From Coriobacteriia bacterium (GTDB taxonomy: Bacteria; Actinomycetota; Coriobacteriia; Anaerosomatales; SLCP01): a DNA stretch of 45,969 nucleotides. This document shows, in pieces, positions 1 to 45,969 of this stretch; the stretch's first letter is position 1, and the number at the start of each line of letters is the position of its first letter. The notes beneath the pieces are model-generated. The model ran no database searches and was not told the origin of the DNA. It was given only the letters and a program-made list of their open reading frames with translations. The stretch is from positions 1 to 45,969 of the forward strand of contig SKMN01000061.1 in assembly GCA_007121015.1 (NCBI GenBank). The letters are read 5' to 3'. Made by a program: the position numbers and the translations under genes.

Positions 1-2
1 CG

Positions 3-1307
3 CCGATCGACTCGCTCGCGCTCGCCGGCGGGGCATCGGCCGATATCGTCGTGACGGTGACGGTGCCGCCTGGGGCATCGCTCGGCACCCAAGACGTCAC
101 CACCGTGCGCGCCCAGCTTGCCGGCGATGCGGCCACCTATGGGGCCGCCCGCGACACGACCACGGTGCGCCGCGAACTCAGCATCGCCCCCGACCGCGAG
201 TCCGTGGGCGGACCCGGCACGTCCGTCTTCTACCTGCACACCGTCGCCAACAACTCGGCCGAGGAACGCACCATCGATCTATCGGCGCTCTCCTCGCTCG
301 GGTGGGACGTGAGCCTCTACGCGGCCGACGGCGTCACTCCCATCACCTCGGTCGCGCTCGACGCGTACGGCGGCACGGCCGACATCTACGTTCGCGTGAG
401 GGTCCCGAGTGGCGCGAGCTCGACTCACACCGACACGACGACGGTCACCGCCTCGTACGGATCCGTGTCCGCCTCGGTCACCAACACCACGAGCGTGCAC
501 ACCCTCGCGACCTACGACGGGCCAGGCTACTCGAACGTATGTACCTCATTCGTCCCCGGCGAGACGGTGTACGCGCGCGGCATGGGGCTTACCGGCTACT
601 CCGAGGTCCGATTCCGCTGGATCGACGCGAACGGGACGCTCGTCCACATGAGCGCCCCGGTAGGCGTCGACTCGCTCGGCACGGCGTTCAACTTCTACCC
701 GCTGCCCGCGAGTGCTGCTCTCGGACAGTGGACGCTCGTGCTCGTGAACGCGTCGGATGACGCCGAGATCTCCCGAAGCTACTTCGACGTCACACCCGAT
801 GCCGAGATCACCGCGCTGAGCGCCACTGACGCGCCCGGCCTCGGAGACACGGTGCACGTGTCGTCGAGCGTTGCGAACAGCGGCGGCCAGGCCATCACCG
901 GCTCGACGATGACGTACGTGATCTGGTGGGACGCCGACGGTGACGGCGTGTTTAGCGCCGGTGACCTCTACATCGATTCGAACGGTGGAAGCCAGGTGTG
1001 GGACGGCGTCTCGGCGGTCAACACGCACGTCACCACCGGGATCGATGTGTCGGCTGGCGAGACGTGGACCGAACCGTCGCCGCTGGCGGTCTCCAACACG
1101 AACTTCCCGAACCAGGGCACGTACCGCGTCACCGCGACGTGGCGCACGAGTTCCGGAGCGCTCATCGATACGCGCCTGACCGAGTTTTACTCGATCCCTG
1201 CCCTCGGCTGGCCGCTCTTCGTCCTCACCGTGATGCTCGGTGTAGGCTTCATGTGGCAGGCCCGGAACCGCCTCGTACCCGCGCTCGTGAGGAGGGATGA
1301 GCGATGA
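3..1307 (+). CDS. Secreted repeat protein with exosortase-type C-terminal tail (5' truncated)
   Basis: The reading frame is open from the left edge, so the true start lies upstream; the GTG at 51 is internal. About 434 residues are visible. There are two related beta-rich segments: the edge sequence reading PIDSLALAGGASADI is echoed about 100 residues later by PITSVALDAYGGTADI, suggesting tandem extracellular NEW3/DUF11-like domains. A CARDB-like segment with a Ca-loop-like DADGDGVFSAGD follows. The C-terminus is tripartite: IPALGW, a hydrophobic helix of about 17 residues, then a basic cluster (QARNRL..RR). This resembles IPTL-CTERM sorting signals of exosortase substrates. Its stop overlaps the exosortase start (ATGA), so the two are probably translationally coupled. 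I infer that it is the substrate of the neighbouring exosortase. A plain membrane-anchored surface protein is the alternative. Confidence 0.85.
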   Translation, partial: PIDSLALAGGASADIVVTVTVPPGASLGTQDVTTVRAQLAGDAATYGAARDTTTVRRELSIAPDRESVGGPGTSVFYLHTVANNSAEERTIDLSALSSLGWDVSLYAADGVTPITSVALDAYGGTADIYVRVRVPSGASSTHTDTTTVTASYGSVSASVTNTTSVHTLATYDGPGYSNVCTSFVPGETVYARGMGLTGYSEVRFRWIDANGTLVHMSAPVGVDSLGTAFNFYPLPASAALGQWTLVLVNASDDAEISRSYFDVTPDAEITALSATDAPGLGDTVHVSSSVANSGGQAITGSTMTYVIWWDADGDGVFSAGDLYIDSNGGSQVWDGVSAVNTHVTTGIDVSAGETWTEPSPLAVSNTNFPNQGTYRVTATWRTSSGALIDTRLTEFYSIPALGWPLFVLTVMLGVGFMWQARNRLVPALVRRDER

Positions 1308-1897
1308 TCACGTCGCCCGTCTTTCTCCTGGTCGCAGCGGCTGCGTGGGCGCTCCTCACATGGCGACTGTGGAGCACCCGGCGCTGGCTCGTCTACTACA
1401 TCACCGGAGCCGTGGGCTTCGTGCTCCTCGCCATCTCGGTCCTGCGCACGTTCGGGCTCGACGCGTCCGTCGAGTACGTCCAGGCGCAGCAGGTGGTCGC
1501 GCTCGCCGGGCTCATCGGCATAGAACTCTCGCATCTCGGCGCGTCGGGACTCGCGATCCCCAACCACACCGGCTGGGCGATATTCGACATCGGCATCGAG
1601 TGCTCGGCGCTGCTCGAGACGTTCGCGTTCACCGCTCTCGTCGCGTTCTACCCGGCGTTTCGGCGCGGACATAAGGCGCGCCTCGTGGCGCTGGGTGTCG
1701 CGGCGACATGGGTCGTCAACCTCCTGCGCATCCTGCTCATCGTCGGCATCATCAACGCGCTCGGCACGTCGTGGGTCTACCCCGCGCACGCCGTGTTCGG
1801 CCGCCTGTTCTTCTTCGTGGCGACGATCGCCATCTACTGGTACCTCGTCACCCGCCCGACCATAGCGGTCGTCTCCGGCAACCTCGAGGAGGCGTGA
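1304..1897 (+). CDS. Exosortase family transpeptidase (XrtG-like)
   Basis: A 197-residue polytopic membrane protein with about six hydrophobic helices. The three exosortase/archaeosortase catalytic residues are visible in the right order and spacing: Cys100 in GIECSALLE, Arg142 in NLLRI, and His162 in AHAVFGR. The family is thought to cleave C-terminal tripartite tails of surface proteins and transfer them to an envelope acceptor. The short length without extra domains, the Gram-positive host and the adjacent family-2 glycosyltransferase fit the XrtG subtype as I remember it. The start is ATG with GGAGGG about 8 bases upstream, and it overlaps the stop of the putative substrate gene. Family assignment is strong; subtype and actual substrate are inferred. 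Confidence 0.9.
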   Translation: MITSPVFLLVAAAAWALLTWRLWSTRRWLVYYITGAVGFVLLAISVLRTFGLDASVEYVQAQQVVALAGLIGIELSHLGASGLAIPNHTGWAIFDIGIECSALLETFAFTALVAFYPAFRRGHKARLVALGVAATWVVNLLRILLIVGIINALGTSWVYPAHAVFGRLFFFVATIAIYWYLVTRPTIAVVSGNLEEA

Positions 1898-3462
1898 TGG
1901 ACAGCCTTCTCGTATTCGTACTCGTGTGGGGTGTGTGGCTCATCACGCCCGTGCTGATCGACGGCATGGACGCCGTGAGCAGGCTCGTCGTCGTCAAATC
2001 ACGCCAGCGGCAGTTCTCGCGCCGGCGGCACTTGTCAGACGACGAGCTGCCGACCGTCTCGCTCATCGTTCCGGCATACAACGAGGCCGAGGTCATCGAC
2101 CGTTGCCTGACCTCGATCAAAGCGCAAGACTACCCGCACGAGAAGTTCGAGATCATCGTGGTCGACGACGGCAGCGACGACGGGACCCCCGAGAAGGTCG
2201 AGCACCACGCCAACGGTGGGACCGCCGAGAACGGCGATGCGTTCCGCCTGCGCGGGCGAGCGATCCGCGTCGGCCCGTTCCGCGGCACCATCACCCTCAT
2301 CCGGCGCGAGCGCGGCGGCAAGTCCCAGGCGCTCAACGCCGGCATCGAGTCGAGCTCGGGCGAGATCGTCATCAACATCGACAGCGACGTCGTGCTCCAC
2401 CACCACGCCATCCGCAACATCGCCGCCGCGTTCGTACGCGACCCCGAGCTCGGCGCGCTCACCGGAAACATCGAGATCGACTGGGACGTGCTCGAGGCGC
2501 GCGACGAAGAGGGCCGCCTCGTCCTCGACGAGGAGGGCCACGTCGTCCCGCGGCCCCTCGACACGATGGAGCGCTTCCTCTCCAAGTCGCAGTTCCTCGA
2601 GTTCCTCTCCTCGTTCGACCTCGGCCGCCGCTCTCAAGCGCTCACCGGCACGATGTTCACGCTCGCAGGCGCGTGCTCGGCGTTCCGTCGCGACATACTC
2701 CCCTGCGGACCGTGCTACTCCAACACGACGGTCTCCGAGGACACGTGCCTGACGTTCGAGCTCCACCGCAACGACGTCAAGATCGGGTTCGCCGAGGACG
2801 CGAAGGTCTACCTCGAGCCGGTCGTGAACTGGGACGAGCTGTACGCACAGCGTGCACGCTGGACGCGCGGACAGCTCGAGGTGTGCGGTATGCACGAGGA
2901 GATCATCGGGAAGCACACGCACGGCGCGTTCTCGCGCCGCTCGCTCCCCAAGACCCTCCTGCTCGACCACACGCTCGCGTTCCCCCGGCTCATCTGGGCG
3001 CCTCTGATCCTCTTCTTCCCGATGCTCGGCTACTCGTGGGCCGTCATCGGCATGGCGCTCGCGGGGATGTACGCGTTCTACGTCGCGATCGAGGCGCTCA
3101 ACACCGTGACCGTGTTCGCCATCTCCGATGAGCACACACGCAGCCGCATCGAGCAGTGCGGGTGGACGCTGTTGTTCCTGCCGCTTTTCCGGTTCATCGT
3201 GTTCCACTTCCGCTTCTCCGGGTTCCTCGTTACCCTCATGGAGGAACCGCAGTGGACCATCAAGGGTCCGGTCGACGAGATGCAGGACGGACTTCGCCTC
3301 ATGCGCGTACGCTCGATCGAGTTCGTGACGATGATGGTGGGCTCACTGACCACCGCCGTACTGCGCGTCGGGCGGTTCGCACTGTCGACACTCGGCCCGC
3401 TCCTTGTGACGCTCGTCGTCCTGGCAGGACGATTCGACGCGTATTGGAAGCGGTCGGCGTAG
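1897..3462 (+). CDS. Processive family-2 glycosyltransferase, exosortase-associated
   Basis: 521 residues. One N-terminal membrane helix (about residues 3-22) precedes a cytoplasmic GT-A domain with VSLIVPAYNEAEVI, VVDDGSDDGT, the DSD metal site at 162-164, a SED acceptor motif and QRARW, the signature of processive GT2 enzymes such as hyaluronan or cellulose synthases. Several C-terminal helices follow. An insertion of about 28 residues lies between the nucleotide-binding strand and GGKSQALN. The ATG at 1897 is preferred because GAGGAGG precedes it and it overlaps the exosortase TGA; the frame stays open further upstream but that part is antisense-like shadow. It probably polymerises or transfers sugar for the envelope acceptor or for glycosylation of sorted proteins. 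XrtG loci are known for a partner GT2. Confidence 0.9.
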   Translation: MDSLLVFVLVWGVWLITPVLIDGMDAVSRLVVVKSRQRQFSRRRHLSDDELPTVSLIVPAYNEAEVIDRCLTSIKAQDYPHEKFEIIVVDDGSDDGTPEKVEHHANGGTAENGDAFRLRGRAIRVGPFRGTITLIRRERGGKSQALNAGIESSSGEIVINIDSDVVLHHHAIRNIAAAFVRDPELGALTGNIEIDWDVLEARDEEGRLVLDEEGHVVPRPLDTMERFLSKSQFLEFLSSFDLGRRSQALTGTMFTLAGACSAFRRDILPCGPCYSNTTVSEDTCLTFELHRNDVKIGFAEDAKVYLEPVVNWDELYAQRARWTRGQLEVCGMHEEIIGKHTHGAFSRRSLPKTLLLDHTLAFPRLIWAPLILFFPMLGYSWAVIGMALAGMYAFYVAIEALNTVTVFAISDEHTRSRIEQCGWTLLFLPLFRFIVFHFRFSGFLVTLMEEPQWTIKGPVDEMQDGLRLMRVRSIEFVTMMVGSLTTAVLRVGRFALSTLGPLLVTLVVLAGRFDAYWKRSA

Positions 3463-3463
3463 C

Positions 3464-5833
3464 ATGAGCGACAAGGGGCCAGCGAGTCCTGCGCTGCGCA
3501 CGAGCCGGTCGTGGCCGACGGTGGCGGGCGTGGCCGGGATGATGCTTGTCGCCACGCTGCTCGTCTTCCACCGAGTGAGTGCGGCCGTGCGACTCGGACC
3601 GGAGTGGGACACGTACGCCTTCCTCGCTAACGCCGCCGAGTTCGCAGGGAAGGGCTTCGGCTATACCGAGCCGCACCGTCCCCCGTTCATGTCGTTCCTC
3701 ACCTCGCTGTGGTTCCGGGTCGCGCCGTTGTCCGAAGCCCCGATCCAGTGGGTCGACGGGATTCTGACGCTCTCCGGCGTACTCGCGGTCTACCTGCTTC
3801 TGCGGCGCCGCGTCTCATTCCCGCTCTCGCTCGCCGGCGGACTCGCCTTCCTCGGCGTGACCCCTGTGTGGGAATGGCTCGGTATGGGCTACACCGATAC
3901 CCCGTCCGTCGCACTCTCGCTGTGGGCACTCCACGCCGCCATCCTGGCGACCGAGCGCGACTCGCGCTGGTACCTGGCGCTCGGCCCGCTCTTCGTGCTC
4001 GCCTCGCTGACGCGCTTCACGGCACTCATCGTCGGGTTCCCGATAGCAGTGTGGGTCCTGCTGAGGTGGGCGCCATTCCGCCACGCCAAACACGTGGCCG
4101 GGGCCGTGCTCACCGCAGCAGCGACCTACCTCCCGGCGGGCATCTACTACATGGCGCGGATGGGCGACGCGCTCTTCCCCTTCCTGTTCGCGTTCACGCT
4201 GAGCGAGGTGGTGAGCACGCCGGGCGGTGAGGGCGCTGCTTCCGCCGACGCGCTGCACTACGTCCGGAACCTGCCGGGCTTCTTTGCGAACCCTGAGTAC
4301 ACCGTGCTCGCGATCCTCGTGATCGGCGTTGGCCTCTACGCTCTCCTGTACGCCCTGTTCGCCGATGGGCTCCGCACGTCGCGCCCGGGCCCGGGGGCGG
4401 TAGCGGTCGCGATCGCCGGTGCGGCAGTAGGTGTGGCGGCACAGTTCGGCGGCGGGCTGGTGGTGCGGCAGGTCGCGATTCCCCTGGCGATCGTCGTCGT
4501 GTGGCGTGCACTCGCGCCACGCGAGCCAGCAGCAGAAGCCGGCTCCAGGGGCCGTGTCGCACCGGCCGCCGCGCTCGATGCCGTCATGCTCGCCTGGCTG
4601 CTCGCCTACTTCGACTTCCACGGCCACCAGACGATACAGATCGCGCGGTACTACATCCCCATGGCCGTCCCGGTGCTCTACTTCGTGCTGCTCGGGTGGG
4701 ACCTGCTCGCTCACAGGCTCGGCGTGCTCGTTCGCTCGGTGTGGCCAGCGAAGGCGCGTTCCGTTGCTGCTGAGGCGGCCCCTGTTGCGATCGCCGCAGG
4801 CGTGTCCCTAGTCCTCCTCTTCAGTACTGTCTCGATGGCAGCGTCGCCATCACCGGCCCCGTTCATCGGCATCGATGCGGCTCGCGACTCCGCACTGTGG
4901 GTCGACGAACACCGCGCCGACAGCGACCCGGTCGTCTCGGACCTGTGGCCGCACACCAGCTGGTTCTTGCGCGCGGAGATCCCTGCGATGCCGCTGTTCA
5001 CGGACTCCCGTGCGTTCAGCCACCAGCTCGACAAGTCCGCAGCCGAGTTCTACCTCACCGTGCACCCGGACAGAAACTACGACGCGTACGAGCCTGCTGC
5101 CTCCTTCGGCGTTGTCGAGGTCATCCGCCGAGGTGACGTCCGCGCCGCCGAACTGCCTCGAATCCTCCACCTGGGTACGGCGTGGACGAACTACATCGAG
5201 TCCCTCACCGGGTACGCCTACTACCTCGATTCGACGGCCGGCCGGTACGGCTTCGAGGGAAGCGCGTACCTCGACGCGTACACAGCGTCCGAGCTCGGCG
5301 GTTACGACGCGGTCACGGTCGCCTCGTACCGCTGGCGTGACCGCGGCGCCGGCGAAGACGCGCTGCGCGGGCACGTCGAGGCCGGCGGCTCGGTGATCAT
5401 CGACGCATCTCAGAACCTCGGTGGCCTTGCGTACGCCGTCACCGACACGATCATGTTCGACACCGTCATCCGCCGCGGCCAGCTCGCGCCCCACGCGCCG
5501 ATCGAGCTGTCAGCGTCGTTCGCAACGCGCCATCCGGACGTCGGCTCCGTCAGCGCCGCTCCGTGGATAGACGAGGGCGGCGGCACGTGGACCGGCGCCA
5601 CCTACGAAGCGCGCCCGGGAAGCCCCGCGCTCGAGACACTCGCGACGGTGGGGGGCAGACCGCTCGTCCAGATGCAGCGGCTCGGCGAGGGTCGGATCTA
5701 CTGGATCTCCTACAACCTCGCCTGGCATGCGTTCGTCTACGAAAACGACAGTGAGGCCCGTCTCATCCGAGCTGTGCTCGACGACGCGATCGCTAGTGCT
5801 CGAGCGTCTCGCTCGACGGCTTCCGCACCGTAG
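3464..5833 (+). CDS. GT39/PMT-like membrane glycosyltransferase with extracytoplasmic GATase1-like domain
   Basis: 789 residues. The N-terminal half is a GT-C fold: helix at about 20-40, then acidic loop GPEWDTYAFL with Asp49 and the RPPF motif at 72-75, followed by many hydrophobic helices up to about residue 460. This matches PMT/ArnT-type enzymes that use polyprenyl-phosphate sugars on the outer face of the membrane. The last 330 or so residues are soluble and predicted extracytoplasmic. They contain YDAVTVASYRW, GHVEAGGSVIIDAS and GEGRIYWISYN, a pattern like the class-I glutamine-amidotransferase fold seen in ThuA/DUF4350-type proteins, without an obvious nucleophilic Cys. It starts one base after the GT2 stop, so it is in the same operon. 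A relationship to the PTPS-related membrane proteins of XrtG loci is possible but unverified. The 3' end overlaps the convergent gene by 41 bases. Confidence 0.8.
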   Translation: MSDKGPASPALRTSRSWPTVAGVAGMMLVATLLVFHRVSAAVRLGPEWDTYAFLANAAEFAGKGFGYTEPHRPPFMSFLTSLWFRVAPLSEAPIQWVDGILTLSGVLAVYLLLRRRVSFPLSLAGGLAFLGVTPVWEWLGMGYTDTPSVALSLWALHAAILATERDSRWYLALGPLFVLASLTRFTALIVGFPIAVWVLLRWAPFRHAKHVAGAVLTAAATYLPAGIYYMARMGDALFPFLFAFTLSEVVSTPGGEGAASADALHYVRNLPGFFANPEYTVLAILVIGVGLYALLYALFADGLRTSRPGPGAVAVAIAGAAVGVAAQFGGGLVVRQVAIPLAIVVVWRALAPREPAAEAGSRGRVAPAAALDAVMLAWLLAYFDFHGHQTIQIARYYIPMAVPVLYFVLLGWDLLAHRLGVLVRSVWPAKARSVAAEAAPVAIAAGVSLVLLFSTVSMAASPSPAPFIGIDAARDSALWVDEHRADSDPVVSDLWPHTSWFLRAEIPAMPLFTDSRAFSHQLDKSAAEFYLTVHPDRNYDAYEPAASFGVVEVIRRGDVRAAELPRILHLGTAWTNYIESLTGYAYYLDSTAGRYGFEGSAYLDAYTASELGGYDAVTVASYRWRDRGAGEDALRGHVEAGGSVIIDASQNLGGLAYAVTDTIMFDTVIRRGQLAPHAPIELSASFATRHPDVGSVSAAPWIDEGGGTWTGATYEARPGSPALETLATVGGRPLVQMQRLGEGRIYWISYNLAWHAFVYENDSEARLIRAVLDDAIASARASRSTASAP

Positions 5834-6743
5834 CGAGGATGAGAGCGCCGGCAAGACCGGGCAATAGGATGAGCATGCCCAACTGCAAGAGCGCAGCCTG
5901 TGCCGCGACCGCCTGGTCGACTCCGGCGCGCACGAACAGTGCAGCCATCGTGAACTCCCCGACCCCGATGCCACCAGCGGATATCGGGATGAGTCGCGCG
6001 ATCGTCGAGAGCGGCGCGAGCGCGAACACCGTGAAGATATCGATGGGCGCGCCGACCGCCCGGCAGCACGCATATACGACGGTGTACGTGACGATCCACG
6101 CGGCGAACGACACGGTCCACACCTTTGCTAGCAGCCGCAGGGGCGGCCGGGCCTGACGGGCAACCACCTCTTCATCGAGATGCGCCCGCGGCGCAAGGAA
6201 CCTGAGCAGGAGCCGCCACAACCCTCCGGTCGGCACCGCGAACGGCACGAGCGTCGCGAGCGCGATGACGCCGGCCACCCCGGCGAGCACCGGGTCGCCG
6301 GCGACCACCGCTCCCACGACACCCATGGCGGCGAGCGCCGTGAGCGACGTGAGCTTGTCGAAGACCGACGAGATGACCATCTCCTCGGCATGCCCGTGGA
6401 CGGTGAGCCCGTAGCGTGCCTTCAGTAGGTCGGCGGCGCCCATCGGCAAGATGAGCGCGATGCCGGCGCCTACGAGCGTGAGCCGGTATAGGTGCCACGG
6501 ACCGAGCAATCGGCCGTGAGCGTTGAGCAGCAGCCCGTGGTTGTACGCTCTCACCCAGACACTGAGCGGGACGAGCGCGACGCCAAACGCGAGCCACTCG
6601 GGCCGCATCGCGCGCACGGTGGCGAGGTCGCCGAAGCCCGCGGCGCGCGCGAGCACGTAGACGAGCCCGAGCGCGACGGCGATCCGCAGCGTTCTCCACG
6701 CTATGCGCAGCGCTCTGTCACGCATCGCGGCGGTCACCGGCAT
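5793..6743 (-). CDS. UPF0104 / lysylphosphatidylglycerol synthase TM-domain protein
   Basis: About 316 residues, highly hydrophobic with about eight helices, of the LPG_synthase_TM (UPF0104) family: RAYNHGLLLN, the PMGAADLLKARYGL segment and SAGGIGVGEFTMAALF near the C-terminus are typical. Family members include the flippase half of MprF and many proteins of unknown role next to glycosyltransferases. No cytosolic synthase domain is fused. I chose the ATG at 6743 because AGGA lies about 7 bases upstream; the in-frame ATG at 6725 is possible and the longest frame (to 6821) has no ribosome site. It overlaps the end of the upstream glycosyltransferase by 26 bases, so the two form an operon. A lipid-linked sugar or lipid-transport role is inferred only from context. 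Confidence 0.8.
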   Translation of the reverse strand: MPVTAAMRDRALRIAWRTLRIAVALGLVYVLARAAGFGDLATVRAMRPEWLAFGVALVPLSVWVRAYNHGLLLNAHGRLLGPWHLYRLTLVGAGIALILPMGAADLLKARYGLTVHGHAEEMVISSVFDKLTSLTALAAMGVVGAVVAGDPVLAGVAGVIALATLVPFAVPTGGLWRLLLRFLAPRAHLDEEVVARQARPPLRLLAKVWTVSFAAWIVTYTVVYACCRAVGAPIDIFTVFALAPLSTIARLIPISAGGIGVGEFTMAALFVRAGVDQAVAAQAALLQLGMLILLPGLAGALILATVRKPSSETLEH

Positions 6744-7683
6744 CGCGCATCCTGCGCACATCGGCTTGGAGACGGATGACCGAGCGGCGCATCTCCAGCA
6801 GCTGCGACGCGACGATCGCAAAGCCGAGCGCCCCCGCCCCGCCGAGGAGGAGCAAGACCATGACGGTCATCAGCGGCCGCTCGGGGTTCAGGTCCCCCGA
6901 GAGGAACACGCCGAGGAGGAACGATCCTACCGCGACGGCGGCGAGCAGAAGGAGTATGCCAAAGAGACCGAACAGCGAGGCCGGCCGTGCGAGCACGCTG
7001 AACAGCAGGTGGCTCGCGACGGTGGCCTTGGGCCGGAACTTCGAGCGCCCCTTCTTGCGAGCCCGGAGCGTCGCCGGCATCTCGACGATGCGGTAACCGA
7101 GCGCCATCGCCTCGGAGAGGATCTCGAGGTGGATCTCCTTGCTGTCCGAAGCCAGATCGAGCGAGCGAAGCACGTCACGGCGGTACGCGCGCACGATGCC
7201 GGTGCTGGTGTAGACGCGCTCGGGAAGCGCGGAGCGGAGCACGACGTTGCCGACCCGCGAGAACGCGAGCCGCACGAACGGCACACCCTCGACAGCGCCC
7301 CCGGGCATGTACGGTGAGGCAAGCACGATGTCCGCCTCGGGGTCGTCGAGAAGTGTCTGCACCATTCGCACGAGGTGGTCGACGGTATAGCTGAGGTCCG
7401 CATCGATCGAAGCGACGATGTCGCCGCGAGCCCGGGCGAATCCCTGCCGCAGCGCGTAGCCGCGGCCGCGGTTGATCCGGTACGACACCGGACGCAGGCG
7501 GTCGTCCCGCTCGCCCTCGCGCGTGAGGATCGCGCCCGTGTCGTCGTTGCTGCCGTCGTCGACGGGGATGAGCTCGTAGTCCCACCCGCGCTCGACCAGT
7601 GCCGCGCCGACCGCAGCAAGTGTCTCGGTCGCGTTCTCGGCTTCGTCGTGCATGGGGATGACGACCGAGATGAACGGCTCCAC
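6718..7683 (-). CDS. Family-2 glycosyltransferase, DPM1/polyprenyl-phosphate type
   Basis: 321 residues. A GT-A domain carries ISVVIPMHDEAEN, VDDGSNDDT and the DADLSY metal site, then a basic juxtamembrane segment (RARKKGRSKF) and two C-terminal hydrophobic helices (about 230-255 and 265-290). The layout matches polyprenyl-phosphate mannosyl/glucosyl transferases that make lipid-linked sugar donors. The GTG at 7683 is preferred over the longest frame because GGGAGGA lies 5 bases upstream and the family-typical N-terminus begins at once. It is co-transcribed with the UPF0104 gene. It could supply the donor for the GT39-like enzyme encoded nearby on the other strand, but that is inference. Confidence 0.88.
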   Translation of the reverse strand: MEPFISVVIPMHDEAENATETLAAVGAALVERGWDYELIPVDDGSNDDTGAILTREGERDDRLRPVSYRINRGRGYALRQGFARARGDIVASIDADLSYTVDHLVRMVQTLLDDPEADIVLASPYMPGGAVEGVPFVRLAFSRVGNVVLRSALPERVYTSTGIVRAYRRDVLRSLDLASDSKEIHLEILSEAMALGYRIVEMPATLRARKKGRSKFRPKATVASHLLFSVLARPASLFGLFGILLLLAAVAVGSFLLGVFLSGDLNPERPLMTVMVLLLLGGAGALGFAIVASQLLEMRRSVIRLQADVRRMRDAGDRRDA

Positions 7684-8039
7684 TGAGTCCTCCCGTCCCA
7701 CGATGGTTGCGCGCGCACGCCGGCAACCGTTCATGCCTGCCGTGCGACAGTATAGCGCTCCGCCACCCTCACCACCGCCCCGGTGGCTGTGCAGGCGACA
7801 TGATCTCCACCCTCACTCATGCCGGCGGGGGATACCCGCTCCTACCGACCGGCTGCTAGGGTCTGGGTAGGCCTGAGGGGGTCGTGCGCATCCACATTGG
7901 GGATTCGAGCGTTACAAGCACTGACACGTACCGCTCATCCCCGACAAACGGTTGCCGTTCGTCATAACCGGCTCATGATTGCCGACTGACGGCCCGATAT
8001 TAGGGATGAAAGGTCATTCCGCGAGGTAGGGAGAGTACG
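7684..8039 (+). other. 356-base divergent intergenic region
   Basis: No convincing gene. It holds a possible -10 (TATACT on the minus strand, 7749-7754) for the glycosyltransferase operon without a clear -35, a REP-like stem-loop at 7825-7845, and the ribosome site GGGAG just before the small gene at 8040. The stretch 7880-8000 is less GC-rich than its surroundings, as expected of a promoter region, but I cannot identify boxes. Confidence 0.5.
7825..7845 (-). repeat. REP-like palindrome with GTAGGAGC head
   Basis: Read on the minus strand the unit starts GTAGGAGCGGGTATCC and folds as GCGGG-TATCC-CCCGC. The plus-strand 12-mer acccgctcctac recurs exactly at 10610-10621, also intergenic. The head and stem resemble the REP elements of Pseudomonas, known to be mobilised by RAYT transposases. 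No RAYT gene is in this window. Confidence 0.5.
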
Positions 8040-8249
8040 ATGTCAACGCTCATCGCCATGATCGTGTACGGCGCGTTCGCCATCGGCTACGTACTCATCC
8101 TCGCGCTCACGGAGCGCAGCGCCAGCACCTACGTCGCGAACGGCTGCACGACGCGCCACGAGCGCACGACGATCGCCCTCGCTCCCGTTATGACCGCCCC
8201 GGCGACCGCAACCACTCCCGCCGCCGCACGCACCGCGCACGCGGCCTAG
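8040..8249 (+). CDS. Small single-pass membrane protein
   Basis: 69 residues. One hydrophobic helix (about residues 4-24, STLIAMIVYGAFAIGYVLIL) is followed by a short Ala/Thr-rich, mildly basic tail with no recognised motif. It is supported by an ATG preceded by GGGAG at 8 bases and by an isolated position with its own upstream intergenic region. I do not recognise a family. It could be a stress-related small membrane protein. A chance frame in GC-rich DNA cannot be excluded. Confidence 0.5.
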   Translation: MSTLIAMIVYGAFAIGYVLILALTERSASTYVANGCTTRHERTTIALAPVMTAPATATTPAAARTAHAA

Positions 8250-8285
8250 CGTCGCCGAGCGCGCACTAGGCGCAGACATCGCGCC

Positions 8286-9728
8286 TCAGCCGCGCTCCCG
8301 CATCCACCGGTCCATCGCTCGAGCGGCCTTCTTGCCCGCCCCCATCGCTTCGATGACCGTCGCCGCCCCGGTGACGATGTCGCCGCCCGCGTAGACGCCC
8401 GGCAGGTTGGTCGCCCCGTCGTCGTTGGTGTGGATATAGCCGCGGCTGGAGAGCTCGAGGTCGGGCGCGGTCTGCGTCACGAGTGGGTGGGCGCGCGTCC
8501 CAACAGCGATGATCACCGTGTCGCACTCGATCTCGAACTCGCTGCCCATCACGCACACCGGCGACCGGCGTCCACTGTCATCGGGCTCGCCAAGCTCCAT
8601 ACGGTTGGCGACCATCCCGGTCACGAACCCTTCACGCCCCACGATCTCCACCGGCGAGCAGAGCATCTTGAACGCCACGCCCTCCTCGGCGGCATGGTGG
8701 ACCTCCTCGCGCCGCGCCGGCATCTCATCTTCGGTACGGCGGTAGACGAGAAACACCTCCTCGGCCCCAAGACGCAGCGCGGTGCGCGCCGCATCCATCG
8801 CGACGTTCCCGCCGCCCACGACCGCGACCTTGCGCCCGCGCGCGACCGGCGTGTCGGCGTGCGGGAACTCGTAGGCGCGCATGAGGTTCACGCGCGTGAG
8901 GAACTCGTTGGCCGAGTAGACGCCGTTGAGGTTCTCCCCGGGGATGCCGAGGAAGACCGGCAGCCCCGCTCCCGCGCCGATGAACACGGTGTCGAAGCCC
9001 TCTTCGCCCATGAGCTCATCGAGGGTGTACGTCGCGCCGATGACCGCGTCGGTGACGATCTCCACACCCATCTGAGCGAGCATGTCGATCTCGGCCTCGA
9101 CGATGTCGAGCGGCAGGCGGAACTCGGGAATGCCGTACGTGAGCACGCCGCCGGTGGCGTGGAGCGACTCGAAGATCGTCACCGCGTTGCCGAGGCGTGC
9201 GAGTTCACCGGCGCACGCGAGCCCGGCCGGGCCCGAGCCCACGATGGCCGCCCGGTTGCCGGTCGCGGGAGCGACCTCGGGCACGCAGCGGCCCTCGAGC
9301 TCGCAGGCGAGGTCGTAGTCGCCGAGCCACCGCTCGAGCCGCCCGATCGCGACCGGCTCGCCCTTGCGCGCAAGCACGCACACGATCTCGCACTGCTCCT
9401 CTTGTGGGCACACGCGCCCACAGATCGCCGGAAGCGCGTTGCGCTCCTTGAGTACGGCGACAGCGGCAGGGTAGTCGCGGTCGATCATGTGCGCGATGAA
9501 CGACTTGATGTCGATGTTGACCGGGCAGCCCTCGATGCACGTGGGATTCTTGCACTGGATGCAGCGCATCGCCTCGGCGTGCGCCATCTCTTCCGTGTAG
9601 CCGATAGGGACCTCAGCGAAGTCTTGCGCCCGCTCGGCGGCCGGACGCTCCGGCATCGACACGCGCGGTCCGCGCGACGGCTTGTGGCGGGGCTTCTCGG
9701 CCCCGGTCCCTTGCTCTACTGATGACAT
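8286..9728 (-). CDS. nfnB: NADPH-dependent glutamate synthase small-chain-like protein / NfnB (SudA)
   Basis: 480 residues. The N-terminal Fe-S domain has Cys56, 59, 64 and 68 (CIQCKNPTCIEGC) and a second set around ICGRVCPQEEQCEIVC. The FAD site is VGSGPAGLACAGELA, and the NADPH Rossmann site is VVGGGNVAMDAARTALRLGA. This architecture is shared by GltD, SudA and NfnB. The partner gene immediately upstream encodes an FAD/2Fe-2S subunit of the PyrK/NfnA type, so an NfnAB complex (NADH-dependent ferredoxin:NADP+ oxidoreductase, flavin-based electron bifurcation) is the best call; sulfide dehydrogenase SudAB is the older name for the same arrangement. The ATG at 9728 overlaps nfnA by 13 bases; the longer upstream frame is nfnA in another frame. 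GltD is unlikely as no gltB is nearby. Confidence 0.92.
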   Translation of the reverse strand: MSSVEQGTGAEKPRHKPSRGPRVSMPERPAAERAQDFAEVPIGYTEEMAHAEAMRCIQCKNPTCIEGCPVNIDIKSFIAHMIDRDYPAAVAVLKERNALPAICGRVCPQEEQCEIVCVLARKGEPVAIGRLERWLGDYDLACELEGRCVPEVAPATGNRAAIVGSGPAGLACAGELARLGNAVTIFESLHATGGVLTYGIPEFRLPLDIVEAEIDMLAQMGVEIVTDAVIGATYTLDELMGEEGFDTVFIGAGAGLPVFLGIPGENLNGVYSANEFLTRVNLMRAYEFPHADTPVARGRKVAVVGGGNVAMDAARTALRLGAEEVFLVYRRTEDEMPARREEVHHAAEEGVAFKMLCSPVEIVGREGFVTGMVANRMELGEPDDSGRRSPVCVMGSEFEIECDTVIIAVGTRAHPLVTQTAPDLELSSRGYIHTNDDGATNLPGVYAGGDIVTGAATVIEAMGAGKKAARAMDRWMRERG

Positions 9729-10552
9729 TGGCACCCCCGCGCGTACTCGGCGTCGGCTTCGCGTTCCTCTTCGTTGTAGACGCGCTGGCGGCTCATCAGC
9801 TCCTCGAAATCCACGGCGTGCCCATCGAAGTCCGGGCCGTCGACGCACCCGAACTTCGTCTCGCCGCCCACCGTGACGCGGCACGCGCCGCACATCCCCG
9901 TGCCGTCGACCATGATCGGGTTGAGCGAGACAGTGGTCGGCACCCCGAACTCGCGCGTCGTCTCGGCGCAGAACTTCATCATGACCGCCGGCCCGATCGC
10001 CATCGCGTGGTCGATCGCGCCCTCCTCGCAAAGCGCCTTGAGCGGTGCGGTGACGAGCGCCTTCTCGCCCGCCGAGCCGTCGTCGGTGCAGACGATGAGC
10101 TTGACCGGGAGCGCCTCGAACTCCTCGCGCAAGATGAGCAGATCCGCGGTGCGCGCGCCGAGGATGACGGTGACGTCCGCGCCCGCCTCGGCCATCGCGC
10201 GGGCGACCGGGTAGGCGACCGCCGCGCCAACGCCACCACCCACGACCGCCACACGCCCGAGCTCGTCGGTGTGCGTGGGCACGCCGAGTGGCCCCACGAC
10301 GTCGGCGAGCGAGTCGCCCACCTCGAGATGCGAGAGCTTGTGCGTGGTCTTGCCGACCTGCATGAAGATGAAGCGGATCCAGCCTTCCTCGGCAGACCAG
10401 TCGGAGAACGTGAGCGGGATACGCTCGCCGGTCGCATCGACGCGCAAGATGAGGAACTGGCCCGCGCGTGCTTTGCGGGCGATACGCGGCGCCTCGACAC
10501 CCATCTCGAAGACGGCGTCGGAGAGGCGGCGTGTGTGAACGATGGGGAACAT
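9716..10552 (-). CDS. nfnA: Ferredoxin:NADP+ oxidoreductase alpha subunit NfnA (SudB/PyrK-like)
   Basis: 278 residues. The FAD-binding barrel carries RIPLTFSDW, the NAD(H) domain has VAVVGGGVGAAVAYPVARAM, and near the C-terminus the 2Fe-2S motif GMCGACRVTVGG..FGCVDGP holds the Cys ligands. A His/Glu-rich tail ends in CQCHQ. This is the small subunit that takes NADH and passes electrons through its FAD and cluster to NfnB. The start is ATG with GGAGG 6 bases upstream. A promoter with TTCACG-16-TATACT lies just ahead. In an anaerobe this pair balances NADH, NADPH and reduced ferredoxin. Confidence 0.92.
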   Translation of the reverse strand: MFPIVHTRRLSDAVFEMGVEAPRIARKARAGQFLILRVDATGERIPLTFSDWSAEEGWIRFIFMQVGKTTHKLSHLEVGDSLADVVGPLGVPTHTDELGRVAVVGGGVGAAVAYPVARAMAEAGADVTVILGARTADLLILREEFEALPVKLIVCTDDGSAGEKALVTAPLKALCEEGAIDHAMAIGPAVMMKFCAETTREFGVPTTVSLNPIMVDGTGMCGACRVTVGGETKFGCVDGPDFDGHAVDFEELMSRQRVYNEEEREADAEYARGCQCHQ

Positions 10553-10582
10553 CGGGCCTCCAGCCTGTCGGACGTGCGAACC

Positions 10583-10610
10583 AGTATACTCATATGAGCC
10601 CGAGCGTGAA
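10583..10610 (-). promoter_or_regulatory. Predicted sigma-70-type promoter of nfnAB
   Basis: On the minus strand TTCACG (10605-10610) and TATACT (10583-10588) are separated by 16 bases, about 30 bases before the nfnA start. The -35 box abuts the REP-like repeat. Confidence 0.5.
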
Positions 10611-10622
10611 CCCGCTCCTACG
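10598..10622 (-). repeat. REP-like element, second copy
   Basis: On the minus strand it reads GTAGGAGCGGGTTCAC and can pair GAGC with GCTC. The plus-strand 12-mer acccgctcctac is identical to that at 7834-7845. The left arm is degenerate compared with the first copy. Confidence 0.45.
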
Positions 10623-10650
10623 ACCCGATGTCGACTAGCCGAGGAGTGCC

Positions 10651-11619
10651 GTGCTGCGATCCGCCATCCTCAGCCTCACCCTTCTCGTCGCGACCGCGAT
10701 GCTCTCCGCGCCGCTCGCGGGCTGTACGGGCGACGGCGCTGCCGAGCCGCTCCACACGAGCCGCGAGGCGCTGGGCACCGTGGTCGCGATCACCGTGTAC
10801 ACGGGAGACTCCGATGCCCGCGCCGCCGAGGTTGCCGACGCGGCGTACGACGCGATGGCGGCGGTCGAGGCGGAACTCGACGCACACGACCCGGACTCCG
10901 CGATCGCCCGCGTCAACAGCGCGCCCGACCCGGCCCTCGAGTCGCTGCCCCCGTATGCCGAGGAAGTGCTCGACGCGATCTGCGCCCTCGAAGTACGCGA
11001 GTGGTTCTCGCCACAGCTGTGGGCCGCGACGGGACTCTGGGCGTTCGAAGACGGCGGCCACGTGCCCTCGGCTGCCGAGCTGGATGCCGCCCTCGCGGAC
11101 CCCCGCTACGACTTCGGCGGTGCGGGGAAGGGGCTCGCGCTCGATGAAGCCGCTGAAATGCTACGCGACTCGCCGGCGGTCGATGCGGCGCTCATCGCCT
11201 CGGGCAGCACGACGCTCTCGCTGGGCTCCAAGCCCGACGGCGAGCCATGGCGCATCGGGGTAGAAGACCCGCGCGACCCCGCGACGCTCATCGCGACCGT
11301 CGAGGCGACCGCCGACATCACCGTTTCGACGTCGGGCGACTACCAGCGGGCGTTCGACCGCAACGGAATCCGCTACCACCACATACTCGACCCGGCCACC
11401 GGGCGCCCGGCCCTCGGGTTCCGCTCGCTCACGGTCGTAGGCGACGTATCGGGCCTCGACTCCGACATACTCTCGACCGCGCTGTTCGTCGCCGGCCCGG
11501 CCCACGCGCTGTCGTATGCCGAGGAGCACGGGCTCGGACTCGTCGTCGTGGACGCCGGGGGCCGGACACATGTCGTGCCCGGCCCCGAGGATCGAACGTG
11601 GGAGATAGTCGCCGAGTAG
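10651..11619 (+). CDS. apbE: FAD:protein FMN transferase lipoprotein
   Basis: 322 residues. The lipoprotein signal peptide ends in the lipobox PLAGC (Cys25), so the protein sits on the outer face of the membrane. ApbE motifs follow in order: GTVVAITVY, DPDSAIARVN, YDFGGAGKGLALD, TVSTSGDYQR, YHHILDPATGRP, and a Mg/active-site region SGLDSDILSTALF. The enzyme attaches FMN by phosphoester bond to Thr/Ser of extracytoplasmic flavoproteins such as RnfG/NqrC-type subunits. The GTG start has GAGGAG 5 bases upstream. It diverges from nfnAB. The target flavoprotein is not in the window. At 322 residues it is close to the usual size. Confidence 0.93.
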   Translation: MLRSAILSLTLLVATAMLSAPLAGCTGDGAAEPLHTSREALGTVVAITVYTGDSDARAAEVADAAYDAMAAVEAELDAHDPDSAIARVNSAPDPALESLPPYAEEVLDAICALEVREWFSPQLWAATGLWAFEDGGHVPSAAELDAALADPRYDFGGAGKGLALDEAAEMLRDSPAVDAALIASGSTTLSLGSKPDGEPWRIGVEDPRDPATLIATVEATADITVSTSGDYQRAFDRNGIRYHHILDPATGRPALGFRSLTVVGDVSGLDSDILSTALFVAGPAHALSYAEEHGLGLVVVDAGGRTHVVPGPEDRTWEIVAE

Positions 11620-11637
11620 CAGCGACCGACGTCACGT

Positions 11638-12018
11638 CTATCCGTCGATGAAGTTCTTGACCGCGTTGTAGAGGATCGGGATCTCCCAGTACTTGCCTTG
11701 TAGCGCGTTGATGATCGCGATGATCCCGACCACGACGACAGCCAGCCAGACGACCAGCCAGATGATCCAGCCGATGAAAGGCACGATGCTCACGAAACTG
11801 GCGACGAAGCCCACGACCCACAGGCCCAGGGCCTGGACAGCGTGGAACCGTGTGAACCGCTGATTCTTGTACGGCTCGATGAGCAGGACGATGATAGCCA
11901 CGATCCCAAAGAGGTAGCTGAGCGCCGCGAGCAACTTCGCCGTACCGTCGTCCTGCCCGCTCGTCACCTGCGGTGCAGGGGGTGGCTGCGGGGGTGCAAC
12001 AGGAGTCTCGTCAGACAT
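11638..12018 (-). CDS. DUF4870/Tic20-like membrane protein
   Basis: 126 residues. A Pro-rich soluble N-terminus (about 1-25) is followed by three hydrophobic helices. The signatures LLAALSYLFGI, RFHAVQALGLWVV and WEIPILYN are those of the DUF4870 family. The function of the family is unknown; it is widespread in actinobacteria and Firmicutes. The ATG is preceded by AGGAAGGG at 6 bases. It is convergent with apbE, whose stop is 19 bases away, so no shared regulation is implied. Confidence 0.85.
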   Translation of the reverse strand: MSDETPVAPPQPPPAPQVTSGQDDGTAKLLAALSYLFGIVAIIVLLIEPYKNQRFTRFHAVQALGLWVVGFVASFVSIVPFIGWIIWLVVWLAVVVVGIIAIINALQGKYWEIPILYNAVKNFIDG

Positions 12019-12204
12019 GTGACCCTTCCTTTCGTCTCGGACCGCTCTCCTCCACTACGGACGAAACACGTACCCGGGCACGCCGAACGCGCGCCCGCGT
12101 TTGAAATATACCCGTTCGAGCTGTTAGCATCGTCATGTAATGCGCCTTCCGGGGCGAACAGCCGATATGCGATGTAGCACCGCTTTCCGGAGGAACCGTC
12201 AGAT

Positions 12205-13416
12205 ATGCAACGCAGCCGCGCATACGTCGTCTTTCTTCTTGCCGTCATCCTCACCTTCGCCTCGGCACCGCTTGCCGCCGGCAACACGCGTGCCGAGATG
12301 GAAGCGTCGCAACAGCGCGCCCAAGAGGCCAGAGAGGCCGCACGGCAAGCCGAGGAGACAGCCGCCCGCTACCAGGCCGAGGCGCGCTCTCTCGACGAGA
12401 CCATCGGTGAGATCGCCGGGCAGGTACGCGAACTCGAGCCCCGCATCGCCGATGCCGCGAGCAGGACCGCCAACCTCCAGGACGAACTCGAGGACCTCAG
12501 AGGCCAGATCGCCGCGAAGGAAGTCGAGGTCGACAAGACTTCTGCTGAGCGAGACCGGCAACAGCAGTTGCTCAATGCCCGCATGACCGCCTCGTACAAG
12601 CAGGGCTCCTGGTTCTACCTCGACATGCTGCTCGACTCCAAGACCATCAACGACCTCATCTCGCGAACCGCGCTCGTGCAAAGGGTCATCTCGTCCAACC
12701 AGGACCTCGCCATCCAGCTCGCCGACACGACCCAGCGACTCCAGACGCAGAAGACAGAGCTCGAACGCACCCGTGACAACGTCTCCGAGAAGCGCGCAGA
12801 AGCTGCTGCCGTCGAAAAGAGCTTGCGCGACATGCGCTCGCAGCGTCAGTCGGCGCTCGATCGGCAGCAGGCCGTCCAGAACCAGAAGACGGCGCTCATG
12901 GAAGCCAGTGAGGCCGATGCGGAACGTTGGCGCGCTCAGGCCGAGGAAGAAGAGGCCACCGCTCGCCGCCTCGAGGCCGAACTGCGCGCGCAAGCCTCGT
13001 CCGGTGGAGGACAGTACCAAGGGGTGATGGCGTGGCCGGTGCCCGGCGGTAGGCTCACCTCGGGATACGGCCCCCGCACACACCCGATCTTCGGGACGCA
13101 ACGGTTCCATCACGGTATCGACATCAGCCGCGGAGACGGTGCGATCGTGGCGGCAGGTGACGGGACCGTCGTCCGTGCCGACTACGGCTGGAACGGCGGG
13201 TACGGGAACCTCATCGTGATCGACCACGGCGACGGCCTCACGACCCTCTACGCGCATATCCTCGCCGGAGGCATACACGTGTCGCGCGGCCAACAGGTCG
13301 CGAAGGGCCAGGAGATCGCGCTCGTCGGGTCGACCGGATACTCGACCGGTCCACACCTGCACTTCGAGGTACGCGTCAACGGCGCCTCGACCGACCCGAT
13401 GTCCTACCTTAGGTAG
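12205..13416 (+). CDS. Secreted murein hydrolase activator / M23 (LytM) peptidase, EnvC-like
   Basis: 403 residues. The signal peptide (about 1-24, ending SAPLAAG) is followed by a long coiled coil (about 28-265), then a Gly-rich linker and a C-terminal LytM domain. Zinc and catalytic motifs are visible: HHGIDISRGDG, LYAHI and HLHFEVRV. The layout matches EnvC and CwlO/RipA-regulator-type proteins that cleave peptidoglycan cross-links or activate amidases at division sites. The HxxxD and HxH ligands are intact, so it is probably an active endopeptidase. GGAGGA lies about 12 bases before the ATG. A second protein of the same plan is encoded at 38916-40007. Confidence 0.92.
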   Translation: MQRSRAYVVFLLAVILTFASAPLAAGNTRAEMEASQQRAQEAREAARQAEETAARYQAEARSLDETIGEIAGQVRELEPRIADAASRTANLQDELEDLRGQIAAKEVEVDKTSAERDRQQQLLNARMTASYKQGSWFYLDMLLDSKTINDLISRTALVQRVISSNQDLAIQLADTTQRLQTQKTELERTRDNVSEKRAEAAAVEKSLRDMRSQRQSALDRQQAVQNQKTALMEASEADAERWRAQAEEEEATARRLEAELRAQASSGGGQYQGVMAWPVPGGRLTSGYGPRTHPIFGTQRFHHGIDISRGDGAIVAAGDGTVVRADYGWNGGYGNLIVIDHGDGLTTLYAHILAGGIHVSRGQQVAKGQEIALVGSTGYSTGPHLHFEVRVNGASTDPMSYLR

Positions 13417-13480
13417 CGAGACACGGGTTCTACCGCGGCGGGGCGTACCCGCAGAGCTTTCCTGCGCAGAGCGTAGCCCC

Positions 13481-14059
13481 TCACTCCGGCTCTGCGCGCG
13501 TGTTGAACTCGTTCATCGCCGAGCCTATCCCGTGCTCGATGATGTGGGCGACCGCCTTGGCGCCGAGTAATACCGCTTCGCCGAGATCTTCGGCTGCCTG
13601 CGGTCCCACCGGCTCCAACACGAAGTCCGCAGGGTCCTGCCGGCCCGGAGGCCGTCCGACCCCGACCCGTACCCGCAGGTAATCGCCGCTGCCGAGCTTC
13701 GCATGAAGCGAACGCAGCCCGTTGTGGCCGCCGTGGCCACCGCCGCGCTTGGCACGCACGCTTGCCGGTGGCAGGTCGATGTCGTCGTGCACGACGATGA
13801 TCTGGTCGACCGGCACGTCGTAGCGCACGGCAAGCAACGCGACCGAACTGCCGGAACGGTTCATGAACGTCTGAGGCATAGCGAGCACCACATCGTGGTC
13901 GCCGAGGCGCACCTCTGCCACCTTCGCCCCGCCGAGGTCCTTCCAATACGATGCCCGGAGGTCCTCGGCGAGGTGGTCGACGACCATGAACCCGGCGTTG
14001 TGCCGGGTCGCCTCGTAGCGCGGTCCGGGGTTCCCGAGACCGGCGACCAGATAGGTCAT
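13481..14059 (-). CDS. pth: Peptidyl-tRNA hydrolase
   Basis: 192 residues, the usual size. GLGNPGPRYEATRHNAGF holds the catalytic His20 and Asn10 region, followed by PQTFMNRSG, VVHDDIDLPPASVRAKRGGGHGGHNGL with Asp93 and Asn114 equivalents, and RVGVGRP. It releases stalled peptidyl-tRNAs. The start is ATG with GAGGAG overlapping the end of the upstream bL25 gene, 6 bases away, so the two are coupled. The ctc-pth order is as in Bacillus (spoVC). Confidence 0.97.
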   Translation of the reverse strand: MTYLVAGLGNPGPRYEATRHNAGFMVVDHLAEDLRASYWKDLGGAKVAEVRLGDHDVVLAMPQTFMNRSGSSVALLAVRYDVPVDQIIVVHDDIDLPPASVRAKRGGGHGGHNGLRSLHAKLGSGDYLRVRVGVGRPPGRQDPADFVLEPVGPQAAEDLGEAVLLGAKAVAHIIEHGIGSAMNEFNTRAEPE

Positions 14060-14065
14060 GGAGTG

Positions 14066-14716
14066 CTACTCCTCGTCGGCCGCTTCGTCAGCAGGCTCCT
14101 CGCCCACGAGCGCGGGCTCGGCGGCCTCCTCGGCTGCCTCTTCCTCCTCGACCTCAGCGGTCGGCATCGTGACCGAGCACACCACCGTCTCCGGGTCGTC
14201 GAGGATCGTCACGTTCTCGGGGACCTCGATGTCAGCGATAGTCATCGTGTGACCGATCTCGAGTTCGGAGATGTCGACGTCCAGCGTCTCGGGCAGATCC
14301 GAAGGAAGTGCCTCGACCATGACCTCACGCACGCTCTGCATGAACACGCCGCCGGCCTTAACTCCCTCGGCATCGCCCGTGAAGTGGAGCGAGACCGCAG
14401 CGTGCAGCGTCTGGTCCATCCGGATCACCTGGAAGTCGACGTGCAGGATCGTCCCCTTCACGGGGCTGTGCTGCACCTCGCGGATCATCGCGTTGACCGG
14501 CTTGCCCTCACCCTCGATGTCGATCGAGACGAGCGTCGCGCCTGCGCTCTGGTGCGACATCATTAGCTCGAACGTGTGCCGGTCGAGTGCGATGGAAATC
14601 GTCTCGCGTCCCGCGCCGTAGAGGACGGCCGGGATCTGTCCTGCCTCGGCCAGGCGCCGATTCGCCTTGCCGGTGACCGTGCGAGGTACGGCCGTGATCG
14701 ACGTGGTCTCACTCAT
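14066..14716 (-). CDS. rplY: Large ribosomal subunit protein bL25, Ctc form
   Basis: 216 residues, so this is the long Ctc/TL5 type with an N-terminal L25 domain that binds 5S rRNA (VTGKANRRLAEAGQIPAVLYG, HVDFQVIRMDQ) and a C-terminal TL5 beta domain (EALPSDLPETLDVDISELE). The last 40 residues are Glu/Ala-rich and acidic, common in actinobacterial members. AAGGAG precedes the ATG. In Bacillus ctc is a general-stress gene in the same prs-ctc-pth order. Confidence 0.95.
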   Translation of the reverse strand: MSETTSITAVPRTVTGKANRRLAEAGQIPAVLYGAGRETISIALDRHTFELMMSHQSAGATLVSIDIEGEGKPVNAMIREVQHSPVKGTILHVDFQVIRMDQTLHAAVSLHFTGDAEGVKAGGVFMQSVREVMVEALPSDLPETLDVDISELEIGHTMTIADIEVPENVTILDDPETVVCSVTMPTAEVEEEEAAEEAAEPALVGEEPADEAADEE

Positions 14717-14766
14717 GTGGTTCGATCTCCTTCCGTGTGGGCCCGCGCCGGTCGCGCGAGCCTCGC

Positions 14767-15729
14767 TTAGAGCTGGAAGTCCGGGTCGAAGAGTTCCGAC
14801 ACCGACTCGTCGTTGTACACGTTCTGGATCGCATGGGCTATGAGCGGCGCGACGCTCAGCACCCGGATCTTACCGCCGAGACGCTCTGTGGGGATGCGCA
14901 GGGTGTTCGTCACGACGACCTCGGTGATCGGCGAGGACTCGATCCGGTCGTAGGCGGGAGATGAGAAGATGCCGTGCGTGGCCGCGACGTAGACCATCTT
15001 GGCCCCCTTGTTCACGAGGCTCTTCGCGCCCTCGGTCACCGAGCCACCCGTGTCGATCATGTCGTCTATGACGATACACGTGCGGTCCTCGACCTCACCG
15101 ATAACGTGGGTGATCTCGGCGACGTTATGGTCGGGACGGCCCTTGTGCATGATCGCGAGGCTCGCTCCGAGCATGTCCGCGAACTTCTTGGCGACCTTGA
15201 CCCGGCCTACATCGGGCGAGACCACGCACACGTCGTCGAGCGGCAGGTTCTCGAAGTAGTCGGCGAGAATCGGCAGCGCGGTGAGGTGGTTCACCGGCTG
15301 GTCGAAGAAGCCCTGGATCTGGCCTTGGTGCAGGTCCATCGCGATCACCTTGTCGATGCCCGCGACGGTCATGAGGTCGGCCACGAGCTTTGCGGTTATC
15401 GGCTCGCGCGCAGCGGACTTCTTGTCCTGGCGAGCGTACCCGTAGTGGCTCACCACGGCCGCGATCGAGCGGGCGCTCGCGCGCTTGGCCGCGTCGGCCA
15501 TGATGAGCATCTCCATGATCGCGTCGTTGACCGGGTCGCAAGCTGACTGGATCAAGAACACGTCAGCGCCTCGCACGCTCTCAAGGAAGCGCACGTAGAT
15601 CTCCCCGTTGGCGAACTTGTCGATCTTGACGTTGCCGAGTTCGATACCGAGGTGCTTGGCGACCCCCTCGGCAAGCTCGGGATTCGATGTCCCACTGAAG
15701 ACCATCATGCGCTTGTCGGAGTCAACCAT
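14767..15729 (-). CDS. prs: Ribose-phosphate pyrophosphokinase
   Basis: 320 residues. It makes PRPP from ribose-5-phosphate and ATP. Class I motifs are present: FANGEIYVRFLESVRG, YGYARQDKKSAAREPI with the catalytic flexible loop, MDLHQGQIQGFF, SPDVGRVKVAKKFA and the PRPP loop IDDMIDTGGSV. The ATG at 15729 is chosen because it overlaps the glmU stop (TGATG) and matches the family N-terminus; the longer frame is the C-terminal end of glmU read out of frame. The glmU-prs pair is conserved in Gram-positive genomes. Confidence 0.97.
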   Translation of the reverse strand: MVDSDKRMMVFSGTSNPELAEGVAKHLGIELGNVKIDKFANGEIYVRFLESVRGADVFLIQSACDPVNDAIMEMLIMADAAKRASARSIAAVVSHYGYARQDKKSAAREPITAKLVADLMTVAGIDKVIAMDLHQGQIQGFFDQPVNHLTALPILADYFENLPLDDVCVVSPDVGRVKVAKKFADMLGASLAIMHKGRPDHNVAEITHVIGEVEDRTCIVIDDMIDTGGSVTEGAKSLVNKGAKMVYVAATHGIFSSPAYDRIESSPITEVVVTNTLRIPTERLGGKIRVLSVAPLIAHAIQNVYNDESVSELFDPDFQL

Positions 15730-17135
15730 CACTCGCCTTCCCGTTCGCTGCCCTGCCGGCCGGCCCCGTCTGCGCCCGCACGGCGGCGGGCCAACCACCC
15801 GTCCACCGTTCGCTGCTCGGAACGCTCGATGCCGAGCGCCCCGGGCGGCACATCGCGCGATATCGCACTCGCTGCCGCGGTGACCGCACCCTCACCGATC
15901 CGCACGGGGGCCACCAGCATGGTATCAGAGCCGACGAACGCACCGTCCTCGATCACGGTCCGATGTTTCTCGAACCCGTCGTAGTTACACGTGATGGAGC
16001 CGGCACCCACGTTGACCCCGCTACCGATGGTGGCGTCCCCGATATAGGACAGGTGGGGCACTTTCGAACCTTCCCCGACCGTCGAATTCTTTATCTCAAC
16101 GCACGTCCCGGCCTTGGCCTTCGCCGCGAGCAAGGCGCCCGGCCTCAGGTACGCGACGGGACCGACCGTCGCACCCGGGCCGACCTCGGCGCCGACGAGG
16201 ATCGAGGAGTCGACCACCGCGTCCTCGGCGATACTCGAGTCGGTCACCCGGGTGTTGGGTCCGAGATGCGCGCCATCACCCACGCGCGACTCACCGAGCA
16301 CGAACGTCATCGGCTCGATGACCACGTCTCTCCCCAACTCGACGTGCGGGCCGACCCACACGAGTGACGGGTCGGTCATCGTGACACCGGCAAGCATGTG
16401 GCGCTCGTTGATGCGACGCTGCATGAGCTTCGCGGCCTCGGCGAGGTGGACGCGCGTGTTCACGCCGAGCGCCTCGTTCGCATCGCCTGCCGGTACAGGG
16501 ATGACCGCAAGCGACTGCTCGCGCATGAGTGCGACCACGTCGGTGAGGTAGAACTCGCCCTGCGCGTTGTCCGTGGTCAGACGGTCGAGGTCGCCGAGGA
16601 GCGCCTCCGCATCGAAGCAGTACGTACCCGTGTTGACCTCGCTGATGAGCACCTGTTCGTCGTCGCAGTCCTTCTGCTCCACGATCGCCGCGATGCCGTC
16701 GGCCTCATCGCGGACGATGCGGCCGTAACCGGTCGGGTCCTCCATGTGCGCGGTAAGCACCGTCGCTCCCGCACTATGACGTTCGCGCTCGGCGACGAGG
16801 GCCGAGATCGTCCCGGAGGTGATGAGCGGGGTGTCGCCCGAAAGCACGACGAGGGACCCGGTGAGAGGGCCGAGGACCTCGGCCGCACACATGACCGCGT
16901 GCCCCGTGCCGAGTTGACGGTCCTGCCGCGCGTACTCGACGCCGTCGAGAAGTGCCTCGACCGTCCCGGCGCCATGTCCGGTCACGACGACGATGCGCCC
17001 GCATCCAGCTCCGTGAGCCGCCTCGACGACGTGTCGCACCATCGGCACACCGAGGATGCGGTGTGCGACTTTTGGCAGATCGGACTTCATGCGGGTGCCC
17101 TCGCCGGCCGCGAGGATGAGTGCGGTCGCGCCCAT
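15729..17135 (-). CDS. glmU: Bifunctional UDP-GlcNAc pyrophosphorylase / glucosamine-1-phosphate acetyltransferase
   Basis: 468 residues. The N-terminal uridyltransferase domain has LILAAGEGTRMKSDLPKV and then VLSGDTPL, GYGRIVRD and SEVNTGTYCFD. The C-terminal half is a left-handed beta helix of hexapeptides with the acetyl-CoA site around NYDGFEKHRTVI. It makes UDP-GlcNAc for peptidoglycan and for surface glycosylation. The ATG at 17135 has AAGGAG 7 bases upstream; the open frame reaching 17222 runs into tRNA-Gln and is not coding. A short hydrophilic, Arg/Gly-rich tail follows the beta helix. Confidence 0.97.
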   Translation of the reverse strand: MGATALILAAGEGTRMKSDLPKVAHRILGVPMVRHVVEAAHGAGCGRIVVVTGHGAGTVEALLDGVEYARQDRQLGTGHAVMCAAEVLGPLTGSLVVLSGDTPLITSGTISALVAERERHSAGATVLTAHMEDPTGYGRIVRDEADGIAAIVEQKDCDDEQVLISEVNTGTYCFDAEALLGDLDRLTTDNAQGEFYLTDVVALMREQSLAVIPVPAGDANEALGVNTRVHLAEAAKLMQRRINERHMLAGVTMTDPSLVWVGPHVELGRDVVIEPMTFVLGESRVGDGAHLGPNTRVTDSSIAEDAVVDSSILVGAEVGPGATVGPVAYLRPGALLAAKAKAGTCVEIKNSTVGEGSKVPHLSYIGDATIGSGVNVGAGSITCNYDGFEKHRTVIEDGAFVGSDTMLVAPVRIGEGAVTAAASAISRDVPPGALGIERSEQRTVDGWLARRRAGADGAGRQGSEREGE

Positions 17136-17190
17136 GGTGCGCTCCTTGTCGTTCCGCGGACGAGTAGTCAGGTCCCGGAGAGGATTCGAA

Positions 17191-17265
17191 TGGCTGGGGC
17201 GGTAGGATTCGAACCTACGCATGGCGGATCCAAAGTCCGCTGCCTTACCGCTTGGCTACGCCCCA
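17191..17265 (-). tRNA. tRNA-Gln (anticodon TTG)
   Basis: The minus strand folds as a cloverleaf: 7-bp acceptor TGGGGCG/CGCCCCA, anticodon stem-loop with loop CTTTGGA, TTCGAATC T-loop, discriminator G and encoded CCA. It lies 55 bases before glmU and is probably read from the promoter at 17277-17306. Confidence 0.96.
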
Positions 17266-17276
17266 GAGCACACCGA

Positions 17277-17306
17277 AGTGTAGAGAAGCCGTGCGGGGCC
17301 GGTCAA
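17277..17306 (-). promoter_or_regulatory. Predicted promoter for tRNA-Gln (and perhaps glmU-prs-ctc-pth)
   Basis: Minus strand TTGACC (17301-17306), an 18-base spacer and TACACT (17277-17282); predicted start a few bases before the tRNA 5' end at 17265. No terminator is obvious between tRNA and glmU, so read-through is possible. Confidence 0.65.
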
Positions 17307-17381
17307 ATCGACGGGCACGGCGAAACCGCCTCCAAGGATCCAAGGAGATGGACGAGTCGCGATGTGGGGTCCCGAACGGGA

Positions 17382-17675
17382 CTACGCTCTCGCGACCGCG
17401 GCCTCGGCGGTGAACGCCTCGACCCCGCCCTCCTCTTCAAGCCGAGCAAGCACGGCGTGCTGGATGTGCTCGCGTGCCTCGGCGTTGATGGGATGACAGA
17501 TGTCGCGGAAGTCACCGTTAGGAAGCCGTCGCGACGGCATCGCGACGAAGACGCCCTTGTCGCCGTTGACGACCCTCAGGTCGTGGACGGCGAACGCGTC
17601 ATCGATGACGATGCTGGCGATGGCGCAGACCTTGTTCATGGAAACAGGACGAAGCGTCACCCGTGTGATATGCAT
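17382..17675 (-). CDS. spoVG: Septation / RNA-binding regulator SpoVG
   Basis: 97 residues, the family length. MHITRVTLRPV, the central AIASIVIDDAFAVHDLRVVNG and FVAMPSRRLPNGDFRDICHPIN are the hallmark of SpoVG, a small nucleic-acid-binding regulator that affects septation, sporulation and virulence in other bacteria. GGGGG lies about 8 bases before the ATG. It sits between the ispE-nucleotidyltransferase pair and glmU, the same relative place as in Bacillus. Its leader has a predicted promoter and a perfect inverted repeat. Confidence 0.97.
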   Translation of the reverse strand: MHITRVTLRPVSMNKVCAIASIVIDDAFAVHDLRVVNGDKGVFVAMPSRRLPNGDFRDICHPINAEAREHIQHAVLARLEEEGGVEAFTAEAAVARA

Positions 17676-17718
17676 CGAAGCCCCCTTTTGTTGCACGCGT
17701 GGTGCGAATGCCGCTTGC

Positions 17719-17738
17719 GTGTCGCCTCCCCGCGACAC
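17719..17738 (-). promoter_or_regulatory. Perfect 7-bp inverted repeat in the spoVG leader
   Basis: GTGTCGC-N6-GCGACAC lies between the predicted -10 and the spoVG start, with a GGGGAG loop on the mRNA strand. It could be an RNA stem-loop or an operator for a dimeric protein; the sequence alone does not decide. Confidence 0.45.
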
Positions 17739-17744
17739 TCCTGC

Positions 17745-17774
17745 AGTGTACATTCCCCTTACCCGCCGAGTGAA
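17745..17774 (-). promoter_or_regulatory. Predicted spoVG promoter
   Basis: Minus strand TTCACT (17769-17774), 18-base spacer, TACACT (17745-17750), overlapping the last codons of the upstream nucleotidyltransferase gene. This would give spoVG its own start in addition to read-through. Confidence 0.45.
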
Positions 17775-18541
17775 CCGGATTCCTTCCGTGTCGACCTGGT
17801 GTAGAGGACCCGCTCGGCGACGACGACATCGACCGGCTTGTCGACATCGGCCCCGATCGATGCGTGAGTCGTGTACACCGCCGCTCCCGTGCCTCCGATC
17901 AGCTGCCCGAGCTTTCGCTCGACCTCCGACACCGTAAGCCTTCCGAGAAGCAGCCGTGCGACGAACGGCATGCCTATCACACGCGCCATGGCGACAGGAT
18001 TCTTCCGTGTCGCGAATATCCTGCCACCTATCTCCTGGTTCGCCATGATTATCTCTGGGTCGATGAGCATCATGTTCCCACCGGTGACCGAGCCATCGGC
18101 CAGCCGGATGAACGTGCGCTTGGAGCCGGGGTACTGGGAGAGCATGTCGTCCCTGCCCACGAGCGGGTACACCGCATCGGCGCCCGTCGCGAGGCTCTGC
18201 CTGACGAAGTCGTCGATGGCTTCGGGAGTGATCGCGGGGATGTCCCCGGTGGCGAGGAGTACCCGCCGGTCGCCACGGAAGGCTCCCACGCCCGCAACGA
18301 CGTTCTCGACGAACGAGCCATCGGAGACGACGATCTTGCCGATGTCGTCGACCCACGCCCCGAGGCCCTCCGCACTCGGCACCACGACCGCGACCTCGCC
18401 GACCATCTCGGCGTCGCGGAGCGCTTCGGCGACCCACTGGACCATCGGCTTGCCCGCTATGGGTAGCAGCCCCTTGAAGCGACACGAGGGGTCGATGACC
18501 GCCCCGTCACCGCCTGCCAGCACGACTGCATCGACCATCAT
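17759..18541 (-). CDS. MobA-like nucleotidyltransferase (NTP_transf_3 fold)
   Basis: 260 residues. The N-terminus VDAVVLAGGDGAVIDPSCRFKGLLPIAGKPMVQW is the nucleotide-binding loop of the MobA/IspD/GlmU superfamily, and LLATGDIPAITPEAI carries the metal-binding Asp. The last 100 residues (MARVIGMPFVARLLLGRLTV, then ASIGADVDKPVD) are typical of an actinobacterial/clostridial subgroup of unknown substrate. It overlaps the ispE stop (ATGATG), so it is translationally coupled. It is not IspD, since the product-binding motifs differ; molybdenum cofactor, sugar or purine-related substrates are all possible. I do not assign one. Confidence 0.82.
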   Translation of the reverse strand: MMVDAVVLAGGDGAVIDPSCRFKGLLPIAGKPMVQWVAEALRDAEMVGEVAVVVPSAEGLGAWVDDIGKIVVSDGSFVENVVAGVGAFRGDRRVLLATGDIPAITPEAIDDFVRQSLATGADAVYPLVGRDDMLSQYPGSKRTFIRLADGSVTGGNMMLIDPEIIMANQEIGGRIFATRKNPVAMARVIGMPFVARLLLGRLTVSEVERKLGQLIGGTGAAVYTTHASIGADVDKPVDVVVAERVLYTRSTRKESGSLGG

Positions 18542-19437
18542 GGACCGTTCCCCTCCACCTGTCGCCGCACCCCGACACTACTCGAACGTGTTGCGCACGC
18601 CCAGTACCCGGCGCGCGTAGCGGCGGCGGCCACATCATGTGCGGCGCCTGGCGACGCGCACACCGCGAAGACGGCCGAACCACTGCCCGAGACCGCGCAC
18701 CCGGCGACCCCGGTCTGCCTGCGGCACCACTCGAGTGCATCGGCGATCCGGGGCACGATCGTCGTAGCCGCATCGGTCATGTTGTTAAAGAGTACCGGGG
18801 CTATGGCGGCGGCACTACCGGTCTCACACGCTTGCAGCATCCGTCGGGCACCGGGGGGAGGTGGTAACTCGAGCCGATCGAACACCGCGTACGCACGCGC
18901 TGTGGAGACCGGCTCGGCGACGTTCACCACCACGATGTCGAGCGCTGCCATCTCGACCCTACGCTCGAACACGTCGCCGCGGCCTCCGTAGAGCGCCGTC
19001 CCTCCTTCGAGGAAGAACGGCACGTCGGCACCGAGGTCCGTTGCGACGGCAAGCAGGGCGTCGTCGGCCACCTTCGCCCCCCAGAGCGACGGCAGGCCGG
19101 CCAACACGGCAGCCGCGTCCGAACTCGCGCCACCGAGGCCGGCGCCGGCGGGGATCCGCTTCTCGAGGACGATGTGGACGTCCGGCGACCTGCCGACCGC
19201 CTCTGCGAGCGCGAGCGCCGCCCGGTACGCGAGGTTCTCCTCGGACGGGATACCGAGAGGTGCGTCTGCGACGAGAGACACGCCTCTACCGGTCGTCAAA
19301 GTGACGGTGTCCGACAGTTCGATCGCGTGCAGGACCGTCTCCACGTCGTGGTAGCCGTCAGCCCGGAGTGCACCTACTCCGAGGTAGAGGTTGACCTTGG
19401 CCGGTGCGGCCATGACCACACGGGCTCTACCGCTCAC
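18538..19437 (-). CDS. ispE: 4-diphosphocytidyl-2-C-methyl-D-erythritol kinase
   Basis: 299 residues of the GHMP kinase family, non-mevalonate isoprenoid pathway. AAPAKVNLYLGVGALRADGYHDVETV is the IspE N-terminus with the catalytic Lys, PAGAGLGGASSDAAAVL the ATP loop, and AVSGSGSAVFAV the C-terminal GHMP motif. The GTG start has GGAGGG 6 bases upstream. In Bacillus ispE likewise follows veg. The DOXP pathway is expected in actinobacteria and supplies the polyprenyl carriers used by the envelope glycosyltransferases. Confidence 0.96.
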   Translation of the reverse strand: MSGRARVVMAAPAKVNLYLGVGALRADGYHDVETVLHAIELSDTVTLTTGRGVSLVADAPLGIPSEENLAYRAALALAEAVGRSPDVHIVLEKRIPAGAGLGGASSDAAAVLAGLPSLWGAKVADDALLAVATDLGADVPFFLEGGTALYGGRGDVFERRVEMAALDIVVVNVAEPVSTARAYAVFDRLELPPPPGARRMLQACETGSAAAIAPVLFNNMTDAATTIVPRIADALEWCRRQTGVAGCAVSGSGSAVFAVCASPGAAHDVAAAATRAGYWACATRSSSVGVRRQVEGNGP

Positions 19438-19458
19438 CGTCGACCCTCCGGAACGACA

Positions 19459-19492
19459 CGGACGCGGAGCCGCTGAAGCGGCTCCGCGTCCG
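19459..19492 (-). terminator. Perfect 15-bp hairpin between veg and ispE
   Basis: A 15-bp stem CGGACGCGGAGCCGC with TGAA loop and exact complement. There is no U-tract on either side, so it may be a weak terminator, an RNA stability element or attenuator between veg and ispE rather than a classical rho-independent terminator. Confidence 0.5.
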
Positions 19493-19518
19493 TTGATCGC
19501 TCACGATCGGGGTGTGGG

Positions 19519-19800
19519 CTAGTTCAGCCACGGGAGCAGGTTCTCCCCGCTCTTAACGCAACTCAACTCGACCGTTCCCGTGAGGACGTCGACGTAGCTG
19601 TAGGAGACCCGCGCAGTGCGGTCACGCTTCTCGTCGACTTTGACTACGAACAGGCTCGGGTGAGTCTGTTCCAGGACCCCCTCGCGCTCCATGATCTTAG
19701 AGCGGCCCATATTCGCCTTCAGGCGCATCCGTGTACCCATTAGCCCCTGGAGGTCGTCGCGGATACGTCCGACGACCTCGGTCTGCTGCGCAAGATCCAT
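19519..19800 (-). CDS. veg: Veg family protein
   Basis: 93 residues. RIRDDLQGLMGTRMRLKANMGRSK, RREGVLE-like MEREGVLEQTHPSLFVVKV and RVSYSYVDVLTGTVEL match the Veg (DUF1021) family, small beta-barrel proteins linked in Bacillus to biofilm gene expression. GAGGAGG precedes the ATG. A near-consensus promoter lies 30 bases upstream, in keeping with the strong veg promoter known in Bacillus. The position between ksgA and ispE is the same as there. Confidence 0.95.
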   Translation of the reverse strand: MDLAQQTEVVGRIRDDLQGLMGTRMRLKANMGRSKIMEREGVLEQTHPSLFVVKVDEKRDRTARVSYSYVDVLTGTVELSCVKSGENLLPWLN

Positions 19801-19829
19801 TCATCCGCCTCCTCATGATACGATAGTGC

Positions 19830-19858
19830 AGTATACCCCAGCAGCGGACAAATCTCAA
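19830..19858 (-). promoter_or_regulatory. Predicted veg promoter
   Basis: Minus strand TTGAGA (19853-19858), exactly 17 bases, TATACT (19830-19835); start of veg is 30 bases further on. The -35 overlaps the last codons of ksgA. Confidence 0.7.
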
Positions 19859-20721
19859 GGTAGGAGGCCGGATTTCAACGCCGCGGACCCGAGGGTGAGG
19901 TACTCCCCGATGCTGAAGGTCTCCGCCCGCCGTGCCGGGTCCACACCCGCCGCGGCGAGCACGGCCTCCACCTCGTCGGGGGTGGCACCGAGCGCGGACG
20001 TGAGCGAGTTGCGGACCGTCTTGCGCCGCTGAGCGAACGCGGCGTCGGCCATGCGGGCAGCCGATCCCAGCACCTCGGGCGCCACCCCGCGATCGGTGCG
20101 GTCGAGCCGCACGACAGCCGAGTCGACCCTCGGGGGCGGGAGAAAGCAGCTGCGCGGTACCGGGAAGCGTGCGCCTGGCTCGGCGTGGAGTCCGAGCTTG
20201 ACCGTATAGGAACCGTACTGCTTGGTCCCCGGTCCAGCGGTCATGCGGTCGGCCACCTCGGCCTGCACCATGACCACCGCGAAGCGTAGCGACGGCGACT
20301 CCTCGAAGAAACGCAGCACCACCGTCGCAGCCACCGAGTACGGAAGGTTCGCCACCAGCGCTACCGGCAAGCCTAGAGGGGTGTCGAGCCGCTCGAGGGG
20401 GACGTCGACGGCATCGGCGTGCACGACCGTGACGTTACCGCACTCGCCGAGCGTGTCCTCGAGCACCGGCATGAGCCGCGCGTCGCGCTCGACCGCGACC
20501 ACACTGCCCGCCTCGGCGCACAGCGCGACCGTCAGGGTCCCGATGCCCGGTCCTATCTCGAGGACGGGGTCTGTGGCGGTAAGCGCGGCGAGTTCGGTGA
20601 TGCGCGCGACGACGTTGTTGTCGACGAGGAAGTGCTGGCCGAGGGACTTCCGCGTGTAGAGCCCGTGCGCGCGCAGCACATCGAGAGTGGCGCCGGGGGT
20701 CGCGAGCGGCGAGAAGGCCAC
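19855..20721 (-). CDS. rsmA: 16S rRNA (adenine1518-N6/adenine1519-N6)-dimethyltransferase
   Basis: 288 residues. KSLGQHFLVDNNVV is the RsmA/KsgA N-terminus, VLEIGPGIGTLT the SAM loop, and NLPYSVA the catalytic motif for adenine N6 dimethylation. AEVADRM and the C-terminal AFAQRRKTVRNSL complete the family pattern. The GTG start at 20721 has GAGG 8 bases upstream, 12 bases after the yabE stop. The ribonuclease M5 gene (rnmV) found between yabE and ksgA in Bacillus is absent here. Confidence 0.96.
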   Translation of the reverse strand: MAFSPLATPGATLDVLRAHGLYTRKSLGQHFLVDNNVVARITELAALTATDPVLEIGPGIGTLTVALCAEAGSVVAVERDARLMPVLEDTLGECGNVTVVHADAVDVPLERLDTPLGLPVALVANLPYSVAATVVLRFFEESPSLRFAVVMVQAEVADRMTAGPGTKQYGSYTVKLGLHAEPGARFPVPRSCFLPPPRVDSAVVRLDRTDRGVAPEVLGSAARMADAAFAQRRKTVRNSLTSALGATPDEVEAVLAAAGVDPARRAETFSIGEYLTLGSAALKSGLLP

Positions 20722-20733
20722 GCTTGTCGCCTC

Positions 20734-21756
20734 TTACGGAAGGATGGTGATCGTCACCGTGCGCCGGCCCCACGCCAGCGCCTCGGCCCGCGTGTCGAAG
20801 CACACGTCGATCTTGTCGCCCTTGATCGCCCCGCCCGTGTCCGCGGCGATGGCGTTGCCGTAGCCGGGTACGTACACGCGGGTCCCGAGCGGTATGACCG
20901 AGGGGTCGACGGCGATGATCCCGCGCGTGGCACGAGCGCCCGTCGCGGTCCGCGTGCTCACGCCAGGGTCGCCCGGCGAGTACGCGGTCGCTACCACGGT
21001 GAGCGTCCTGCCCTCCCGTGGAGGCTCGGAGGTGGCCCCGGCGCGAGAAGCCACGACCCGAGGGGCGCTCCGCCTGGTCCCTACGGCGACGACCTCGTCG
21101 ACGGGCTCCGTGACGATGCTCTCGGCGGAAAGCGTTCGCGGTCCTTCGACACCTTCGGTGACGACCACCCGGTAGATGCGGACCGTGGTCCCCGGCTCCC
21201 CTTGACGCTTGATCGCCCGGGAGCCTTGCTCCATCGACGGGTCGTTCTCGACGACGGTGCCGTGATCGACCTCGACGTGCTCTTCGACGATCCGGACGAA
21301 CACGTCGCTCACGGAGATGGTCATCCCGGGGGAGAGCGGCGTTTCGAGGGACGGCTCGACCGTGTGCCCCGAGGCCGGGTCGAGGCCTGTCGCGACGAGC
21401 GCGTCAGCAACGGTCGATCCGACCACGTCGAGCGCGAGCGGGCTGCCCGAGATATCGACCACGACGGGAACCGCATGTCGCACGACCACGGTCATCCCAT
21501 CGGAGACCGGGGTCGCAAGGCTCGGCGACACCACGTCAGCGGGCCCGAGGACGATACCTGCGTCCGCTATCAAGTCGTCTACCGTATCGGCGTCGGACAT
21601 CACGTAGCTAGCGTCCCCGTCAACGACGAGCGTGACGCCGCTATCTGCCCATACGAACCCGGTGACGCCCAGAACGAGGAATGCTGCTGCGACGAGAAGT
21701 GCGACTAGTCGGTACGGCTTGAGCGATCGCGCCGGGCTTTCCGGCGATGCTCCCAT
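20734..21756 (-). CDS. yabE: YabE-like cell-wall protein: DUF348 ubiquitin-like, G5 and 3D domains
   Basis: 340 residues. A membrane anchor or uncleaved signal (about 16-36) is followed by two DUF348-type segments (VTLVVDGDASYVMSDADTV and a second at PVVVDISGSPLALDV), a G5 domain (residues about 150-225) and a C-terminal 3D domain. The last has VVATAYSPGDPG, RGIIAVDPSVIPLGTRVYVPGYG, and the Asp residues of ADTGGAIKG and IDVCF. Such proteins resemble resuscitation-promoting factors/stationary-phase survival lytic transglycosylases that cut peptidoglycan. The ATG at 21756 follows AGAGGGG; the frame is open further but a TATAAT promoter lies there. Confidence 0.92.
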   Translation of the reverse strand: MGASPESPARSLKPYRLVALLVAAAFLVLGVTGFVWADSGVTLVVDGDASYVMSDADTVDDLIADAGIVLGPADVVSPSLATPVSDGMTVVVRHAVPVVVDISGSPLALDVVGSTVADALVATGLDPASGHTVEPSLETPLSPGMTISVSDVFVRIVEEHVEVDHGTVVENDPSMEQGSRAIKRQGEPGTTVRIYRVVVTEGVEGPRTLSAESIVTEPVDEVVAVGTRRSAPRVVASRAGATSEPPREGRTLTVVATAYSPGDPGVSTRTATGARATRGIIAVDPSVIPLGTRVYVPGYGNAIAADTGGAIKGDKIDVCFDTRAEALAWGRRTVTITILP

Positions 21757-21798
21757 GAACCCCTCTTCATCGACTGTCGGTTCAGCGAGTGAAGTTCG

Positions 21799-21827
21799 AT
21801 TATAGCCATCGGACCAACACGCCACAA
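21799..21827 (-). promoter_or_regulatory. Predicted yabE promoter
   Basis: Minus strand TTGTGG (21822-21827), 17-base spacer, consensus TATAAT (21799-21804). Predicted leader about 36 bases. Confidence 0.6.
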
Positions 21828-21870
21828 ACGGCCAGTTCGCGACGGAACACCCCGTGAATCGGGCCGGCCG

Positions 21871-21884
21871 AGGAGCGCTCCTAC
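21871..21884 (-). repeat. REP-like GTAGGAGC element, variant copy
   Basis: Minus strand GTAGGAGCGCTCCT, a palindrome built on the same GTAGGAGC head as the copies at 7825 and 10598, overlapping the 3' end of the flavodoxin-like gene. Confidence 0.3.
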
Positions 21885-22483
21885 GGTGTGGCCCGTCGAC
21901 TAACGGCCTCGACCAAGGCATGACCGGCCCGCGCAGCTCTAACGAGCTCATCGGGGAAGCGTTCGATGTCCCCGGGCGCATCGGGACCTTCGACCGAGAG
22001 CTCCTCCGTGCAGTCGATGCCGAGCACCGCGAACACGCTTCTCGTGGGGGCGACGGCAGACGAGAACCCGTACGGGTCTCCGCCTCCGCGGACGAGCAGG
22101 AGCGCTCCCGGCCTGCGCAGCGCTACCGTCTCACCGAGCAGGTAGCGCCGGACCCAGTACGGCTGCATGCGGTCGTAGAGGGCCTTGAGGACCGCGGGCA
22201 CCGTCGCGAAGTACACCGGGCTCGCTACGATCACGGCGTCCGAGGCGTCGAGTCGGCCGTAGACCTCCGCCATGTCGTCTGCGACCACGCACCGTCCGGT
22301 CATAGCGCACCCGCCGCACGCGTTGCACGGAGCGATATCGTGTTCGACGACGACGAGCTTCTCGGCCACGCCACCTCCCTCGCCCACGCCCGCGAGGCAC
22401 TCGTCGAGCAGGCGTTCGCTGTTGCCACGCCGGCGCGGTGAGCCGGCGATGCCGAGGACACGCGGAGCATCGACGGCGCTCAT
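21881..22483 (-). CDS. NAD(P)H-dependent FMN reductase / iron-sulfur flavoprotein family
   Basis: 200 residues of flavodoxin fold. VLGIAGSPRRRGNSERLLDECL is the FMN phosphate loop of the NADPH-dependent FMN reductase family. CNACGGCAMTGRC holds four Cys in the place where iron-sulfur flavoproteins of anaerobes bind a 4Fe-4S cluster, and ASPVYFATVPAVLKALYDRMQ is the isoalloxazine loop. It probably serves as an electron-transfer or quinone/oxygen-reducing flavoprotein. The ATG overlaps the tatD stop (ATGA), so it is coupled to tatD. It is an addition relative to the Bacillus gene order. Confidence 0.88.
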   Translation of the reverse strand: MSAVDAPRVLGIAGSPRRRGNSERLLDECLAGVGEGGGVAEKLVVVEHDIAPCNACGGCAMTGRCVVADDMAEVYGRLDASDAVIVASPVYFATVPAVLKALYDRMQPYWVRRYLLGETVALRRPGALLLVRGGGDPYGFSSAVAPTRSVFAVLGIDCTEELSVEGPDAPGDIERFPDELVRAARAGHALVEAVSRRATP

Positions 22484-23361
22484 GAGCGCGACCCCTGACG
22501 ACGGCCGAGGAGGGCGTGGGCGTTGGACATGAGTGCGGTCGCGCACTTGCGCGCGTCCACGCCGTGCGTGCGTGCGAGCATCGCTGCCGTGTGGGTGACG
22601 AGCGCGGGTTCGTTCTTCCGGCCGCGGTATGGATCGGGAGCGAGGAACGGGCAGTCGGTCTCAACGAGCAGCCGGTCGAGCGGCACGGCTGCCGCCGCGA
22701 CACGTAGCTCCTCGGCTTTCTTGAAGGTCAGGGGTCCGGCGAACGAGATGTGGCACCCCATCTCGACGAATCGAACGGCGAGCTCTGCATCAGCGGTGAA
22801 GCAGTGGATGATGCACCCGGCCTCAGGGACACCGAGCTCGGTCAGGATGTCGATGCCTTCGCCGTGCGCCTCGCGCAGGTGGACGACCGCCGGCAGACCG
22901 AGTTCGTGCGCGATCGCGAGCTGGGCCCTGAACGCGATCCGCTGGTCGTCGCGCGGCGAGTTGTCGTAGTGGAAGTCGAGTCCGGTCTCGCCGATCGCGG
23001 CCACGCGGGGGTCGCGTGCGAGTTCGCGCAGGCGTGCCTCGGCGGCCCGGTCGTAGCCGGACGCGTTGTGCGGGTGACAGCCAACGACGACCCTCACCTC
23101 CGGCGCGTCCGCAGCTACCGCGGTATCTCCGCTCGCAGCGGGTCGGGCGAGGCGCCGACCGGCCTCGCCGAGCCACCCTGCCAGCCCCTCGAAGGTGTGT
23201 TCGGGCGATTCGGTGACGTCGACGACGGTCGCCACGAACGACACCTTCGCCTGCGCTGCACGCACGAGCGCTCCCGCAGGGTCGTCGAGCATATCGAGGT
23301 GCGCATGCGTGTCAGGCACCGGAGCGCCGAGGTCGGGTGTCTCGTAGTTGGTGTCGATCAC
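22480..23361 (-). CDS. tatD: TatD family metal-dependent hydrolase (DNase)
   Basis: 293 residues. PDTHAHLDML gives the HxH metal site, and GCHPHNA, IGETGLDFHYDNS, VVHLREAHGE, HCFTAD and LVETDCPFLAP carry the remaining ligands. TatD/YabD enzymes are Mg-dependent 3'-5' nucleases involved in DNA repair. The GTG at 23361 is chosen because GAGGAG precedes it by 5 bases and it follows metG closely; the longer frame overlaps metG. A loop of about 25 residues (around 78-100) is longer than usual. Confidence 0.94.
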   Translation of the reverse strand: MIDTNYETPDLGAPVPDTHAHLDMLDDPAGALVRAAQAKVSFVATVVDVTESPEHTFEGLAGWLGEAGRRLARPAASGDTAVAADAPEVRVVVGCHPHNASGYDRAAEARLRELARDPRVAAIGETGLDFHYDNSPRDDQRIAFRAQLAIAHELGLPAVVHLREAHGEGIDILTELGVPEAGCIIHCFTADAELAVRFVEMGCHISFAGPLTFKKAEELRVAAAAVPLDRLLVETDCPFLAPDPYRGRKNEPALVTHTAAMLARTHGVDARKCATALMSNAHALLGRRQGSRS

Positions 23362-23401
23362 GGTGTCTCCTCGGCAGGGATGCTCCTGCGCGGCAGGTGC
23401 A

Positions 23402-24967
23402 TCACGCCTCGTCGTAGATGCGCGGGTACAGCGGGTCACCCTTCGAGACCGCGTTGCCCGAAGGGAGCCGACCCCACGCGGCGGCAGTCGCGATATCGGT
23501 CACCGCATGGATGTCTCCGAGGCTCAAGCGACGCCACACGTCCGCCGAGGTCTCGGGCATCACGGGTGCGCAGAAGAGCGCGGCGATCCGCACGGACTCG
23601 AGCGCGTTGTAGATGACGGTCGCGAGGCGGCCGTGGGTCTCCTCGGCCTTGGCGAGGTTCCACGGGGCCTCGTTCTCGATGTAGCGGTTCGCGTCCTTGA
23701 TGAGGTCCCATGTCGCCTCGAGAGCGGCCCCGTAGTCGAGACGCTCCATCGCCTCGGCATAACTCGCAGGCAGGGCGTCGGCGAACGCGCGCAGTGCCGC
23801 GTCGGCTTCCGTCGGCGCTTCGCCCGGCGGCTCGGGGACCGCGCCGTCGAAGTACTTCTCGGTCATGTTGAACAAACGCGAACACAGGTTACCCCAGTCG
23901 TTGGCGAGGTCCCCGTTGTAGCGCTGGACCATCGACTCCATGGAGATCGATCCGTCCTCGCCAAAGCGCACGTCACGCAGGAAGTAGTAGCGGTACGGAT
24001 CCACGCCGAACCGCTCGACGAGCGAGGCAGGCGTCTGCACGTTGCCCTTGGACTTGCTCATCTTCTCGCCCTTGGTCATCAGGAACCCGTGGGCGTAGAC
24101 GCACTCGGGCACGTCGAGGCCGGCCGCCATGAGCATCGCGGGCCAGATGACGCAGTGGAAGCGGATGATGTCCTTACCCACGAAGTGGTATTGCGCCGGC
24201 CAGCGGTGATCGAACTCGTCCGCCTTGGCCGGGTCGCCGTAGCCGATGGCGGTGATGTAGTTGAGGAGCGCGTCGATCCACACGTACGTGACGTGACCTT
24301 CACTAAAGGGCAGCGGGACGCCCCACGTGAAGGTCGTACGGGAGATGGAGAGGTCCTTCAAGCCACTCTTCACGAACGAGATGACCTCGTTCGCGCGCGT
24401 CTCCGGACGGATGAACGGGCGCCCTTGGGCCGCGCGCGTCTCGTAGAGTTCGAGCAGGGGCTCGGCGAACTCCGAGAGCTTGAAGAACCAGTTGTCCTCC
24501 CGGATGAACTCCACGTCGCGACCGCATGACGGGCACTCGTGCTCGCTCACCTGGTCGGGGGTGAAGTACGTCTCGCACGGTACGCAGTACCAGCCCTCGT
24601 AGTGGCCCTGATAGAGGTGACCCGCGTCGTGCAGCGCCTGCCAGAACGCCTGGACGCCGCGCTTATGACGCTCCTCGGTGGTGCGGAGAAAATCGTCGTT
24701 GGTGATGCGCAGCATCTCCCACGCCTCGACGAAGCGCGGAGCGATCGAGTCACACCATTCCTGCGGGGACATGCCGGCCTCCTCGGCGGCATGCGCGACC
24801 TTCTGGCCGTGCTCGTCGAGACCGGTGAGGAAGTGCACGTCATCGCCGACCATCCGGCGATAGCGTGCGAGCGCGTCGGCGGCCACGGTGGTATACGCGG
24901 TGCCGAGGTGCGGGACCGAGTTCACGTAGTAGATGGGGGTGGTCAGATAGAACGATTCGGCACTCAT
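23402..24967 (-). CDS. metG: Methionyl-tRNA synthetase
   Basis: 521 residues. The HIGH box appears as PHLGTAYT, KMSKS as GEKMSKSKGN, and the zinc knuckle as CVPCETYF..CPSCG (one pair of CxxC). Anticodon-binding helices follow (NDWGNLCSRLFNMTEKYF). There is no C-terminal EMAP/dimerisation domain, unlike many MetG1 enzymes including Bacillus MetS. The ATG at 24967 is taken as start because the conserved FYLTTPIYYVNSVPHLG begins five residues later. It is first gene of the metG-tatD-flavodoxin unit and diverges from abrB. Confidence 0.97.
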   Translation of the reverse strand: MSAESFYLTTPIYYVNSVPHLGTAYTTVAADALARYRRMVGDDVHFLTGLDEHGQKVAHAAEEAGMSPQEWCDSIAPRFVEAWEMLRITNDDFLRTTEERHKRGVQAFWQALHDAGHLYQGHYEGWYCVPCETYFTPDQVSEHECPSCGRDVEFIREDNWFFKLSEFAEPLLELYETRAAQGRPFIRPETRANEVISFVKSGLKDLSISRTTFTWGVPLPFSEGHVTYVWIDALLNYITAIGYGDPAKADEFDHRWPAQYHFVGKDIIRFHCVIWPAMLMAAGLDVPECVYAHGFLMTKGEKMSKSKGNVQTPASLVERFGVDPYRYYFLRDVRFGEDGSISMESMVQRYNGDLANDWGNLCSRLFNMTEKYFDGAVPEPPGEAPTEADAALRAFADALPASYAEAMERLDYGAALEATWDLIKDANRYIENEAPWNLAKAEETHGRLATVIYNALESVRIAALFCAPVMPETSADVWRRLSLGDIHAVTDIATAAAWGRLPSGNAVSKGDPLYPRIYDEA

Positions 24968-25084
24968 CGGTTTATAGACTCCGTCCGTTGGGTAATACTG
25001 GAAATATCGAAGGGTGCACACGACCTGATTCTAACCAATACGGCCCTTCGTCACTCGAACACCGTCCACGGAAGCAGGGGCGAC

Positions 25085-25327
25085 ATGAATGATACCGGTA
25101 TCGTGAGACGCGTCGACGACCTCGGACGCATCGTCATACCTATGGAACTGCGGCGCACCCTCGGCATCCGCGTGAAAGATCCCATGGCCATCATGGTCGA
25201 CGGTGACCGCATCATCCTACAGAAGCACACCGACGTCTGCGCGATCTGCGGGAGTCCCGACGGCATCGTCGAGTTCAAGGGGCGTCCTATCTGCGCTCAG
25301 TGCGTCACCGACATCAAGGCGAAGTGA
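25085..25327 (+). CDS. abrB: AbrB-family transition-state regulator with C-terminal Zn-knuckle
   Basis: 80 residues. The N-terminal swapped-hairpin DNA-binding domain TGIVRRVDDLGRIVIPMELRRTLGI is very close to Bacillus AbrB. The C-terminal part has CAICG..CAQC, a likely zinc knuckle of the type seen in clostridial AbrB proteins. It probably acts as a global repressor or activator of growth-phase genes. The ATG lies 117 bases from the divergent metG start, the same arrangement as abrB/metS in Bacillus. The long frame upstream of 25085 is antisense to metG and not coding. Confidence 0.95.
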   Translation: MNDTGIVRRVDDLGRIVIPMELRRTLGIRVKDPMAIMVDGDRIILQKHTDVCAICGSPDGIVEFKGRPICAQCVTDIKAK

Positions 25328-25392
25328 CGAACGGTCGCCGGGCGGGACACGCACGCCACCCTGCGTCACGACGGCGCCTTGTCGAAGAACCT

Positions 25393-26226
25393 TCACTCGT
25401 GTCCGTGAGCGATACGATAGACGTCGTTGCGCGGTGCCCCGAACTCGCCGGCGACCCGCTTCACCGCATCCGAGCGCTTGACCCCCTCGGCAGCCAGCGC
25501 ATCGAGACGGGTCCGGATCCCCTCGATATCGAGGATCTCGCCCTCCCCTCGTGCCGGAGGGCCGACGAGCAACACCACCTCGCCCTTGAGCTCGCGCTCC
25601 GCGAGACTCGCGGCGAGCTCGTCGATCCGGCCGCGCGCGACTTCCTCGTGCAACTTGGTGAGCTCGCGCGCCATGCATGCCTGCCTCCCGGGGAGGACCT
25701 CGGCGATCGCGGCGAGCGCGGCCGCCGTACGACGCGGCGATTCGTAGAAGACGAGCGTGGCGTCGAGACCGGCGACCGCCTCGAGGCGGGTGCGGCGCTC
25801 GCCCGCCTTCCTCGGCAGGAATCCGCCGAAGTAGAACGCATGGGCCGGCAGCCCGCTCGCGACGAGCGCTGTGATCGTGGCCGAGGGACCCGGGAGCACC
25901 TCGACCGCCAGACCGGCTTCGATGCACGCATCGACGAGGTGGGCGCCGGGGTCCGAGACGCCCGGGGTCCCGGCGTCTGAGACGAGCGCGACATGCGCAC
26001 CGGCGACGATACGCTCGACCAGCTCCGGCGTGCGGGCGTCGAGGTTGTGCGCGTGATACGAGCGCATAGGGGTCTCGATACCGTAGCGTGCCAGCAGCGT
26101 GCGGGTGACGCGCGTGTCCTCGGCGGCGATGACGTCGGCGTCGCGCAGCGCGTCGAGCACGCGTACGGTCACGTCACCCAGGTTGCCGATGGGCGTCGCG
26201 CAGACGCTGAGGCGACCCGCCGCCAT
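25393..26226 (-). CDS. rsmI: 16S rRNA (cytidine1402-2'-O)-methyltransferase
   Basis: 277 residues. The tetrapyrrole-methylase fold carries VCATPIGNLGDVTVR, AAEDTRVTRTLL, LVSDAGTPGVSDPG and VLPGPSATITAL; the C-terminal part (ERELKGEVVLLV) is RsmI-specific. It methylates the ribose of C1402 in the 30S decoding centre. It starts 3 bases after the stop of the upstream membrane-protein gene. rsmI next to abrB is also the Bacillus arrangement (yabC). Confidence 0.96.
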   Translation of the reverse strand: MAAGRLSVCATPIGNLGDVTVRVLDALRDADVIAAEDTRVTRTLLARYGIETPMRSYHAHNLDARTPELVERIVAGAHVALVSDAGTPGVSDPGAHLVDACIEAGLAVEVLPGPSATITALVASGLPAHAFYFGGFLPRKAGERRTRLEAVAGLDATLVFYESPRRTAAALAAIAEVLPGRQACMARELTKLHEEVARGRIDELAASLAERELKGEVVLLVGPPARGEGEILDIEGIRTRLDALAAEGVKRSDAVKRVAGEFGAPRNDVYRIAHGHE

Positions 26227-26229
26227 CGA

Positions 26230-27342
26230 TCACTCCGATGAAGCCGGTGGCTGCGGAGGCCTCGGCGGCCGAGGAGGTGCCGGGGGGGCGTACGGCGGTG
26301 CCAGCGGCAGGCCACCCCGAGGCGGGGGCGGCGGAGCCGATGGTGGTGGAGCGGGCGGGGGCGGACCGCCGGCACCCGGCTGTGGTGCGCCGGGAGGCGC
26401 CGGTGCGACAGGTCCCGCGCCGGACCCGAACGGCGACGTCTCCTCGACGATCTCGCGTCCGGTCAGCCTTCGGTAGAACACCGTCCATACCGCCGATGAG
26501 AACGCCGAATAGATCGCGGCCGGCAGCAGGAGGGCCAGCATGAGTATCAGCGCCGCGACCACCGCGCCCCATATAGAGTCCCCGAGAGCGGCGATCATCA
26601 CAGCGACCCCGAACACCGCGGTGACCATACCCACGACGATCCCGTACGCGATGCCGATCGCGAACATGAGGAGCCACATCACCGCTACGTCCTTGAAGCG
26701 CGTACGCAGATCGGCCCAGGCGGCGCCGATCGAGCGGAAGACACCGGTGCCCGACAGGATCGCGTGACGCACGCCGAGCGTGTCCAACACCCCCGCGACG
26801 ATGCCCGCTACGAGGAGGAGGGCGCCGCCGAAGAGCAGACCTCCGCACAACCCGACGAACGCTTCCGGCCCGGGCACGCCGCCACCGATGATCGGTCCGA
26901 ACAGCGGCGCAAGGATCGCGACAAACAGCAGGGCGCTCAACAGCACTATCGGCGCGAACAGGACGAAACCGATGCCGAACACGCGGAACCACGCACCGAA
27001 CCCGGACGACCAGCCGTCGAGACCGCGGACCGCGCGTCCCTCCTCGGCCTCGTTGACGAGGTGGACGAGCCCTCCCTTCGCGGCTATCGAGATCACGAAA
27101 AGCGCGAGGCCGACGAACGCCAGCGAGGCGGCGACCGCCACGACGAGGCCGAGGTTATCCTGGACCCAGAAGACGAACTCCTGGAACTGCCGGACCATCG
27201 CATCATCGACCTCGCCCCTGCCGAACGAGTAGTCGATGCCGCCCGTCGAACCCGCGCCGCCGGCGAACAGACCGAACAGCCAGAGAATGCGGTAGCGCCA
27301 CGTCACGGCCCACGCGCGTTTCAGGATGCCGATGTGGTCCAC
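26230..27342 (-). CDS. Polytopic membrane protein with Pro-rich C-terminal tail (DUF7544-like)
   Basis: 370 residues. The N-terminus DHIGILKRAWAVTWRYRILWLFG is typical of actinobacterial and clostridial proteins resembling the membrane domain of glycerophosphodiester phosphodiesterases (DUF7544/DUF7847 group). About six hydrophobic segments follow, in the order soluble loop with RQFQEFVFW, then helices up to about 300. The last 70 residues are dominated by Pro, Gly and Ala. The GTG at 27342 is chosen because GGGAGG precedes it by 7 bases. No catalytic motif is visible; the function is unknown. Confidence 0.8.
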   Translation of the reverse strand: MDHIGILKRAWAVTWRYRILWLFGLFAGGAGSTGGIDYSFGRGEVDDAMVRQFQEFVFWVQDNLGLVVAVAASLAFVGLALFVISIAAKGGLVHLVNEAEEGRAVRGLDGWSSGFGAWFRVFGIGFVLFAPIVLLSALLFVAILAPLFGPIIGGGVPGPEAFVGLCGGLLFGGALLLVAGIVAGVLDTLGVRHAILSGTGVFRSIGAAWADLRTRFKDVAVMWLLMFAIGIAYGIVVGMVTAVFGVAVMIAALGDSIWGAVVAALILMLALLLPAAIYSAFSSAVWTVFYRRLTGREIVEETSPFGSGAGPVAPAPPGAPQPGAGGPPPPAPPPSAPPPPPRGGLPLAPPYAPPAPPRPPRPPQPPASSE

Positions 27343-27403
27343 GTTCCCGCCTCCCCGTACGATGGCCCGCCGGGTCGGCGGCACCTCTCGAAGACCTTCC
27401 CGG

Positions 27404-28525
27404 TCACTCTACCCGTTCGAGCTCGTACGCACGCGTGCCGAGCCCCATCTTCTCCGCATACGCCATCGCGTGCGTCCCATCGATGCCAGTGACCTTCGCG
27501 AACGTGTCGTCTCCGGCCGCATGGCCTTCGCCGCGCGTCCCCGACAGTCCTGGCGCATCGCGCACGAGGTCGTAGGCCGCCTGGTCGATGGCGACCGGAT
27601 CGGTACCGGCCAGCACACCGATGTCGGGCACGACCGCCGCGTCCGAGAAGTGCAAGCAGTCGCAGTCGGGTGTCACGTCGGTGACGAACGACAGGTAGAC
27701 GACCTTGCCGGCCTTACCGACGAGCGCGCCCGCGACGTGTTCGACGATCTTCTCCTGGATAGCGTGCGGGGTGGTCTTCCACTCGATGGCGATCGCCCCG
27801 TACGGGCACGCCGCCACACACTCACCGCAGCCATAACATACCGCCTGGTCGACGACGGCCACACGGTCCGGTCCGATGGCGATCGCGTCGACCGGGCACC
27901 ACTGCACGCACCTGCCGCACGCCGTGCACTTCTCCGCATCAGGGTCGGGGCTGAAGTCGGCGTGCATGCGCTGCTTCGCGCTACGACACCCCAGTCCCAT
28001 CCCTACGTTCTTGAGCGCTCCGCCGAACCCGGTCGCCTCGTGACCCTTGACGTGGCTGACGACGACCATCGAATCGGCGTGGGCCGCGGCACTCCCGAGC
28101 TTGACACTCTCGAAGTGGGTGCCACCGTCGATCGCGACCTCGACACTATCGCGACCGTCGAGCCCATCGGCGATGACGATCGGCGCCTCGACCGTCGCGT
28201 ACGCGAATCCGTTGTGCAGGGCGCACTCGAGGTGGTCCACCGCGTTCGCCCGCTGCCCACGGTAGAGGGTGTTCGAGTCGGTGAGGAACGGCTTACCGCC
28301 GACCGCCTTCACCCGGGAGATGACCTCGCGCACGAACATCGGCTGGACGAACCCGGTGTTGCCCGCCTCGCCGAAGTGCAGCTTGACCGCGACGAGGTCG
28401 CGTTCAGCTATCGCGTCCGCGAGTCCCGCCCTCTCCAGCAATGACCCCGCGCGCGAGACGAGGCTCTTCTTGGCCGGCGTGCGGACGGGCGTGAACCACA
28501 CCGTCGCAGGTGTCACAGCACTCAT
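27404..28525 (-). CDS. DUF362 protein with two 4Fe-4S ferredoxin motifs
   Basis: 373 residues. The N-terminal DUF362 part has AVKLHFGEAGNTGFVQP, FLTDSNTLYRGQRANA and VVSHVKGHEATGFGGALKNVGMG. Two clusters follow: CTACGRCVQWCP and CYGCGECVAACP, the pattern of a 2[4Fe-4S] ferredoxin. The C-terminal half includes DCDCLHFSDAAVVPDIGVLAGTDPVA. DUF362 ferredoxins are common in anaerobes; their substrate is unknown, though some members act in corrinoid or flavin-linked redox. It overlaps the downstream ROK kinase by 4 bases (ATGA). Confidence 0.92.
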   Translation of the reverse strand: MSAVTPATVWFTPVRTPAKKSLVSRAGSLLERAGLADAIAERDLVAVKLHFGEAGNTGFVQPMFVREVISRVKAVGGKPFLTDSNTLYRGQRANAVDHLECALHNGFAYATVEAPIVIADGLDGRDSVEVAIDGGTHFESVKLGSAAAHADSMVVVSHVKGHEATGFGGALKNVGMGLGCRSAKQRMHADFSPDPDAEKCTACGRCVQWCPVDAIAIGPDRVAVVDQAVCYGCGECVAACPYGAIAIEWKTTPHAIQEKIVEHVAGALVGKAGKVVYLSFVTDVTPDCDCLHFSDAAVVPDIGVLAGTDPVAIDQAAYDLVRDAPGLSGTRGEGHAAGDDTFAKVTGIDGTHAMAYAEKMGLGTRAYELERVE

Positions 28526-29496
28526 CGGTGGAGCCCCTCTCGCGAATCGTACTCGTCCAATGCAAGCGCGGCGGCGCCGAGGACGCCCGCGTCGTTACCA
28601 AGCTCGGCTTGCACGAACGTCACGTCGCGACGGCCAGCCATCGCCTCGGTGGCCATGACCTCCTCGGCCCGGTCCATGATGAATCCGCACGACTCGCCGA
28701 TGCCGCCCCCGATGACCACGAGTTTAGGATTGAGCAGGTTGACGAGTCCGACGAGCGCCCTGCCGAGGACGTCGCCCGCCTCGAGCAGGATGCCGCGCGC
28801 GACCTCGTCACCCTTGAGCGCGGCGGTGACCACGTGCTCCGCGGTGACCTCGGTCTTATCGCCACCCGCTTCGGCCAGGATCGCGGAACCGTCGTAGCGC
28901 TCGACCGCTTCGCAGCCCTTCGCGCCGAGCGCGGCCCGACCCATGTAGCTTTCGATGTGCCCACTGCCGCCGCACGGGCACGGCGGGCCGTCCATCTGCA
29001 CGACCATGTGTCCCACCTCACCGCCCATCCCTCGCGAACCGCGGTACGGCTCGCCGTCCAGGAACAGGCCGCCGCCGACGCCGGTGCCGAGCGTCAGCAT
29101 GAGGAAGTCGCGTGCGCCTTTCGCCGCGCCGAAGCGCGACTCGCCAAAGGCCGCGAGGTTGCCGTCGTTGTCGAGGGTGACCTCGTAACGGGAGCGGGAC
29201 ATCACGAGCGAGCGGACGTCTACGCCGGCGAGCGGCAGGTTCGTGCAGAACTCGACACTCTGACGCAAGAAGTCGATCTGCGCAGGAAGGCCGATGCCGA
29301 CCCCTGCCACCTCGCTCGGATGCGTGCCGGCGGTCACGTCATCGATAAGGTCGATGATGGCATCAACGATGGCGAACGGACCGGAATCCGGTGTGAGCAT
29401 GACCGCGTCTTTGACGATGCGGCCCTTGCGCTCCACAAGCCCCGCGGCGATACGGGTACCCCCGACATCGACGCCCACAGCGAACGATGTGCGCAT
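28522..29496 (-). CDS. ROK family sugar kinase (glucokinase-like)
   Basis: 324 residues. GVDVGGTRIAAGLVERKG is the ATP phosphate loop, LDNDGNLAAFGE has the catalytic Asp, and LTLGTGVGGGLFLDG and GGEVGHMVV follow. The zinc motif is present as CPCGGSGHIESY, in which the third Cys of the usual CxCGxxGC is a His. NPKLVVIGGGIGE ends the domain. It likely phosphorylates glucose or an N-acetylhexosamine. The ATG is preceded by GAGGAGG at 11 bases, a rather long spacing. It is the first gene of the ROK-DUF362 unit. Confidence 0.92.
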   Translation of the reverse strand: MRTSFAVGVDVGGTRIAAGLVERKGRIVKDAVMLTPDSGPFAIVDAIIDLIDDVTAGTHPSEVAGVGIGLPAQIDFLRQSVEFCTNLPLAGVDVRSLVMSRSRYEVTLDNDGNLAAFGESRFGAAKGARDFLMLTLGTGVGGGLFLDGEPYRGSRGMGGEVGHMVVQMDGPPCPCGGSGHIESYMGRAALGAKGCEAVERYDGSAILAEAGGDKTEVTAEHVVTAALKGDEVARGILLEAGDVLGRALVGLVNLLNPKLVVIGGGIGESCGFIMDRAEEVMATEAMAGRRDVTFVQAELGNDAGVLGAAALALDEYDSREGLHR

Positions 29497-29589
29497 AAGA
29501 GAAGCGACCTCCTCGGCTGGTAAACGGACGAGGCGACGAGCCGACCTGCGGCTAGTCGCGACGTCCAGACGGTGTCCGACCCGATGATA

Positions 29590-30084
29590 TCAGTAGTCCC
29601 ACAGGATGCCCCGCTGTTTGATGATGCCCAACTCCTGCATGCGGTCGGTCATCTCGCCTTCCGTGACACCGAACAGCCGGGCCAGGTAGCGGTGATCGTT
29701 GAACCACTTGAGCGCCTGGTCGCGCACGAGGGACTCGGGCAAGACGAGTTCGGCGGCGACCAGTTCCGCGTCCCGGTGCTCCACCGCGGAGTCCCGCGGG
29801 TACGTCGCGGCGGGGTCCTCGAGCACGAGGAGCAGGTGACCGATGAGGTGCGCGAGCGTGCGGCGCTGGTGCTCTTCGCCGCGCTGCACGTTGACGAGCA
29901 GTACCGGGAGTCCGTCCTCGTTGACCGCGGCGCCCGAGAAGAACGATGGCAAGCTCACCATGCGCACGGGCACGCCGAAGCGCGCCGCGACGGCGTCGAG
30001 CGGTACCGGTGGCTCGGCGACACCCGCCTTCTCGAGGGCGTCGCTCGCAAGTCGCCGGTAGTATGCGGCGGAGTGAAGGGGCAC
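29590..30084 (-). CDS. ImmA/IrrE-family protein lacking the catalytic Glu
   Basis: 164 residues. The fold is recognisable: N-terminal helix with YYRRLASDALEKAGV, VPLDAVAARFGVPV, then RRTLAHLIGHLLL and DAELVAAELVLPES, the two metal-binding segments of the ImmA/IrrE (COG2856) gluzincin-like peptidases. The usual HExxH reads HLIGH: both His (79, 83) and the downstream Glu are kept, but the catalytic Glu is Leu80. No frameshift or nearby error explains it. It is therefore probably a pseudoprotease or metal-binding protein. A winged-helix-like C-terminus (VTEGEMTDRMQELGI) is typical of family members. GTG start with AGGAGA 6 bases upstream. No HTH partner gene is adjacent. Confidence 0.85.
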   Translation of the reverse strand: MPLHSAAYYRRLASDALEKAGVAEPPVPLDAVAARFGVPVRMVSLPSFFSGAAVNEDGLPVLLVNVQRGEEHQRRTLAHLIGHLLLVLEDPAATYPRDSAVEHRDAELVAAELVLPESLVRDQALKWFNDHRYLARLFGVTEGEMTDRMQELGIIKQRGILWDY

Positions 30085-30231
30085 CCGTCTTCTCCTGCCA
30101 GCACGGCCAGCTGGTCTCTCCTACGGAGTGTATCGGCATGGATCGCGTGCGAGCTTCCGCTTCAGGCGTGCATCTGCCGATACACTAAGGGTAGCATTCG
30201 GTATGTGGTCGAACGCCGCGAGGGAGTCAGT

Positions 30232-32139
30232 GTGACCGAGAGGGAACGTCCAACGGCCGAGGAACTCGTCCGCGTGCTCGCTGGCGCGGTCAATGCCGTG
30301 CGCCTCTACCCGCCATCGAGCGAGCTCCCGGGCCAGGCACTCGATCGCCTGCTCGAGCACGCCTCGCGAGCCACGGCTGGCGGGGCGACCGTCCGCTTCC
30401 TCGTCGACCCCGAAGGGTTCCGCCAGGGCGACGCGCGTATCGCCGAAGGGCACACGCAGTCGACAGCGCTCGCCGAGAACCTCCATGCGATGCAGGTCGG
30501 TCAGCTGATCATCGCGCCAGGCGTCAGCCGCGAAGAGGCCGAGGCGTTCGTCACCCTCATCGCCGGGGACCCGCGCGCGATACGACAGCAGGGGGGGCCT
30601 CGGTCGCTGTTGACTGCCGCAGGGGTCTCCCACATCGCCGTACTCGAGGTCACGCTGCGAGCATCCTCGGAAGAGGGACTTCCCGGACTCGACCTGGCGA
30701 ACGCGCCGCTCGACGACATCGCCCGAGAGACGCTTGCGGCTGCGCGCCGCTGGACCGCCGGGGCCGAGCAGGGCGCCCCCGCAGACGACGAAGCCGCGCG
30801 CGCGATCGACTCGCTCGAACAGGCGACCCGGGACCTTGCCGCATCGCGCGTGGCCCAGGCGCTCATGCGGCTCGACGACGCCGAGCGCATCGAGGTCCTC
30901 GCAGCCACTCTGCGTCCCGGTCACGGCGGCGTCCAGATGACGGGCATGCTCGACATCGTCGCACGCATGAACCCGTCAGCACTCGCACGCCTCCTCAAGC
31001 TTGCGGCCGCCGCCACCGGCGGCACTCCCGAGCTTCTCGCCTCACGTCTCGAACTGCCATCCGAGATCCTCCGTGAGTTGATCCTCCTCCTCTCGCCCCC
31101 GCCCCGCACGGAGGCCGAGTGCGGCGTCCCCCAAACGATCGAACCGGAGCGCATGGCCGAGGAAGCATCGGCCCCCGGTGGAGAGGGCCATGTCGCACGA
31201 CTCCTGGCCGATGCGCCTGCGACCCGCGCGGGTCGTGCCCTCAATGCCACCATCGCGCTCCTGAAGGACCGCGAAGACGCCGAGAGCGTGAAGGCGGTCG
31301 GCGAAGCACTCGCCCCGGCCGCTCGCGCAGGCGCGTTGACCAGCGTGCGAGAAGCACTCCGGCTCCTCGATGAAGCGGGCGCCGAGCCGGGACTCTCCGC
31401 GGCCACGGTGGCTGCGCGCGCATCGCTCAGCGACCCGGAACTCCTCGCCACGATCTGCGGAGCGGTACGCAACGACGCCGATGCCGCTATCGCCGGAGAG
31501 ATCCTCGCGGCCGCCGGCTCGACCGGAGCCGACGTACTGCTGAGCCATGTGGCCCATGCCAGCCCGCAATCCCGCTCCCTGTTCCGCCCGGTCGTGCGCG
31601 GCATGAGCGAGCAGGTCCTCGCGATCGCAGGACGCAGACTCCGGAGCGACGATGCGGTCACCGCGGTCGGCATCCTCTCGGTGCTCCCCGACCTCGGCGA
31701 CAGACAGGCCGTCCCGGTGATCACGTCGGCGCTCGAGCACCTCGACATCACGGTGCGGCGGACAGCCGTGAGCACGCTGGCCGACGTCCCGAGTACGGAG
31801 GCGCGCCGTGCCCTCGCGCGAGCACTCGGTCACTGGGACCCGGAGACGCGTCGCTGGGCCATCCGCGAGGTCGGCCGCGCCGGAGCCATCGAGGCACTCC
31901 CGTCTCTCGTGCGCATCCTCGAGGACATCAACGTGTTCGAGCGCAATCACGAGCTCAAGAAGGAAGTGATCAAGTGCCTCGAGTCGCTCGGGTCACGAGA
32001 TGCGCTCCCGATCCTGAGACGCTGGGCACGCAGACGCTTCATACTGGGACAGAAGAACAAGGAGCTGCGATTCCTGGCACAACGAGCAGTCGACCGTCTT
32101 TCGGCCGAATCACCCGGAGAAGGAGTAGATGCCCGATGA
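30232..32139 (+). CDS. HEAT-repeat protein with signalling-type N-terminal domain
   Basis: 635 residues. The N-terminal 140 or so residues (LVRVLAGAVNAVRLYPPSS, VRFLVDPEGF, QVGQLIIAPGVSREEAEAFVTLI) match the start of the next gene product. A long Ala/Leu-rich helical centre follows. The C-terminal 170 residues contain HEAT/PBS-lyase-type repeats (VRRTAVSTLADVPSTEARRAL, TRRWAIREVGRAGAIEALPS, SLGSRDALPIL). GTG 30232 has AGGGAG 6 bases upstream and the earlier open frame is antisense to the ImmA-like gene. It overlaps the HD-GYP gene by ATGA. HEAT proteins are scaffolds; a role as partner of the downstream protein is inferred. Confidence 0.88.
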   Translation: MTERERPTAEELVRVLAGAVNAVRLYPPSSELPGQALDRLLEHASRATAGGATVRFLVDPEGFRQGDARIAEGHTQSTALAENLHAMQVGQLIIAPGVSREEAEAFVTLIAGDPRAIRQQGGPRSLLTAAGVSHIAVLEVTLRASSEEGLPGLDLANAPLDDIARETLAAARRWTAGAEQGAPADDEAARAIDSLEQATRDLAASRVAQALMRLDDAERIEVLAATLRPGHGGVQMTGMLDIVARMNPSALARLLKLAAAATGGTPELLASRLELPSEILRELILLLSPPPRTEAECGVPQTIEPERMAEEASAPGGEGHVARLLADAPATRAGRALNATIALLKDREDAESVKAVGEALAPAARAGALTSVREALRLLDEAGAEPGLSAATVAARASLSDPELLATICGAVRNDADAAIAGEILAAAGSTGADVLLSHVAHASPQSRSLFRPVVRGMSEQVLAIAGRRLRSDDAVTAVGILSVLPDLGDRQAVPVITSALEHLDITVRRTAVSTLADVPSTEARRALARALGHWDPETRRWAIREVGRAGAIEALPSLVRILEDINVFERNHELKKEVIKCLESLGSRDALPILRRWARRRFILGQKNKELRFLAQRAVDRLSAESPGEGVDAR

Positions 32140-33614
32140 GTGACGCCGTAGACCCCACGAACGACGATCTACAGTCCGCACCGGAGATGGCGAACGAGAT
32201 CGCGTCGAACGCGCGTGCGCCGTTCGCAGACCCGGCCCGGCTGGCGAAGGCGAAAGAGCTTCTCAGGGCTCTCGCGGTCTCGCACACCAATGCCGGCCTC
32301 TACCCGACGACGCACCCGCTCGTAGGTCAGTCCCTCGGCGAACTCGTCACAGCAGTAGAGGCGCTCCGCGACGACGGCTTCTCGAGTGTCACCATCAACA
32401 TCTACAAGCGCACCCTCTTCGTGGAGAACCAGGTCTTTCCCGAGGAGAGCATGACGCACCGCAAGACTGTCGAAGACCTTCTCGCGCACGGGATCTCAGC
32501 GCTTACGCTCCTCGCCACCTTCAACCTCCGCGATGCGACCGCACTCGTGGAAGCGCTCTCGGACGACTCGATCGCCGACCTCGAGGCTGCGCGCCGGATG
32601 TTCGAACGACGCGGCGTCGTCGGCGTCGAGCTGTCGGAGACCGCGCTGTTCGAAGAGGCCGGAGAGGAGGAGGAGCAGGAGAACAAGGTCGCCGCTCGGC
32701 AGACGTACGACGCGGGCGTCGAGGCGATGCGCGACGTCGAGACGCAGACCAAGCTCGGCAAGGTCTTCGACGTCGAGCCGCTCCAGCACATGGTGAGCAA
32801 TATGCTCGACAACCTCTTCCGGGACCCGGCGGCCGTGCTTGGTCTCACCGCGATCAAGGGACACGACGACTACACCCTCAACCACTCGATCAACGTGTGC
32901 ATCCTGTCCCTCTCGCTCGGAGCATCGCTCGGCCTGGACAACGTCGGATTGCGCTCGCTGGGGCTCTCGGCACTCCTCTACGACCTCGGGAAGGTGCGCA
33001 TCCCGGAGGACATCCTGAACAAGCAGGGGCCGCTGACCACCGACGAGTGGCACATCGTCAAGAGCCACACCAAGGAAGGCGCCGACCTGCTCAAGCGCAT
33101 ACAGCTCGTCGACGAGATGCCGATGGTCGTCGCCTACGAGCACCATCAACGGCACGACCTGCAGGGATACCCGGAGCCGCAGGGTGACCAGGAGCAGCAC
33201 CTGTTCTCGAAGGTCGTCGCGCTCTGCGATGCGTACGACGCGATGACGACCCGGCGCCCGTTCAGACGCGAGATCCGACCGGACAAGGCCCTCGCGGTCC
33301 TCATGCAGGGACGCGGTAAGGCCTACGACCCTGCTCTCACCAAGTCTCTCGTGGCTATGCTCGGCATCTACCCGATGGGCGCGGTCGTCCACCTCGACGA
33401 CCAGTCGACCGCGGTGGTGTTCCGCGTGAACACCGACGACCTCCTGCACCCGCGGGTGAAACTACTGGCGGACGCCCACGGACGGTGGCGCGAGGACCCG
33501 GAGGTCCTCGATCTGCGCGTCGTCGACCCGGAGACCGGCGAGTTCGCCCGCTCCATCGTCGAGTGTGTCCCCGCCTCGGATGCGGGCATAGATGATGTCT
33601 GGCAGTACCTCTAG
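32136..33614 (+). CDS. HD-GYP domain protein with degenerate HD motif
   Basis: 492 residues. Residues 40-150 form an N-terminal domain related to that of the preceding HEAT protein (LYPTTHPLVGQSLGEL, SVTINIYKRTLFVE, NLRDATALVEAL). An acidic linker with EEAGEEEEQE follows. The HD-GYP domain spans about 240-420: NHSINVCILSL (His250), LLYDLGKVRIP (the HD pair is Tyr282-Asp283), HTKEG, HHQRHDLQGYP and CDAYDAM. Most ligands are kept, but the first His of HD is Tyr, so metal binding and cyclic di-GMP hydrolysis are in doubt. The ATG has AGGAG about 10 bases upstream and overlaps the preceding TGA. Inactive members may act as nucleotide receptors. Confidence 0.9.
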   Translation: MSDAVDPTNDDLQSAPEMANEIASNARAPFADPARLAKAKELLRALAVSHTNAGLYPTTHPLVGQSLGELVTAVEALRDDGFSSVTINIYKRTLFVENQVFPEESMTHRKTVEDLLAHGISALTLLATFNLRDATALVEALSDDSIADLEAARRMFERRGVVGVELSETALFEEAGEEEEQENKVAARQTYDAGVEAMRDVETQTKLGKVFDVEPLQHMVSNMLDNLFRDPAAVLGLTAIKGHDDYTLNHSINVCILSLSLGASLGLDNVGLRSLGLSALLYDLGKVRIPEDILNKQGPLTTDEWHIVKSHTKEGADLLKRIQLVDEMPMVVAYEHHQRHDLQGYPEPQGDQEQHLFSKVVALCDAYDAMTTRRPFRREIRPDKALAVLMQGRGKAYDPALTKSLVAMLGIYPMGAVVHLDDQSTAVVFRVNTDDLLHPRVKLLADAHGRWREDPEVLDLRVVDPETGEFARSIVECVPASDAGIDDVWQYL

Positions 33615-33632
33615 GCCTCGCGGCGACCTCCG

Positions 33633-34418
33633 ATGAGCCTGGAGCGCTCCCCGGGTTGGCCCCTCGGCCACGACGATCAGCGCCTGCTCGCCGCTGCGGA
33701 GGTCCTCGCCTCCACCATAGAGTCACAGGTCGAGACAGCGACGCGACCGGAGGACGGGGTCATCGCCGATGCCGTCCTGATAGGTGCGTTCCACGTCGCC
33801 CGCGCCGCACGCTGCATGCGGGCCACTATCGCACTGTCGCGCGCGGGATATGCCGTCGAGTCGGCAGCGGTGGTACGCACGCTTCTCGAAGACGCGGCGA
33901 GTCTTCGGTACCTTTCGCTCAAGCCGGGACCGCGCGCCCACAAATGGCTGCGCTTCGACGAGACGCGGTCGCTCGAGTACTGGCGACTGAGCGAGCAGCT
34001 CGAACTCGGGATCCCGAAGTCCGAGCGCATCGAGAAGCTCGAGGAGCGCGGCGCACGGGGCAACCCGGTGTGGTGGTCGGGCAAGTCCCCGTCGGTCATG
34101 GCACGAGAAGCGCGCTCAGGCGACGAAGACCTCTCGCGAACGTTCCGCGCTCTCTATCCGTGGCTCTCCGATGTGGCCCACGCGAACGTCAAGACGACCG
34201 TGAACTACTACTTCACCGATGCCGACGGCTCGCCCGTACTGCGGGTCGGCCCGTCCGACCACCTCGTGAGCCTCATGGTGACGGTCATGGCCGACCTCGC
34301 CATCAAGGTGTGCGAGATCGCTCAGGACCTCGGCGCACGCACCGACTTGGCCGAGATCAAGAAGGCCCACGCGGCCGTCACGAACGTCACCCCACCGGGA
34401 CCCGCGCCGCTGGAGTGA
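33633..34418 (+). CDS. DUF5677-like helical protein
   Basis: 261 residues, mainly helical and soluble. SRAGYAVESAAVVRTLLEDAASLRYLSLK and WLSDVAHANVKTTVNYYF resemble the DUF5677 group: a conserved Arg/Glu helix and an SDxxH segment. Members are of unknown function and scattered in accessory regions. No catalytic motif is certain. Start codon choice is weak: there is no good ribosome site before the ATG. It follows the HD-GYP gene by 18 bases and may be in its operon. Confidence 0.6.
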   Translation: MSLERSPGWPLGHDDQRLLAAAEVLASTIESQVETATRPEDGVIADAVLIGAFHVARAARCMRATIALSRAGYAVESAAVVRTLLEDAASLRYLSLKPGPRAHKWLRFDETRSLEYWRLSEQLELGIPKSERIEKLEERGARGNPVWWSGKSPSVMAREARSGDEDLSRTFRALYPWLSDVAHANVKTTVNYYFTDADGSPVLRVGPSDHLVSLMVTVMADLAIKVCEIAQDLGARTDLAEIKKAHAAVTNVTPPGPAPLE

Positions 34419-34451
34419 GTCCTGTTCCGCTGGAATCCGGCCGCGCGGGGG

Positions 34452-36032
34452 ATGAACAGCTCTATGGGGCCTGAACGCGACATCGTGCACGACGCGGCGA
34501 CCAAGCTGCGAGTGATGATCGTGACCGTCCTCGGGGCGGGAATCGTCTTCCTCGACACGAGCGTGGCCAATGTCGCACTGCCGGCTATCCAGCGCGACCT
34601 CGGCATCTCGACCGCATTGCAGCAGTGGGTCGCATCGGGCTACCTCCTCACCCTCTCGGTGCTCTTGCTCGTGGGCGGCAGGCTCGCAGACCTGTTCGGA
34701 CGCCGGTTCGCGTTCACGACCGGGCTGGCCGCCTACTCGGTCCTCGCGGTTGTCGCCGGCTTCGCACCGACCGGACTCGTGCTGGTCGGAGCACGTATCG
34801 CGCAAGGAGTCGCGGGTGCACTGCTCGTGCCCACCACGCTCGCGATCATCAACGCGACGTTCCCGTCCAACGAGCGGGGCGCCGCCATCGGCACGTGGGC
34901 GGCGTGGTCGGGCATCACCACGATCCTCGGCCCGGTGCTCGGCGGGCTCGTCATCGACAACCTGACGTGGCGCTACGCGTTCTTCATCAGCCCGCTCGTC
35001 GCTATCGTCGCCCTCGCTCTCGCACGCGGGGTGCCGGAGTCCCGCGACGAGGGCGCGGTGCGCTCGATCGACTACGTCGGGGCACTGCTCGTATGTGCGG
35101 CGCTCGGCGGGATCGTCTTCGCGCTCATCCAGGGCCCTGTCGTCGGTTGGGACGCGCCGGAGATCGTGTGGGCAGCTGTCCTCGGCACGGCACTGTTGCC
35201 CGTCCTCATCCTCTACGAGCGAACCCGCGAACACCCCATCGTCCCCCTCGACATGTTCGCTAGCCGCAACCTGACGGTCGCCAACGTCGCGACGTTCTTC
35301 GTCTACGCCGGTCTCTACGGGACGTTCTTCTACGTCTCGCTGTATGCGCAGACCGCGCTCGGCGCCTCGGCTACGATCGCCGGGATCCTGTTCGTCCCGA
35401 TCACGGTGCTCCTGTTCTTCCTCTCCCCTTACGCCGGACGCCTCAACGACCGCTACGGACCGCGCTGGCTCATGTGCTTCGGACCGCTAGGTGCAGCCGC
35501 CGGCCTCGTGATCGCCTCGATGACGGGCTTCGGGCAGCTGTGGACGGTGCTCGTCCCCGGCATCATCGTGTTCGGCATCGGACTCGGCTTCACCGTCGCG
35601 CCCGTCACGGCAACGGCCATCGGCTCTGCCGAGGAGCGCTTCTCGGGAGCCGCCTCCGGCTTCAACAACGCCGTCTCCCGCATCGCCGGCCTGCTCGCCA
35701 TAGCAGTCATGGGCGTCGTGGTCGTCCAGCTATGGCAGACAGGCCTCTCGTCCGCCATCGACGACGCGCCGAGTAGCGCGCGTACAGCGCTCGAGTCCGT
35801 TTCCGACCAAGCGTTCGTAACGCCCGACACGGGCGGACTACCGGAAGAAGCAGCATCGGAAGTGATCGCTGCGACCAACGAAGCGTCCCGGACATCGTTC
35901 CGTAGCGGCATGCTGCTCGCCGCCCTGCTCGTGGCACTCGGTGGCCTCATCTCGGCGATCTGGCTGCGAAACCCGGAGCGGACGTGCGACACTACCGAGC
36001 TTGCGTGCGAAACGGCTCCCTCATCGCAGTGA
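34452..36032 (+). CDS. MFS drug:H+ antiporter, DHA2 (EmrB/QacA) family
   Basis: 526 residues, about 14 helices. Family motifs: VFLDTSVANVALPAIQRDLGIS near the N-terminus (motif D1), VASGYLLTLSVLLLVGGRLADLFGRR (motif A), and ARIAQGVAGALLVP (motif B), with LGPVLGGLVI as motif C. The 14-helix DHA2 group exports hydrophobic drugs, dyes and toxic ions. A soluble loop (about 430-480) precedes the last helix. The substrate is unknown. The ribosome site is weak (GGGGG immediately before ATG), so an alternative start at residue 5 is possible. Confidence 0.93.
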   Translation: MNSSMGPERDIVHDAATKLRVMIVTVLGAGIVFLDTSVANVALPAIQRDLGISTALQQWVASGYLLTLSVLLLVGGRLADLFGRRFAFTTGLAAYSVLAVVAGFAPTGLVLVGARIAQGVAGALLVPTTLAIINATFPSNERGAAIGTWAAWSGITTILGPVLGGLVIDNLTWRYAFFISPLVAIVALALARGVPESRDEGAVRSIDYVGALLVCAALGGIVFALIQGPVVGWDAPEIVWAAVLGTALLPVLILYERTREHPIVPLDMFASRNLTVANVATFFVYAGLYGTFFYVSLYAQTALGASATIAGILFVPITVLLFFLSPYAGRLNDRYGPRWLMCFGPLGAAAGLVIASMTGFGQLWTVLVPGIIVFGIGLGFTVAPVTATAIGSAEERFSGAASGFNNAVSRIAGLLAIAVMGVVVVQLWQTGLSSAIDDAPSSARTALESVSDQAFVTPDTGGLPEEAASEVIAATNEASRTSFRSGMLLAALLVALGGLISAIWLRNPERTCDTTELACETAPSSQ

Positions 36033-36062
36033 GACGAGTGGCGACCGGCTTACCCGCCGCCA

Positions 36063-38567
36063 TCAGGGCGCGGCAACGTCGTCGTTCAAGGCGAGCGGCA
36101 GCTTCTGTTGCCTCGGGACCTCCGGCTGCTCCTCGGCGAGTCTGACCGCCAGTATGGCGAGGTCGTCCGGAAGTTCGCCGTCCCCGAACGCCAGCACGTC
36201 GTAGACCACCCGTTCGACGACCTCGCTCGGCGTCAGGTAGCTCGAAGTACCGAGCGACTCCATGAGCCGCGCTTCGCCATAGAACTCCAGACCGCTCCGC
36301 GTCTCGGTGAGGCCGTCTGTGTAGAGGAACAACAGGTCGCCCGGCTCGAGTCGTACTTCGGCCTGCTCGAACCCGACGCCTGCGAAAGCTCCCAGCATCG
36401 GACCGGTCACGGGCAGCCTCGACACTCGTCCATCGACCTTCAGGACGGTCCCGGTCGCATGCCCCGCGTTCGCGTACACGAGTCTGCCGTCACGGCAATC
36501 GAGGATGCCGAAGAACGCCGTGAGGAACGACTCTGTCGGCGTGGCCTTGACTATCAATTCGTTCGTGAGGCTGATGATCTCGCGAGGCGTCTTCCCTCTC
36601 TCGGCGGCGTGGGCACGGATCGTGTTCTTCGCGAGCGACGTGAGTGCGGCCGCGTCGATACCCTTGCCAGCCACATCCCCGATCGTCACGCCGAGGTGAT
36701 GCTGATCGAGCTCGAAGATGTCGTAGAAGTCACCGCCCACGCGGGCCGCCTCGGTCGCGGAGTGATAAGCGTGGGAGAACTCGGCTCCCGGCAACTCGTC
36801 TGGCATCGACTGTAAGGCCTGCTGCAGCCGATCGGCGATCTCGCGCTCCCGTTCGTAGAGCCGCACGTTCTCGAGTGCGAGCGCAAGGGTGGCGGCCGCC
36901 CTGTTCATGAAGTCTACCTGCTCGTCGGCGAAGGTCTTCGTCTCCCCGAAACAGCACGCGATGAGCGTACCTATGACCTCTCCGCGCACGACGAGCGGGG
37001 CCGCTATCAGCGACGCGATGTCATACGTCTTCATCAAGCATTGGTTGGCTCGCGGATCGTTGAGCGCGTCGACGGACACGATGGTCTCTCTCGCCTCGAA
37101 CGCGCGCGCCGGTAGCGGCGCATCTGAATCGGACATCCGGACTCCACAGAGCTCCTCAGGAAGACCGTGGGCGTACGTCACCTTCCAGTAGCCGCCACGG
37201 CGCATGCTGACCGCCGAGGCCCCGACCTCCATCGTCTCGGCGACCTCTGCGACCACGTGCACCATCATCTCTTCGGTGTCGAGGATCGAATGTGCAGCGG
37301 TATCGATCCTGTTGAGGGCTTCGGCGTACCGGGCCTCCCGCGAGCACAACTCGAACAGGCGGGCGTTGTTGAGTGCGAGCGAGAGGGACGCGGCGACCTT
37401 GCCCGCGAAGTCGACCTGCGGTTCGTCGAACGCGCCGGGTCCCGAGCGATAGCCGAACGCGATGATCCCATACCGCTGGCTTGCCAGCGCGAGCGGCGCC
37501 ACCATCAGGGAGCACAACTCGGTCCCGCACGCATGTCGCCCGTTGAACCGGGCGATCTCCGGCTTCCCTATGACGAGCGGCCGATCCGCCTCGAGCGCCT
37601 GAAGCGCGCCGGGGAACTCGGTCATCGGCATCGTCGATCCGCGCATCTCCTCGGGCAATCCGAACACATCGACGATCCGCAGGTCCGAAGAGCCCGATAG
37701 CAACGCGACTGCTATGCACTCACAGTGGATGCCGGCCGCCAGTTCGGGGACGACCTGCTCGATGATGGAGCGGGCATCGAGAGTGGAGTGGACGATCCCG
37801 TTGACCCGGTTGATGGCGTCGCTGAGCAGTTTCGCCGAGACCGAGGCGGTCACATCGACCAGGGAGAGCACGAGGCCGAGCACGGTTCCGTCCTGGTCCT
37901 TCACCGGGGTGAGTCGCCAATCCCAGTAGGTGACCCCTCGCCACGGCTGATTCGCATACTCGAACGGTTTGGCACGGAACTCCACGCCCTCGCCCGTATC
38001 GCGCACCCGCTCGAATATCGCTTGATTCTCGGTGTCAGGGAACAGGTCGAAGTGGTTCCGACCGAGCAGTTCGGCTTCGGTGTGGTTCGACCCGTGGACG
38101 TACGCCGAGTTGACCTCTACGAACTTCATGTCGGTGTCGAGGTAGGCGAGCTGGGCATCCGTGTTCTCCATGAACGCACGGAGCACGCTGCGCCGTTCCT
38201 CGATGTCGCTGGCCGGAGGTTTCTCCGCCGGCTGGGACGACCCGGGTCCCGTCTCGACCTTGTCCGCAACGATCGGGGGCGGGACCACTACGAGCACGTA
38301 GGGGTCCCCCATGATCTCGAGTCGCTGCATCCCGTCCGGCCACACTTCGTCGTAGGTCCGGCCCTCCATCTCGACGTGCGGCGCAAGGGCCCGGTACGCG
38401 CCGTTGGCGTAGACGTGCTCTAGACCGCTGCCGCCCTGGCACGAGACGCAGAGTGCCACTGGGGTCGGGTCATCCTCGACAAGGAGCCGGAGCGACTCGA
38501 GTGCAGACTCATCGCCCGTGGCCATCTCCAAGAGCGCATGAAGTGTGTCGGCGTGCATCTCCCTCAT
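36063..38567 (-). CDS. PP2C-type serine phosphatase with PAS and two GAF domains (SpoIIE/RsbU-like)
   Basis: 834 residues. After a 110-residue N-terminal part, a PAS domain (about 130-240) with FMENTDAQLAYLDTDMKFVEVN and TYWDWRLTPVKDQDG is seen. Two GAF domains follow (about 255-400 and 425-570), then the SpoIIE-type phosphatase (about 595-800): VGGDFYDIFEL, GDVAGKGIDAA, PMLGAFAG, LLFLYTDGLTETRSG and DDLAILAVRLAE. All metal-binding Asp are present. It probably dephosphorylates an anti-sigma antagonist in partner-switching control of a sigma factor, sensing signals through PAS/GAF. No anti-sigma or STAS gene is adjacent. The start is uncertain between ATG 38567 and ATG 38558; the longer frame runs into tRNA-Phe and is not coding. 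Confidence 0.9.
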   Translation of the reverse strand: MREMHADTLHALLEMATGDESALESLRLLVEDDPTPVALCVSCQGGSGLEHVYANGAYRALAPHVEMEGRTYDEVWPDGMQRLEIMGDPYVLVVVPPPIVADKVETGPGSSQPAEKPPASDIEERRSVLRAFMENTDAQLAYLDTDMKFVEVNSAYVHGSNHTEAELLGRNHFDLFPDTENQAIFERVRDTGEGVEFRAKPFEYANQPWRGVTYWDWRLTPVKDQDGTVLGLVLSLVDVTASVSAKLLSDAINRVNGIVHSTLDARSIIEQVVPELAAGIHCECIAVALLSGSSDLRIVDVFGLPEEMRGSTMPMTEFPGALQALEADRPLVIGKPEIARFNGRHACGTELCSLMVAPLALASQRYGIIAFGYRSGPGAFDEPQVDFAGKVAASLSLALNNARLFELCSREARYAEALNRIDTAAHSILDTEEMMVHVVAEVAETMEVGASAVSMRRGGYWKVTYAHGLPEELCGVRMSDSDAPLPARAFEARETIVSVDALNDPRANQCLMKTYDIASLIAAPLVVRGEVIGTLIACCFGETKTFADEQVDFMNRAAATLALALENVRLYEREREIADRLQQALQSMPDELPGAEFSHAYHSATEAARVGGDFYDIFELDQHHLGVTIGDVAGKGIDAAALTSLAKNTIRAHAAERGKTPREIISLTNELIVKATPTESFLTAFFGILDCRDGRLVYANAGHATGTVLKVDGRVSRLPVTGPMLGAFAGVGFEQAEVRLEPGDLLFLYTDGLTETRSGLEFYGEARLMESLGTSSYLTPSEVVERVVYDVLAFGDGELPDDLAILAVRLAEEQPEVPRQQKLPLALNDDVAAP

Positions 38568-38699
38568 TCGCCTGACCGGTCCAGTGCCCAACAGAAACGA
38601 CCACCGCGCACGACTATCGCCCGTCCCCGCAGTGCGGGAGACATATATCACGTACCCAATACGCCTACGACCTACGTAACGGGACTGAGTGGTGAAACA

Positions 38700-38727
38700 G
38701 AAGAGCCGCCCCGTAGGACGGCTCTTC
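38700..38727 (-). terminator. Stem-loop downstream of tRNA-Phe
   Basis: GAAGAGCCG-N10-CGGCTCTTC, a 9-bp stem 11 bases past the tRNA 3' end. It reads as a rho-independent-type terminator, though the following bases contain only a short T-run (TGTTTC). Confidence 0.65.
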
Positions 38728-38738
38728 ACTGATTCATG

Positions 38739-38814
38739 TGGTGGCCAGAGACGGACTTGAACCGCCGACACGCGGATTTTCAATCCGCTGCTCTACCATC
38801 TGAGCTACCTGGCC
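38739..38814 (-). tRNA. tRNA-Phe (anticodon GAA)
   Basis: Cloverleaf on the minus strand: acceptor GGCCAGG, anticodon loop TTGAAAA, TTCAAGT T-loop, discriminator A and encoded CCA. 76 bases. A promoter is seen just upstream and a hairpin just downstream, so it is a single-gene unit. Confidence 0.97.
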
Positions 38815-38830
38815 GTATGGATGCTGGAAC

Positions 38831-38859
38831 ATACTACCCAGGCCCTCGGCGACGGTCAA
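38831..38859 (-). promoter_or_regulatory. Predicted tRNA-Phe promoter
   Basis: Minus strand TTGACC (38854-38859), 17-base spacer, TAGTAT (38831-38836), about 16 bases before the tRNA 5' end. Confidence 0.65.
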
Positions 38860-38915
38860 GGTGAGTGCAGCGACGCCCCGCTCCCGTGTACACCGTTCGC
38901 GCCTTGTGAGGTCCG

Positions 38916-40007
38916 CTACCGCCCCTGCATCTGGCGCAGGTACGGGTACGGGTTGACCGCACCGCGTCCCGGCAAGTGGATCTCGAAGTGCAGGTGCGGA
39001 GCGCTCGCGCTCGCATTACCCGTGTAGCCGACGGTGCCGATGGTCTGCCCGGCGCTCACGCGGCCCGACCCGACGATGATGCTGTCGAGGTGCATGTAGT
39101 GGAACGTCCAGCCATTATCGGCGTTGAGCCGGATATAGAGACCGCTGTTCGCGCCGTTGCTGCGGCTCACCGTGCCCGAGAGCGTGGCGACCACCGGCGT
39201 ACCGGTCGCAGCCATGATGTCAGTTCCCTTGTGACGACGGCGCCCTCCATCCCTCGAGGCGCCCCACGTATCGCTGTAGTAGTTGGGCCCGGCGACCGGG
39301 AACACCATCCCGTTGGGACCGGCGACCGCGGCAGCCGCAGGAGCGGCAGGAACCGACGGCGCGGGACGTGACGCTGCAGCGGCGGCGCGCTGGCGTGCCT
39401 CCTCGGCCCTGCGTACCTCCTCGGCCAGCTCACGCTGAACACGATCGTACTCCGCACGCTTCGACTGCAAGCGCTGCTGAAGGGCGTCCCGCTCGGCCTT
39501 GAAAGCATCGACCTTGCTGGAACGCTCGGCCTGCTCGACCTCGAGCCGCTCGCGGTCCTCGCGTAGCTCGGTCAACAGCCCCTCGACACTCTGGATCGCA
39601 CTCGCATCGTCTTGGGCGACGCGGGTCGCGTAGTCGAGACGGGTCACGAGATCGTTGAAGTCCTGTGCTCCGAGGAGGAACTCGATGAAGCCGAGGTTGT
39701 CAGCCCGGTACCACGACGACACGCGTGCCTGGAGCACGTCCTGCGCCTCCGCCAGCGCGACCTCGTTCTCGCCGATGCGCGCTGCCGTGTCCTCGATGGC
39801 CTTCTCGGTCTCGTCGAGAGCCCAGAACGCCTCGTCGTAAGCAGCGCCGGCACGCGAGAACTCGTCGTTGATCGTGTTGAGTTCCGTCCGCAGCTGCTCG
39901 ACCCGTTGAGCGTTCGCGTCCGCACGGGCGGGGACGAGCAACGTCACGGCCACAAGCGCCGTGACGACGACGGAGAGAGAGTGCCTGAGTGTCCGTGCCC
40001 CGGTCAT
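38916..40007 (-). CDS. Secreted M23 (LytM) peptidase with coiled coil, EnvC-like (second copy)
   Basis: 363 residues. A signal peptide (about 1-32, ending ARADA) is followed by a coiled coil (about 33-225) with WYRADNLGFIEFLLGAQDF, as in CwlO-like proteins, an Ala/Pro linker and the LytM domain. Zinc motifs are HKGTDI, FHYMHL and HLHFEIHL. The protein is shorter than the first copy and less similar in the coiled coil, so the two are probably functionally distinct rather than a recent duplication. ATG at 40007 is preceded by the weak site GGGTGG; a perfect extended -10 promoter lies 75 bases upstream. Confidence 0.92.
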   Translation of the reverse strand: MTGARTLRHSLSVVVTALVAVTLLVPARADANAQRVEQLRTELNTINDEFSRAGAAYDEAFWALDETEKAIEDTAARIGENEVALAEAQDVLQARVSSWYRADNLGFIEFLLGAQDFNDLVTRLDYATRVAQDDASAIQSVEGLLTELREDRERLEVEQAERSSKVDAFKAERDALQQRLQSKRAEYDRVQRELAEEVRRAEEARQRAAAAASRPAPSVPAAPAAAAVAGPNGMVFPVAGPNYYSDTWGASRDGGRRRHKGTDIMAATGTPVVATLSGTVSRSNGANSGLYIRLNADNGWTFHYMHLDSIIVGSGRVSAGQTIGTVGYTGNASASAPHLHFEIHLPGRGAVNPYPYLRQMQGR

Positions 40008-40082
40008 TACCACCCGGTCCGCTATCGGTTCCGATGCCGAGCGCCGCACGCATATCCCGTGCGGGGCCATGCTCGACCTGCG

Positions 40083-40091
40083 ATTATAGCA
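40083..40091 (-). promoter_or_regulatory. Predicted extended -10 promoter of the second M23 gene
   Basis: Minus strand TGC-TATAAT: consensus -10 with the TGn extension and no recognisable -35, giving a leader of about 70 bases. Confidence 0.6.
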
Positions 40092-40103
40092 CGAGGCGGG
40101 ACC

Positions 40104-40136
40104 GAACGCCCGCCACACGGTCCGGCTCGGGCGTTC
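40104..40136 (-). terminator. Stem-loop after the CWB2 gene
   Basis: GAACGCCCG and CGGGCGTTC form a 9-bp perfect stem with a 15-base loop, 7 bases beyond the CWB2 stop. There is no U-tract. It is a plausible terminator that separates this gene from the M23 gene promoter. Confidence 0.5.
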
Positions 40137-40143
40137 AACGGGC

Positions 40144-41568
40144 TTACGGGAACATCGCGCCGATCTCGGCGGCGAGCCCGTCGGAGAGCACCACCGGGCC
40201 GCCATAGAGCAGGGCCGTCGAGACCTCGGCGATGCTCGCATCCATGCGCGCCTTGGGGGCCGACTCGAACGCCGCGGGTCGCGTGAGAAGCAGCACGCCG
40301 CCCCGACGCCCGGTAGCGGCCGCACCCGACAGCGCGTCGGGGAACCCGAGACCGGTCGCCACGCCGACGTACTCCCACGACGCCCACGCGCGAACCTCCA
40401 CGGCGTGGTGGGCAAGGTTCGCCGCGGTCTCGTAGCGAGACGCTCCGGACACGCGCGCGACACCGGTATGGCCGGCGTTCAGCTTCGAAACGGTCGTTTG
40501 GACCCCGGACGCGACAGCGGCGTCGCCGCCGACCACGGTCACGTCGAGGACGTCGTATGTTTCGATGTAGCCGGCTGCGACAGGGTGGAGCCACGTGCGC
40601 GGCGTCAAGAGCACCGGCATGTGCTGCGAGAACGCGTACGGCCCCGCGGCGAGCGCATCGGCGAAATCGTCCCCACGCACGAGGAACACCGATTCGACCG
40701 TACCGCCGCCCCCGACAACGAGATCGGTGACCCGTTCCGCGACCGCCCCTGCGGTCTCGTAGCGGTCGTCTCCCCACAAGCGCACGACATCGAACCCCCG
40801 GTCGACCCTGAGGTACGTGACCACAGCATCGGATATGACGGCCGAGCCACCGACCACGAACAGGTCGGTCGCCCCGACCCGCTCGAGCTCGAAGACCATC
40901 TCCTGGAAGGAGTCGGTGAAGACGCTGTCGCGCACGAGCAACAGCGGGGCGTCGAGCGCGCCGGCAAGTGCGGAGGCCGCGAGGGCATCAGGGTAGTTCG
41001 CACCGGTCGCGAGTACCGCGGCGGTCGAGGTCGCGAACGAAGAGCGCGAGATGGCGATCGAGGTGGCGTAGCGGTCGAGGCCCGCCAGACGGTGGACCTG
41101 CGGTGTCTCGATGTCGCACGCAAGCGTGAAATAGACTGCCTGGACGGGGGGCTGGAACACGGTCACGGCAACGTAGTAGGTGCCACCGCCATCCGGCGGT
41201 ACGAGGTACTCGATGACGGCCGGGTAGGAGATCGGCGTACCCGAGACCGCGATGCGCCGGGTGAGCTCAGCAAGATCGGTTGTCGCGGGGTCGTAGAGCC
41301 TCAGCTCGAGGTCGGCGACGGCGATGTCGGCATCGAGAGTGAGTCGCACCAGCTCACCGGGCGCGAGGTCGACGCTGTAGACGCGCCGGTCGGTGCCGGC
41401 CGGGCCGATGGTGTCCTCGACCGTCTGTCCCGACAGCAGAGGCTCTCCGGGAAGATCGGTGGCGAGCGGCTCGATAGGACCCGCGGAAGCAAGGACTATC
41501 GGCGCCATCGCGAACGCGAGTGCACATACGAGGAGCACGCTGATAGCGGGACGAGCGGATCTGGCCAT
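40144..41568 (-). CDS. Secreted protein with three cell-wall-binding-2 (CWB2) repeats
   Basis: 474 residues. The signal peptide MARSARPAISVLLVCALAFA is followed by a pre-peptidase-like beta domain (about 35-155, RVYSVDLAPGELVRLTLDADIAVADLEL). Then three CWB2 repeats begin RLAGLDRYATSIAIS, RLWGDDRYETAGAVA and RVSGASRYETAANLA. CWB2 repeats bind wall polymers (PSII-type anionic polymers in clostridia) and anchor S-layer-associated proteins. The ATG at 41568 has GAGGAG 8 bases upstream; the GTG at 41601 lacks this. A single gene, with its own terminator-like hairpin. Confidence 0.92.
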   Translation of the reverse strand: MARSARPAISVLLVCALAFAMAPIVLASAGPIEPLATDLPGEPLLSGQTVEDTIGPAGTDRRVYSVDLAPGELVRLTLDADIAVADLELRLYDPATTDLAELTRRIAVSGTPISYPAVIEYLVPPDGGGTYYVAVTVFQPPVQAVYFTLACDIETPQVHRLAGLDRYATSIAISRSSFATSTAAVLATGANYPDALAASALAGALDAPLLLVRDSVFTDSFQEMVFELERVGATDLFVVGGSAVISDAVVTYLRVDRGFDVVRLWGDDRYETAGAVAERVTDLVVGGGGTVESVFLVRGDDFADALAAGPYAFSQHMPVLLTPRTWLHPVAAGYIETYDVLDVTVVGGDAAVASGVQTTVSKLNAGHTGVARVSGASRYETAANLAHHAVEVRAWASWEYVGVATGLGFPDALSGAAATGRRGGVLLLTRPAAFESAPKARMDASIAEVSTALLYGGPVVLSDGLAAEIGAMFP

Positions 41569-41608
41569 GCGTATCACTCCTCGGCACACTGAAGCGGTCA
41601 CGATTCTG

Positions 41609-41626
41609 GGCCGCGCGCTCGCGGCC
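41609..41626 (-). terminator. Possible hairpin after ccdA
   Basis: GGCCGC-N6-GCGGCC (6-bp stem) between the ccdA stop and the CWB2 start; no U-tract. Weak support. Confidence 0.25.
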
Positions 41627-41685
41627 GCTTCTGATTGTGCCTGAGGGTGCCGCGAGAGTCCACGTGCAAACGGCGGGCGGTTCGC

Positions 41686-42393
41686 CTAGAGCGCCATCCA
41701 GACGAGGTACGCCGCCGCGCCGATGAGCGACACGCCGCCGACTCGCTGGAGCCACACGGTCGCTTTCGAGAACGCACGCATGCCCGCAAGCACGCCGGAG
41801 AAGACCGCCACCAGGAGTAGCGGGGCTCCTCGGCCAAGCCCGTAGAGGAAGAGCAGGCCCGCACCGGTAGCCGGGTCGCCGCTCGCAGCAGCAAGCGTCG
41901 CGATAGCGGCGAGCACCATCGAGGTGCACGGAGGTACGACGAGTCCGAACGCCAACCCGAACAGCCCCGCGCCGAGCAGGCCCTTGCGCTCGGGACGCTT
42001 GAGGAAGAAGCGGTTGGCGAAGGAGAGATCGAACTGGAAGACGCCGAGCATCTGCAGGCCGAGCACGACGCATATCCCCGCCATCAGCCAGAGTGCCCAC
42101 GGGCCCACGAGGATCGCCCGGCCGAGGGTGGCGGCGAGCACGCCGATACCGGCCGAGGTCGCCGCGACGCCAAGGATGAAGATTCCGACGAGCGCGAGCG
42201 AACGCACGGTCGTCTCGCGCGCATCGGCCGAGCCGGGGAGCGCGCCGGTCACGTAACCGAAGATGGCGGGCACCATCGGCAACACGCAGGGGCTGAAGCC
42301 GGCGATGACGCCGCCGACGAGCGCGACCGCAAACGAGACCGCAGTGATGCCGGAGGGGTCGGTCCCGAGTCGGAGTGCGAGCTCTTCAAGCAT
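41686..42393 (-). CDS. ccdA: CcdA/DsbD-type thiol-disulfide transporter
   Basis: 235 residues, six helices. Two Cys motifs in the membrane: FSPCVLPMVP in helix 1 and VPPCTSMVLA in helix 4, the redox pair that carries reducing equivalents across the membrane. It would pass electrons from cytoplasmic thioredoxin to an extracytoplasmic acceptor, here most simply the adjacent TlpA-like protein. It starts 6 bases after that gene's stop, so one operon. ATG start. Confidence 0.93.
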   Translation of the reverse strand: MLEELALRLGTDPSGITAVSFAVALVGGVIAGFSPCVLPMVPAIFGYVTGALPGSADARETTVRSLALVGIFILGVAATSAGIGVLAATLGRAILVGPWALWLMAGICVVLGLQMLGVFQFDLSFANRFFLKRPERKGLLGAGLFGLAFGLVVPPCTSMVLAAIATLAAASGDPATGAGLLFLYGLGRGAPLLLVAVFSGVLAGMRAFSKATVWLQRVGGVSLIGAAAYLVWMAL

Positions 42394-42399
42394 CCGTCG

Positions 42400-42942
42400 C
42401 TACTCCGACGCTGCCACGAGGGCATCGAGCCGAGACTGGAACTCCCCTGCCGCCATGGCGCCGGTGAACTGGTCGAAGACCTCTCCGTCGGGCGTGAGGA
42501 AGAAGGTCGTGGGCACGAACTGGAACGACAAGCGCTGGAAGAGCGGACGCGTCCGCGGGTCGCCGGTGGGAGCGTCGACGTACGCGACCGTGCCCGCATA
42601 GTCGGGCATCACGCTGTTGACCGCCTGGGCCGTTTCGATGCACGGCGGACAGCCACCGGAGTGGAAGAACACGACGATCGGCAGGTCCCCGGCGAGTGCC
42701 TGGTCGTAGGCCTCGACCGGGTCGACCGCAGCGGGCGCGCCGGGCTCGCCATTCACGGGCTGGGTCGCGGGCTGGCCGTCGAACAACCGCACGCCGATGA
42801 TCACCGCGAAAAGCACGACGACCGCCAGCCCGATAAGAACGCGACTGCGTGTGCGAGGGGCCTCGGGGGCGCCTGCTTGCTGCGTCTCGGGCGTCGCTTC
42901 CTGCCTACCCTGCTGTGTTCCGCTGTCTCCCGTGTCGCTCAT
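42400..42942 (-). CDS. Membrane-anchored TlpA/thioredoxin-like protein
   Basis: 180 residues. A soluble Gln/Thr-rich N-terminus (1-33), one membrane helix (about 34-52, RVLIGLAVVVLFAVIIGVRL), then an extracytoplasmic thioredoxin fold with the active site GCPPC and cis-Pro segment FVPTTFF. It likely receives electrons from CcdA and reduces periplasmic-type disulfides or metal-binding partners. The ATG at 42942 is preferred to the longer frame, which overlaps the small thioredoxin gene; AGGAG is 4-5 bases upstream. Confidence 0.9.
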   Translation of the reverse strand: MSDTGDSGTQQGRQEATPETQQAGAPEAPRTRSRVLIGLAVVVLFAVIIGVRLFDGQPATQPVNGEPGAPAAVDPVEAYDQALAGDLPIVVFFHSGGCPPCIETAQAVNSVMPDYAGTVAYVDAPTGDPRTRPLFQRLSFQFVPTTFFLTPDGEVFDQFTGAMAAGEFQSRLDALVAASE

Positions 42943-42955
42943 CTGCTCCTGCTCC

Positions 42956-43195
42956 CTACATCGAGTCGCGTATGAGGCGCTCGAGTTCGTCACCGCTCGG
43001 GACGCGACCTGCGGCCTTGACCTGCTCGTCGATAACGAGGCCGGGGGTCGTCATCACGCCGTAGGCCATGATGTCGTTGAGGTCGGTCACCTTCTCGACC
43101 GTCGCATCGATGCCCATCCCATCGACGGTCTCTCGGACCGCCTCGGCAAGCTTCGTGCAGCTGGCGCAACCGGAACCCAGGATCTTGATGTTCAT
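42956..43195 (-). CDS. Small thioredoxin-fold protein (redox-active disulfide protein 2 type)
   Basis: 79 residues. MNIKILGSGCASCTKL carries the CASC active site; YGVMTTPGLVIDEQVKAAGRVPS gives the cis-Pro loop. This glutaredoxin-like family is often found next to ArsR regulators and YraQ/DUF318 permeases, as here. It may be the cytoplasmic reductant for that system. 13 bases separate it from the TlpA-like gene. A ribosome site GAGGACG is weak. Confidence 0.92.
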   Translation of the reverse strand: MNIKILGSGCASCTKLAEAVRETVDGMGIDATVEKVTDLNDIMAYGVMTTPGLVIDEQVKAAGRVPSGDELERLIRDSM

Positions 43196-43244
43196 CGATA
43201 CGTCCTCTCGTCACGTCGGCGTTATACCCGCAATCATCGTGCCG

Positions 43245-43565
43245 TCATAGTTCTGCCAGCTCGGAGGCCACTTGGGCCAGCCGTTCCCGGTCGAGCGTGT
43301 AGTAGGTCCAGAGCCCCTCCTTTCGACCCTGCACGAGGCCGGCGCGGCGCAGCACGCTCATGTGGTGCGAGATCGTAGAGGCCGCCAGACCGAGGTGCTC
43401 GGCAAGCTTGCACGCACATACCTCGGCCGGAGCGCAACACTCCTTCTCGACCGGGGACGACCTCGATGCCTCGCCGAGGAGGCGCAGGATCTCCCTGCGC
43501 TGCTCGGATGCGAGCGCTTTGAACGCTTCGTCGAGCGCCGATGAGGGAGACACGTGCACAGCCAT
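43245..43565 (-). CDS. arsR: ArsR/SmtB-family metal- or redox-sensing repressor
   Basis: 106 residues. Winged helix: LDEAFKALASEQRREILRLL, CKLAEHLGLAASTISHHMSVLRRAGLV and RKEGLWTYYTLD. The alpha-3 segment contains Cys43, 44, 50 and 52 (KECCAPAEVCACKL), the region where ArsR-type alpha-3 sensors bind As(III), Sb or Cd/Pb. The ATG at 43565 has AGGAG 8 bases upstream. It probably represses itself and the permease through TTCGA-N6-TCGAA sites. The metal is inferred, not seen. Confidence 0.94.
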   Translation of the reverse strand: MAVHVSPSSALDEAFKALASEQRREILRLLGEASRSSPVEKECCAPAEVCACKLAEHLGLAASTISHHMSVLRRAGLVQGRKEGLWTYYTLDRERLAQVASELAEL

Positions 43566-43580
43566 CCGGGGCACTCCTAG

Positions 43581-43596
43581 TTCGACCGTGTTCGAA
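43581..43596. promoter_or_regulatory. Putative ArsR operator upstream of arsR
   Basis: Inverted repeat TTCGA-ccgtgt-TCGAA, 16 bases before the arsR start codon. Same arms and 6-base gap as two sites in front of the permease gene. Confidence 0.65.
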
Positions 43597-43633
43597 TCAG
43601 TAGTGAATCATGCAGAGCCATCGGCGTAAACCC

Positions 43634-44761
43634 TCACCAGACCATCCCGAACACCCAGCTGCCGAGCGCCGCGTACACGACGACTATCGCAACGTACACC
43701 GCCGTCTTGCCGGTGCCGAGCACCTTACGGATGACGAGCATGTTGGGAAGGCTCAGCGACGGACCGGCGAGAAGGAGTGCGAGAGCGGGGCCGTCGGCCA
43801 TGCCCTTGGCGATAAGACCTTGCAGGATTGGGATCTCGGTCAATGTCGAGAAGTACATGAACGCTCCGAACGACGCCGCGATGGCGTTGCCGGTGATCGA
43901 GTTCTCGCCTACGAGGGACACTACGAGTTCGTCGGGGATGAACGGCATCACGAACCCGGCGATGAACACGCCGATGAACAGCAGCGGCAGGAGCATCTTG
44001 GTGAACCCCCACGACTCGGCAAGCCATTTCCCGGCGGCCTCGCGTCGCATACCGAACCCCGCGAGTCCCACGACGACCAGCACGAGAGCGACCATGAGTC
44101 CGTACTTGAGGACCGTGTCGATGGCCAGTCCGTTGACGACGAGGATGCCGACCATCGCGATGAAGAAGGGGACGAGCACGCGCTTGCCGGTACGCACCTC
44201 ATCGTACTCCTCGACGAACAATCCCCCCGCCTCGGGCTTCTCTCGGAAGATGAGCGCCATGGTCAGGCCGACGAGGACGGAAAGCCCGATGGCCGCCACG
44301 ACGCGCGCCAGCCCGATCTTCACGCCAAGGACCGAGAACGTGAGGAAGATCGCGGCGATGTTGATCGCCGGACCCGCGAAGAGGAAGGTCGTCGCAGGGC
44401 CGAGCCCGGCGCCGCGCTTCCTGATGCCGGCGAAGATCGGAAGGATCGTGCACGAGCAGACGGCGAGCACCGCACCGGAGACCGACGCGAGCGAATAAGC
44501 GGTACCCTTGTGCGCGGCATCGCCGAGATAACGCAGGATAAGGTCCTTGCGGACGAACACCGCGATCGCTCCGGCGATGAAGAATGCCGGCAGCAAACAG
44601 GTAAGCACGTGCTCGCGAGCGTATTCGTGAAGCAGCTCGAAGCCCGAGAGGATCGCACCGGTGAACAGTGCCGAGTCCATCGGCAGGAAGTAGAAGAGGG
44701 TGAAGCCGCCGATGATGAGGACGAGCGGCTTCCACTCGCTCCGAACGTCGAAACGATCCAC
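43634..44761 (-). CDS. YraQ/DUF318-type permease (ArsP-like)
   Basis: 375 residues, about 10 helices in two inverted halves. The conserved half-motif CSCTILPIFAGIRKRGAGLGPATTFLFAGPAINI matches the DUF318 permease family (COG0701), which includes ArsP exporters of trivalent organoarsenicals. The second half has STLTEIPILQGLIAKGMADGPALALLLAGPSLSLPNM. The Cys residues lie in the pore region. The gene lies upstream of arsR on the same strand, 68 bases away. Substrate may be an arsenical, a metal or a small thiol compound; this is inferred from the family and neighbours. Confidence 0.92.
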   Translation of the reverse strand: MDRFDVRSEWKPLVLIIGGFTLFYFLPMDSALFTGAILSGFELLHEYAREHVLTCLLPAFFIAGAIAVFVRKDLILRYLGDAAHKGTAYSLASVSGAVLAVCSCTILPIFAGIRKRGAGLGPATTFLFAGPAINIAAIFLTFSVLGVKIGLARVVAAIGLSVLVGLTMALIFREKPEAGGLFVEEYDEVRTGKRVLVPFFIAMVGILVVNGLAIDTVLKYGLMVALVLVVVGLAGFGMRREAAGKWLAESWGFTKMLLPLLFIGVFIAGFVMPFIPDELVVSLVGENSITGNAIAASFGAFMYFSTLTEIPILQGLIAKGMADGPALALLLAGPSLSLPNMLVIRKVLGTGKTAVYVAIVVVYAALGSWVFGMVW

Positions 44762-44790
44762 GCACTACCTCCAGGTCCTTTCGCAACTAC

Positions 44791-44823
44791 TTCGATGGTC
44801 ATCGAAGTTCGATACCTGTCGAA
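44791..44823. promoter_or_regulatory. Two tandem ArsR-type operators
   Basis: TTCGA-tggtca-TCGAA (44791-44806) and TTCGA-tacctg-TCGAA (44808-44823), centres 17 bases apart, directly downstream of the predicted -10 of the permease promoter. Position and symmetry suit repression by a dimeric winged-helix protein. Confidence 0.75.
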
Positions 44824-44853
44824 GTATACTGCGCGACGGGGAGGGCGTGTCAA
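44823..44853 (-). promoter_or_regulatory. Predicted promoter of the permease-arsR-thioredoxin-ccdA unit
   Basis: Minus strand consensus TTGACA (44848-44853), 19-base spacer, TATACT (44823-44828). The spacer is long, as in promoters activated by MerR-type proteins, but here operators lie downstream, so repression is more likely. About 60 bases to the ATG. Confidence 0.6.
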
Positions 44854-44889
44854 GAGACGCCGAGGCGGCTGAGCGACGTCCCGAGCGAC

Positions 44890-45801
44890 CTAGCGGCGGT
44901 CGAGCAGCGCGGCGTGGTCTCGCTCGTACTCCTCGATCGTGAGCGGCCGCGGCGAGGCGTGGTACGGGAAGTCCCACCGCTCCTCGGCCACATCGACGAA
45001 GGACCCGTTCACGAACGTGCGAGTCGACTCGAAATCGAGGATCGGATCGTTCACCGACATCCCGAAGACACACGACGTCGTGTACGGGCCCTTGAGGGAG
45101 GCGGCCGAGGTCGTGAGGACTTCGTCGACCTGCGCGCAGAGCACGTCGACCGAGGAGGCCGTGAAACCCCTCAGTCGTGCCGAGAGGTTCGACGAGGTCT
45201 CGAACTTGCCGATCTCGTGCATGAACCACGCGACCGCAGCCGCGCCAGGCCGCGCTCTCAGCGCGCCGAGGACGCCGCGCCGGGCGATCTCCGGCTTAAG
45301 GGTGAGCAGCGCGCTGCGCACCGCGAGTAGCTTAGCGCGCGAGTGGCGGAGCGCCTCCTTGCCGACGTAGGGAGAGAACAGAGCCACGCGGTCGATACGT
45401 GACTCCGCCAGCTGCAGCGTACGGAGCGCGAGCAGACCCCCGAAGGAGAACCCGAGCAGCGAGAATCGCTCGAATCCGAGTGCGTCGACGAGGTCGACGA
45501 CGCTCTCGGCGATGAGCTCGCTGCGATAAGGGGCGGAAAGCGGCGAAGACCCCCCGTGACCGGGCAGCTCGAAGAAACAGGCGGTGTACCGGCGTCCGGC
45601 GAACCGGACGAGCGCTTCCCAGTCCTCGATGAGCGAGATCGTCGCCGGGAGCACGATGAGCGGAGGACCTTCGCCACACGTACCGATCCTGAGCGTGGTA
45701 TGCGGAAGCTCGATGCTGCGGACATCGAGCATGGTCGCTATCGGCGGTGCGGTGACGGTGGGCGGCAACGGTCCTCCGCGACGTGGGCGGTCATCGGGCA
45801 C
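44890..45801 (-). CDS. Alpha/beta-fold hydrolase
   Basis: 303 residues from the longest frame. LIVLPATISLIEDWEALVRFAGRRYTACFFELPGHGGSS and the nucleophile elbow GFSFGG (Ser in GxSxG) are typical. A candidate acid is in SVNDPIL and the final His in FPYHASPRPL. Such proteins hydrolyse esters, thioesters or amides. The start is uncertain: GTG at 45801 lacks a ribosome site, and ATG at 45732 (MLDVRSIELPH) fits the family N-terminus as well. No neighbour suggests a substrate. Confidence 0.85.
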   Translation of the reverse strand: MPDDRPRRGGPLPPTVTAPPIATMLDVRSIELPHTTLRIGTCGEGPPLIVLPATISLIEDWEALVRFAGRRYTACFFELPGHGGSSPLSAPYRSELIAESVVDLVDALGFERFSLLGFSFGGLLALRTLQLAESRIDRVALFSPYVGKEALRHSRAKLLAVRSALLTLKPEIARRGVLGALRARPGAAAVAWFMHEIGKFETSSNLSARLRGFTASSVDVLCAQVDEVLTTSAASLKGPYTTSCVFGMSVNDPILDFESTRTFVNGSFVDVAEERWDFPYHASPRPLTIEEYERDHAALLDRR

Positions 45802-45936
45802 AACCCGCTGATTATGCGCGTGCGCGGGCCATCACGGCAAGCGTTGTCCGAGTACGGCATACTGCTCCCTGAGGGATCGTGCTGGAATGGCGAGTGCGGA
45901 CCGACGCACGCCGCCCCACCAACGAGGAGGATGTCG

Positions 45937-45969
45937 ATGGAAGATCAGCCCGCGATACCGGAGGTTCCC
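45937..45969 (+). CDS. Start of a plus-strand gene (3' truncated)
   Basis: The ATG at 45937 has a strong ribosome site GAGGAGG 6 bases upstream. Eleven codons (MEDQPAIPEVP) are visible before the window ends. Too short to identify. An in-frame ATG at 45931 is less likely because the ribosome site touches it. Confidence 0.6.
   Translation, partial: MEDQPAIPEVP

Follow-up and report, generated by a model that had tools for sequence, protein, structure and literature searches.

The window, which is the whole 45,969-nucleotide stretch of DNA analysed here, begins at base 1 of its contig and belongs to a 1.94 Mb assembly that is 98% complete. Positions 3-5833 form a four-gene operon encoding a tailed surface protein, an exosortase, a processive GT2 and a GT39-type enzyme. 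Open reading frames and junctions were rechecked and agree with the first-pass annotation: genes 1 and 2 are joined by ATGA at 1304-1307, genes 2 and 3 by TGATG at 1895-1899 (the GT2 starts at 1897), and 1 base lies between the stop of gene 3 at 3462 and the start of gene 4 at 3464. The proposed actinobacterial origin also holds. The named sequences that these loci match come from uncultured Actinomycetota; several carry the label Coriobacteriia or Coriobacteriales, and they point to Coriobacteriia.

3..1307, + strand: tailed surface protein, C-terminal 434 aa, with Ig-like/CARDB-type repeats, 5' part missing (full-length relatives L019, L021, L022, L024-L026)
1185..1304, + strand: sorting signal (FYS-IPALGW motif, TM helix, basic tail), from an alignment of 17 tails
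1194-1214, + strand: IPALGWP, part of the sorting signal
about 1209-1259, + strand: TM helix of the tail, part of the sorting signal
about 1260-1304, + strand: basic tail, part of the sorting signal
1304..1897, + strand: XrtG-related exosortase, 197 aa, with C100, R142 and H162 (plus N139); TIGR04178 above cut-off
1897..3462, + strand: processive GT2, TIGR03111-related, with DSD 162-164, ED 281-282 and QRxRW 318-322; PF00535
3464..5833, + strand: GT39/PMT-type (PMT_2) membrane glycosyltransferase with D49 and E69; PF13231
5793..6821, - strand: LPG_synthase_TM/flippase-like membrane protein, convergent, start codon uncertain; PF03706
6718..7734, - strand: GT2 like polyprenyl-phosphate sugar synthases (ArnC/AglJ-like), convergent neighbour; HMM matches

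The GT39 gene and its convergent flippase-like neighbour share 41 bp at their 3' ends (5793-5833). Far downstream, a cluster at 41686-43574 appears by eye to be ordinary, with likely genes for a CcdA-type membrane protein, for a thioredoxin-like protein (CASC motif) and for an ArsR-type regulator.

The products of the operon

Because the window starts at a contig end, only the C-terminal 434 aa of the surface protein are encoded. The first-pass description of a tailed surface protein is thus confirmed with a correction: this is the C-terminal half, the contig beginning inside the gene. The missing N-terminal half was not found elsewhere in the assembly. Full-length relatives are about 850-930 aa long, have a hydrophobic segment at the N-terminus and show weak matches to Ig-type Pfam families (FixG_C, NPCBM_assoc, MG2); the ectodomain is Ig-like and adhesin-like. 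Upstream of the operon, L019 (8537-9295, 9292-10347) has a LytTR response regulator gene next to one for a membrane protein with an NPCBM-like domain. Similar genes occur in L021 (1488-3301), again with such a membrane protein, and in L022 (12359-13153); the LytTR assignment is confirmed by Pfam for L019 only. The LytTR protein possibly regulates the operon; the end of the contig hides this region in the window.

The exosortase matches TIGR04178 with 53.0 bits (cut-off 23) and has Cys100, Arg142 and His162 at the positions first reported. C100, N139, R142 and H162 are invariant across 24 aligned exosortases. An AlphaFold model (pTM 0.76) contains helices at 5-24, 28-49, 52-71, 102-114, 121-153 and 155-193, with low confidence for the stretch 85-99 just before C100. 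With the basic clusters 26-27 and 121-127 taken as cytoplasmic, the model would bring C100, R142 and H162 close to the outer face of the membrane, the expected location of the tail motif. No solved structure for this fold was found by sequence, Foldseek gave no significant match, and the papers searched contained nothing on exosortases in Coriobacteriia. Other exosortases of the class are XrtH/XrtX-like (L033:6491-7108, 7134-7751 and L020:6092-6661), and a further exosortase region (L034, about 6350-6700 and 6855-11279) is in the same genome as the fusion described below. Near the L033 and L034 exosortases are tailed proteins ending ASSPWSIAL.. or ASSWWSLALL.. plus RR, a second candidate signal, unlike that of the window, within this class.

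Both glycosyltransferases named in the first-pass annotation were verified, and both belong to the locus in nearly all relatives. All 19 GT2 homologues, the canonical XrtG partner of L031 among them, keep the DSD, ED and QRxRW motifs, and D49 and E69 of the GT39 enzyme are conserved in 12 sequences. The GT39 homologues of L019 and L107 also have PF10131 PTPS_related matches at their C-termini. L106 and L045 (= L109) have a full PTPS_related protein at the GT39 position. Homologues of the 6718-7734 gene adjoin the operon in seven other loci (clear in L025, L027 and L107, more distant in L106 and L108-L110), and those of the 5793-6821 gene in six others (L019, L022, L023, L025, L027, L028). Such recurrence suggests that both may be members of the system. 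The 6718-7734 GT2 is possibly the donor synthase for the GT39 enzyme, and the recurrent synthase-like and flippase-like neighbours fit a GT39 enzyme fed by a polyprenyl-phosphate sugar.

The sorting signal, its pairing with the exosortase and a natural fusion

Alignment of 17 tails revealed the consensus [IV]P[TAVI]LG[WYI], followed by a helix and basic residues; P, L and G of the motif are invariant, and a few loci have Y or I in place of W after LG. The whole block FYSIPxLGWPLF was considered as the signal and rejected: in part, FYS[IV]P closes the final strand of the ectodomain, and tail-less homologues show FFAVP there. As part of FYSIP is thus common to proteins that lack the tail, only IPxLG[WY] and the helix are counted as signal.

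We found 18 loci of this kind in at least three classes of Actinomycetota. A TIGR03110 search of 398 genomes of the class detected 12 with this type of exosortase and one with a canonical XrtG (G090); a profile search of 69 genomes of the order recovered exactly these 12, and a sample of the phylum added six loci from other classes. The four genes occur in identical order in all 12 order-level loci. In the six remaining loci the tailed protein, exosortase and GT2 are present, and where the contig extends further and the next gene was examined, it is of the GT39 or PTPS_related kind. The tailed protein is directly 5' of the exosortase in 17 of the 18 loci. In the source genome the IPxLGWP DNA pattern has one match in 1.94 Mb, and a reversed control pattern none. 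Chance is excluded as the origin of the arrangement, because the gene order is repeated in 12 of the 69 genomes searched in the order and in other classes, and because this DNA match is single.

Within the class sample, the tail is present in 12 of 12 genomes with the exosortase (E 1e-16 or better) and in 0 of the other 386, neither occurring alone, although these counts are uncorrected for shared ancestry. This concern is reduced by the patchy distribution (12 of 69 genomes, several families) and by the swapping of ectodomains on the tail. A core-tail profile gave one strong match in each of the 17 unfused genomes, always beside the exosortase (E 4e-10 or better); further matches were above E 2e-3 and covered mainly the helix. 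Neither this profile nor the DNA pattern revealed further substrates in the source genome. The one-to-one pairing of tail and exosortase is strongly supported, and the claim of a dedicated substrate next to its enzyme stands.

The same tail core is carried by three ectodomain families, the long Ig-type, one of ~500 aa (L106, L107) and one of ~300 aa (L109, L110), among which no homology was detectable. Conversely, 11 proteins without the tail can be aligned to the window ectodomain over about 400-540 aa. Ten of them are in genomes without any TIGR04178 match, one of these genomes being of the same genus (85% complete); the eleventh is an additional copy in G093. Eight of the 11 were read to the C-terminus (the L060, L063 and L069 ORFs were left out), and these eight have an FFAVPGxP-type sequence and then a non-membrane domain at the end. 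Judging from these sequences, homologues from genomes that lack this exosortase seem to be secreted, with no membrane anchor. A separate 328-aa protein (L068, G302), from a genome without a TIGR04178 match, ends in SFLGIPVVGWLVF-helix-RRRKKRKN; its motif-like tail is probably due to chance or to another anchor.

In one genome, on one contig, surface protein and exosortase are a single chain of 1160 aa (L029:3595-7077, - strand, = L043:5037-8558, + strand, JACRBU010000058.1), with the in-frame junction ...TTFFSVPTLGEWGAKLAGMLAPAVTPLLVLLLAAWAFVLVRLWSKRRW.... Here VPTLGEWG leads immediately into the first exosortase helix. The tail lacks its own helix and basic end, and in their place come the first exosortase helix and then basic residues. 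Sequencing error is an unlikely cause, since the missing part amounts to ~30 residues of helix and basic end, not one base. By the positive-inside rule the first exosortase helix would run from outside to inside, like the tail helix, making the fused topology consistent, and the fusion suggests that the N-terminal helix and basic loop of these exosortases may be similar to the substrate tail. The natural fusion ties the tail to the enzyme without experiment. It may also mark a separate Actinomycetota subfamily of exosortases with its own signal [IV]PxLG[WY], in which substrate and enzyme are fusible in cis, a tentative proposal to which we give somewhat less than even odds; if it is true, the L029 enzyme would have to process its own, or its neighbour's, fused substrate.

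A candidate sorting reaction and its alternatives

What bacterial exosortases use as acceptor has long been debated as an open question, and one enzyme, one substrate and putative glycan genes in a single operon provide the simplest setting for it. We favour, with a probability of about 0.7, a dedicated one-substrate exosortase operon in which the tail is cut and the protein is probably joined to a glycan or glycolipid made by the operon. Cleavage and transfer are deduced from membership in the exosortase superfamily, and the cysteine intermediate, the acceptor and the roles of the glycosyltransferases are likewise inferred. The multi-Ig surface protein would be exported and stay in the membrane through its C-terminal helix, with [IV]PxLG[WY] immediately beyond the outer face and the basic end on the inner side. 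The exosortase, with C100, R142 and H162 at the outer face in the predicted topology, would cut at or near the motif via a cysteine intermediate and transfer the new C-terminus to a cell-surface acceptor. A glycan is the probable product of the processive GT2, and the GT39-type enzyme may add a sugar from a polyprenyl-phosphate donor; their product, or a lipid carrying it, would be the most likely acceptor, or else would decorate the anchored protein. A glycan or glycolipid anchor is plausible.

The same reaction might instead use a membrane phospholipid (e.g., an ethanolamine lipid) as acceptor, the glycosyltransferases separately glycosylating the surface protein. Protein glycosylation outside the membrane is a common activity of GT39/PMT-type enzymes, and the recurrent neighbour resembles polyprenyl-phosphate sugar synthases; both points agree with such a division of labour. 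It also has a precedent in archaeosortase A (ArtA), whose substrates are C-terminally lipid-anchored with archaetidylethanolamine as the proposed acceptor (PMC7157517). However, no phospholipid enzyme was seen linked to the loci, and a processive GT2, with QRxRW in 19 of 19 homologues, is better suited to a polymer than to one protein-linked sugar. We regard a phospholipid acceptor as unlikely, though it is the strongest of the alternatives.

Clearly less probable is that the exosortase cleaves and releases the protein without transfer, and that the glycosyltransferases make an exopolysaccharide which the protein binds non-covalently. Exosortases were originally linked to exopolysaccharide genes (PMC1569441), the Ig-like ectodomain could suit such binding, and its homologues without this exosortase are apparently secreted without an anchor. 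On the other hand, the Cys/Arg/His set is typical of transpeptidation in analogous sortases, and archaeosortase A substrates end joined to lipid (PMC7157517). The most sceptical explanation is an ordinary exopolysaccharide cluster, in which a tail-anchored and an exosortase-like protein stand together by chance or inheritance and the tail is a membrane anchor only. Single TM helices followed by arginines are indeed common, and weak helix-only matches occur in many of these genomes, but the comparative evidence speaks strongly against it: co-occurrence is exclusive, the motif is conserved outside the helix, three independent ectodomains carry the tail, and a fusion exists. We consider it very improbable.

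Comparison with known sorting systems

Despite a similar motif, the locus does not belong with XrtH/IPTL-CTERM. The IPTL-CTERM sorting motif is IPTLxxWG, which the window-type motif resembles and which L029 approaches with VPTLGEWG. At E up to 0.1, the listed matches include neither the XrtH model TIGR04177 for the exosortase nor the IPTL-CTERM HMM for the tail, and the enzymes are on another branch of the tree: our group together with XrtG is far from the XrtH-like exosortases of the same class (100/100). An IPTL-CTERM tail has been reported for the S-layer protein of Methylomirabilis (PMC8671808). Archaeosortase A/PGF-CTERM shares with the window system the superfamily, a tripartite tail (motif, helix, basic residues) and a proposed cysteine mechanism (PMC7157517); it differs in having several substrates and phospholipid genes, whereas the window has one substrate and glycosyltransferases.

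The closest relative is XrtG, as the first-pass annotation had suspected, and TIGR03110 is the best specific family for the exosortase (82.6 bits, E 3e-23). Strict membership did not hold, since the score is below the cut-off of 102.75, as it is for the remaining 11 exosortases of the order. Similarly, TIGR03111 is by far the best family for the GT2 (276.4 bits, E 4e-82), and its cut-off of 363.95 is not reached. The tail differs as well: Firmicu-CTERM (TIGR04145), the tail of XrtG substrates, had no match in the window protein (E up to 0.1) or in L019 and L026 (E up to 1), and the same HMM library finds it in L031, L081 and L082. A P-x-L-G core common with canonical XrtG, suggested by the L031 tail TSTMPILG, was discarded because it is absent from E. 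eligens, Lactococcus and Aneurinibacillus tails. Since two HMM cut-offs and the tail test failed, the system is a variant nearest XrtG and not a member of it. In the tree, the 18 exosortases group together, apart from four canonical XrtG, with moderate support (67/82); mean identity is 45% within the group and 23% to canonical XrtG.

The architecture is closely comparable in the two systems: a CTERM protein, an exosortase, a TIGR03111-type glycosyltransferase and a large membrane glycosyltransferase or PTPS-related protein, with a single dedicated substrate beside the enzyme, the same catalytic residues and the same nearest HMM family. The fourth component is PTPS_related in the E. eligens XrtG locus, and the Lactococcus locus ends with a TIGR03766 XrtG-associated glycosyltransferase; in this group it is usually of GT39/PMT-type, and the GT39 gene of the window occupies the slot of the PTPS-related membrane protein of canonical XrtG loci. 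A 6-carboxytetrahydropterin synthase gene is found in the XrtG operons of L081 and L082 and is absent from the window operon, whose genes 3 and 4 are one base apart. The same four-part XrtG system has been described in Lactiplantibacillus (L. plantarum) (PMC12854382), so the layout with a CTERM protein beside the enzyme is not new, being already known in Firmicutes.

Overall, the exosortase, its dedicated partner and the two glycosyltransferases of the first reading are retained. On sequence grounds, the locus is a distant relative of the little-studied Firmicutes XrtG system with a different recognition tag, [IV]PxLG[WY] in place of Firmicu-CTERM, which adds a new sorting signal missed by NCBIfam and extends XrtG-type sorting widely within Actinomycetota.
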